Shown here piece after piece: positions 1 to 36,511 of a stretch of 36,511 nucleotides of DNA. Positions within the stretch are counted from its first letter, which is position 1; every line of letters starts with the position of its first letter. Origin of the DNA: a virus; the IMG/VR virus record IMGVR_UViG_3300006072_000014, positions 1 through 36,511 of that record; one strand, 5' to 3'. The notes under the pieces are model-generated. The model had not been told where the DNA came from. It was given only the letters and a program-made list of their open reading frames with translations, and did not search any database. A program made the translations under genes and the position numbers.

Positions 1-4
1 AATT

Positions 5-208
5 ATGACCGAAACACAAACGGTAAGAATAGAACTACTAGCAGACGGCATTTATAAAGTCTTTGTAAAAAGCAATAACAAGCCAATAGGCATATTTATA
101 AGCGACTTAGGCACTTACTACTATGAGCCTATTGATACTAAAGGACTATGGTCTGATTATGCATTGATTGAAATTGGTACATTATTAAAGAAAGTTAATG
201 AATTATGA
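5..208 (+). CDS. hypothetical small protein
   Basis: Encodes 67 residues with no recognised domain. The composition is mixed and globular-looking (alternating hydrophobic strands in the first 40 residues, then a short helix), with no signal peptide or membrane segment. Its stop codon overlaps the ATG of the next gene in an ATGA arrangement, so the two are probably translationally coupled. It lies at the window edge, so any promoter is upstream and unseen. Function is unknown; the reading frame is supported mainly by the overlap and by coding-like composition. Confidence 0.6.
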   Translation: MTETQTVRIELLADGIYKVFVKSNNKPIGIFISDLGTYYYEPIDTKGLWSDYALIEIGTLLKKVNEL

Positions 209-606
209 CAAAAAAAACATACCTATTATTAGACGATGTAAGAAGACCCTTTGATGTATTTTTATATACTTTTAAGCTAAAATACCTATTTAGAAAATGG
301 GTAATAGTAAGAAATTATAAAGAGTTGAAAGAATGGGTATTTAAAAACGGTTTACCTTACTTTATTTCTTTCGACCACGATTTACACCATTCACATTATA
401 CACCTAAAGAATATTGGAGTGATTACGAAGTTAGTAAAAAATGGCAAGAAGCACAGCCTAAAATAGAACGCAACGGCGAAGATTGTGCTTCTATGATAAG
501 AAGATATTATCGTGTTAGATATTGGGAAACTAAACCTAAATTCTACGTTCACTCTAAAAACCCAGTAGGTCGGGATAAAATTTTAAAAATACTAAATAGC
601 TTTTAA
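205..606 (+). CDS. cyclic-phosphate-processing receiver-domain (cREC-like) protein
   Basis: The 133-residue product has the layout of the small stand-alone receiver-fold family annotated as cyclic-phosphate processing receiver domain. An N-terminal strand ends in LLLDDVRRP (about residues 7-15). A central FDHDLH motif (about 56-61) holds acidic and histidine residues. The C-terminal signature is HSKNPVGRDKI (about 116-126). The family is known from phages and conflict-system neighbourhoods, and its assignment to cyclic phosphate chemistry is itself a prediction. It starts inside the stop of the upstream gene (ATGA). A role in countering host nucleotide-based defence is only a guess; the family call is fairly secure. 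Confidence 0.75.
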   Translation: MTKKTYLLLDDVRRPFDVFLYTFKLKYLFRKWVIVRNYKELKEWVFKNGLPYFISFDHDLHHSHYTPKEYWSDYEVSKKWQEAQPKIERNGEDCASMIRRYYRVRYWETKPKFYVHSKNPVGRDKILKILNSF

Positions 607-608
607 TT

Positions 609-791
609 ATGACAAAATCCCAACAATACCTTTCCGAGCGCAATATAACCCCAACACCAGAAATACTAGCAGCACTAGACTACTTTATGCGTTTAGGCTA
701 TTCAACGTCTGTAATGGGCATATCTACCACCACACTAGAGGACTTGCAGCGTGATTGGTTTACGGAGGAAAAGAAGAAAGTTAGTAACTGA
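609..791 (+). CDS. hypothetical protein, first of a tandem paralogous pair
   Basis: Encodes 60 residues, starting 2 bases after the previous stop. The C-terminal part reads as a helix, a Met/Leu-Gly-Tyr turn, another helix and a W-F-x-E-x-K-K ending. The next gene (805-1014) has the same spacing of PT, M-x-L-G-Y-x-T, L and WF residues, so the two look like a tandem duplication. No catalytic motif is visible. The size and helical composition would suit a small regulator or binding protein, but this is inference from shape only. Confidence 0.6.
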   Translation: MTKSQQYLSERNITPTPEILAALDYFMRLGYSTSVMGISTTTLEDLQRDWFTEEKKKVSN

Positions 792-804
792 AACAAATAC
801 AACT

Positions 805-1014
805 ATGACTAAAGCAGAAAAGCGATTAAAAAAGATAGGTTATAATCCTACGTTTATGCTTCTTGAATTAATGAAGGAGTGCATGGAATTAGGTTACGAT
901 ACGGCTATTAAAATGTCACGAATAAGAAAGGATAGTTTGATTAAACAGTGGTTTGAGGATGACAATAAAAAGATAGCTAAAGAACGTGCTGCTAATTATA
1001 TGAAGTTGCCGTAA
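805..1014 (+). CDS. hypothetical protein, second of a tandem paralogous pair
   Basis: The 69-residue product starts MTKAEKRLKK. An upstream GTG in the same frame at 751 would overlap the previous gene by 41 bases, so the ATG at 805, preceded by an A-rich stretch, is preferred. The middle of the protein (PTFMLLE...MELGYDTA...LIKQWFEDDNKK) matches the 609-791 product in the position of PT, M-x-L-G-Y-x-T and W-F residues. It is strongly helical and Lys-rich and carries no known domain. This is the last gene of the leading rightward run, which ends before the terminator-like hairpin at 1233. Confidence 0.6.
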   Translation: MTKAEKRLKKIGYNPTFMLLELMKECMELGYDTAIKMSRIRKDSLIKQWFEDDNKKIAKERAANYMKLP

Positions 1015-1201
1015 TATCACCCAATAATAGTAATTTTGTTAATACATTATCAAAATATCTATCAAAATTGATAATTAAATGGTTACTATTCGAAAAATAT
1101 CCGAGATGCTTATTAAAATATGGCAAGTAAAATGCGCAAAATAATTGACATCTCTTGCAATTATAATTATTCATATTCACAGTAAACGCTGTAAGTGATA
1201 A

Positions 1202-1219
1202 TATGGGGGATTCCCCATA
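1202..1219. repeat. 7-bp GC-rich inverted repeat
   Basis: TATGGGG at 1202-1208 and CCCCATA at 1213-1219 form a perfect 7-bp stem around the loop GATT. It lies in the 374-base gap between two rightward genes and just before the terminator-like hairpin. It could be the upper part of a transcription stop or a protein binding site. No T-run follows directly, so it is listed separately from the terminator. Confidence 0.5.
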
Positions 1220-1232
1220 AATATGGGTAATT

Positions 1233-1266
1233 AAAAAAGCCCCTGTTAAAAAACAGAGGACTTTTT
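1233..1266. terminator. bidirectional terminator-like hairpin
   Basis: An A-tract plus G (1233-1239) pairs with CTTTTT (1261-1266). Inside it, C-rich and G-rich arms lead to TGTT/AACA closing an A-rich loop. The A-tract/T-tract symmetry lets it act on either strand. It sits after the small gene ending at 1014 and before the promoter of the nuclease gene. Remaining sequence in the 1015-1388 gap shows no credible gene. Confidence 0.55.
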
Positions 1267-1324
1267 GCGGCTTGATAAGACAAAACGGGTAAAACCAAGT
1301 CGGCTTAAATAAAAGACTTGACCA

Positions 1325-1348
1325 GTAAGCTGTTCTAATGGTAAGCTG
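1325..1348. promoter_or_regulatory. direct repeat GTAAGCTG x2, operator-like
   Basis: GTAAGCTG occurs at 1325-1332 and again at 1341-1348, a 16-base phase, about 30 bases upstream of the -7 box of the nuclease gene. An outer ACTTG (1316-1320)/CAAGT (1350-1354) inverted repeat brackets both copies. The position just upstream of, or overlapping, the expected -33 region suits an operator. No cognate regulator can be named. Confidence 0.4.
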
Positions 1349-1375
1349 CCAAGTACTGTTGGGGCAAATATAAAC

Positions 1376-1383
1376 TATCTTTG
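1376..1383 (+). promoter_or_regulatory. Bacteroidota -7 promoter box TATCTTTG, leaderless
   Basis: TATCTTTG matches the TAnnTTTG -7 consensus. A possible -33 TTG is at 1359-1361, somewhat closer than usual. Only five bases separate the box from the ATG at 1389, so transcription would begin at or next to the start codon. Confidence 0.6.
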
Positions 1384-1388
1384 TAATT

Positions 1389-2192
1389 ATGAAAAAACTA
1401 TTTAAAGACGGAGAATCAGAAAGAGTAACCGTACGAGTAAACAAGGTAATAAAATTAAAAGCAATTATAGGCAAAGTGTTTAAGCATACGCCTAAGTCGT
1501 TGGTTCTGTTTACCATCTTGGTGGCATCAACGTTATGGTCGTGGGGGCAACATACAATACAACTTAACCATAAGTACTATACGGTGCAATTTGATACGGT
1601 ATTTTGTCAAGGGATTTTGAACGACTATTGGCAAACAACGGCGCACTATAACGCTTTAAAAACAAGTGCTAAAGTAGATAGAAAAACTTGTGCATCATTT
1701 ACGCAAGACCCTTTGGTGCCTAAACGCTTTCAAATAGTATCTCAGACAGATTATAATTCTTACAACAAAGAAAACCCTGCACATAAGATAAATGTCGGTC
1801 ATATCGTACCTTTTGAGGCTATGGCATTCGACCCAATAGCGGCGAAAGAAACAATGTACTTCTGCTCAAATACTAGCTTCCAAGATGGTTTTGAAAATCA
1901 GCATCAATGGGCGTTTACTGAAAAAGGCGTTCTTGATGATGCTGCTACAATAGATAGTATTCACGTTTACACTGGGGTTCTTATAAGCCTTTCGCATCCT
2001 AAGAAGTACCATAATATATTCATAGGTGACTACTATTTTAAGATTGAAATAAAAGGTGGTAAAATAGCCTCGTGGTTGGCAGTTAATGATAGCACCAATA
2101 CAAGCACAAAGCCAAATGATGCGGCTATACCAATTGACAAACTAAAGGCTATTATCTTACAGTATTATCCTCGTTTACAGTTGGGGTTTTAG
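1389..2192 (+). CDS. DNA/RNA non-specific endonuclease, secreted or membrane-anchored
   Basis: The 267-residue product belongs to the NucA/Nuc1 (beta-beta-alpha-metal) endonuclease family, which cleaves DNA and RNA using a metal-bound Asn and a general-base His. The visible core is N-V-G-H-I-V-P (about residues 135-141) in the place of the usual DRGH, followed by F-C-S-N-T-S-F-Q and E-N-Q-H-Q-W (about 158-175) supplying the metal-binding Asn. The first D-R of the signature is replaced by N-V, a substitution to note when judging activity. Residues about 35-54 form a hydrophobic stretch after a basic N-terminus, consistent with a signal peptide or anchor. Its own leaderless promoter sits directly upstream. 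Roles could be host nucleic-acid scavenging or superinfection-related; this is inference. Confidence 0.8.
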   Translation: MKKLFKDGESERVTVRVNKVIKLKAIIGKVFKHTPKSLVLFTILVASTLWSWGQHTIQLNHKYYTVQFDTVFCQGILNDYWQTTAHYNALKTSAKVDRKTCASFTQDPLVPKRFQIVSQTDYNSYNKENPAHKINVGHIVPFEAMAFDPIAAKETMYFCSNTSFQDGFENQHQWAFTEKGVLDDAATIDSIHVYTGVLISLSHPKKYHNIFIGDYYFKIEIKGGKIASWLAVNDSTNTSTKPNDAAIPIDKLKAIILQYYPRLQLGF

Positions 2193-2298
2193 CCTAATAA
2201 GCATTTTATCAATAACTACAATTACCGCTTCATATAATTCTTTCCTATAATAGCACAATGTAATATTTATCATAAATCCGTGCGCAAATGTCATAACT

Positions 2299-2469
2299 TT
2301 ACTTTTCTTCTGGTGATTTAATTCTTTCGGGATATATTATCTCCCAAAAACTATCTGGTAAAAATTCTATATTACTATACCATAACTTACTATTTGCACT
2401 ATAATATCTAGGATAGGCATGAGGCATCCAATAGTTTTTCACCCAATACCATCCGCTTTCTCGTTTCAT
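2299..2469 (-). CDS. small Trp/Tyr-rich protein
   Basis: A 56-residue reading frame from the ATG at 2469-2467, reading MKRESGWYWVKNYW and ending WEIIYPERIKSPEEK. The GWYWVK opening with a WEII.PERI ending is a pattern familiar from small Bacteroidota phage proteins of unknown function. It is the last gene of the leftward operon and lies tail to tail with the nuclease gene. No membrane segment is visible; seven or so aromatic residues suggest a compact beta fold. Function is unknown. Confidence 0.6.
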   Translation of the reverse strand: MKRESGWYWVKNYWMPHAYPRYYSANSKLWYSNIEFLPDSFWEIIYPERIKSPEEK

Positions 2470-2511
2470 AATCAATCTTGTTTATAAGTTTTAAAATAAA
2501 ATACGATAGGG

Positions 2512-2595
2512 TTATTTGTTTCCTCTACTTGCATTTTTTTTAATTTGCAAAAACATAGCATCGTACTTTTCTGCATCTTCTTTACTGTAACTCAT
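2512..2595 (-). CDS. very small hypothetical protein
   Basis: A 27-residue frame, MSYSKEDAEKYDAMFLQIKK onward, lying between two leftward genes and preceded by an A-rich stretch typical of start sites here. It is a single amphipathic, charged helix by appearance. Support is only its position in the operon and coding-like composition, so it may not be expressed. Confidence 0.35.
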   Translation of the reverse strand: MSYSKEDAEKYDAMFLQIKKNASRGNK

Positions 2596-2697
2596 AATTT
2601 TTCTAAATTTAACATACGTTTATAATTTTTTATTATCTTATTTAAAAATGAAATTGCTTTCAATTCTTTAACCCCACATTGCTGCCTAAGATGATAG

Positions 2698-3105
2698 TCA
2701 GGGCGTTGTAGTTTTATTTTCTTCCTCATAAAATTGTTCTAAAATATAAGAATGTCCGTTTTCTCTAAGGTACGATTTTAAATTTTGATATTCATTATTT
2801 TTTCGCAAATCTGCAATTAAAATGTTTGATTTTTTTACTAAAGATTTATTTTCAAGTAACTTATTTTGCAATTCTTTTCTCTTCCACAAAGGCGTTTGTG
2901 CTGAATTATATTGAGCAGCCATCAAGTCACGTTCTTCTTTTAGTTCATTACTTATGCTATTAATGTATTGCTCAATATCAGTAGATACCCCTATCTTAAT
3001 TATAGTGGCAATATCTTTTTGATTGAAATAATTTCTTTCGCAAATAGATTTTGATAATCTATCCGACATTTCATTTATTGCGTCTGCTATTGTTTTTAAT
3101 TTCAT
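2698..3105 (-). CDS. hypothetical coiled-coil protein
   Basis: The 135-residue product is almost wholly helical, rich in Lys, Glu, Asn and Leu. Heptad-like Leu/Ile spacing runs from about residue 50 to 105 (NELKEERDLMAA, LQNKLLENKSLV). There is no signal peptide and no recognised motif. It follows the 3123-3347 gene by 17 bases in the same leftward operon. A structural or protein-binding role is possible, but nothing in the sequence fixes it. Confidence 0.65.
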   Translation of the reverse strand: MKLKTIADAINEMSDRLSKSICERNYFNQKDIATIIKIGVSTDIEQYINSISNELKEERDLMAAQYNSAQTPLWKRKELQNKLLENKSLVKKSNILIADLRKNNEYQNLKSYLRENGHSYILEQFYEEENKTTTP

Positions 3106-3122
3106 AATTTTACTCTATTATT

Positions 3123-3347
3123 TTACATTTGTTTTAAGTGTTCGAGAATAGCCCTATAATCTTCTCCAAAATAACCAACTGTGTCTAATGCTTCTATTAT
3201 CGCCTCTACTTCTGTGATAGCGCATTGGATGGCAGTTATCCTTGTTTCATTATCTAAATCTCCCGTGTAGCAAGTTTGTAAATCTGATGTCTTTAATAAG
3301 TTTTTATACTTATCTACTATCGCTTCTGCTTGTTGTTCGATTGTCAT
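3123..3347 (-). CDS. hypothetical helical protein
   Basis: Encodes 74 residues starting MTIEQQAEAIVDKYKN, with a DNETRITAIQCAITEVEAII segment and an acidic C-terminal half. The pattern A-I-x-C-A-I-x-x-V-E-x-I-I resembles small phage proteins often found in Bacteroidota early operons with unknown role. It is compactly spaced with its neighbours (12 bases from the gene above, 17 from the one below). No domain is assigned. Confidence 0.65.
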   Translation of the reverse strand: MTIEQQAEAIVDKYKNLLKTSDLQTCYTGDLDNETRITAIQCAITEVEAIIEALDTVGYFGEDYRAILEHLKQM

Positions 3348-3359
3348 AATGTGTTATGT

Positions 3360-3566
3360 TTAAAACGGGTAGTTCCCTACATTACCCCTATAAGTTGTAA
3401 ATAGATGCTTGTTCTTGTAATGCGTTATTGGGTGGTAATGTTTATATTTCACCCAATGCCTACCCTTCACTACTCGTTTGAGGCGATGAAAATGTCTTGA
3501 CACCCTGAGTAAATATGGCTGATTTTGTCCTTTTTTTACTCTTTTAAAATATATATACGGTATCAT
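3360..3566 (-). CDS. small basic hypothetical protein
   Basis: The chosen start is the ATG at 3566-3564, which overlaps the TGA of the upstream gene (ATGA) and gives a 68-residue protein beginning MIPYIYFKRVKKG. A longer frame extends to 3638 but would run through the upstream gene. The product is strongly basic with many His, Lys, Arg and Tyr residues (for example HFHRLKRVVKGRHWVKYKHY), suggesting nucleic-acid binding, though no motif confirms this. Confidence 0.55.
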   Translation of the reverse strand: MIPYIYFKRVKKGQNQPYLLRVSRHFHRLKRVVKGRHWVKYKHYHPITHYKNKHLFTTYRGNVGNYPF

Positions 3567-3949
3567 TTTACTTCTATTTCTTTGCCTGTAAATAATCGTA
3601 TTAGTTGCTGGAGTTGGTGGAGGTATTGGAAAGTACAAACTAATTGAAATTGCTCGTGTGAATATTCGTAAGTATAAATGTATAATAAACCATCATCTTC
3701 AAAAATAGCAACTAAATCAGTATCTCTGTCAATATTGTAATAACCATCTAAAAAACCGTATCTACTACCTCTATTTTCATTTTTAGAAATACTTTCAATC
3801 TTCCCCATAACCTCGGGCGTAATAGGGATAGGAGTAGGAAGTCTTTCGGGGTAATCAGAAATATACACTAAGTATTCGGCGGTTACTTTAAATCTTTCAC
3901 CACAAAGTCTATTCACCCAATCCCCTACCATTAAATTTAAGTTGCTCAT
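3563..3949 (-). CDS. GDWV/YLHQLQ-family hypothetical protein
   Basis: A 128-residue protein starting MSNLNLMVGDWVNR. The longer frame to 3994 is rejected because it overlaps the small upstream gene and the ATG at 3949 has the usual AATT-ATG context. The GDWV opening, the PIPITPEVM segment and the ending YLHQLQQLIRLFTGKEIEVK mark a very widespread but uncharacterised family of Bacteroidota phages and mobile elements. Its beta-rich first half and helical tail contain no catalytic motif that I can identify. The stop overlaps the next gene (ATGA). Confidence 0.75.
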   Translation of the reverse strand: MSNLNLMVGDWVNRLCGERFKVTAEYLVYISDYPERLPTPIPITPEVMGKIESISKNENRGSRYGFLDGYYNIDRDTDLVAIFEDDGLLYIYTYEYSHEQFQLVCTFQYLHQLQQLIRLFTGKEIEVK

Positions 3950-3951
3950 AA

Positions 3952-4086
3952 TTAATATTTTTTGCCGTCTGCTTTTTCCCAATAATCTTCCCATACCCGT
4001 ATTTTAGCCTCCAACCATCCCCTGTCAACTACTATCAAGTTTTCGGGAAGTTGGGCGTGTTTGTTAGGTGTGTTAGGGGCGTTCAT
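3952..4086 (-). CDS. small hypothetical protein
   Basis: A 44-residue frame, MNAPNTPNKHAQLPENLIVV onward, ending in a helix with WLEAKIRVWEDYWEKADGKK. It fits exactly between two leftward genes (12 bases after the 4099 gene, 2 bases before the 3949 start). That tight packing and coding-like composition make it likely real. Function is unknown. Confidence 0.6.
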   Translation of the reverse strand: MNAPNTPNKHAQLPENLIVVDRGWLEAKIRVWEDYWEKADGKKY

Positions 4087-4098
4087 TTGTTATAATTT

Positions 4099-4311
4099 TT
4101 AATTATTATTATAATCCCAATTTGTATATGAAAAGAATATACCTAATACTTGAATATTCAAATCAAAGCAAGTGTGTTGTTTATTACCTTTTATAGCACC
4201 ATTAGTATAAATGCTAAATAACTTCCAATGTTGTAGGTGGTAATTAATTGATATTGACTTACTGCAATATTTTCTTACTCCGTTATTTATTTTACTAAAC
4301 CATATTGTCAT
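4099..4311 (-). CDS. hypothetical protein with C-terminal YTNWDY motif
   Basis: Encodes 70 residues rich in aromatic and Asn residues, ending FFSYTNWDYNNN. The segment FDLNIQVLGIFFSYTNWDY looks like a beta hairpin and resembles a small Bacteroidota phage family of unknown function. Its ATG (4311-4309) overlaps the TGA of the preceding 38-residue gene, so translation is probably coupled. No signal peptide is visible. Confidence 0.55.
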   Translation of the reverse strand: MTIWFSKINNGVRKYCSKSISINYHLQHWKLFSIYTNGAIKGNKQHTCFDLNIQVLGIFFSYTNWDYNNN

Positions 4312-4424
4312 TTTTCTTCTTTTTTATTGTTAACTGGATACCCTAAGTCGGGTCGTTTACCTTTGGGGTAGATGATGCAAAAGATAACAGAACCATCCTT
4401 CACACTAAATGTCTTTGTTTGCAT
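4308..4424 (-). CDS. small hypothetical protein between overlapping genes
   Basis: A 38-residue frame reading MQTKTFSVKDGSVIFCIIYP and ending in a Lys/Glu tail. A second in-frame ATG at 4433 would add three residues. It begins inside the 3' end of the 4405-4740 gene and its TGA overlaps the ATG of the 4099-4311 gene. These nested junctions are like those elsewhere in this operon and support expression. The short beta-strand-like body has no known motif. Confidence 0.55.
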   Translation of the reverse strand: MQTKTFSVKDGSVIFCIIYPKGKRPDLGYPVNNKKEEK

Positions 4425-4740
4425 TGTTTGCATTTTCTTGTTTTAATTGTTGAATAAATATTATTGCATCATATAGGGCTGTAAGGGTTTCTAAGGGAGT
4501 GCCTTCCGAAATTTGATATGAACATTCTAAGTAGTATTCATCTGCCTCTCTTATATATATTATTTCCTTCTTCACCTTCTCCCAAACTTCGTGAAGCCTT
4601 TTCCAAGAATGAAAATTAATAATATTTTCACCATCAAAAAAATAACATTTATCATAGTTTCTATGATTTTCCCATCCCATATACTTCGCCACTACTTCGC
4701 TCATCTCGGCTATTGTGGGGGTTAATTCTTTATTATTCAT
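4405..4740 (-). CDS. hypothetical protein (IAEMSEVVAKYMGW type)
   Basis: A 111-residue protein from the ATG at 4740; an earlier in-frame ATG at 4758 is less likely because it deepens the overlap with the preceding gene. The opening ELTPTIAEMSEVVAKYMGWE and the following FHSWKRLHEVWEKVKKEI recall a phage family with an N-terminal helix, MGW turn and a central W-x-x-L-x-x-V-W helix. Function is not known. The last segment is Asn/Lys rich and overlaps the 38-residue gene. Confidence 0.65.
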   Translation of the reverse strand: MNNKELTPTIAEMSEVVAKYMGWENHRNYDKCYFFDGENIINFHSWKRLHEVWEKVKKEIIYIREADEYYLECSYQISEGTPLETLTALYDAIIFIQQLKQENANNANKDI

Positions 4741-4963
4741 TTTGTAATTTTTTACCATTTAAAATTATTGTCTCCACTCTTGCCCAATGTTTATCGTGTT
4801 CTTTACTATCCCTTAGTTTTTCTACTGCCTCAATTAGAGGATAGTAGTAAGTGTTGAGGACGTAATTTGCGCCGTCTACAAAATCATCAAATGCGTGTTC
4901 TTGATAGTCGGTGTCGAACTTTTGGGAGTGTGCCGTAGCGGCTTGCTTAATTTGCTCGTTCAT
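4733..4963 (-). CDS. hypothetical helical protein
   Basis: Encodes 76 residues, MNEQIKQAATAHSQKFDTDY onward. The body is acidic and helical and includes AFDDFVDGANYVLNTYYYPL, a pattern seen in small phage proteins with an N-terminal A-x-x-F-x-x-G-A-x-W/Y helix. The ATG overlaps the TGA of the preceding gene, and its stop overlaps the next start by 8 bases. No enzymatic motif is visible and function is unknown. Confidence 0.65.
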   Translation of the reverse strand: MNEQIKQAATAHSQKFDTDYQEHAFDDFVDGANYVLNTYYYPLIEAVEKLRDSKEHDKHWARVETIILNGKKLQNE

Positions 4964-5127
4964 TTTTTTAACTGTTTTATTTCTTTCCTTAAAAAACTTT
5001 TATGTTTATCATTTCTCGGGGTCTGCATCATTCGCTGATAGCGTTCTAGTTGCAATTCCCGTAGCTGTTCGTTTGTTGGTAGCCTATCCCTTGCGGCGAT
5101 AAAAGCGTATATTGATTGAGAGGTCAT
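4960..5127 (-). CDS. small basic hypothetical protein
   Basis: A 55-residue frame beginning MTSQSIYAFIAARDRLPTNE and ending FLRKEIKQLKK. It is helical and basic with a Q-L-R-E-L-Q-L-E-R-Y-Q-R stretch. It fills the gap between two leftward genes exactly and ends in an ATGA overlap with the next start. A rightward frame on the other strand here (4911-5102) is judged a shadow of this gene. Confidence 0.6.
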   Translation of the reverse strand: MTSQSIYAFIAARDRLPTNEQLRELQLERYQRMMQTPRNDKHKSFLRKEIKQLKK

Positions 5128-5129
5128 AA

Positions 5130-5336
5130 TTAACAAGGTTTAATTAAGTTCCACAATTCTAGTTTAGCCTCTAGTATTTCGGCAGGGGTGGCAGCACTTG
5201 GGTTATTGTAATAATAAATATTTTTTTCGCTTTTTTGAAAAACCTGATAATCCCAAATATCTTCACAACTTACATCTATATATATTTGTATTATAACAGT
5301 AGTATTTTCTTTTTTAATTACTTTCTCGTGTCTCAT
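5130..5336 (-). CDS. hypothetical protein
   Basis: The preferred start is the ATG at 5336 (MRHEKVIKKENTTVIIQIYI), giving 68 residues. A frame starting at 5417 would overlap the first operon gene and add a segment unlike the rest. A beta-hairpin-like N-terminus (TTVIIQIYIDVSCED) is followed by a Tyr/Asn-rich loop and a C-terminal amphipathic helix. There is no recognised family. It is the second gene of the leftward operon. Confidence 0.6.
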   Translation of the reverse strand: MRHEKVIKKENTTVIIQIYIDVSCEDIWDYQVFQKSEKNIYYYNNPSAATPAEILEAKLELWNLIKPC

Positions 5337-5376
5337 TGTAATAAGTTTTAAGGGAGTTATTAGCCCCCTGTTGTGA

Positions 5377-5601
5377 TTAATTAGATTGATTAAGTTGAAA
5401 GCCTTTCCAATGTGCATCTACTCTATCAGTATAGATACCGTTTTCACTAGGTAAAAAGTGAGTACCTGTTTTAGTGCTATACATATAATAGCCACTATTA
5501 TCATCTGCTTTTCTTAATTGCACATCCCAATTACCTTTCATACGTTCTACTAATGTAGTAGTAAATGCTAACGGTGTTGTTCTTGTTGTTGTACTTTTCA
5601 T
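5377..5601 (-). CDS. first gene of leftward operon, hypothetical
   Basis: The 74-residue product has a Thr-rich start (MKSTTTRTTPLAFTTTLVER) and a beta-rich body with GNWDVQLRKADD and GYYMYSTKTGTHF, reminiscent of small one-domain beta proteins. It starts after an A-rich leader and is nearest to the divergent control region, so it should be the promoter-proximal gene. Function is unknown. Confidence 0.6.
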   Translation of the reverse strand: MKSTTTRTTPLAFTTTLVERMKGNWDVQLRKADDNSGYYMYSTKTGTHFLPSENGIYTDRVDAHWKGFQLNQSN

Positions 5602-5747
5602 TTATTTCTTTTTTAGTTTGATGCAGCGAAGATAAGGGGAATAGTTGGAATAATAATCAACTGTCATAAAAAAAAATATTTTACCGTAATTTATGTTTAT
5701 ATATCAAAATGCCCTATTTTTGTGCGGTAATTAAAAAACGAAAGGTT
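5602..5747. promoter_or_regulatory. divergent control region between leftward and rightward early genes
   Basis: This is the only point between 1389 and 29126 where transcription diverges. On the plus strand TATTTTTG (5715-5722) matches TAnnTTTG and precedes the ATG at 5748 by 25 bases. On the minus strand TATCTTCG (5634-5627) is a one-mismatch -7 box in front of the gene starting at 5601. Short inverted and A-rich segments lie between the two. No regulator gene of full size sits beside it. The boxes are visible; the divergent regulation is inference. Confidence 0.55.
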
Positions 5748-5993
5748 ATGTTTACAGAAATTAAAATGCCATCAACTATTAAGTCTCTTAAAGATTTTAA
5801 AAATTGGTGCGATGATATGAATAAAAAAGGTTCTTTATTTATTAGAATGAAAAGAAGTGACTATGGTACTCCTCAAGGATTTTATGAAGAAAATGGCAAA
5901 ATAGAATATACTATTGATGGTAGAGATTATGGGGGGTCTTGCACAATTTCAAGGTTTAATCAAGTATTCAAATTCAAATTAGTAACTTATTAA
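5748..5993 (+). CDS. hypothetical protein
   Basis: The ATG at 5748 (MFTEIKMPSTIKSLKDFKNW) is chosen over the upstream ATG at 5709, because that one lies before the promoter box at 5715-5722. This gives 81 residues with a helical first half and a beta-rich second half (FIRMKRSDYGTPQGFYEENG, then TISRFNQVFKFKL). No domain is recognised. It is the first gene of the rightward early run. Confidence 0.6.
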   Translation: MFTEIKMPSTIKSLKDFKNWCDDMNKKGSLFIRMKRSDYGTPQGFYEENGKIEYTIDGRDYGGSCTISRFNQVFKFKLVTY

Positions 5994-6005
5994 AACAATA
6001 GTAAT

Positions 6006-6245
6006 ATGATAACAGGACAACAGAAAGACAGAGTAGTTGAACTACTAAGAAGTATTAAAGACGATGTTACCACCGAAGATAGAAAGGTAGCAGAGGTAAA
6101 ATGTAAGATGCACCAAAGTACTATAACTAAGTATCTAGTTAGGTTAGACGTATCAAACGAGGACTTAGGTATTAAGTTATATAGATGCCTTAAAAATCGT
6201 ATTGATAATCGCAATACTCAAATAGATTCATTACTTAACAATTAA
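6006..6245 (+). CDS. hypothetical helical protein, possible DNA-binding
   Basis: Encodes 79 residues. The middle part KMHQSTITKYLVRLDVSNED has the look of a recognition helix (STITKYLVRL) preceded by another helix, as in helix-turn-helix proteins. The C-terminal part is Arg/Asn rich. It starts 12 bases after the previous stop. DNA binding is a suggestion from shape only. Confidence 0.55.
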   Translation: MITGQQKDRVVELLRSIKDDVTTEDRKVAEVKCKMHQSTITKYLVRLDVSNEDLGIKLYRCLKNRIDNRNTQIDSLLNN

Positions 6246-6256
6246 ACCCCTTAACA

Positions 6257-6445
6257 ATGATAACAATAAACGCTTTATGGGTAGTGTTTATAGTGATATT
6301 CATCATTGCTATAATACAAGTTATTACAGGTATTAAAAATGATACTTTTTCTGCGATTATGGGTGTTGTTTTGGGTTTATGGATAATTTGGGCTTTTGTT
6401 GATTTTATCATATTCCTATCCCACCACATTACAATAACTTTTTAA
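6257..6445 (+). CDS. small membrane protein, two transmembrane helices
   Basis: The 62-residue product consists of two hydrophobic helices (about residues 5-25 and 33-55) around a short polar turn, GIKNDTF. The N-terminus is short and not basic, so the segments are membrane spans rather than a cleaved signal. Small two-helix membrane proteins in phage early regions may be exclusion factors, holin-like proteins or inhibitors. The location away from any lysis gene gives no strong preference. Confidence 0.6.
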   Translation: MITINALWVVFIVIFIIAIIQVITGIKNDTFSAIMGVVLGLWIIWAFVDFIIFLSHHITITF

Positions 6446-6464
6446 TAATTAAACACTAATAAAA

Positions 6465-7154
6465 ATGAAAAAGAAAGTAGATTTTACAATTAAAGGCACT
6501 AAGTTGCCCGTAATACCGAAGGGGACGGAATATAGTACAGTGGAGAATAACAAAATTTATGGGACTACCGAACTAAGATATGAAAGAGATGATTTAGTTT
6601 CTTTTGGATTGCATGAAGAAGGCTATATTTTAGCTGATAAAAAGGACTATTTTGGTGATTTTTTCTACATATTCAAACTCTCCACCATCGAACGACTAGC
6701 AGAAGAACAAGGTATGTTGTACGAAAAGGAAACTGAAAGAGATTGGACGGGGGTGAGGTTTGTATATAGAAATGGTGTTTCTGTTTGGGAATTAAAAAAA
6801 CAAAGTGAAGCGTATGTAATAGCTGGCATTCATTTACCTCCAATAATTCCTGTTGACCGGGTAGTATCAAACTTTGCAAACGGCACTTGGATAGAAGTAA
6901 AGGAAGAAAGCGAAATAGACAAGCGTACTAGAATGGCTGAAAAATTGACTGAAAATATATTTAGCAAATGTGACCCTATTTACTCCCTTCGTGACCTATT
7001 AGAAGATGCTTGCAGCCACGAAAGAAATATCCGTAAGGGTTGCCCTATGTTCTCTGGAGTTGATGAAAACGAAAGATTGGAACAGGTTAAACAAGAATGG
7101 AGTAAGTTACGGGAAGTGGCGGCGGTATTACATAAACAATTAAATGAGAAATAA
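6465..7154 (+). CDS. hypothetical protein with a module shared with the 9948-10766 gene
   Basis: A 229-residue protein. Residues about 1-80 form one beta-rich unit. From about residue 92 comes R-D-W-T-G-V-R-F, then about 50 residues later GTWIEVKEE. The same R-D-[WY]-T-G-[VM]-R-F ... GTWIE[VI] pair is found in the 9948-10766 product, showing a shared roughly 60-residue domain. The C-terminal third is helical with three Cys/His-containing segments (CDPIYS, CSHERN, GCPMFS). The end overlaps the next start by one base. Function is unknown. Confidence 0.65.
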   Translation: MKKKVDFTIKGTKLPVIPKGTEYSTVENNKIYGTTELRYERDDLVSFGLHEEGYILADKKDYFGDFFYIFKLSTIERLAEEQGMLYEKETERDWTGVRFVYRNGVSVWELKKQSEAYVIAGIHLPPIIPVDRVVSNFANGTWIEVKEESEIDKRTRMAEKLTENIFSKCDPIYSLRDLLEDACSHERNIRKGCPMFSGVDENERLEQVKQEWSKLREVAAVLHKQLNEK

Positions 7155-7453
7155 TGAAAAAAGCATACTTTATAATTTTTGCATCAGTTGCAATCGGTTG
7201 TAGACAAAAAGAGCAAGTAAATATAGTAAGTCCTATTGTTGAACAAAAAATAGATTTATCGCATTTACCTAGCTATTGTGACCCTAAAACTTATACTATA
7301 TTAAAGGTGGGGGATAAGTATTTTATTAGGCTAATAGGCGGATTAGTATTAGATGATAGCTATAATTCTGCTAGTGAAGCACAAGAAGAAATAAATAAAT
7401 CAGCTAGTATTTCTTACGAAAGATTTATAAAAAGTGGCGGAGTAGAATATTAA
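7154..7453 (+). CDS. putative small lipoprotein
   Basis: The 99-residue product opens with MKKAYFIIFASVAIGC, a basic start, hydrophobic core and Cys at residue 16, which fits a lipoprotein signal peptide with a somewhat relaxed lipobox. The mature part is polar and beta-rich (YTILKVGDKYFIRLI) followed by a helix. It begins at the last base of the previous stop. Surface lipoproteins in phages are often accessory genes altering infection by other phages; that role is inference here. Confidence 0.6.
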   Translation: MKKAYFIIFASVAIGCRQKEQVNIVSPIVEQKIDLSHLPSYCDPKTYTILKVGDKYFIRLIGGLVLDDSYNSASEAQEEINKSASISYERFIKSGGVEY

Positions 7454-7477
7454 TTCACTAATAAACAAATAAAAAAA

Positions 7478-7873
7478 ATGAGACAGATACTTTTCAAAGC
7501 AAAACGAGTAGATAACGGAGAATGGGTAGAGGGGTTTTACGAGTACAATAAAGATGATGATATGCACTTCATCAGGACTTATGAAAACAGGGAAACGATA
7601 GAGGTTGTACCCGAAATGGTTTGCCAATATAGTTGGATAACCGATTGTAAAGATATAAAGATATTTGACGATGATATTAGGAAAGATAATGAAGGTACTA
7701 AATTTAGAATTTATCGCACTTTTGGCGGCTTTGTTATTAAGGCTAGATATTGTATGAGTGATATTAAAGACTTGGTATCTGGAGACGAATTAATATTCAA
7801 AAGTTTATCCGACCCACAACTTGCAGACTGGTTAATAAATGATACTATTCACGTTTACAACATTCACGACTAA
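7478..7873 (+). CDS. YopX family protein
   Basis: The 131-residue protein opens MRQILFKAKRVDNGEWVEGF, the characteristic start of YopX proteins ([KR]-x-[IF]-x-F-[KR]-A). It has the equivalent of the QYTGLKDKNGKEI motif in CQYSWITDCKDIKIFDDDIR (residues about 50-69). The family is common in phages of Firmicutes and Bacteroidota and its role is unknown. Length is normal for the family. It lies in the early rightward run. Confidence 0.8.
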   Translation: MRQILFKAKRVDNGEWVEGFYEYNKDDDMHFIRTYENRETIEVVPEMVCQYSWITDCKDIKIFDDDIRKDNEGTKFRIYRTFGGFVIKARYCMSDIKDLVSGDELIFKSLSDPQLADWLINDTIHVYNIHD

Positions 7874-7884
7874 CCCCCTAACCC

Positions 7885-7968
7885 ATGCTACTACTAACGA
7901 TTGCCACAATGATAGCCTACACAGTGAAATGCTATTTGACGGCGGTAAGGATGCCGAATGATATGTAA
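7885..7968 (+). CDS. possible membrane micropeptide
   Basis: A 27-residue frame, MLLLTIATMIAYTVKCYLTA followed by a short basic tail, positioned 11 bases after the YopX gene and before the next small gene. It would form one membrane-spanning helix. Evidence is limited to its placement and hydrophobicity. Confidence 0.35.
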   Translation: MLLLTIATMIAYTVKCYLTAVRMPNDM

Positions 7969-7995
7969 ATGTAAACCCAGTAAACGTAATAAATT

Positions 7996-8160
7996 ATGAA
8001 ACACACCTTCCCTCTCGGTCACAAATTCGGGGGTAATAAAAAGAAACCTTACAAGACTAAACAAGTAGGCGTAAGGGTGCCAGAGTACTTGCATAGTGAA
8101 ATAGTTACCTTAGTTAAGCAATATGTTAAAGAAATGTTAAAGTCAAAAGAAATATTGTAA
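7996..8160 (+). CDS. small basic protein, ribbon-helix-helix-like
   Basis: A 54-residue frame with a glycine/lysine-rich start (MKHTFPLGHKFGGNKKKPYK) followed by VGVRVPEYLHSEIVTLVKQY. A strand of the form V-x-V-R-V-P followed by two helices resembles small ribbon-helix-helix DNA-binding proteins, where the strand contacts the major groove. The basic N-terminus agrees with DNA binding. The stop is just before the promoter box at 8189. Identification is by pattern only. Confidence 0.55.
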   Translation: MKHTFPLGHKFGGNKKKPYKTKQVGVRVPEYLHSEIVTLVKQYVKEMLKSKEIL

Positions 8161-8188
8161 AGACTATTATTTGTATTCAAAATATACA

Positions 8189-8196
8189 TATCTTTG
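8189..8196 (+). promoter_or_regulatory. Bacteroidota -7 promoter box TATCTTTG
   Basis: TATCTTTG matches TAnnTTTG, with TTTG at 8170-8173 as a possible -33 element. It lies about 40 bases before the preferred ATG at 8237 and would drive the recombination gene run. Confidence 0.6.
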
Positions 8197-8236
8197 TCCT
8201 ATCAAAGCAATTAAGCGGAGAGTTAAAAAGAAAAAA

Positions 8237-8536
8237 ATGAATACTCAAATTTTAAAAACAGTTAGTTACAACACTTGCACAGGTCACAATGTAGAAATTT
8301 TTGAAGTTTTATTTGTTGACCACTCAAAAAGACAAGCTAAGAATATGATTCTCACAGTTGCAAAAGATGGCAATTACTTTGTTAACCCAAATGCAAAGTT
8401 TGAATTTGAAAGAAATGTAACAATTATGGATGGTACAAAAAAAGATAGATTAAATGTACCAATGGATGCTACAATAGTAGTAAATACTCCAATAGGTGCG
8501 ATAGAACTAAATAATCAAAAAGCTACTTTACTTTAA
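8237..8536 (+). CDS. hypothetical protein
   Basis: The start is taken at 8237 (MNTQILKTVSYNTCTGHNVE) because an in-frame upstream start at 8171 lies before the promoter box. The 99-residue product is beta-rich with IFEVLFVDHSKR and a long hydrophilic middle. No family is recognised. It is probably the first gene transcribed from the promoter at 8189. Confidence 0.6.
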   Translation: MNTQILKTVSYNTCTGHNVEIFEVLFVDHSKRQAKNMILTVAKDGNYFVNPNAKFEFERNVTIMDGTKKDRLNVPMDATIVVNTPIGAIELNNQKATLL

Positions 8537-8545
8537 CCTCACAAT

Positions 8546-8562
8546 GGCGGCTAACAACCGCC
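8546..8562. repeat. intergenic stem-loop GGCGG/CCGCC
   Basis: GGCGG (8546-8550) and CCGCC (8558-8562) form a 5-bp all-GC stem around CTAACAA. No T-run follows. It is one of three GC-rich stem-loops found between genes of the 8237-12006 run (see also 9483 and 11276). Confidence 0.5.
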
Positions 8563-8577
8563 CACTAATTTACTAAA

Positions 8578-8700
8578 ATGAAACAACTACAACAGATTAT
8601 ACACGAAGCAAAGACACAATTACAACCACCGCCGACAATACAGGCTATCGCAATAGTAGCACTAGCACTAGCGATACTTTTAATTGGGAATAATTTTTAA
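8578..8700 (+). CDS. small single-pass membrane protein
   Basis: A 40-residue frame with a polar helix (MKQLQQIIHEAKTQLQPPP) followed by one hydrophobic span of about 18 residues ending in LLIGNNF. It lies between the intergenic stem-loop and the recT-type gene with normal spacing. Function is unknown. Confidence 0.5.
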   Translation: MKQLQQIIHEAKTQLQPPPTIQAIAIVALALAILLIGNNF

Positions 8701-8715
8701 TCATAAAAAAAAAAA

Positions 8716-9474
8716 ATGAGTACAGAAATTCAAAAGTCCACAAATGAAGTGGCAACAGTTACAGAGGCAGAATTATCTGCACATTTAAAAAACATGGGGT
8801 TATTTAAAGACCTTACTGAAGGAGAAGTTAATACCTTCTTTCAAATCTCTAAGGCTTACAACTTGAACCCGTTTAAGCGTGAGATTTATGTGAGTAAGTA
8901 CAATGGACAAATGTCTATTATTGTGGGCTACGAAAGCTACATTAAACGTGCTGAACGTTCTGGAGTATTAGATGGTTGGGAAGTTAAAACCGAAGGAACG
9001 GTTGCACCCATATTGGCAGATAGTACCCTAAAGGCAATCATTACTATTTACCGTAAAGATAGAAGCCGCCCCTTTGTTTGGGAAGCTAAGTTTACCGAGT
9101 ACATGCAATTAAAAGATGGCAGGCTTAATAAGTTTTGGCAAAAGTCTGAAACTATGATTAAAAAGGTTGCAATGGCACAAGGTTTTAGATTATGTTTCAA
9201 TGATGAATTGGGCGGTATGCCATACACCAAAGAAGAAATGCCCGAACAATCAACAGAGGACGTTAGTTATACAACAGTAGTAGAACAGCCTAAGGAGATT
9301 GCTGCACCCGCCAAAAAGAAGCTAACCGAAGCGAAGTATCAACAAGCACTTTCGGGAGTAAAGAGCGGCGCAACGTTGCCGAATAGCGATGTTAGTTTCT
9401 TCACGTTCTTAACTACTGAATGTGAATTAACTACCGAGCAGCTAATAGAAGTAAATGCTGCTTATCCTTTATAA
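8716..9474 (+). CDS. RecT/Bet-family single-strand annealing protein
   Basis: A 252-residue homolog of phage recombination protein Bet (RecT superfamily), which pairs complementary single strands during phage recombination. Diagnostic segments are F-x-x-I-S-K-A-Y-N-L-N-P-F-K-R-E-I-Y (about residues 41-58), V-G-Y-E-S-Y-I-K-R-A-E (about 75-85) and K-K-V-A-M-A-Q-G-F-R (about 149-158). The C-terminal 80 residues are linker plus a small helical tail. No partner exonuclease of the RecE/Exo type is seen next door, but a protein with an SSB-type tail follows at 10929. A GC-rich stem-loop follows its stop. Confidence 0.9.
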   Translation: MSTEIQKSTNEVATVTEAELSAHLKNMGLFKDLTEGEVNTFFQISKAYNLNPFKREIYVSKYNGQMSIIVGYESYIKRAERSGVLDGWEVKTEGTVAPILADSTLKAIITIYRKDRSRPFVWEAKFTEYMQLKDGRLNKFWQKSETMIKKVAMAQGFRLCFNDELGGMPYTKEEMPEQSTEDVSYTTVVEQPKEIAAPAKKKLTEAKYQQALSGVKSGATLPNSDVSFFTFLTTECELTTEQLIEVNAAYPL

Positions 9475-9482
9475 TTTTAACA

Positions 9483-9506
9483 GGGTGCAGTTATTAGGCT
9501 GCACCC
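9483..9506. repeat. intergenic stem-loop GGGTGCAG/CTGCACCC
   Basis: A perfect 8-bp stem (9483-9490 with 9499-9506) with loop TTATTAGG, placed directly after the annealing-protein gene. It is preceded by TTAACAG, as is the stem-loop at 11276, suggesting a repeated intergenic element. There is no T-tract, so strong intrinsic termination is unlikely. Confidence 0.6.
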
Positions 9507-9520
9507 ATAAATTAACCACA

Positions 9521-9706
9521 ATGCAACTACTACAAGAAGAAATAATAAGCAGTTACTTGGAAGAAATGCCAATAGGTAAACCACCGCGCAAAAAACAAAG
9601 TAAGTGGGCGGCGAAGATTGATTTGAGTAAAAAATATTCACCCGAACAAATAGAACAGTTAGAATATGAGTATTACAATAGACAAAGACTTGCACGAGAT
9701 ATATAG
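9521..9706 (+). CDS. small hypothetical protein
   Basis: A 61-residue frame from the ATG at 9521 (MQLLQEEIISSYLEEMPIGK). A longer frame from 9455 would overlap the annealing-protein gene. It is acidic at the start, then basic (PPRKKQSKWAAKIDLSKKY), ending with a Tyr/Arg helix. It shares 41 bases with the next frame, so one of the two starts may be wrong. Confidence 0.5.
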   Translation: MQLLQEEIISSYLEEMPIGKPPRKKQSKWAAKIDLSKKYSPEQIEQLEYEYYNRQRLARDI

Positions 9707-9914
9707 CCGCAAAGCCCGTACAATGCGGCACAACTTTGAAAGTGCTAAGAAGTTAAAATGTCCTTTAACACACCCACTATTCAAAGAAACAATAAGGGAA
9801 ATAATAAACTTGGATACACCAAAGGAATTACTACCTGCACTCAACAAACTTGCTCATACTTTAGTTGCAGAGTACGATGCAGAAATTAAAGCAACAATAA
9901 TAAGTAAAGGCTAA
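9666..9914 (+). CDS. hypothetical helical protein
   Basis: Encodes 82 residues (MSITIDKDLHEIYSRKARTM onward). An internal ATG at 9722 would remove the 41-base overlap with the previous gene and leave a 63-residue helical protein with KKLKCPLTHPLFKETIREII and LLPALNKLAHTLVAEYDAEI. The longer form is listed because its first residues also look coding. No known domain is visible. Confidence 0.5.
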   Translation: MSITIDKDLHEIYSRKARTMRHNFESAKKLKCPLTHPLFKETIREIINLDTPKELLPALNKLAHTLVAEYDAEIKATIISKG

Positions 9915-9947
9915 AAAAGAAATTGAATTACTTTAAAATAACGAATT

Positions 9948-10766
9948 ATGAAAGCAAGTAAAGAATTAGTTACCCATATATCTGCAAGATTTTGGGACAA
10001 GTCAAACAAAGAAGTAGCGCAGTGTTTAGCAGACTTCGAGGGTGAATGGTATGAAGAAACCCCACCCGTTAAACACCCTATTGAGCAGGATAAAGAACAA
10101 CGAGACTATACGGGGATGAGGTTTAGGCATAAGGACATAAAACACCAATATTTTAAACTAATTAAAGGTAAAATTGATAAATACCTATGCGTTGATGGCG
10201 TTGATGAAAATGATGGCGATGCTGAATATTCCCAATCACTAGTTGAAGAATACTTTACAGAAGGCACTTGGATAGAAATCCCCAATGAAGAAAAATACCA
10301 ACCAAAAGTAGGCGAATTAGTAGAGATATACGGTGACAATGAATCTGACGGGGGTTTCAAAGGCGAATACAGCCATACTACCCAAGATGGGTATCATTAT
10401 ATTAAAACTAATGATGTTATTGGTGCTAAGAATATTCGTCCTGTTTCTAATGGTGTACACGTTGAACAACCGAAGCCTGAACCAACACAAAGGATTGAAT
10501 CTTTAGAGAAAAGTAGAAAAGAATTGTTTACTAATCAAAGTAATATTTTTAGTAGGCTAGCACATCTGGAATCACTTGAATTAGCACACGCTATTGCCAC
10601 ACTTCAAGATTGCGTGAATGATTTAGATAGTAGGTTGAAACTATTAGAGGCAAACGAAGCACCGACACTAAAACGCAATTTATCACTAGATAATACCGAA
10701 CAAGAGTATTTAACACCACAAGAACAATTCAGACATAACCAATGGAGGCAGTGTAGGGGTTATTAA
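9948..10766 (+). CDS. hypothetical multidomain protein sharing a module with the 6465-7154 gene
   Basis: A 272-residue protein. After an N-terminal helical segment it carries RDYTGMRFRHKD (about residues 52-63) and FTEGTWIEIP (about 103-112), the same module as in the 6465-7154 product. Next comes a KVGELVEIYGDN segment resembling an SH3-like strand start, then a region rich in Pro/Glu and a C-terminal coiled-coil-like helix (about 185-235, IESLEKSRKELF to LDSRLKLLEA). No enzyme motif is visible. The coiled coil points to oligomerisation or scaffolding. Confidence 0.6.
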   Translation: MKASKELVTHISARFWDKSNKEVAQCLADFEGEWYEETPPVKHPIEQDKEQRDYTGMRFRHKDIKHQYFKLIKGKIDKYLCVDGVDENDGDAEYSQSLVEEYFTEGTWIEIPNEEKYQPKVGELVEIYGDNESDGGFKGEYSHTTQDGYHYIKTNDVIGAKNIRPVSNGVHVEQPKPEPTQRIESLEKSRKELFTNQSNIFSRLAHLESLELAHAIATLQDCVNDLDSRLKLLEANEAPTLKRNLSLDNTEQEYLTPQEQFRHNQWRQCRGY

Positions 10767-10924
10767 CGAAAATAAACCCTACACTATCGCTATTAATAAC
10801 AGATACTAGCGTAGTATTTACCGACAACACAAACTACCCATTTATTGAAATTGTAGCAATACCTATTGAGATGTGGGAGGATATTAACAATTTTGTAAAC
10901 AGTAAGGCTACTTTACAGCCGTAA
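10757..10924 (+). pseudogene. coding-like frame without a standard start (fragment or non-ATG gene)
   Basis: In the 162-base gap between two genes a frame stays open from 10757 to the TAA at 10922-10924. It reads TLSLLITDTSVVFTDNTNYP, then FIEIVAIPIEMWEDINNFVN. The sequence is protein-like, similar in style to small phage proteins with a TNYPFIEIVAIP strand pair. It has no ATG, GTG or TTG before the internal ATG at 10871, which would leave only 17 residues. It could use a rare start (ATA, ATT), be the remnant of a longer gene, or be reached by frameshift from the upstream gene, whose end overlaps it by 10 bases. Confidence 0.4.
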
Positions 10925-10928
10925 GTAT

Positions 10929-11255
10929 ATGGAAAAAATAAGAATTAACGGCAGCGGATGCCTAAGTGAATTAATCGACATGGCAAAAAAAGGTCATTCA
11001 GCTTTTAGTAAGGCTGCAAACGGTAAGGTGTATTTCAATTTTACAGGATGGTGCAATAGCGCAAATGATGATTTTAAAGATTTCTCTATGTCATTGAATG
11101 GAAAACAAGAAAAGAAAACAGAAGATGCCGCAATTATTGCAACTGGAAACAAAGGCTATGTTGCCAATGGCAAAATTAAGTTAGGGCAAAGCGAACAAAC
11201 AGGAACACCTGTAGCGGCTGCTGAAATTGAATCAGTAGATGACCTTCCTTTTTGA
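10929..11255 (+). CDS. putative single-stranded DNA-binding protein
   Basis: The 108-residue product has a beta-rich body (GKVYFNFTGWCNSAND, FSMSLNGKQE, IIATGNKGYVANGKIKLG), a Gly/Thr/Ala linker and the terminal residues SVDDLPF. That ending matches the acidic D-D-x-P-F tip by which SSB proteins recruit recombination and replication partners. The body does not resemble bacterial SSB clearly, so this is a divergent phage version. It lies between the RecT/Bet-type gene and the DnaA-like and helicase genes, a fitting place. The tail is directly visible; the OB fold is inference. Confidence 0.65.
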   Translation: MEKIRINGSGCLSELIDMAKKGHSAFSKAANGKVYFNFTGWCNSANDDFKDFSMSLNGKQEKKTEDAAIIATGNKGYVANGKIKLGQSEQTGTPVAAAEIESVDDLPF

Positions 11256-11275
11256 TGCACCCACTTTTATTAACA

Positions 11276-11300
11276 GGCTGCAAGCACTACACTTGCAGCC
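11276..11300. repeat. intergenic stem-loop GGCTGCAAG/CTTGCAGCC
   Basis: A perfect 9-bp stem (11276-11284 with 11292-11300) with loop CACTACA, just after the SSB-like gene and preceded by TTAACAG, the same context as the stem-loop at 9483. No T-tract follows. It may mark RNA processing or stability points between cistrons. Confidence 0.6.
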
Positions 11301-11316
11301 ACATTTTAACCTACTT

Positions 11317-11535
11317 ATGACACAGCAAGAACAAAGACAGTTTTATTTAGATAATTGCAACGATTTAACCTACGCCGAGATGCGCAAAGGTTTAGGCATC
11401 GGATCGGTTGCAATGACTAAACTAATGAAAGATAATAATTTTCCAAAAAAGCCGCTTGTTTTTAAAAAGAAACAACTAAGCATTACCTTCTTTTCGTGGG
11501 AGTGGGCGGCTACTATTGACCCTTTAATGTGTTAA
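11317..11535 (+). CDS. small helix-turn-helix-like protein
   Basis: The ATG at 11317 (MTQQEQRQFYLDNCNDLTYA) is preferred over one at 11239, which overlaps the SSB-like gene and runs through the stem-loop. The 72-residue product has a helix, then L-T-Y-A-E-M-R-K-G-L-G-I-G-S-V-A-M-T-K-L-M, in the style of a helix-turn-helix (helix, turn at G-I-G, recognition helix). The C-terminal part is basic with aromatic residues. DNA binding is probable by pattern, not proven. Confidence 0.55.
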   Translation: MTQQEQRQFYLDNCNDLTYAEMRKGLGIGSVAMTKLMKDNNFPKKPLVFKKKQLSITFFSWEWAATIDPLMC

Positions 11536-11538
11536 ATT

Positions 11539-12006
11539 ATGAAAATATACACTACAACAGACAAGTTATTGCAAGACATTTGCGACATTTTCAACACGCC
11601 TATTAAGCTAATTAAATGTAAGTCCCGAGAGGCGCAATTAGTTAAAGTTAGACATTACTATTTTTACTTCGCTCACTATTACTATCACTTTACTTTAAAG
11701 TGTATAGGCAAAGAAGTTGGTAACCGTGCCCACACAACAGTAATAAACGGCAGGCAAAGGATTATGAAATTAATAGAGGCTAGAGATAGTATTGTGCTAA
11801 CCGATGTAAACGCTATCAAACAAGCCTTAGAGATTACCGATAACTTAACCTTAGATTATAGCGGACTAATAGATTTGAACAAACAGCTATTAGAACGTAT
11901 AAAGGATTTGAAAAAAGAAGCGATTACCCTTAGTCACGAAAACTTAAAGTTAAAGTACGACTTGAATTATCAAAAGAAACTAAACATTTCCCTTTATGCA
12001 AAATAA
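11539..12006 (+). CDS. DnaA domain-IV-like DNA-binding protein
   Basis: A 155-residue protein whose residues about 27-75 match the C-terminal DNA-binding domain of DnaA. It has S-R-E-A-Q-L-V-K-V-R-H-Y-Y (replacing the R-x-x-V-x-x-R-x-x-A-M-Y helix), then IGKEVGNRAHTTVINGRQRI, equivalent to the DnaA signature G-[GR]-R-D-H-[ST]-T-V. The ATPase domain of DnaA is absent. The C-terminal half is a coiled coil (about 105-145). Such proteins may bind a phage origin or host DnaA boxes. It stands upstream of the replication helicases and the prim-pol gene. The last 11 bases overlap the next gene. Confidence 0.75.
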   Translation: MKIYTTTDKLLQDICDIFNTPIKLIKCKSREAQLVKVRHYYFYFAHYYYHFTLKCIGKEVGNRAHTTVINGRQRIMKLIEARDSIVLTDVNAIKQALEITDNLTLDYSGLIDLNKQLLERIKDLKKEAITLSHENLKLKYDLNYQKKLNISLYAK

Positions 12007-12328
12007 CATAGTACTCGGCTTACACTATCTACGAATGGCAAAAGAATGTTTTGCAGACTTACAACGTGAGAACCGTGACAGCATCTTAGAAAATATCGGT
12101 AAAAAATATGAAGGCAAAGTTGATTGGATTTATACCGATTTTATTAGTTGTAGGCATTTTACGCCCGAAATTCGTAACGGGTGTAGGGCTGAATGGAACT
12201 CCGATGTTTTCGCCGTTCCTGCCATCGCTGAAAAGATAGCACTACTACAACCAGAATTCAGGGAACTGCTAGAAAGTGTTATTGATGCAAAATTAAATGG
12301 TGAAGAAGTGAGGATTGAGGACTGTTAG
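11996..12328 (+). CDS. hypothetical protein
   Basis: Encodes 110 residues with a helical start (LGLHYLRMAKECFADLQREN), a middle containing WIYTDFISCRHFTPEIRNGC and an acidic helical end. Its first bases overlap the DnaA-like gene. There is no known domain. Three Cys and a His in the middle might bind a metal, but the spacing fits no standard finger. It is the last gene before the first structured leader. Confidence 0.6.
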   Translation: MQNNIVLGLHYLRMAKECFADLQRENRDSILENIGKKYEGKVDWIYTDFISCRHFTPEIRNGCRAEWNSDVFAVPAIAEKIALLQPEFRELLESVIDAKLNGEEVRIEDC

Positions 12329-12332
12329 TATA

Positions 12333-12340
12333 TATATTTG
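12333..12340 (+). promoter_or_regulatory. Bacteroidota -7 promoter box TATATTTG before structured leader A
   Basis: TATATTTG fits TAnnTTTG, with TTG at 12315-12317 as a possible -33 element. Transcription would start around 12345, just ahead of the first hairpin of leader A. Confidence 0.6.
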
Positions 12341-12350
12341 CAAAAGTTAA

Positions 12351-12434
12351 AACGTTGGCGGACGTTATTAATTATTAATTTATTTAACCTTAATGGGGGA
12401 TGTGCCGCTACACTGAACCCGCTAAGGTTTTTTT
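12351..12434 (+). promoter_or_regulatory. structured leader A: kissing hairpins with terminator-like stem
   Basis: Hairpin 1 is AACGT (12351-12355)/ACGTT (12362-12366) with loop TGGCGG. Hairpin 2 has an outer stem AACCTTA (12386-12392)/TAAGGTT (12423-12429) followed by a T-run to 12434. Inside are GGG (12395-12397)/CCC (12418-12420), a GGAT/TGAA internal loop and GTG/CAC closing loop CCGCTA (12405-12410). Loop 1 and loop 2 can pair over all six bases (one G-T wobble). The element ends 12 bases before the helicase-methyltransferase ATG. Termination control or a small RNA are both possible. Confidence 0.65.
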
Positions 12435-12446
12435 AATTTAAAAAAA

Positions 12447-14951
12447 ATGGAAGATTACAAAGAGTTTTTAAAGCAGAAAGTAGTAATAGCCGAAAACTTC
12501 GGTATTGATACATCTGAAATTAAGCTAACAAAAAAGCTATTCCCACACCAAAAGGATATAGTAAATTTTTGTTTAGAAGGTGGGAGGCGTGCGATATTTG
12601 CTAGCTTTGGTTTAGGTAAAACATTTATGCAATTAGAAATTGCAAAGCAGTTAATTAAAATCTACAAAAAACCGTTTCTTATCTGTTGCCCTTTGGGCGT
12701 TGCTGGTGAATTTAAACGAGATAATGATAAGTTAAAAACAGGCTTAAAAATATCCTACATTAAAGACACCGATAATATAGAAAGCTATGAACCTCAAATA
12801 TACCTAACCAACTACGAACGTGTAAGAATGGGAGATATAGATGCTGAAAAATTTTGCGGCGTTTCATTTGATGAAGCTAGTATTTTGCGTAACCTACAAA
12901 CGGAAACTACACAAACGGTTTTACATTATTTCAGAAAAATAAACTTTCGCTTTGTAGCAACTGCAACCCCTACACCCAATGATTTTATAGAAATACTTAA
13001 CTATGCAGATTATTTAGGAGTAATATCTAGAGGTCACGCTTTAACTAGATTTTTTCAACGGGATAGTCAAAAAGCAGGTCAGCTAAAACTTTACGAAAAC
13101 AAGAAAAAAGAATTTTGGCAATGGGTTTCTACATGGGCTGCTTTTATTAATACCCCTGCAGATTTAGGTTATGATTCAACTGGGTATGATATGCCACCTA
13201 TTAATATTGTAGAACATTGTATATCTTACGATATTAAAGAACAACCTTTAAATAAATGGGGTGAAGCTATTTTATTTAAGGATTTAAGTAAGTCTTTATT
13301 AGAGGTATCAAAAGAAAAAAGAGATAGCCTTTACGCTCGTATTAATAAGGCAACAGAAATAGCTGAAAGTATCGAAGGTAATGTTATTATATGGCATCAC
13401 TTAGAAGCCGAAAGAGCTTTACTAGAAAGTAATTTTAAGGGTACTAATTACGCATCCGTTTTTGGTAGTTTACCAAATGATAAAAAAGAAGATTTGTTGA
13501 TTGGTTTTAGTGAAGGGAAATATAAATATTTATTAACTAAACCTAAAATAGCTGGAAGTGGGTGCAACTTTCAAGATGCTTCAAGCGATATGATATTTGC
13601 AGGTATAGATTATAAATTCAACGATTTTATACAAGCAATACATAGACAGTATCGTTTTGGGCAAAAAAATGTAGTTAATGTTCATATTGTTTATACCGAA
13701 AACGAATATGAGGTTATGAAAACATTAAAAGAAAAGTGGGCGAAACATATAGAATTAAATAATCAAATGATTGAATTAGTAAAAGTAAACGGGTTAAATT
13801 CAAATTTAATAAAATCACAAATGGAAAGACAGATATTTGCAAATGGTCGTAAAATGATATACGACAATGTTACAGTTTATAACAATGATACGGTGACAGT
13901 TCACGCCGATAAAAAAGAGATGCCCGATAATTCAGTGGATATGATTTTAACATCTATTCCATTTGGTGACCATTACGAATATAGCGACAACTATAACGAC
14001 TTTGGTCATAATCACGGTAACGAAAACTTTTTTAAACAAATGGACTTTCTTACACCTAATTTACTAAGGGTATTAAAAGCAGGTAGAATCGCGGCTATTC
14101 ACGTTAAAGACCGTATCCGATACAGCTATCAAAATGGCACTTCTTTTACTACAATATCTGATTTTAGCGGGCAGACGGTGCAACATTTTTTAAAGCACGG
14201 GTTTTATCTTATGGGTAAGATAACTGTTACTACTGATGTTGTTGCAGAAAACAATCAAACGTATAGATTAGGATGGAGTGAACAATGTAAGGATGCAAGT
14301 AAAATGGGCGTAGGATTGCCCGAATATGTTTTATTATTTAGAAAATCACCGAGCGAAATGAATAACGCTTATGGTGATTATCCCGTGACAAAAGAAAAAA
14401 CAGATTACAAAAAAAGCCTTTGGCAGTTAGATGCACACGCATATCAACGCAGCTCTGGAGATAGATTTATGACAAAAGAAGAACTTGAAAAAGTAGAAGT
14501 TAAAAAGATAGTATCTGCTTGGAAGAAATTAAACACAACAGCTATTTACGACTTTAAAGAACACCTTCGTATTTGTGAAGATTTGGACGAAATGGAAAAG
14601 CTATCTTCTATATTTATGACTTTGCCCGTGCATAGTAATAATGATATGGTGTGGACGGATATAAACCGTATGAATACATTAAACACAAAACAAGCTAATA
14701 GTAAAAAAGAAAAACACATTTGCCCTTTGCAGTTTGATATTATTGAGCGGTTAATTAATCGTTATACTATGGAAGGTGAAATAGTAGATGACCCATTTGG
14801 TGGGTTGTTTTCAACGGCTTACAAAGCTATTGAAATGAAACGTAAGTCAGTATCGGTAGAGTTGAATAGTGAGTACTTTAATGATGGTATTTATTATCTT
14901 AAAGCTATGATGCACAAACTTTCAGTACCTACTTTATTTGATTTAGTTTAA
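12447..14951 (+). CDS. SNF2-like helicase fused to DNA methyltransferase
   Basis: An 834-residue fusion. Residues about 1-460 are an SF2/SNF2-type ATPase: Walker A F-G-L-G-K-T (54-59), a D-E-A-S box (about 147-150), V-A-T-A-T-P-T-P (about 172-179) and motif VI H-R-Q-Y-R-F-G-Q (about 397-404). After a linker comes an amino-methyltransferase domain with catalytic T-S-I-P-F (about 502-506) in place of D/N-P-P-Y, and the S-adenosylmethionine motif D-P-F-G-G (about 781-785) near the C-terminus. This order (catalytic motif first) is the beta-type order. The catalytic motif has Ser-Ile-Pro-Phe, as in some m4C or m6A enzymes. No restriction endonuclease is adjacent, so it may protect phage DNA or couple remodelling with methylation. 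It is preceded by leader A. Confidence 0.85.
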   Translation: MEDYKEFLKQKVVIAENFGIDTSEIKLTKKLFPHQKDIVNFCLEGGRRAIFASFGLGKTFMQLEIAKQLIKIYKKPFLICCPLGVAGEFKRDNDKLKTGLKISYIKDTDNIESYEPQIYLTNYERVRMGDIDAEKFCGVSFDEASILRNLQTETTQTVLHYFRKINFRFVATATPTPNDFIEILNYADYLGVISRGHALTRFFQRDSQKAGQLKLYENKKKEFWQWVSTWAAFINTPADLGYDSTGYDMPPINIVEHCISYDIKEQPLNKWGEAILFKDLSKSLLEVSKEKRDSLYARINKATEIAESIEGNVIIWHHLEAERALLESNFKGTNYASVFGSLPNDKKEDLLIGFSEGKYKYLLTKPKIAGSGCNFQDASSDMIFAGIDYKFNDFIQAIHRQYRFGQKNVVNVHIVYTENEYEVMKTLKEKWAKHIELNNQMIELVKVNGLNSNLIKSQMERQIFANGRKMIYDNVTVYNNDTVTVHADKKEMPDNSVDMILTSIPFGDHYEYSDNYNDFGHNHGNENFFKQMDFLTPNLLRVLKAGRIAAIHVKDRIRYSYQNGTSFTTISDFSGQTVQHFLKHGFYLMGKITVTTDVVAENNQTYRLGWSEQCKDASKMGVGLPEYVLLFRKSPSEMNNAYGDYPVTKEKTDYKKSLWQLDAHAYQRSSGDRFMTKEELEKVEVKKIVSAWKKLNTTAIYDFKEHLRICEDLDEMEKLSSIFMTLPVHSNNDMVWTDINRMNTLNTKQANSKKEKHICPLQFDIIERLINRYTMEGEIVDDPFGGLFSTAYKAIEMKRKSVSVELNSEYFNDGIYYLKAMMHKLSVPTLFDLV

Positions 14952-15003
14952 TTTTTCTAACATGACAGCAAAAGAAAGGTATAATTTTTTGTTAAAAGTT
15001 TAG

Positions 15004-15011
15004 TATATTTG
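15004..15011 (+). promoter_or_regulatory. Bacteroidota -7 promoter box TATATTTG before structured leader B
   Basis: TATATTTG, identical to the boxes before leaders A and C. A T-rich segment with TTG at 14989-14991 is near but too close for the usual -33 distance. Transcription would begin near 15016, at the base of the first hairpin of leader B. Confidence 0.6.
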
Positions 15012-15014
15012 TAG

Positions 15015-15116
15015 CGTAGTGTAGCACCTACGATTAAGAACTAATTAATGGCTTTAAAAGGGATGGTGTACCTGTTTTACAGGGTGCTATTACATCATCC
15101 ACTTTAAGGCTTTTTT
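15015..15116 (+). promoter_or_regulatory. structured leader B: hairpin plus long terminator-like hairpin
   Basis: Hairpin 1 is CGTAG (15015-15019)/CTACG (15028-15032) with loop TGTAGCAC. A 20-base arm (15051-15070) pairs with 15091-15110 with two mismatches and a few wobbles, followed by T6 (15111-15116). Inside it CCTG (15071-15074)/CAGG (15080-15083) makes an inner stem and leaves GTGCTA (15084-15089) unpaired. GTGCTA is the exact complement of TAGCAC (15022-15027) in loop 1. The architecture repeats that of leaders A and C with unrelated primary sequence. The ATG of the helicase gene follows 5 bases after the T-run segment. Confidence 0.6.
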
Positions 15117-15121
15117 ATTTT

Positions 15122-16573
15122 ATGTCATCATACGAACTTTACTCTTATCAAAAGAAGTTTAAAGAAAATATACGGTCATCGCTTGCCAAAAGTAAAAAGG
15201 TAATTGCTTGTGCTGCCACAGGAAGTGGCAAGACTAAAACATTTCTTTCAATGGTGAAAGATGCTTTAGAAAAGAAAACAACCGTTTTAATAATTTCCGA
15301 AACATCAAAGATTTATAAACAAATACATGAAGAGCAAGGCGATTGCGTAACTATTGGAGACGGGATAAAGTTTGTAGATATTGAAGTAGGCAAATGCTAT
15401 GTGGCAATGGCTCAAACATTAGTAAGAAGGGAATTTATAATATCACAGTTTCAAAACTTTGGTTCAAAACTTTTAATTATAAATGACGAGTGCCACGTCG
15501 GCACGTCTACAAAATTATTGCAACAATTAACAGAAGCCTATCTTATTGGTTTTACAGCTACACCCGACTATAGAGTAGCAAAACATCTACCACTTTTATA
15601 CAATGATATTGTAATTGGAGCGCAACCGCAGGAACTTTTAGAGGGTGGTTATTTGTCACCATATTACCATTATGAAAGACAGGCAGCAGATTTAAGCGGA
15701 TTAAAAAAAGATAGCAAAGGGGAATTTTCAGAGGCATCTCAATTTGATGCTTTTAATAAACCGAAAGTATTTGCAGGGCTTCACGAAGATTTGCAAAAAT
15801 ATCATAATAAAAAAACAATAGTTTATTGTGCCTCAATAGTAGATTGTGCTGCTTTATCTCAAGAACTTAGAAACGTTGGCTTTGTCGTTTCAGAAGTACA
15901 TAGTAAAAATGAAAAGTCGGAAATTGAATTAAACCAATTTACTCATGGGGATGTTGATATTTGTGTTTCTGTTTCTGTATTAACAAAAGGATGGGATTTT
16001 AAACCAATAGACTTAGTAATACTTAGACGGGCTACAACTTCACTAGCTTTATACTGTCAAATGGTTGGGCGTGGCGCAAGAGTTCACGATGGGAAAGAAC
16101 GCTTTACCGTCCTTGATTACGGCGGTAACGCATCCCGTCACGGGATATGGAACTTTGAATTTGATTGGGCTAAAATGTGGAATAAACCACCTAAGAAAAA
16201 GAAAGACGGAGTAGCACCAATTAAAGAATGCCCTAAATGTTTTTTAATACTTGCACCCCGTGTTATGACTTGCCCAGAATGCGGACACGAATTTCAGTCA
16301 AAAGAAAAAGAATACGTTGAAGGCAAGTTAGTAGAGGTTACAGAAAGCTATAATAAACTTAGGGGAAAATATATTGCAGACCTTACACCGATTGAATTAG
16401 CCGACTATGCTAAGATAACAAATAAGAAACCTTTTGCAATAAGAGTAGCGAAAGCAAAGCAAGATGCCCTATTTTTACAGTCTTTTGCGACTGCAATGGG
16501 CTACCACAGCGGATGGGTTAAACATCAAGATATAAGTGAACCACTAGAATTTTACAACATTAAAATTAAATAA
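15122..16573 (+). CDS. DEAD/DEAH-box helicase with C-terminal zinc ribbon
   Basis: A 483-residue SF2 helicase. It shows Walker A A-A-T-G-S-G-K-T (about residues 31-38), N-D-E-C-H (about 120-124), G-F-T-A-T-P (about 142-147), a second RecA-like domain with S-V-L-T-K-G-W-D and motif VI Q-M-V-G-R-G-A-R (about 317-324). A zinc ribbon with CPKC and CPEC pairs (about 368-386) follows, then a helical tail. It resembles the ATPase found in phage replication modules and in type III restriction or UvrB-like helicases. It sits 170 bases after the helicase-methyltransferase and directly abuts the prim-pol gene, so a replication role is likely. Confidence 0.85.
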   Translation: MSSYELYSYQKKFKENIRSSLAKSKKVIACAATGSGKTKTFLSMVKDALEKKTTVLIISETSKIYKQIHEEQGDCVTIGDGIKFVDIEVGKCYVAMAQTLVRREFIISQFQNFGSKLLIINDECHVGTSTKLLQQLTEAYLIGFTATPDYRVAKHLPLLYNDIVIGAQPQELLEGGYLSPYYHYERQAADLSGLKKDSKGEFSEASQFDAFNKPKVFAGLHEDLQKYHNKKTIVYCASIVDCAALSQELRNVGFVVSEVHSKNEKSEIELNQFTHGDVDICVSVSVLTKGWDFKPIDLVILRRATTSLALYCQMVGRGARVHDGKERFTVLDYGGNASRHGIWNFEFDWAKMWNKPPKKKKDGVAPIKECPKCFLILAPRVMTCPECGHEFQSKEKEYVEGKLVEVTESYNKLRGKYIADLTPIELADYAKITNKKPFAIRVAKAKQDALFLQSFATAMGYHSGWVKHQDISEPLEFYNIKIK

Positions 16574-19036
16574 ATGACTACTACTTTTCAGCAATCAATA
16601 AAAGAATGTGAATACTATTTAGATAACGGCATTTCAGTTATTCCCGTAAGAGATAAACCACAAACATTTAACGGCAGAGAGTATCCTGTTAAGTCTGCAT
16701 ATCCTTGGAAAAAATGGCAAACAGAAATAATATCTAAAGCAGAGTTATTGTATCTAATGACTGAAAAATATGATACTATTGGATATGGTATTGTAGCAGG
16801 CGCAGTAAGTGGAAACTTAGAAATAATTGATGTAGATGTAAAAAATTGGGTTGGGGTTGATGCTATGTTATTTGCGGATATAAAAGCAATGTTTCCGCAC
16901 ATATTCGAGCAACTACGAATAACACAAACACCATCAAAAGGCTACCATATATTTTACCGTATTAGCGACCACGAACCACCAGGAAATTTAAAGTTAGCTT
17001 GGAAAGAAGATGCAAAAGAAGCAGCGATAGAGACGAGAGGCACAGGTGGATATGTAGTTGCTGCAACACAAATGAATTACAAGGTAGTTAAAGATAACCC
17101 AATACCTACAATTACTTGGGCTGAAAGGTGCAGTATAATTGCTATTTGTGAAGGATACAACCAAAAGAAAAAAGTAGCAGCAATAGCCCCTACAACTATA
17201 TCGAATGACTATTACGACCAAAACCCATTCGACCACTTTAACGGTAGTGCAGCAGCAGAAAGCGTACTTACAAATAATGGGTGGAGTTTATGCGGCAGTA
17301 GTAATAACTTTATTTGGTTTACCCGTCCTAATAAAACGACGGGAATTTCTGCATCATTTAACAGACATAAACGATGTTACTACATATTCACATCATCCAC
17401 AGACCTAGAACCATCAAAAGGTTATAATCCTGTAACGCTATTATCTATACTAGAACACAAGGGGGATAAAAAGAAAACTTATGCTTGGCTATGTGATAAC
17501 GGATATGGTATCATAAAAGAAAAAAAGCAAAAGATATTAGCACAAAATGCAGCCCGTAAAGGATACACCTTGCCAAAAAATGTATCTGAAGAAACTAGGA
17601 AACTAGCAGTAACGATACAAGGTGAATTACAAGAACTACACCCGCACGGCACTTTTTGGGATTATGACGAAGATGGTAAAATGACTATTAACCGTGAAAA
17701 ACTTTTATTAGTTTCCACTTATTTAGGTTTTAGATATTACAAAGGAAATGTAGTAAGAATTATAAGTTATTTGATACATAAAATTGAAGAAAGGGAGTTT
17801 CAAGATGTATTAAAAGAATACATAAAAGAACCAAACAATGAAGAATGTATATCTATTTGTAATGCTTTGGAGGCTTTTTTAGAAGCACACGGAAAGTACA
17901 CTATGAAACGTTTATCAATATTGGCAGAGGATACAATATTGAAGGATACCGAAAAAACTTGTTTTAAGTTCTTCTTAAACGGTTACTTAGTAATAGACTC
18001 TACATCAATTAGCTTCCTTGAATACGATGCCTTAGAAATGCTTATATGGGCTGAAAAGTTACAACAGCGAAATTACAATAAAGGCGAAGGAGGAAAATAT
18101 GTGGACTTTTTGAAATTAGCAATAGGCGAAGAACATATAGCCCACACTCAACGAATACTTGGTTTTCTTTGTCACGAATACAAAGACGAAACAACGGGCT
18201 ATATTATTGTGCTAACAGAACAATGTCGTGACCCTAGAGATGGTGGTGGTAGTGGAAAAAATGTATTTTGCAGTTTGCTAAAACATACAACTTCTTACAC
18301 TTCAAAGCCAGGATCGCAGACTAAATTTGATGAGAAGTTTTTTCAATCTTGGAACGGGCAGCGTATATTTTGCATCAGCGATGTTCCTAAAAATTTCGAC
18401 TTTTCTTTTTTGAAAGAACCATCCACAGGCTCATTTATTTGGAAGAAACTTTTTAAAGATGAAGTGGAAGTATCAAACGAGGAAGCACCTAAATTTATAG
18501 TGCAAACTAATTACAGTTATGAAGTTACAGACGGGGGATTGAGGCGTAGAATTATCCCTATTGAATTTACCAACTTCTTTACTAATGTCGGCGGTTTAGA
18601 TGTACATTATAATTGCCATTTTCCTAAAGGATGGAGTAATGAAGATTGGGCGGGTTTTGATAATTTTATTGCACAATCAATACAACAATGGCTAAAAGGC
18701 GGTAAGAAACTAACTGCGCCTACATTAACCGAAGGCGGATGGCTTAAACAGTTTGAACAAACATACGGCTCAATAATATTTAACTTCATTGATCAGAACT
18801 TTGACCATTGGTGTGAACGTGTAGAAATAAGCAACGATACCTTTAAAAGTTATTTAGAAGCCTATTATGCTGAAAACAATACACCTAAGCAATATCAACC
18901 TTCAACTCAACGGATTAACGCCGCTATTAAGGCTTATGCTGAAAAAAAGAAGGTTGATTATAAGCACGATATTATTAAGACTGTTAATAGATTATCAGTA
19001 AAAATGAGGATATTTTCCATAGAAATACCATTTTAA
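16574..19036 (+). CDS. prim-pol / SF3 helicase replication protein
   Basis: An 820-residue replicative protein. The N-terminal about 210 residues match the bifunctional primase-polymerase domain: YYLDNGISVIPV start, catalytic I-I-D-V-D-V (D86, D88), T-P-S-K-G-Y-H-I-F-Y-R (about 117-127) and E-T-R-G-T-G-G-Y-V-V-A (about 153-163). A middle region of about 300 residues holds a D5_N/DUF5906-like segment. The C-terminal part is an SF3-type ATPase with Walker A G-G-G-S-G-K-N (about 557-563), V-Q-T-N-Y-S and L-R-R-R-I-I-P-I-E-F, as in phage and plasmid D5-like proteins. It starts immediately after the helicase stop (TAA-ATG). Together with the iteron block downstream it probably initiates phage replication. 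Confidence 0.9.
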   Translation: MTTTFQQSIKECEYYLDNGISVIPVRDKPQTFNGREYPVKSAYPWKKWQTEIISKAELLYLMTEKYDTIGYGIVAGAVSGNLEIIDVDVKNWVGVDAMLFADIKAMFPHIFEQLRITQTPSKGYHIFYRISDHEPPGNLKLAWKEDAKEAAIETRGTGGYVVAATQMNYKVVKDNPIPTITWAERCSIIAICEGYNQKKKVAAIAPTTISNDYYDQNPFDHFNGSAAAESVLTNNGWSLCGSSNNFIWFTRPNKTTGISASFNRHKRCYYIFTSSTDLEPSKGYNPVTLLSILEHKGDKKKTYAWLCDNGYGIIKEKKQKILAQNAARKGYTLPKNVSEETRKLAVTIQGELQELHPHGTFWDYDEDGKMTINREKLLLVSTYLGFRYYKGNVVRIISYLIHKIEEREFQDVLKEYIKEPNNEECISICNALEAFLEAHGKYTMKRLSILAEDTILKDTEKTCFKFFLNGYLVIDSTSISFLEYDALEMLIWAEKLQQRNYNKGEGGKYVDFLKLAIGEEHIAHTQRILGFLCHEYKDETTGYIIVLTEQCRDPRDGGGSGKNVFCSLLKHTTSYTSKPGSQTKFDEKFFQSWNGQRIFCISDVPKNFDFSFLKEPSTGSFIWKKLFKDEVEVSNEEAPKFIVQTNYSYEVTDGGLRRRIIPIEFTNFFTNVGGLDVHYNCHFPKGWSNEDWAGFDNFIAQSIQQWLKGGKKLTAPTLTEGGWLKQFEQTYGSIIFNFIDQNFDHWCERVEISNDTFKSYLEAYYAENNTPKQYQPSTQRINAAIKAYAEKKKVDYKHDIIKTVNRLSVKMRIFSIEIPF

Positions 19037-19336
19037 ATTACTAAAATTACTAACTGATTACTATTTTTTTTAAGGGTTTAGTAATTCTAAAACCTTTACT
19101 ACTATTGACTTTTAAAGATAAATTACTAAAATTACTAAAAATAAATCTATTTATTGTATAAGAAAAATATAAAAGAGTATAAGTACTAAATATATAAAAC
19201 ATAAAAAATAAATAGTAGTGTTACTGTATATAAATAATAGATAGGGAAATTTTTAGTAATTTGGTAATTTTTATAGTTAAACCTTTACTACCATTGAATT
19301 ACAGCAATTACTAAACTTTTACAAAAATTACTAAAT
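19037..19336. repeat. ATTACTA iteron block, candidate replication origin
   Basis: An AT-rich 300-base gap with no gene. ATTACTA occurs at 19037, 19046, 19057, 19122, 19131, 19307 and 19327, and inverted (TAGTAAT) at 19079 and 19254, with neighbours often 9-11 bases apart, about one helical turn. A 19-base sequence AAACCTTTACTAC[T/C]ATTGA is repeated at 19090-19108 and 19279-19297. Each copy is flanked on the left by an inverted TTTAGTAATT and on the right by AATTACTAAA copies, so a module of 60-80 bases is duplicated. The place immediately after the prim-pol gene suits an iteron origin; an operator array is the alternative. Confidence 0.6.
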
Positions 19337-19693
19337 ATGACTAAACAACAATTTTTAACCGCCATTTACGCCAACGAAGACCAATTTACAGCTGCAACCC
19401 ATAAATATATCAATCATAATTACCCAGCGTTAAGGGGATTTTACTTTCATGTAGCTAATGAAAGTGCTACAAGTATGGCTATGAGATTGAAACTTCATAG
19501 TATGGGCGTTATTGCAGGCGTTCCCGACTTTTTATTTGTGTATCCTAAATTTTGGGGATTAGAGTTAAAAATGCCCAACGGTAAACTTTCAGATAAGCAG
19601 AAATACCTACATAATCATTGGGCTAGTGTTGGTATTACAATAGTAACGGCGGATAGTGCGGAAGATGTAATAAATGCTTTAACTAAATTTTAA
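19337..19693 (+). CDS. VRR-NUC domain nuclease
   Basis: The 118-residue protein is a stand-alone VRR-NUC nuclease (PD-(D/E)xK superfamily). The motif G-V-P-D-F (about 61-65) supplies the first acid, G-L-E-L-K (about 74-78) the E-x-K pair, and L-S-D-K-Q-K-Y-L-H-N-H (about 84-94) the conserved C-terminal helix. Phage proteins of this family are proposed to act as structure-specific nucleases or Holliday-junction resolvases. The length is normal for a single domain. It follows the candidate origin, in keeping with processing of replication intermediates. Confidence 0.85.
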   Translation: MTKQQFLTAIYANEDQFTAATHKYINHNYPALRGFYFHVANESATSMAMRLKLHSMGVIAGVPDFLFVYPKFWGLELKMPNGKLSDKQKYLHNHWASVGITIVTADSAEDVINALTKF

Positions 19694-19714
19694 ATTTTGG
19701 TATTGAAAATTCTA

Positions 19715-19722
19715 TATCTTTG
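19715..19722 (+). promoter_or_regulatory. Bacteroidota -7 promoter box TATCTTTG, leaderless
   Basis: TATCTTTG with TTTG at 19696-19699 as a possible -33 element. The ATG of the mini-HTH gene follows after only six bases, so the transcript would have almost no leader. Confidence 0.6.
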
Positions 19723-19728
19723 CAAGAC

Positions 19729-19851
19729 ATGGCAAAAGCGATAGGCGTTACACCCGAAGCACTTTGTCGAATGGAAAGCGGCAAGTATTGGATTAACTCT
19801 AAGAACTTATTTGCAATATTGGAAATGCTTAATATTAAAATACTAGAATGA
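19729..19851 (+). CDS. 40-residue HTH (Cro/CI-like) micro-regulator
   Basis: A short frame reading MAKAIGVTPEALCRMESGKY and continuing to NLFAILEMLNIKILE. This corresponds to the second half of an XRE/Cro-type helix-turn-helix: A-x-x-x-G-V-T, L-x-R-M-E-S-G-K, then L-x-x-I-L-E-x-L-N-I. The first helix of a full domain is missing, so it is either an unusually small DNA-binding protein or the remaining piece of one. Its own promoter box lies six bases upstream and its TGA overlaps the next ATG (ATGA), which argues that it is expressed and coupled to the methyltransferase. Confidence 0.65.
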   Translation: MAKAIGVTPEALCRMESGKYWINSKNLFAILEMLNIKILE

Positions 19852-21068
19852 TTTACAAAAATATAACAGATATTAAGACAAACCCAAAAAATCCTCGTGT
19901 AATTAAAGATGAAAACTTTGCTAAATTAGTTAAGTCATTACAGGACTTTCCAGAAATGCTTGAAAAACGCCCATTAGTTTGCTTTACTGATGTAGATGGT
20001 AAAGTAGTAGTACTTGGGGGTAATATGCGACTAAAAGCTGCAAAAGAATGCGGAATGAAGCAACTGCCTATTATACTTGCAGATGATTGGACAGAAGAAC
20101 AAAAAAATGAGTTTTTGATTAAAGATAACGTAGGATTTGGTGATTGGAATTGGGAAGAAATTACAGCAGATTGGGATGTAGAACAATTAGGAGAATGGGG
20201 GTTAGATATTCCTGCTGACTTTTCTGAAGAAGAAGTATTAGAAGCGCAAGAAGATGAATTTAACGGTGTGCCACCAAAAGAGCCCTATACAGTTTTAGGT
20301 GATTTATATGAGATTGGAGATCATAGATTGTTGTGTGGTGATAGTACTCAAACTGATACTTTTGAAAAGTTGATGCAAGGAGAATTTGCAGACATGGTTG
20401 TTACTGACCCACCGTATAATGTAGCCTACCAAGGAAGTAATGGTCTGAAAATTGAAAACGATAATATGGAAGATTCAAAATTTTATCAATTTCTTTATGA
20501 TTTTTTTACCTCTTGTAATACATTTTTAAAAAAAGGGTCTGCTTGGTATGTTTGGCACGCCGACATAGAAGGTATTAATTTTAGAACTGCATTCAAAAAT
20601 GCGGGGATAAAGCTTTCTTCATGTTTAATTTGGAATAAAAACGTTTTAGTAATGGGAAGGGGTGACTATCATTGGAAGCATGAACCTTGTTTATATGGTT
20701 GGAAAGAAGGCGCAGCGCACAAATGGTATTTCGACAGAAAGCAAACAACAGTTATTAATTTTGATAAACCACAAAGAAACGGAGAACACCCTACAATGAA
20801 GCCAATTGGATTGTTTGCTTATCAAATAGGGAATAGTTCAAAAAGCGGCGACATTGTAATAGATGCTTTTGGAGGCAGCGGAACTACTATGGTTGCTTGC
20901 GACCAATTAAAAAGAAAAGCAAGATTAGTAGAATTCGACCCAAAATATTGCGATGTGATAGTGGCAAGAATGATAAAATTGAACAAAGAAAGCGGAACGG
21001 GCAGCAGCTTAGTGATAAAGCGGAACGGGCAGCAGCTTAGTGATAAAGCGGAACGGGCAGCAGCTTAG
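19848..21068 (+). CDS. ParB-like domain fused to DNA methyltransferase
   Basis: The 406-residue protein begins with a ParB/Srx-like nuclease-fold domain (N-P-K-N-P-R, about 12-17; G-G-N-M-R-L-K-A, about 57-64) and continues into a beta-type DNA amino-methyltransferase. Catalytic T-D-P-P-Y-N is at about 186-191, and the S-adenosylmethionine motif D-A-F-G-G-S-G-T-T at about 337-345, followed by L-V-E-F-D-P. These fusions are common in phages, often as orphan methylases. The C-terminus runs through three copies of a 28-bp repeat in three different frames and stops within the third. Removing one copy would give the ending SDKEVEAFIENTNG and a stop at 21109, five bases before the next ATG, which is probably the original end. 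Confidence 0.85.
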   Translation: MIYKNITDIKTNPKNPRVIKDENFAKLVKSLQDFPEMLEKRPLVCFTDVDGKVVVLGGNMRLKAAKECGMKQLPIILADDWTEEQKNEFLIKDNVGFGDWNWEEITADWDVEQLGEWGLDIPADFSEEEVLEAQEDEFNGVPPKEPYTVLGDLYEIGDHRLLCGDSTQTDTFEKLMQGEFADMVVTDPPYNVAYQGSNGLKIENDNMEDSKFYQFLYDFFTSCNTFLKKGSAWYVWHADIEGINFRTAFKNAGIKLSSCLIWNKNVLVMGRGDYHWKHEPCLYGWKEGAAHKWYFDRKQTTVINFDKPQRNGEHPTMKPIGLFAYQIGNSSKSGDIVIDAFGGSGTTMVACDQLKRKARLVEFDPKYCDVIVARMIKLNKESGTGSSLVIKRNGQQLSDKAERAAA

Positions 21069-21075
21069 TGATAAA
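20992..21075 (+). repeat. 28-bp tandem repeat x3 at methyltransferase 3' end
   Basis: Three perfect copies of a 28-bp unit starting GCGGAACGGG and ending GTGATAAA (20992-21019, 21020-21047, 21048-21075). Because 28 is not a multiple of three, each copy is read in a different frame: SGTGSSLVIK, RNGQQLSDK, then AERAAA and stop. Copy number therefore determines how the gene ends. There are no spacers, so it is not a CRISPR array. Confidence 0.9.
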
Positions 21076-21115
21076 GAAGTGGAAGCATTTATTGAAAATA
21101 CAAACGGTTAAATAT

Positions 21116-21517
21116 ATGCCATTTCAGAAAGGACATAATTACGGCAATACATTTAAGAAAGGACAAAGCGGCAACCCTAAGGGACAGCCAAAAAAAGTAT
21201 TGTCACGGGTTAATGAGCAGTTAAGAGAAGAAGGATATACGGCAGCATCAGCTAATAATATAGTTGAGGCTTATTCTATATTGATTAATCTAGATGAAGA
21301 ACGTATTAAGTCAATAATAAGCGATAGCAGTTACCCTATGTTAATGCGCATTGTGGCGAAGGAAATGTTATCTAAAAACGGTGCAGAAATGATTGAGAAG
21401 ATATTAGACAGAGCGCACGGTAAGGCAATACAAAAACAAGCCCAAGTCAATAAAGACGGGGAAGATGTTAAGACAGTACAAGTAATGATTATTAATGGAA
21501 AAGAAATTGAATTTTAA
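21116..21517 (+). CDS. DUF5681 protein, probable terminase small subunit
   Basis: Starts at the ATG at 21116 (MPFQKGHNYGNTFKKGQSGN); a GTG start at 21068 inside the repeat is less likely. The 133-residue protein has the F-K-K-G-Q-S-G-N-P-K-G-Q-P-K-K motif (residues about 13-27) that defines DUF5681, common in genes beside terminase large subunits and thought to serve in DNA recognition for packaging. The rest is helical (IVEAYSILINLDEERI, LMRIVAKEML). The HNH gene separates it from the terminase large subunit, a usual site for homing endonucleases. Confidence 0.75.
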   Translation: MPFQKGHNYGNTFKKGQSGNPKGQPKKVLSRVNEQLREEGYTAASANNIVEAYSILINLDEERIKSIISDSSYPMLMRIVAKEMLSKNGAEMIEKILDRAHGKAIQKQAQVNKDGEDVKTVQVMIINGKEIEF

Positions 21518-21532
21518 ATAAATTAAAATCGC

Positions 21533-21540
21533 TATATTTG
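21533..21540 (+). promoter_or_regulatory. Bacteroidota -7 promoter box TATATTTG before structured leader C
   Basis: TATATTTG, identical to the boxes at 12333 and 15004. TTG at 21507-21509 is a possible but distant -33 element. Transcription would start near 21545, at the foot of the first hairpin of leader C. Confidence 0.6.
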
Positions 21541-21543
21541 CAA

Positions 21544-21624
21544 TGTAGCGGTAACTACAATTTTAAACTTATTTTTAAAATGTTAAGGGGATGTGTTACC
21601 GCACTGAACCTTAACATTTTTTTA
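21544..21624 (+). promoter_or_regulatory. structured leader C: kissing hairpins with intrinsic terminator
   Basis: Hairpin 1 is TGTAG (21544-21548)/CTACA (21555-21559) with loop CGGTAA. Hairpin 2 is AATGTTAAGG (21579-21588)/CCTTAACATT (21609-21618) followed by a T-run, a textbook intrinsic terminator shape. Inside are the GGAT/TGAA internal loop and a GTG/CAC stem closing loop TTACCG (21596-21601). Loop 2 is the exact complement of loop 1, extendable to 8 bp. The GGAT-GTG-N6-CAC-TGAA core is shared with leader A while both loops have changed together. The ATG of the HNH gene is eight bases past the T-run. Confidence 0.7.
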
Positions 21625-21631
21625 TTTAATT

Positions 21632-22339
21632 ATGCCAAGAGTAAAAATTTATACAGAAGATGAATCAAAAAAAAGAAAAGCTGAAAGCAAAAAAAGATGG
21701 GCTGAAAAAAATAAAGGGTACGGTAAATTGCATTATGAAAAAAATAAAGAAATTTATATAGAAAGGTCTAAAAATAGACATAAAAAAATAATGGCATTAA
21801 AAAAACCTAAAATATATATTTCTAATAAAGAAAGGAGTAAATTATGGTGTGAAAAAAACAAAGAAAAACTTATTCAATACAAAAAAGAAAATTCCGAAAA
21901 AATTAAAAATTACATGAAAGAATGGCGTTTTAAAAACGATGAGCAATTAAAAAAATATTCAATTGATTACAATAAAAACAATAGACCAATAATAAGAGAA
22001 AGCAGAAAAAAACAAAAACAAAATAACCCATTAATGAAGCTATCTGACAATCTTAGATGTAGAATTAGTTATGCTTTTAAACATTCATCATATTATAAAA
22101 GTGAAAAAACAATAGTTTTATTAGGTTGTTCAATTATTGAGGCTAAAAAACATATTGAGTTAAAATTTAAAGTTGGGATGAGTTGGGATAATTATAATTT
22201 TAGAGTTTGGCATATAGACCATATAATCCCCTTATCATCAGCTAAAAGTGAAGAAGAATTAAAAAAACTATGTCATTACACTAACTTGCAGCCTCTTTGG
22301 GCTTTAGAAAATTTAATAAAAGGAAATAAAATTCTATAA
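21632..22339 (+). CDS. HNH endonuclease (homing-type) inserted in packaging genes
   Basis: The 235-residue protein ends with an HNH nuclease domain: W-H-I-D-H-I-I-P-L-S-S (about 193-203), the C-H-Y-T-N-L-Q-P-L-W (about 217-226) segment and N-L-I-K-G-N-K at the end, all typical of phage HNH enzymes. The first 110 residues are very Lys-rich with a repeated K-x-x-W-x-E-K-N-K-E-K pattern (about residues 21-30, 67-78), possibly DNA-contacting helices. Base composition is more A-rich than that of the neighbours, suggesting later arrival. It lies between DUF5681 and terminase large subunit genes and has its own promoter and structured leader, as expected of a free-standing mobile endonuclease. Confidence 0.85.
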   Translation: MPRVKIYTEDESKKRKAESKKRWAEKNKGYGKLHYEKNKEIYIERSKNRHKKIMALKKPKIYISNKERSKLWCEKNKEKLIQYKKENSEKIKNYMKEWRFKNDEQLKKYSIDYNKNNRPIIRESRKKQKQNNPLMKLSDNLRCRISYAFKHSSYYKSEKTIVLLGCSIIEAKKHIELKFKVGMSWDNYNFRVWHIDHIIPLSSAKSEEELKKLCHYTNLQPLWALENLIKGNKIL

Positions 22340-23766
22340 TGAAAAAAAATAAAGAAATAGTATTTGCGCCATTCCCAAAGCAAGAGGAGTTTATTAATGC
22401 GGTACTTAATGGGAATTATTCTTTTGTTTTATTTGGTGGGGCTATTCGTGGCGGTAAAACAGTTGCCTTACTTTCACTATTTACTTTACTTTCAAAAATA
22501 CATCCAGGCAGTAGATGGGTTATTATTCGTAAAGACATACCTACAATAAAAAGAAATCTTTACCCAAGTTGGGAAAAAATAAAACCATCTAGTTTTATTG
22601 AAAAAGATGCAAGCGATAGCAACCAACAAACAGTAACATTTAAAAATGGTTCTCAGCTTATTTTTTTTGCAGAAAACTACGATACAGATAAAGACCTCAA
22701 TAGATGGAAAGGACTTGAAATTAATGGGGCGGGATTGGAAGAGATAAACGAGTGCCAGCAACAAAGTTTATTCAAGGCTTTTGAAAGAGCTGGTAGTTAT
22801 GTAATACCAAATGCTAAACAACAGCCTAAACCAGTAGTTTGTGGAACTTGCAACCCTAGCTTTGGATGGGTTCGTGATTTAATTTATTTGCCACATAAAG
22901 AAAATACACTTAACCCAAATTGGCTTTATATTCAATCTAGAATTTATGATAATATTCCTTTATTAACACAACAGCCAGATTATTTACCTTCACTTAAAGC
23001 TAATTTGAATAGGTTTGAATACGAGGTATTTGTAGAAGGGAATTGGGATGTGCAAATGAAAACGGGCGGCGAATTTTACAAATGTTTTGAGATTAATCAG
23101 CACGTTGCCGATACTTACTACGACCACGAATTACCTCTGCATATTAGTTTCGATGACAATGTAAACCCGTTTTTACCTGTTGGTATCTTTCAAATTAAGG
23201 GTAAGACTGTTTACATGATAGATGAGATTGCAGGGGTTACACCACTAAATACGGTTAAGGCTGTATGTAATGAATTTATAAGAAAATATCCATCCCATCA
23301 ATCAGGGTTATTTATTTACGGTGATGCAACGGCAAGTAAAGAAGATACTAAACTAGAAAAGGGCTACAATTTTTATAGATTAATAACAGATGCCTTAATA
23401 AGTTACCGCCCTACATTGCGAGTATTGCGCTCAAACCCTTCTGTAAAGATGCGAGGCGATTGGATTAATACTATCTTTGAGAAAGAAATAGGGGGGTTAA
23501 AAATAGTAATAGGCTCAAATTGCAAAAAAACTATTAATGATTTTATTGCAGTAAAAGAAGCCCCAGACGGAACGAAAGACAAAGCAACTGCAACCGACCC
23601 TAACACAAAAAAGTCCTATCAAATAGTAGGGCATTTTAGTGACCTAGTAGATTATCTTCTTTGCTCCGCTTTTGCCCAGGACTTTACCTCTTATCAACGT
23701 GGGGGCAAGTTATTCAAACCAAACGGCATCGTGCAAATACAACGTGGCGAACAAATTACATTCTAA
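22339..23766 (+). CDS. terminase large subunit
   Basis: A 475-residue packaging motor. ATPase: Walker A G-G-A-I-R-G-G-K-T (33-41), Walker B-like G-A-G-L-E-E-I-N (about 130-137) and the coupling motif around C-G-T-C-N-P-S-F-G-W. Nuclease: acids in I-S-F-D-D-N (about 270-275), Y-G-D-A-T-A-S (about 330-336) and the C-terminal FSDLVDYLLC. Size is typical of the terminase_6/GpA-related class. It starts on the last base of the HNH gene. It cuts and translocates phage DNA into the prohead with the neighbouring DUF5681 protein and the portal at 24234. Confidence 0.92.
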   Translation: MKKNKEIVFAPFPKQEEFINAVLNGNYSFVLFGGAIRGGKTVALLSLFTLLSKIHPGSRWVIIRKDIPTIKRNLYPSWEKIKPSSFIEKDASDSNQQTVTFKNGSQLIFFAENYDTDKDLNRWKGLEINGAGLEEINECQQQSLFKAFERAGSYVIPNAKQQPKPVVCGTCNPSFGWVRDLIYLPHKENTLNPNWLYIQSRIYDNIPLLTQQPDYLPSLKANLNRFEYEVFVEGNWDVQMKTGGEFYKCFEINQHVADTYYDHELPLHISFDDNVNPFLPVGIFQIKGKTVYMIDEIAGVTPLNTVKAVCNEFIRKYPSHQSGLFIYGDATASKEDTKLEKGYNFYRLITDALISYRPTLRVLRSNPSVKMRGDWINTIFEKEIGGLKIVIGSNCKKTINDFIAVKEAPDGTKDKATATDPNTKKSYQIVGHFSDLVDYLLCSAFAQDFTSYQRGGKLFKPNGIVQIQRGEQITF

Positions 23767-23781
23767 TAAATTAAATTTACC

Positions 23782-23789
23782 TACTTTTG
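23782..23789 (+). promoter_or_regulatory. Bacteroidota -7 promoter box TACTTTTG, leaderless
   Basis: TACTTTTG fits TAnnTTTG. The ATG at 23796 follows after six bases. No clear -33 TTG is seen at the right distance. It would begin the head-gene transcript at its first codon. Confidence 0.5.
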
Positions 23790-23795
23790 TAAATT

Positions 23796-24233
23796 ATGGC
23801 AATAACTATCGCAGACATTCAAGCCTTGAACTTCGGCTATCTTACGGGTGAGGACTTATTGCAGTTCTGTTCATCCCAACTATTGATTAAACAATATACG
23901 GTTGACAGTAACAGTTTGCAGAACGCTTTTAACTTCGCACAAAGTGAAATTATAGGTTCATTTACGACCCGTTATGACCTTAGTGGCGAACTTGTAAAGA
24001 CAGGCACAGATAGGGCGTTATTGTTGGTTAAAATAATGGCTTTGTTAACCGTTAGAAACGCATTAGGTAGCTTTCAAGAATTAGCCGAAAAGATGAAAGA
24101 TGATTTTAGTTGGGCTGATTATACGGTTAGGGCTATTCGTAACGGTCAAATGAATTTACCTTTGCCCGTTGCCGACATATTGAAAACATCAACAGCATAT
24201 TTAGTAGATTCAAACTATTTAACATTAGGGTAA
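23796..24233 (+). CDS. Gp36-like (DUF1320) head-tail connector protein
   Basis: The 145-residue helical protein resembles phage Mu Gp36 (DUF1320), by its helix arrangement: D-L-L-Q-F-C, then a long helix ALNAFNFAQSEI-like segment with S-F-T-T-R-Y-D-L (about 55-62), and an end with I-R-N-G-Q-M-N-L-P-L. In Mu-like phages this gene lies among head and tail-joining genes. It is placed before the portal instead of after the capsid, an unusual order. Homology is judged by eye, so confidence is moderate. Confidence 0.6.
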   Translation: MAITIADIQALNFGYLTGEDLLQFCSSQLLIKQYTVDSNSLQNAFNFAQSEIIGSFTTRYDLSGELVKTGTDRALLLVKIMALLTVRNALGSFQELAEKMKDDFSWADYTVRAIRNGQMNLPLPVADILKTSTAYLVDSNYLTLG

Positions 24234-25670
24234 ATGAGCAGAGCAGAACGCAGGGCAAACGACCCCGAAATACAACAAAGAAAACAACAATATAGTAGCC
24301 CGTTGGGTTTTCCTGCTGGTACTGTAACCCCTAGCGGCTCAAAGGGTGCAGGTGGGTGGGGTGTATCAAATCCAAAAGCTATACCTGCAACAGGCACAGC
24401 CCCAAGCGTTAATCCATTTGTTATTCCTAAGTCGGCAGGTTTAACCCATACTTCTCAAACGTTCCCTAATAACTATTATGTAGATTGGAACTTAACAACG
24501 TGGCGTTATGCTTGCGACCAAGCCGTTAAGTTCGGTTATCCCGTTAGTTATGCTACAATGGTTTGTTGGGTATTTGAAAGTAGCCCTTTTGTACAATCAT
24601 TGTTTAATGCTATCACGTCTGCTATTGGTAAAGTGCCGATAATGTACGTTGATGAAAAGGGCGAAGAATTGCCCGAGTGGACTATTGAATTATGTTCTAA
24701 GTCATGGCAAAAAGAACTTATAAAAGAAATTGCATTATCACACTTTTGGGGTTTCACGGGTATTAACATAGACCCCGTAAATAATAAGATATACAAGTAT
24801 CCGCAACAAGACTTAGACCCGATTAATAGAATGTTGAGACAATCGACTTACTCATTTTATGACGGTGAAAAGTTTGATGATACCCCTAACTTATTGTGGA
24901 TTCAGCCTTCAACATCTTACGAAAAGTTTTTAGGATGGATGCAGCCGATAGCTCGTTCATTTATCCAAATGAATATCAATAAAAATTCATGGGTACAAGC
25001 TGCAAGGCGTTTGGCGTTTCCATTACTTACCGTTGGTTATCCACAAGACGATAGCGGCTATGATGTTTTTGGCAATGAGATTAACCCTTATAAAATACAG
25101 GCAGAAGCAATAGCAGCGAATATAGATCCTTCAAAAGGGCTAGTATATCCTTACACTTTAGACACTAGCGGAAAAATAGTTAAGTCTATTGAGATTGATT
25201 TTGAGGCAACAGGAACAAACGCAAAATCACACGGTATCTTTTCAGACTTTAACGAAGCCGAAAAGAACGAGATAAGGGAAATGATTTTAGGGGGTACTTT
25301 GACAAGTAGTACGGCATCTAGTGGCAGTAGGGCATTGGGGGATGTACACGCCGATAAGTTTGAGAGCGTTGTAATGGAAATGGTCGAATACGTTGAGGCG
25401 TATTTGAACGATGAATATTTAAAAAAGATTACAAAGTTTTATAAGGAGTTTCCTGCTGGTAAGTTCGTAGCCAATAGGGCTAAACAAATGACACTAGAGG
25501 AAATTACTCAAATATCTACTGTATTGGTGCAGAACGGAAAAAGATTAACGGATAGTTTCTTTGAGGCTAATGGATTAGTTAAAGAATTTTTTGAAGATGC
25601 GCCGCCAACTGCACCCGAAGCGGAAGTTAAAACAATGAGTGCAGGTTTTACGGTAAAAAAAAAAGCCTAA
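24234..25670 (+). CDS. portal protein, DUF935 (Mu Gp29-like)
   Basis: The 478-residue protein matches DUF935 portals. It has a Gly/Pro-rich start, a central region with helices around ALFNAIT and WGFTGINIDPVNN, and the hallmark S-R-A-L-G-D-V-H-A-D (about 363-372) followed by a long helix ending in the C-terminal domain. The portal forms the dodecameric ring through which DNA enters. The gene follows Gp36 with no gap. It ends in ten consecutive A residues (25655-25664) before GCC-TAA; a -1 slip there enters an open frame running into the MuF gene. Confidence 0.85.
   Translation: MSRAERRANDPEIQQRKQQYSSPLGFPAGTVTPSGSKGAGGWGVSNPKAIPATGTAPSVNPFVIPKSAGLTHTSQTFPNNYYVDWNLTTWRYACDQAVKFGYPVSYATMVCWVFESSPFVQSLFNAITSAIGKVPIMYVDEKGEELPEWTIELCSKSWQKELIKEIALSHFWGFTGINIDPVNNKIYKYPQQDLDPINRMLRQSTYSFYDGEKFDDTPNLLWIQPSTSYEKFLGWMQPIARSFIQMNINKNSWVQAARRLAFPLLTVGYPQDDSGYDVFGNEINPYKIQAEAIAANIDPSKGLVYPYTLDTSGKIVKSIEIDFEATGTNAKSHGIFSDFNEAEKNEIREMILGGTLTSSTASSGSRALGDVHADKFESVVMEMVEYVEAYLNDEYLKKITKFYKEFPAGKFVANRAKQMTLEEITQISTVLVQNGKRLTDSFFEANGLVKEFFEDAPPTAPEAEVKTMSAGFTVKKKA
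25655..25664 (+). other. A10 slippery run linking portal and MuF frames
   Basis: Ten A bases in the frame GTA-AAA-AAA-AAA-GCC. A -1 shift gives K-S-L-I-E-K-L-T-G-D and continues uninterrupted for 55 codons to the first MuF ATG at 25829, with no ATG, GTG or TTG in between. Ribosomal or transcriptional slippage, or a rare ATT start at 25670, could express this stretch. Confidence 0.5.
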
Positions 25671-25828
25671 TTGAAAAACTAACGGGCGATAAGAAAAAGA
25701 AAAAGAAGCAGAACCTAATTAACGATGACCTTAAAAACGACCAACTAGAATACATTTACGTTAACAACAAAGGCAAAATAGTATTCTATCCAATTTATAA
25801 AGAATATAATCAATACTTTTTTGAGGCG

Positions 25829-26878
25829 ATGGCTAAAGAAATTCCTATAATGGGGGATTTTGAAGCTATGAAAGATACTAGCGTATTTGAGCGATATATG
25901 CAAAACGCCTATCAATTTTCAGCAAGCCGAAACGCCGAAATAGCTAAAGAAATGCAATCGGCGGTATTTGATAGCAAAGGAACTATAAAACCATTCAGCC
26001 AATACAAAAAAGATGCTTCACAAATAGCCGAAATAAACAACGAAGTACATTTAAGGGTAGAGTATGAAACTTGCCGTAAAGGTGCGGTAATGGGTGAACG
26101 TTTTAGACAGATTGAAAGCCTTAAAGACTATTATCCATATTGGGTGTATAAGGGGGAAATGGATGGAAGGGAAAGAGAAGAACACGTTGATTTAGAGGGT
26201 AAAGTTTACAAGGTTGGTGACCCTGCTGGCGATGCTGTATTTCCGCCGAATGGGTTTAACTGCCGTTGTGATGGGTTTAGTATTGACAATGACGAGATAG
26301 AGGGTAAAGGCTATAACATTGCTACAAGCAAAGAAGCGGAAAAAGACTTAGAAAACGAAGTAGACCCACAATTTAGATTTAACCCTGCACATCAGGGAAT
26401 GTTGCCAAAAGAAGGCATTACCAATGGCAATACTTTCAATGCTGATATTTTTGGACTAAACAAACCAATTGCGGATAGTGACCCCGAAGGTTTTAGTAGT
26501 CGCTTATTAGCTGCAACGGGACTGCATCAGGTTATGGCAATAGTGGATGGATGGAAAGACAAATACACAACAGACAAGAAAGGGAATGTAATATTTCAGA
26601 ACCACGACACGTATACAAATGTCATCCTTAGTAACGTATCTATTCACAACATACAAAAGCATCCACGAGGATTTGAAGGGCTGCCAAGTACGATAGAAGA
26701 ACCTGACGAGATATGGGGATCATGGGGCAATGAAAAACAAACGATAGTATTAAAAAATTATATTACCTTTGGCAAGAAAATAAGCTACATTGTGCAAACT
26801 AAAGACGGGGTTATAACAGATGCGTTTGCAGTTAGTAATGGCAGTTTGAATAAATTTAGAAAAGGAGTAATTTATTAA
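25829..26878 (+). CDS. MuF head-morphogenesis protein with C-terminal toxin-like nuclease domain
   Basis: The 349-residue product contains a phage Mu protein F domain: helical start, then P-Y-W-V-Y-K-G-E-M-D-G-R-E-R-E-E-H (about 104-120) and F-P-P-N-G-F-N-C-R-C (about 139-148). After a linker the last about 110 residues (VSIHNIQKHPRGFEG, E-I-W-G-S-W-G, then VQTKDGVITDAF) match the PBECR group (phage Barnase-EndoU-ColicinE5/D-RelE-like nuclease). MuF fused to such domains is a known arrangement of phage-borne polymorphic toxins that may be packaged with the capsid. The true N-terminus may lie upstream, because an in-frame coding-like segment extends back to 25664. Confidence 0.8.
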   Translation: MAKEIPIMGDFEAMKDTSVFERYMQNAYQFSASRNAEIAKEMQSAVFDSKGTIKPFSQYKKDASQIAEINNEVHLRVEYETCRKGAVMGERFRQIESLKDYYPYWVYKGEMDGREREEHVDLEGKVYKVGDPAGDAVFPPNGFNCRCDGFSIDNDEIEGKGYNIATSKEAEKDLENEVDPQFRFNPAHQGMLPKEGITNGNTFNADIFGLNKPIADSDPEGFSSRLLAATGLHQVMAIVDGWKDKYTTDKKGNVIFQNHDTYTNVILSNVSIHNIQKHPRGFEGLPSTIEEPDEIWGSWGNEKQTIVLKNYITFGKKISYIVQTKDGVITDAFAVSNGSLNKFRKGVIY

Positions 26879-26946
26879 TCGTTAATTATGTGTACATTTT
26901 GCAAACCTCCGCACCTATCTTTTTTTGAACTAATAAAATTATATTT

Positions 26947-27306
26947 ATGCAACCTATTGAATTTGTAACGCTTCTTTTTAGTACTCGTGATTGTATCCAC
27001 TTGCAACACCTTAATACTACATCATTTGCTGAACATAAAGCATTAAACGAATTTTATGATGAGTGGTTAGAATTAGCCGACACATTTATAGAAACCTATC
27101 AAGGTAAGTATGGGAGGATTGAAGGCGATGTTAAGATAGAAACTAAAATAGGCATTGATAGTACCGAATATCTTAATGGCTGCTATGATACAATTGAAAA
27201 CAACTACAAATCAATTGTAAAAGCATCCGACAGCGACTTGCTTAATATTATTGCGGACATGAAAGGCTTAATTAATCATACATTGTACTTACTAACGCTT
27301 AAGTAA
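26947..27306 (+). CDS. hypothetical helical protein
   Basis: Encodes 119 residues, helical and acidic (EHKALNEFYDEWLELADTFI; IETKIGIDSTEYLNGCYDTI). It resembles DUF5856-like small proteins of Bacteroidota phages in layout: early His-rich helix, central D-E-W-x-E-L-x-D-x-F-I-E helix, and a C-terminal NHTLYLLTLK. That pattern, especially H and E residues in the first two helices, recalls the ferritin-like or Dps-type fold, but no definite metal site is shown. It starts just before the tail-completion gene with a one-base overlap. Confidence 0.6.
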   Translation: MQPIEFVTLLFSTRDCIHLQHLNTTSFAEHKALNEFYDEWLELADTFIETYQGKYGRIEGDVKIETKIGIDSTEYLNGCYDTIENNYKSIVKASDSDLLNIIADMKGLINHTLYLLTLK

Positions 27307-27806
27307 TGGCTAAAAAGTCCCTTCAAGATTTAATGAATGATTGGCGTGAAGCTAGTAATAAATTTAAGAAGTTTCAAGGTGATTTGCCTATGATAATGGG
27401 GCAGGAAAGTGTGAAGATTATAAAGGAAAATTTTAAGTTAGAGGGCTACGATGATGGGACTGGGTTACAAAAATGGAAACAAAGAAGCGACAAAACTAAC
27501 AAAGCATACGATAGGCGAAGCGGAGTAAAAGGGACTACTTATAATAGTTCTGCAAAATTACTTCGACAAACCTTAACTTTGTATAATTCTTTGATGTTTC
27601 GAGTTACAGGCAAACGGGTATTCGTTGGTACAAATACGGCTTTAGTTCCTTACGCCGAATATAATAATGAGGGAACGAATAAGGGAGTGCCACAGCGTAA
27701 ATTTATACCAGCAAATGGCGAACCACCTAATTTAAAGATAGTAAAAAAGATTGAGCGCAAAATAGTAAGCACAAGAAATGAAATAATGAAACTTTTTAAA
27801 CGTTAA
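27306..27806 (+). CDS. virion morphogenesis / tail completion protein (Gpv family)
   Basis: The 166-residue protein fits the phage virion morphogenesis family that includes Mu GpG and P2 GpS. The characteristic end is V-G-T-N-T-A-L-V-P-Y-A-E-Y-N-N-E-G-T-N, then P-Q-R-K-F-I-P (about 111-140), preceded by a conserved L-x-x-T-L-x-L-Y-N-S-L segment. An N-terminal helix is followed by W-K-Q-R. The protein helps joining tails to heads. It lies in a cluster with MuF and the tail terminator candidate. Confidence 0.8.
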   Translation: MAKKSLQDLMNDWREASNKFKKFQGDLPMIMGQESVKIIKENFKLEGYDDGTGLQKWKQRSDKTNKAYDRRSGVKGTTYNSSAKLLRQTLTLYNSLMFRVTGKRVFVGTNTALVPYAEYNNEGTNKGVPQRKFIPANGEPPNLKIVKKIERKIVSTRNEIMKLFKR

Positions 27807-27813
27807 ATACACA

Positions 27814-28182
27814 ATGAAAAAAACAATTATCGCAATCGCTGCCTTTATAGCAATGGCATCATGCACAAAAACAACAGTAAATAACCCAACAACCGACACT
27901 AAAAAGTACACGGTAAATTTAAAGCCGTCTATCTTATTTGACGGTCACCAACTAAGGGCTAACTTAATATCCGACATTATCCCTAATAACGTTATTATTA
28001 GTGCTGATGTTTCCTACGATTGGGATAGTGCAAAAATTTTTAATAATCATTACATTTTTAAAAAAGTAGTATTAAATAAAGAGCAGAATTTAGGATATGC
28101 AAATAGAGCAAATTGGACTGTAACAAACATAAAGATAGATACGGCATGGAGTGATAATGTGAACGTAAAATTAATCTACTAA
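27814..28182 (+). CDS. putative lipoprotein
   Basis: The 122-residue product has a classic lipoprotein start, MKKTIIAIAAFIAMASC, with Cys at residue 17 after A-M-A-S and a Thr/Asn-rich linker. The mature part is beta-rich with N-x-x-P-S-I-L-F-D-G and VSYDWDSAKI. It is found among head and tail genes, where it is unlikely to be a virion component, and is more likely an accessory gene acting at the host envelope (for example on superinfection). That is inference. Confidence 0.6.
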   Translation: MKKTIIAIAAFIAMASCTKTTVNNPTTDTKKYTVNLKPSILFDGHQLRANLISDIIPNNVIISADVSYDWDSAKIFNNHYIFKKVVLNKEQNLGYANRANWTVTNIKIDTAWSDNVNVKLIY

Positions 28183-28388
28183 TGAATTACACTTTAATCC
28201 AAACTATTAACGGCTCGAAGCCTTGTAAAGTTCATAAACGTGAAAATTTGGTAGATGTTTACCATAATAACGATTGGAAATTTGAGGCAGCAGACGTAGA
28301 TAAATTAAAGTTTACTTGCACTAGCTGCAATAGTGTGAGAGTATATAAAATTAACCCTGAAAAAGTAATATTAAGCAATGAAAACTGA
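28182..28388 (+). CDS. small protein with possible zinc ribbon
   Basis: The 68-residue product carries P-C-K-V-H (C15, H18) and, near the end, F-T-C-T-S-C-N-S (C46, C49), a pair-and-pair arrangement that could bind zinc. The rest is beta-rich. It begins on the last base of the preceding stop (TAATG). Function is unknown. Confidence 0.6.
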   Translation: MNYTLIQTINGSKPCKVHKRENLVDVYHNNDWKFEAADVDKLKFTCTSCNSVRVYKINPEKVILSNEN

Positions 28389-28596
28389 TATATTAGATAA
28401 GCATTTGTTACTCATCCAAAATGAGTTAGTTACAACCGTTAAAAAGATAGTTGAAACGGAAAACGTACCCGTAAAAGAACTAAAGCGACTAGCAAAAGAA
28501 CACGGCGAAAATGTTAGCGTGTTTAGTTGGTTGTGTGAGTTGAAAACAAAGATTGAAGAAAATAATAAGAAGGAAAGTAAAATAGTTTCGTTATGA
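28378..28596 (+). CDS. hypothetical helical protein
   Basis: A 72-residue Lys/Glu-rich helical protein (LLIQNELVTTVKKIVETENV; KELKRLAKEHGENVSVFSWL). It overlaps the previous gene by 11 bases and the next by 4 (ATGA). No domain is recognised. The overlaps with head-tail genes point to a small structural or regulatory role. Confidence 0.6.
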   Translation: MKTDILDKHLLLIQNELVTTVKKIVETENVPVKELKRLAKEHGENVSVFSWLCELKTKIEENNKKESKIVSL

Positions 28597-29126
28597 TAGA
28601 TGACATCTTAAACGCCGTTGCCCAAGAGTGCAAGCAGTTTCTTGCTGATAGCGGCGGCACTATTATCTTAAAAACGGATTACAGCCCTAAAAAGATGGAA
28701 GGCTACACTATGCCTTTACTTATTATTGAGATGCTGCCAGCAAGCGAAGCCTATCAATATTGCGGCGGTGTAAGTCGTGTAGATTGGATGTTCAAACTAA
28801 ATTCTTACAACTATATGCCCGATGGCATGATTGACGATGATACGGATTATAGTAGGGGGTTATTGAAAGTAATTGATGATATTAGGCAGCATTTTAGTAA
28901 GGGCGTTTATATTAGTAGCCTTATGACAGATGTGTTAAATAACTACTGTTTTAAGTTTACTTTGTCTAATGTGCAGAACGCCGATAACTTAGACGGCGAA
29001 GGATTGAATATAGGCTACGGAATAGTATTTGATAGTTGTGCTATTGATCCTTCAACAAATTTTACTCAAACAAGTACGCAACCATTAACAACGGTTACGC
29101 AAGTGAATAATCCCCCGTTCAACTAA
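28593..29126 (+). CDS. probable tail terminator / head-tail joining protein
   Basis: Encodes 177 residues. The segments MPLLIIEMLPASEAYQYCGG, W-M-F-K-L-N-S-Y-N-Y, then LLKVIDDIRQHF (about 86-97) and a strand-rich C-terminal part with ADNLDGEGLNIGYGIVF match the general layout of tail terminator proteins (beta sheet, helix, beta hairpin). It is followed by a Thr/Gln-rich tail. A strong hairpin 189 bases downstream may end this operon. Assignment is by position and shape only. Confidence 0.5.
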   Translation: MIDDILNAVAQECKQFLADSGGTIILKTDYSPKKMEGYTMPLLIIEMLPASEAYQYCGGVSRVDWMFKLNSYNYMPDGMIDDDTDYSRGLLKVIDDIRQHFSKGVYISSLMTDVLNNYCFKFTLSNVQNADNLDGEGLNIGYGIVFDSCAIDPSTNFTQTSTQPLTTVTQVNNPPFN

Positions 29127-29303
29127 TAGCGATATTCGTTTTTCGGTTTCTTTTAATTCGTTTGGGTTAATATCAACATTGCAAGAGTGGTAATGTTCAT
29201 TTTCAAAAATATATTCAAAACAAACACGATGACTTTTCTCTTTATTCAATAAATAACGATGAACTTTAACTAATAACGCACTATTTTTTTTCATTTTTTT
29301 CAT
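29085..29303 (-). CDS. hypothetical protein, last of leftward cassette
   Basis: A 72-residue Lys-rich protein (MKKMKKNSALLVKVHRYLLN) with a beta segment HRVCFEYIFENEHYHSCNVD and a helix NELKETEKRISLLVERGIIH. It overlaps by 42 bases the opposite-strand end of the previous gene. The composition is coding-like and the gene fits the cassette order, but overlap and the absence of a known domain limit certainty. Confidence 0.5.
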   Translation of the reverse strand: MKKMKKNSALLVKVHRYLLNKEKSHRVCFEYIFENEHYHSCNVDINPNELKETEKRISLLVERGIIHLRNRC

Positions 29304-29314
29304 GTGTGTTTTAT

Positions 29315-29341
29315 CCCGTTGGTGTGTCTACACCTGACGGG
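29315..29341 (+). terminator. intrinsic terminator after head-tail joining genes
   Basis: CCCGT (29315-29319) and ACGGG (29337-29341) with inner GGTGT (29321-29325)/ACACC (29330-29334) around GTCT make a strong hairpin, followed by TTTATTTATTTA. It lies just beyond the tail genes and inside the leftward cassette, so it likely stops rightward transcription. Confidence 0.7.
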
Positions 29342-29346
29342 TTTAT

Positions 29347-29511
29347 TTATTTATAAACCCCATTTATATAAATAATCTCATACCTATCCAAGTAATTAAA
29401 CAAACTTCTTTCATTTATACCTAATAACCTAGCGGCATCCCGTTTGGTTCTAGCGAGGTTTAATGCTTTAACAGTTGCACGCCTTATGTGGTAGTCGATG
29501 TTGAGTATCAT
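29347..29511 (-). CDS. small Fis-type helix-turn-helix protein
   Basis: A 54-residue frame, MILNIDYHIRRATVKALNLA onward, with RDAARLLGINERSLFNYLDR. That matches the Fis/NtrC-type helix-turn-helix (A-x-x-L-G-I-x-x-x-[ST]-L-[FY]-x-x-L). It is preceded by an ATGA overlap with the 75-residue gene and lies in the leftward cassette. It is a good candidate for a DNA-binding regulator of the cassette or late genes. Confidence 0.7.
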   Translation of the reverse strand: MILNIDYHIRRATVKALNLARTKRDAARLLGINERSLFNYLDRYEIIYINGVYK

Positions 29512-29735
29512 ACAAGATTCATTTTTAAGCCAGTAGTAATACCGTCCTTTATTCTATCTAAATCCCATTTTGCAAATCTGTAAAAACTGTAATGCCAAGG
29601 TTCTGATGGTATTCCCGAAACGCTAACAGCATGAACCCAATATTTGATAAATAAAAAAGACTTTTGTTTTTCTATTACCCAACCTTTAGGGTAACGTTTG
29701 ATGCGATAATTTACGCCGTTGATTTTAGCTGTCAT
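29508..29735 (-). CDS. hypothetical protein
   Basis: A 75-residue protein with many Trp, Tyr and Phe residues (MTAKINGVNYRIKRYPKGWV; WVHAVSVSGIPSEPWHYSFY). Beta structure is likely in the first half. Its ATG overlaps the stop of the preceding gene. Function is unknown; it may pair with the helix-turn-helix gene downstream. Confidence 0.6.
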   Translation of the reverse strand: MTAKINGVNYRIKRYPKGWVIEKQKSFLFIKYWVHAVSVSGIPSEPWHYSFYRFAKWDLDRIKDGITTGLKMNLV

Positions 29736-29977
29736 TTTAATTCTAAATTATTTTTTATATGTAATGGTATTGCGACCTCTTTACCCCCTTTAATCATTCG
29801 CCACCCAATGCGTTTATAATATTGACCGCCGAACCTTCGAAGTACAGTTACTACATAACTATATCTTTCTTCCTGCACTTTTATTTCAGTCGTGTACGAC
29901 TTACCTAGTTTGTCATCTAGCTTGCCAATAGTAACCGTACACTGCGGGCGATTGAGATAAAATATTTGTAGGCTCAT
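29732..29977 (-). CDS. hypothetical protein
   Basis: An 81-residue protein with beta-strand character (MSLQIFYLNRPQCTVTIGKL; EERYSYVVTVLRRFGGQYYK) and a basic middle. It is joined to its neighbours by ATGA overlaps at both ends. No known domain is visible. Confidence 0.6.
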   Translation of the reverse strand: MSLQIFYLNRPQCTVTIGKLDDKLGKSYTTEIKVQEERYSYVVTVLRRFGGQYYKRIGWRMIKGGKEVAIPLHIKNNLELK

Positions 29978-30162
29978 TTTTTAGACCATTTATTGTTAGC
30001 AAATGTATAACCCATACTTTCAAAAAACTTTTTAATAGTAGCAGGTTTTAATAAGCCTACCTTATATTGTATCATACACCTACTAAAGCTGGATTGCGGC
30101 ATAATACCGATATATGGCTTTACCTTTTGTTTCAATTCGGCGTAAACTTCTTGTTCTGTCAT
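29974..30162 (-). CDS. first gene of leftward cassette, hypothetical
   Basis: A 62-residue basic helical protein (MTEQEVYAELKQKVKPYIGI; ATIKKFFESMGYTFANNKWS). The K-P-x-T-I-K-x-F-F segment could be a recognition helix, so DNA binding is possible. It begins 23 bases from a minus-strand promoter box and is followed by ATGA overlaps down the cassette. Confidence 0.6.
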   Translation of the reverse strand: MTEQEVYAELKQKVKPYIGIMPQSSFSRCMIQYKVGLLKPATIKKFFESMGYTFANNKWSKK

Positions 30163-30184
30163 AATTGCGTTATATTACAATATG

Positions 30185-30213
30185 CAAATATAGTGTTTTT
30201 TTATTTACACAAA
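30185..30213 (-). promoter_or_regulatory. leftward promoter of inserted cassette (TTTG-N17-TATATTTG)
   Basis: On the minus strand TTTG (30213-30210) and TATATTTG (30192-30185) are separated by 17 bases, the best-spaced promoter in the window. It points to the leftward cassette starting at 30162 with about 20 bases of leader. Confidence 0.7.
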
Positions 30214-30230
30214 CACAATATATAATAAAA

Positions 30231-30238
30231 TACTTTTG
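30231..30238 (+). promoter_or_regulatory. Bacteroidota -7 promoter box TACTTTTG, leaderless
   Basis: TACTTTTG is the same box as at 23782. The ATG of the capsid polyprotein follows after four bases. No obvious -33 TTG is present. It diverges from the leftward cassette promoter. Confidence 0.5.
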
Positions 30239-30242
30239 TGTC

Positions 30243-32711
30243 ATGGCAGGTAAAAGAATTTATTTCACAACGGAAACACCTAATGACCAATGCGGCGTTA
30301 TTCCTAATAGTGTAATTGATTTCACCCGTTTTAATGCTAACCCCGTAGTTTTAAAAGAGCACGTTTGGAATAGCGACCCGATAGGACTATGGACTGAAAT
30401 ACAATTAGATAGTAAAGGATATAGCGGCGTTCCCGTTTTCCACAAACTAACAGAAGCAAGTAAAGAAACGGCGGCGTTGTATGAGGGGGGATGGTTAAGG
30501 GCTTGCTCAATAGGTGGCGAAGCGATATGGGAAACAAACGCAGCAGGTCAATTGGTATTAGATAAACAAGGTAACAAAATTTGTAAAGTTTTCTATCTAT
30601 ACGAAATATCAATAGTGACACTTCCATCAAATGAAGATGCTACACAAGTAGAACCCGTTGCATTGGCAGCGAAGATATACAACAGCGAAGAAATAGACAC
30701 TTTGACACGCACAATAACAACTCTTTCGAGTAAATATTCAATCACTAATAATAAAACAAACGAAACAATGGCAGAAGAAGTAACACCAGTAGCACCCGAA
30801 AATACAGAGGTGACTGCTAACACTACTACACTTGCAGCCGATGCAAAAGGTACAGGCTTGCCACAATGGTTTAAAGATATCATTGGGTTAGGCGGTAATA
30901 TTTCTTTTGGCAGCAAGAAAGAAACATTTGAAGATGCCCCAGCACCGAAAGGTCCGCCTGATTCTACACTACCGAAAAAAGTAGATGTAGGGCAACCAAA
31001 TGAGCAAGATGTTAAACTGAAAGCTAAAGCTGAAAAAGCTAAAAAGCTAGAGGAAGCGAAAAGTAAATTAGACGAAGCCACCAAGAAATTGGAAGCCGCT
31101 AAGAAAAAAGCAAATGCAGAAGATGCAAGTGCAGAAGATAAAGAAGCCTACGAGGCTTGCAAGATGGAAGCAGAAGATGCTATGAAGGCTTGCGACAAAT
31201 ACGCTGCTGAAGGTGATGATGAGGCAGATGTAGAAGAAGGTAAAGCAGAGAAAACTAAGAACAGCGCAATTAAGCCCGTTCTTAAATCCGTTGAACAATT
31301 AAAAACAGAATATAAAATGGCAACCGCACCCGTAGTTACCGCTAAAGTAAAGGCTTACGGCGGTAAGACCTTCACACAGTTGATGGCATCAACTGACGAA
31401 AGAGACAAATCACTTATTGACAGGGCAAAAAAAGGAATACAACACAATGAAGTATCCGAATATGCTGCTGTATTAAGTTCAATCATTGCAGACCCTAAGT
31501 ATAGGGCAGTAGTTGATAAAACCCGTATCCATAACACCACAATGGCACAAATGCAAGATGCACAAGTGAACGTTAACGGTAGACAAGGTGGAATAGGTTT
31601 GTCATCTATTATGGGCGAATTGCAAAGAGGTGAAGTAGCAGTATTGGGCGCAAATGGTCAAACTGTAAACATATCTAACCTTAGCGCAGGTCGTGAAAGA
31701 GTAGCTTTAACAAGTACTGACGCTGCACTTGCTAGTCCTGCATTAAATACGATTGAATGGCTTTCTTTAGCTATCTTCAATTTGTTCCCAACAACGAGCT
31801 GGAAAAACGACATTCCAATGTTCGGCGCACAATACACAGGCGCAAACACAGGTATTATATGGGCTAACATAGCAGCCGCTCCAACAGTATATAAAGGCAA
31901 TAAACCTAGCACTAGCGTTTATACTTATAGCGATACTGCGGTTAGTTTGGCACTTACGCCATATTGGTTACAACCAATGCAATGGACACCATTAACAATG
32001 CACCAACTTAGATACGACCAAATGGGTACAGGTTGGGCGCAAGCGTTCATGGTGTTAAATACTGCAATTGATGATACATTGCTTTATACTTTAGCTTCAA
32101 CAGTTCCTGCAAGTTCAATCGTAGCAACTAGCGGTATTAGTGGTTATCAAACATTGCCTACAACCGTACAAATCGGCGGTTCAGCAGCATATAACAAATT
32201 CTATTACAATCAAACGTACTCAGGTTCACTTGTTGCACCAGTATTGAATGATATTGTAAACTTAGAACAACTTTATGCAGCGCAAAACTTGCAACTAGAA
32301 GGAGAAAAAACTACTTTGGTAGCTGACCCTATTATGATTGCTTCATTGAACAAAGACCCCGAAACTAAGTCATTGCTTACCCGTTGGGTAAATGATAACG
32401 GTGGTGGTTCATTTGTTAAGTTCAAAAATACAATTTTGAACGAAAGAAGCAGAACAATCATAGTTAACCCTGCTGCATCAAACCAAGTAGTTGATCCAAC
32501 AGGTATTATACCATCAACTGCAATAAGTGCAGGTTTGAGTTTTGTACCTTCACAAGTAGGTATGGGTATTGGGATGCTTGATGTGTTTATGGTTCAAGAC
32601 CCTGTTAACTACGGATATACAATGAGTGCTGATATTCGTATGGGTATCGTTCCATTGCGTGCTAACTTTAACGGTACTGCTATCCTTAATTACGGCGCAC
32701 CAAACGTTTAA
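30243..32711 (+). CDS. prohead protease-scaffold-major capsid polyprotein
   Basis: The ATG at 30243 (MAGKRIYFTTETPNDQ) is used because the earlier one at 30165 lies before the promoter box. The 822-residue product has three parts. A HK97-type prohead protease occupies about 1-150 (His in L-K-E-H-V-W, Ser in A-C-S-I-G-G-E). A scaffold-like Lys/Glu/Ala-rich coiled coil covers about 245-335, and a capsid domain runs from about 360 to the end (E-W-L-S-L-A-I-F-N-L-F; Y-W-L-Q-P-M-Q-W-T-P). In-frame ATGs with A-rich context at 30768 and 31317 could give scaffold-capsid or capsid products alone. A terminator follows. Fusion of protease and capsid in one frame is less usual than separate genes. Confidence 0.8.
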   Translation: MAGKRIYFTTETPNDQCGVIPNSVIDFTRFNANPVVLKEHVWNSDPIGLWTEIQLDSKGYSGVPVFHKLTEASKETAALYEGGWLRACSIGGEAIWETNAAGQLVLDKQGNKICKVFYLYEISIVTLPSNEDATQVEPVALAAKIYNSEEIDTLTRTITTLSSKYSITNNKTNETMAEEVTPVAPENTEVTANTTTLAADAKGTGLPQWFKDIIGLGGNISFGSKKETFEDAPAPKGPPDSTLPKKVDVGQPNEQDVKLKAKAEKAKKLEEAKSKLDEATKKLEAAKKKANAEDASAEDKEAYEACKMEAEDAMKACDKYAAEGDDEADVEEGKAEKTKNSAIKPVLKSVEQLKTEYKMATAPVVTAKVKAYGGKTFTQLMASTDERDKSLIDRAKKGIQHNEVSEYAAVLSSIIADPKYRAVVDKTRIHNTTMAQMQDAQVNVNGRQGGIGLSSIMGELQRGEVAVLGANGQTVNISNLSAGRERVALTSTDAALASPALNTIEWLSLAIFNLFPTTSWKNDIPMFGAQYTGANTGIIWANIAAAPTVYKGNKPSTSVYTYSDTAVSLALTPYWLQPMQWTPLTMHQLRYDQMGTGWAQAFMVLNTAIDDTLLYTLASTVPASSIVATSGISGYQTLPTTVQIGGSAAYNKFYYNQTYSGSLVAPVLNDIVNLEQLYAAQNLQLEGEKTTLVADPIMIASLNKDPETKSLLTRWVNDNGGGSFVKFKNTILNERSRTIIVNPAASNQVVDPTGIIPSTAISAGLSFVPSQVGMGIGMLDVFMVQDPVNYGYTMSADIRMGIVPLRANFNGTAILNYGAPNV

Positions 32712-32720
32712 ATAAACTAA

Positions 32721-32743
32721 GCCCCCGATGTAATATTGGGGGC
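32721..32743 (+). terminator. intrinsic terminator after capsid gene
   Basis: GCCCCC (32721-32726) and GGGGGC (32738-32743) form a perfect 6-bp GC stem around an AT-rich loop, followed by TATTTTA and a second T-run. It lies nine bases after the capsid stop and may limit readthrough into tail genes, so that capsid is made in excess. Confidence 0.75.
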
Positions 32744-32775
32744 TATTTTAAAACTTTTATAAACAACAATTAACA

Positions 32776-33261
32776 ATGAAGAAGTTATTAATTATCGCTT
32801 TATTATTTATTTCAGCTAGTTCTTTCGCACAGACAAGAACTTACACCGCTAACAACATCCAACAAGGTCAATACATTGACTTAGGTGGTACTCCAACTAC
32901 CCCAACGGATAGTTTGCAAGTAACCGATTCTTTGGCTTACATAGTGCCTATTACCCACTTAAATGTAAATGACGTATTTCATACTTTTTATTGGCAAAAA
33001 GTAGGCGCAAGTACAGCTACTTTGACTATCAATTACTTCCAAAGTAACGACAATGTAAACTATTTCGCAGTACCCAAAGGGGCGGCTCAAAGTGCATATA
33101 CAAAAACTTTCACCCTTTCGGCTTCAACTCCTAATTATGTTTCATTTGCAGCCGACACGGCATTATTGCAAGGTCGTTATTTGAAAATTCAATGTATTAC
33201 ATCAAGCACTGCAAGCGTAAAGGGATATTTGAGCCATAGGGTAAAGACGAATATTAAGTAA
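32776..33261 (+). CDS. secreted/virion-associated protein with signal peptide
   Basis: A 161-residue protein with a clear signal peptide (MKKLLIIALLFISASSFAQ, cleavage probably after A18) and a mature beta-sandwich-like domain with D-S-L, T-L-T-I-N-Y-F-Q-S-N-D-N-V-N-Y-F-A-V and G-R-Y-L-K-I-Q-C. The motif F-Q-S-N-D-x-x-N-[YW] is frequent in beta-sandwich proteins of phages. A signal peptide is not expected for a normal capsid part, so an envelope role or a host-derived sequence is possible. Confidence 0.6.
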   Translation: MKKLLIIALLFISASSFAQTRTYTANNIQQGQYIDLGGTPTTPTDSLQVTDSLAYIVPITHLNVNDVFHTFYWQKVGASTATLTINYFQSNDNVNYFAVPKGAAQSAYTKTFTLSASTPNYVSFAADTALLQGRYLKIQCITSSTASVKGYLSHRVKTNIK

Positions 33262-33281
33262 CCACAAAAAAAATAAAACAC

Positions 33282-33659
33282 ATGAGTAGCATTCAATTTG
33301 AAAGACTGCACGAGCATAACTTAAAGTTATTAAAGGCAAGTGTAAAGAAGTTTGGAACGGTTTGGATTCACGGGGATGGCAATATTTACAATAGCAAAGA
33401 AAATAGCGACATCGCTCAAAAGTATGTGAATACACCTTTTACGCCGCCAACCTACAGGGCTAAGTTTACCGCTTTAGATAAATTGCCTACTACATTGGAA
33501 GAACTAGAAATAGCTTTACAAAATGGTAGGATGAATGAAATAAAAGAGGAAAAAGTAGCGACAGTAACAAACAGTTTGCCTACCGTTTCATTGGATGACG
33601 AAGAAGAAGAAGTAACAGTTATTAAAGAAACAAAGCCTACCGCTAAGGCAAATAAATAA
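33282..33659 (+). CDS. hypothetical protein, acidic C-terminus
   Basis: The 125-residue product has a helical first part (ERLHEHNLKLLKASVKKFGT), then V-W-I-H-G-D-G-N-I-Y, a helix TLEELEIALQNGRM and a disordered tail with D-D-E-E-E-E followed by a K-rich end. It sits between the secreted protein and the sheath gene. It could be a tail-assembly or baseplate-linked factor, without firm support. Confidence 0.6.
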   Translation: MSSIQFERLHEHNLKLLKASVKKFGTVWIHGDGNIYNSKENSDIAQKYVNTPFTPPTYRAKFTALDKLPTTLEELEIALQNGRMNEIKEEKVATVTNSLPTVSLDDEEEEVTVIKETKPTAKANK

Positions 33660-33670
33660 TACTTACAAAA

Positions 33671-35074
33671 ATGGCTGAACATTTAATTAAAATTAGTGTA
33701 GTAAACAATCAAACAGGCGTTGCACCTTCAAGTGACGGCGTTATTATGATGTTTATTCACGCAACTGCAATAGGCTCAACCTTTGCACTAGATACGCCCT
33801 ACTTGCTTACTAAGTTAGCAGATGCGACAGCCTTAGGGATTACAGCCGCAAATGATGCCACCAATGCAATAGCTTTATTCCAACAAATAAACGACTTCTA
33901 TGCAGGTGGCACAAATGACGGTTTATTATTGTGGGTTCAAGGCGTGGCAAAAGCTACTGCAATGGCTACTTATGTTGCAGGGACAGCCTTTGCAAACGGT
34001 GTAAGGGCAACAAGCGCAAGCAGCCCAAGCAATAGGGCTAAGATGATAGGTATCTGCTACAAATTGCCAACAGCAACACAAAATGCAACAGATTTCCCTG
34101 CCGATGTACCAGCGACTATCACAGCATTGCAAGCTACACAAGTAAGTCTATTTGCGCAAGGCTATCAATTTAGTGCAATAGTAGACGGCTACAATATGAG
34201 TACAACTGTAACGCCTTCAACAATTGGAGATATTAGTTTGAAGTTGTGTAGTTCTATTTCACTATGTATTACGGGAACACAACCTAACGGTGTTAGTTCG
34301 GTAGGTTTGGCTTTGTCACGCTTTGCACAAATATCAATCGGTCACGGTTTCGGCGCAGTTGCAGATGGCAGCGTAGCTAACACAGCGTATTTAACTAAGT
34401 CTTTGGCGATACAAGCAAGTGGCACATTGACAGTAGGTAAAGTTTACACCGTTTACAATGGTAGTGTGGTTTACAATAGTGTTACTTATGTTAGTGGAAC
34501 GGATTCACAACCTACACAATTTACGGCGGTAACAGGGTTCACAACTTTCACTACACCCGATACGGGTTATTGTGTAGAAGCTTTTGCACCAGTGATAACA
34601 CTTTCACCAAGTAATGCAAATGGTACAGGTGACATTGACTATTTAGGCGCAAAGCAATATATGTTCTTACGTCCGTGGTTTAATAAATCAGGATTCTATT
34701 GGAACGATGGCGCAACTTGTACAAGTTCAACACTAGCACTTAGTACACAAGAATATAACCGTGTAGCAAACGCTTTGAGTGCTGATGCTTTAGCTTTCTT
34801 TATTAATCAAATTGGAAGTAACCAACCATTAGACACTAAAACGGGTGCAATTGCTCAAAACGTTCTTAATAGCCTTCAACAACAATTCTATGACGAGTAT
34901 ATCTCGCCGTTAAGCGTTGTAAACGGTGGCACAGGCGATTTGACAGACGGTAAATTGATACTAAGCGCACCAAACTTTAATAGTACTAAAACTATGAAGT
35001 TTCAGTTACAGATAGTGCCTACTCCAATATTAGGAAGCGTTACGGGAACTATTCAATTTGTTTCAACTTTATAA
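33671..35074 (+). CDS. contractile tail sheath protein (DUF2586)
   Basis: The 467-residue protein matches DUF2586 sheath proteins: N-terminal V-V-N-N-Q-T-G-V-A-P-S-S-D-G-V, middle helix-rich part, and late I-D-Y-L-G-A-K-Q-Y-M-F-L-R-P-W-F-N-K-S-G-F-Y-W-N-D-G-A (about 331-357). A beta-rich segment at about 254-312 (LTVGKVYTVYNGSVVYNS, then TGFTTFTTPDTGY) looks like an inserted module exposed on the sheath surface. The sheath contracts to drive the tube into the host. With the tube gene behind it, this shows myovirus-like morphology. Confidence 0.85.
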   Translation: MAEHLIKISVVNNQTGVAPSSDGVIMMFIHATAIGSTFALDTPYLLTKLADATALGITAANDATNAIALFQQINDFYAGGTNDGLLLWVQGVAKATAMATYVAGTAFANGVRATSASSPSNRAKMIGICYKLPTATQNATDFPADVPATITALQATQVSLFAQGYQFSAIVDGYNMSTTVTPSTIGDISLKLCSSISLCITGTQPNGVSSVGLALSRFAQISIGHGFGAVADGSVANTAYLTKSLAIQASGTLTVGKVYTVYNGSVVYNSVTYVSGTDSQPTQFTAVTGFTTFTTPDTGYCVEAFAPVITLSPSNANGTGDIDYLGAKQYMFLRPWFNKSGFYWNDGATCTSSTLALSTQEYNRVANALSADALAFFINQIGSNQPLDTKTGAIAQNVLNSLQQQFYDEYISPLSVVNGGTGDLTDGKLILSAPNFNSTKTMKFQLQIVPTPILGSVTGTIQFVSTL

Positions 35075-35085
35075 AACAATAACAA

Positions 35086-35502
35086 ATGCCTAATTATAAC
35101 GCATTAATTATAACAGCAGCCGAGTATAAGGTAGCGTGGAATATCCCCGGTACGGCTGTTTTTCCTTTACTTACTGTAAACGAAGTAGGGTGGACTGAAA
35201 CGCAAGAAGGTGAGCTAATCTATTCGGTTGGTGATGTTAACCCTATTGGAAACAAAGGAAACGCACTAGCAGTAAAGGGTAAGATAACTATTCAAGAGGG
35301 TGAATTACAGGCTATTTTAACAGCAGTAGGCGTTAATAGTGTAAATTTAGTTCCCTCAAGTACTATTGCAGTAGTAAGCCTACAAAATGCAGCATCTTAC
35401 ACTTTTACTCAATTAGTATTCACATCTTCCGCAATTAGTGTAAAAGCTAAAGATAAGGAGAGTATGAGAAACATTGATTTTACAGCGTTAGCAGTAGTTT
35501 AA
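35086..35502 (+). CDS. tail tube protein
   Basis: The 138-residue beta-rich protein has the position, size and layout of a contractile tail tube protein: N-x-x-I-I-T-A-A-E-Y, G-W-T-E-T-Q-E-G-E-L-I-Y-S-V-G-D-V-N-P-I-G, then I-T-I-Q-E-G-E-L. It follows the sheath gene by 11 bases. Six-fold rings of this protein form the tube through which DNA passes. Confidence 0.75.
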   Translation: MPNYNALIITAAEYKVAWNIPGTAVFPLLTVNEVGWTETQEGELIYSVGDVNPIGNKGNALAVKGKITIQEGELQAILTAVGVNSVNLVPSSTIAVVSLQNAASYTFTQLVFTSSAISVKAKDKESMRNIDFTALAVV

Positions 35503-35518
35503 ATTAAATACACAACAC

Positions 35519-35917
35519 ATGGAAAAGGTTTTCAAAAAGGAGATTACTTTCCTTAGTAAGCAGCCCGTAATGGAAGCGACTAAGGATAATAAATTAGGGG
35601 AAATTATCGAAGTTGAGGTTACGAAAGAAGCCGTTTTTAAAGATTTAAGCCGTACGGATAGAAACCAAAGGGACTTAGTGTTTTCTATCATGGGGACGAT
35701 GAAGCAAAGCGGAACTAATAAGGCTACTATTGACAGCGAAGGGATAGCTACATTGACAGATAAGGCTATTGAATTATTGTTGATTACAGATGCAAAAGGC
35801 TTTACAGTTGGCGATAAGACAGAATTTTTAAATGATAATATTGCTGTTTTAAACTTTGGGCTTTGGTTCTTTTCAGAGAAGGTTACCCCTTTTTTTGCTC
35901 AATTGAAAGTGAATTAG
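35519..35917 (+). CDS. tail assembly chaperone (short form)
   Basis: The 132-residue protein lies between the tube and tape-measure genes, where phages encode tail assembly chaperones. It includes K-D-L-S-R-T-D-R-N-Q-R-D-L-V-F-S-I (about 41-57) and L-T-D-K-A-I-E-L-L-L-I (about 79-89), a helical protein. Near its 3' end the frame reads CCT-TTT-TTT-GCT over seven T bases, permitting a -1 shift. Like lambda G, it is probably the short partner of a frameshift pair that helps tape-measure folding. Confidence 0.75.
   Translation: MEKVFKKEITFLSKQPVMEATKDNKLGEIIEVEVTKEAVFKDLSRTDRNQRDLVFSIMGTMKQSGTNKATIDSEGIATLTDKAIELLLITDAKGFTVGDKTEFLNDNIAVLNFGLWFFSEKVTPFFAQLKVN
35890..35896 (+). other. T7 slippery site (T TTT TTT) for -1 frameshift
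   Basis: The zero frame reads CC-T-TTT-TTT-GCT, so heptamer T-TTT-TTT at 35890-35896 fits the X-XXY-YYZ rule. A -1 shift enters an open frame to 36123. Position near the end of the short chaperone is as in lambda G/GT. Confidence 0.8.
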
Positions 35918-36123
35918 AAGAAATAAATTACAGCCAAGAAACGGCTAAAACTAAATTAATCGCTCGAAATGCTGTTTTTTATAATAAAACAATGTTTCGG
36001 GCGTTTTTAATGTATAGCGGTAAAGAGTTGGAAGATATGACATTGCAGGAGTATATGGATTGTCAAATAATGTTACCCGAAGTATTAAGAATTATTCACG
36101 CACCTTTTCAAAATAACGAATAA
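35896..36123 (+). CDS. tail assembly chaperone extension (frameshift product)
   Basis: A frame read after a -1 slip: C-S-I-E-S-E-L-E-E-I-N-Y, then TKLIARNAVFYNKTMFRAFL and M-D-C-Q-I-M-L-P-E-V-L-R-I-I, 75 residues. Together with the first 126 residues upstream it gives a 201-residue long form. An ATG at 35863 of the same frame exists but lies in the first gene and is probably not used. The tape-measure start overlaps its stop codon. This long/short chaperone system is a conserved feature of tailed phages, though the frame itself is inferred from sequence. Confidence 0.75.
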   Translation, partial: CSIESELEEINYSQETAKTKLIARNAVFYNKTMFRAFLMYSGKELEDMTLQEYMDCQIMLPEVLRIIHAPFQNNE

Positions 36124-36511
36124 TGGCAGATTACGGCTTTGATATAAATGTAGGCGGTGACATTCTTATGCAATTAGCTAAGATAAACGAAAGTATTTCC
36201 GTAATGGGTACTAAATCCATTCAAGAAGTGGAGAAAGCGGAAAGCGCATTTGCATCTATGGGTGAAAAAATGTCGGAAACATTTAGCGGCATTAAAAATA
36301 TGCTTTTAGGGGGGTTGGGGTTAAGTGCTTTATTCGAGGGTTTTGAGTTTATAAAAGAAAGCAAGGGTGTTTATGATGAATTGCAAAAGGCAACAACAGA
36401 CTTAAATCAAACCATGAAAACAATGGGTGGGTCAGTAGGTGTAAGTACTGAACACCTTTCAAAGATGGCGGAGGAAATGAGCAATGTAACTGTTTTTACA
36501 AAATCATCTAT
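36123..36511 (+). CDS. tape measure protein (5' part, window edge)
   Basis: The frame begins at ATG 36123 on the stop of the chaperone and stays open to the end of the window, encoding 129 residues. The start is MADYGFDINVGGDILMQLAK with M-G-T-K-S-I-Q-E-V-E-K-A helix and a Gly-rich MLLGGLGLSALFEGFEFIKE segment, then ATTDLNQTMKTMGGSVGVST. This matches the usual N-terminal part of phage tape measure proteins. It sets tail length and ejection-related folding. The rest lies outside the window. Confidence 0.75.
   Translation, partial: MADYGFDINVGGDILMQLAKINESISVMGTKSIQEVEKAESAFASMGEKMSETFSGIKNMLLGGLGLSALFEGFEFIKESKGVYDELQKATTDLNQTMKTMGGSVGVSTEHLSKMAEEMSNVTVFTKSS

Follow-up and report, generated by a model that had tools for sequence, protein, structure and literature searches.

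Many early operons of Bacteroidota phages have, right behind the promoter, a leader RNA of the kind found ahead of an HNH endonuclease gene in the analysed viral DNA (36,511 nucleotides, hereafter the window); this leader opens with a hairpin, the loop of which complements the loop of its own terminator hairpin. This anatomy, together with a conserved and covarying loop–loop pairing (the kiss), was shown by sequence comparison across unrelated scaffolds. On the same basis, the leader, termed leader C, probably belongs to a class of cis-acting, probably regulatory RNA leaders in Bacteroidota phages. The best explanation of the whole would be a cis-acting attenuator whose terminator docks onto the 5' hairpin of the same RNA, an account that we consider moderately probable.

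Leader C and its neighbours in the window

The whole of leader C spans window positions 21533–21632 on the plus strand, from the promoter to the ATG of an endonuclease-VII-like HNH gene. The sequence of its Bacteroidota-type −7 element, TATATTTG, occupies 21533–21540, and hairpin 1 (21544–21559; sequence and RNAfold) has a 5-bp stem, TGTAG/CTACA, and the loop CGGTAA at 21549–21554. Hairpin 2, the terminator stem, lies at 21577–21620 according to RNAfold, model R1 (59.5 bits) and pair counts. From 21577 to 21623 the leader reads AAAATGTTAAGG-GGAT-GTG-TTACCG-CAC-TGAA-CCTTAACAT-T7; GGAT (21589–21592) and TGAA (21605–21608) form an internal loop, the inner stem GTG/CAC carries the loop TTACCG (21596–21601), and the run of seven T's (21617–21623) adjoins the stem. 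The start codon of the HNH gene (21632–22339, plus strand, 235 aa; phrog_1035 endonuclease VII, E 8e-9) is located at 21632, at most 9 nt past the T-run. The minimum free energy structure calculated with RNAfold consists of hairpin 1 and hairpin 2 (−20.9 kcal/mol, z −3.6). The sequence check showed that the two loops are exact complements, as the first-pass annotation had stated. Its extension of the pairing to 8 bp (GCGGTAAC/GTTACCGC) is likewise present but would consume the closing pair of each hairpin. From the order of promoter, terminator and gene, it is plausible that leader C controls transcription of the nuclease. The HNH gene is flanked by a DUF5681 (small-terminase-like) gene and the terminase large subunit gene (Pfam DUF5681, Terminase_6N). 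Tandem repeats of about 30 bases (ggcagcagcttagtgataaagcggaac) were also observed at 21000–21068, at the 3' end of a methyltransferase gene (19848–21068).

Two further leaders are present on the plus strand of the window. Leader A has the promoter element TATATTTG at 12333–12340, hairpin 1 (AACGT-TGGCGG-ACGTT) at 12351–12366, and hairpin 2 at 12386–12430 (model R1, 69.5 bits), with the loop CCGCTA at 12405–12410 and a T-run behind it. The gene after it starts at 12447 and encodes a DNA helicase/methyltransferase (phrog_16 DNA helicase, E 7.6e-101; N6_N4_Mtase). The core GGATGTG-N6-CACTGAA, reported earlier as identical in leaders A and C, was found to be exactly common to both, with two occurrences in the window (12398 and 21589). 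The loop complementarity is perfect in leader C, whereas the loops of leader A (TGGCGG/CCGCTA) form six pairs including one G-U.

Leader B (15004–15114) is divergent and was recovered by a promoter-requiring scan. Its promoter, TATATTTG, is at 15004–15011, hairpin 1 (CGTAG-TGTAGCAC-CTACG) is at 15015–15032, and a branched terminator hairpin containing GGTGCTA begins at about 15050 and is followed by a T-run. The kiss is a 7-bp Watson-Crick complement, TAGCACC/GGTGCTA, the fold has −32.6 kcal/mol with a z of −3.6, and a ResIII helicase gene starts close behind at 15122. GGAT/TGAA is absent, yet the promoter, the hairpin, the 7-bp kiss, the T-run and the near ATG are all present. As a GGAT/TGAA leader from another phage (L511) also stands ahead of a ResIII helicase gene, leader B is probably a diverged cognate of the GGAT/TGAA leaders.

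Two side observations concern these loci. Hairpin 1 of leader C (GTAGCGG, 21545–21551) is complementary over 7 bp to the terminator loop of leader A (CCGCTAC, 12405–12411) and fits it better than leader A's own hairpin 1 does (6 bp, one G-U), which may be cross-talk or a trace of common origin. A gene for a small protein resembling, as judged from sequence, the DnaA C-terminal DNA-binding domain is frequently found one or two genes ahead of a leader, in the window (11539–12006; weak phrogs matches only) as well as in L101, L158, L293 and L511.

Loop–loop pairing across the leader family

A loose scan for loop–loop complementarity near T-runs returned about four matches per shuffled window; thus, leader C alone is not beyond chance. 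When the scan also demanded a TAnnTTTG promoter, leaders A, B and C were found in the window, and 12 sites were obtained in 0.81 Mb of phage sequence compared with 2 in 1.6 Mb of shuffled sequence. In IMG/VR, the exact-core pattern retrieved, besides copies from phages resembling that of the window, a single independent leader, L053, which has different loops (GCTGCCA/TGGCAGC) and a T-run. Relaxed patterns then enlarged the set to at least 23 distinct leaders, each combining a long outer stem with a T-run. These patterns left the loops, hairpin 1, the outer stem and the promoter free and fixed GGATG and CTGAA, so that the invariance of these letters is partly by design. GGAT and TGAA flank a 3-bp inner stem and a loop of 6–8 nt in window leaders A and C and in 21 other motif-found leaders, and the inner stem varies from GTG/CAC to GGG/CCC, GCG/CGC, GGC/GCC, GTC/GAC and GAC/GTC. 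Two other explanations of the core were rejected. A conserved upstream reading frame from the ATG within GGATG was dismissed because loop lengths of 6, 7 and 8 shift the frame, and inspection dismissed a k-turn, as tandem G-A pairs are present and the 3-nt bulge is absent.

In the motif-found set, the loops of hairpin 1 and hairpin 2 pair over at least 6 bp, with differing sequences, in 23 of 23 leaders, whereas 2,000 permutations of the loops among the leaders gave a mean of 2.4 and a maximum of 9 of 23. Hairpin 1 was chosen partly for complementarity in this count; when it was taken blind from the RNAfold minimum free energy structure, at least 5 bp were obtained in 16 of 23. Covariation was evaluated with a gapless alignment, A2, of 13 leaders with 6-nt loops and a trimmed linker. 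All 78 of its 78 kissing-helix cells are paired, although these cells are not independent events because some leaders are close relatives, and two-sided changes occur at all six pairs. The covariation score of the kissing helix was 0.82, compared with 0.21 after shuffling and at most 0.18 in slid controls, in which 27–41% of cells were paired. Moreover, two-sided changes were found at all four pairs counted in hairpin 1 (13 leaders), and the outer and inner stems of the leaders also covary.

The possibility that these loci are merely ordinary terminators with an unrelated upstream hairpin draws on the loose scan, by which single cases are not rare. The 23 kissing leaders against a permutation maximum of 9 are decisive against it, and covariation was seen in two independently gathered alignments. 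Accordingly, the chance explanation was refuted by the permutation and covariation tests, and we assign it a negligible probability. The real tertiary loop–loop contact claimed in the first-pass annotation is thus strongly supported by the kiss in all 23 leaders, the complete pairing of the alignment and the two-sided changes at each kissing pair. The annotation had held that homologous leaders losing complementarity would speak against the contact; complementarity is kept in all 23 motif-found leaders and likewise in leaders found through the downstream gene with the RNA motif unused.

TAnnTTTG, the Bacteroidota-type promoter element, occurs no more than 20 nt upstream of hairpin 1 in 15 of the 23 leaders, compared with 1–2% of background windows. 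In all 23 the stem is immediately followed by a T-run, and in 21 the ATG lies 1–13 nt past that run. The latter distance is nearer than attenuation needs, and it would suit translational control, in which hairpin 2 and the U-rich stretch would occupy the ribosome-binding region, and the spacing or accessibility of the AUG would be set by the kiss. Variants with weak T-runs, namely L528:3816 and leader 1 of Flavobacterium phage FCOV-S1, point in the same direction. However, a T-run behind the stem in every leader marks an intrinsic terminator and is unneeded for translation, and the ATG is further off in FL-1 and L170. Translational control is therefore considered unlikely. The L528 variant (3816–3833, GGAT-AT-CTCCCG-AT-TGAA) has a promoter and the kiss CGGGAG along with its weak T-run.

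Orthologous leaders, downstream genes and distribution

An RNA-blind test was based on relatives of the Lin1244-like replication protein, whose gene stands behind the leaders L523 and L549. Upstream of these relatives, 62 distinct regions were obtained. A leader is missing wherever the gene directly adjoins its neighbour, and a terminator-like hairpin precedes the ATG in 26 of the 62. The automatic scan detected kissing in 19 of these 26 regions, compared with 3–6 when the upstream part was shuffled. In five leaders (L688, L693, L696, L701 and L708) the kiss is present and the hairpin-1 loops are too long for the automatic scan, and in two of the 26 regions, L636 and L702, no kiss was found. 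The orthologous leaders keep the promoter, hairpin, terminator, T-run and ATG, and they place the kiss on different scaffolds, mostly with GGAT/TGAA absent. For example, L639 has a plain 8-bp terminator whose loop CCGCAAT matches ATTGCGG, and L642/L645 are branched, as is window leader B. In the L688–L708 subfamily, the scaffold is nearly constant while the kissing pairs are GTGAGAG/CTCTCAC, GTAGGAG/CTCCTAC, GTGGAAG/CTTCCAC and GTGGTAG/CTACCAC. After hand-trimming of its alignment to the stems and the 7-nt kiss, 70 of 70 cells are paired, with two-sided changes at 3 of 7 kissing pairs. Between hairpin 1 and the terminator, these leaders also carry a small third hairpin (AGGTTA...TAACCT type), and their loops are purine-rich in hairpin 1 and pyrimidine-rich in the terminator.

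The conserved architecture with co-changing loops that was first noticed in leaders A and C thus extends far beyond them. Its GGAT-GTG-N6-CAC-TGAA scaffold, however, is shared by A and C as a trait of a subfamily only, as the inner stem varies and orthologous leaders do without GGAT/TGAA. Judging from the leaders compared, what does not vary is that the 5' hairpin kisses the terminator.

Behind four of the leaders lies an HNH nuclease gene (L085:2380–2682, L520:4581–5087, L536:3847–4377 and window 21632–22339); the other downstream genes encode replication initiators, primase-helicases, helicases and methyltransferases. Leader C does sit before an HNH endonuclease, as had been remarked, but this context belongs to the minority, as the gene behind most leaders is a replication gene. 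The HNH unit stands among structural genes in at least leader C and L085, and that of L520 comes immediately after a gene reading like a capsid protein. This reuse within late operons suggests that endonuclease genes carry or acquire an early-operon module of promoter and leader control.

Among cultured phages, leaders were found in Flavobacterium phages FCL-2, FCOV-S1 (two leaders with differing codes), VK48 and FL-1 and in Tenacibaculum phage JQ, in each case ahead of early or replication genes. FCL-2 and FCOV-S1/VK48 belong to one genus and have a leader at the same place, with unrelated codes (CATCCAC/GTGGATG vs GTAGAGA/TCTCTAC). Scans of Cellulophaga phi10:1 and phi46:1, Riemerella-type PJN03, FPSV-S1 and lotta8-1 gave no convincing leader, and the L101 leader as a nucleotide query against cultured phages gave nothing convincing. 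In 395 Bacteroidota genomes, model R1 found no host or prophage copy in a weak test with strict filters and 15 candidates scored each. A relaxed pattern matched in 82 of the same genomes, and none of the examined matches had the flanking stem; the whole-GTDB pattern scan gave 25 matches, none with the leader architecture. Within the limited sensitivity of these searches, this is consistent with phages of which most are not prophages.

Rfam gave no match at the gathering threshold in the window and none at E≤1 in seven leader loci. The architecture was not found described in the published literature, the supplementary tables of candidate-RNA papers lying outside the search, so that it may already have been detected without being named. 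Attenuators are known, and so are kissing loops; a covarying kiss between 5' hairpin and terminator on changing scaffolds matches no class described in the literature searched.

Predicted action and comparison with known systems

Under the proposed mechanism, transcription would start at the Bacteroidota-type promoter, and the first few nucleotides of the transcript would fold into a hairpin. An intrinsic-terminator hairpin with a U-run would follow about 20–40 nt later, a few nucleotides before the start codon, and the 5'-hairpin loop would pair with its loop over 6–10 bp, which would tether the terminator to the 5' end of the transcript. The order of promoter, hairpin, terminator and gene points to attenuation by default; termination would then leave a short RNA of about 85–100 nt, the gene behind (replication proteins, helicase or HNH endonuclease) would be expressed by read-through, and the kiss would set the read-through frequency. 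As expected of an attenuator, a GC-containing stem with an adjoining T-run lies between the promoter and the start codon. No mutually exclusive antiterminator fold was found in leaders A, B and C, whose single-strand folds keep hairpin 2 and contain no competing helix; their linkers are AT-rich. No protein family is common to all nine leader-bearing phages compared (blastp E≤1e-4, nine incomplete genomes), which argues for RNA-only or host-factor action; a shared phage protein partner was rejected on this result. Loop lengths often match (6/6, 7/7, and 8/8 with one extra A), which suggests that the kiss is compatible with both hairpins and makes a terminating or stabilised state more likely for the kissed form. 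We thus lean slightly towards the kiss marking the terminating, stabilised state, relieved by read-through, rather than an antiterminator.

The functional product could instead be the terminated leader, a stable small RNA with the kiss as its knot, acting in trans as a decoy or in self-specific immunity; in the latter form, the loops of free leaders would pair with those of nascent leaders and the differing loop sequences would be a specificity code. Each leader of a phage does have its own code (window A/B/C; FCOV-S1 a/b), a 5'-terminal hairpin and a 3' terminator would protect such an RNA, and the 7-bp match of GTAGCGG in leader C with CCGCTAC in leader A makes cross-pairing possible. The replication operon of satellite phage P4 is reportedly controlled by an RNA–RNA interaction that causes early termination. 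However, complementarity in cis suffices for the covariation, no trans target was identified, and the loops are often short and repeatedly use one word (GTGCAG/CTGCAC in 5 of 23), which is poor as a specificity code. We regard action in trans as improbable, at about the level of translational control.

The leaders may constitute a new termination control by a tertiary contact between the 5' end of an RNA and its terminator. We give somewhat less than an even chance to the view that the class, defined by the rule that the loop of the 5'-terminal hairpin matches the terminator loop of its own operon, is an undescribed and widespread switch, sequence-free and self-addressed, through which replication and homing-endonuclease genes would be gated, each leader having a private code. 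With its changing loops and scaffolds, the class would escape sequence searches, and no Rfam family matched it. Gene timing in Bacteroidota phages is little known; a leader class ahead of replication operons would offer a first handle on it, and the leaders could be usable as orthogonal RNA parts.

The nearest functional precedent, by analogy, would be the put RNA of the lambdoid phage HK022, which suppresses downstream termination in cis through the zinc-binding domain of the polymerase beta' subunit (PMC9378689). Like put, the leaders are promoter-proximal, have two stem-loops in about 70–100 nt, and occur in early phage operons without a dedicated phage protein (PMC9378689); a folded leader might then bind the elongating RNA polymerase and confer resistance to its own and later terminators. 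However, put is described without loop–loop pairing, kissing loops receiving no mention, and without a terminal T-run of its own (PMC9378689). Conserved polymerase contacts would moreover predict conserved sequence, and the scaffolds differ completely between subfamilies. Host group and sequence are unrelated, and antitermination, described for put, would be hypothetical for the leaders. A put-like action of the leaders is accordingly considered very unlikely.

The attenuator reading places the leaders beside attenuators and riboswitch expression platforms, which likewise have a terminator between the promoter and the start codon of the regulated gene. They differ in that no alternative antiterminator helix was found in the three window leaders folded, the loop–loop helix can coexist with the terminator, and there is no conserved ligand pocket. 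Pairing between RNAs also governs early termination upstream of replication genes in pT181-type attenuation and with the P4 immunity RNA. Those systems use a separate antisense or immunity RNA, and none was identified for the leaders. The kissing complexes of ColE1 RNAI/RNAII and TAR/TAR* consist of fully complementary hairpin loops of 6–7 nt and form between two molecules. The 6/6 and 7/7 leaders have fully complementary loops of the same kind; unlike in those complexes, both loops lie in one transcript, and one of them is in the terminator.
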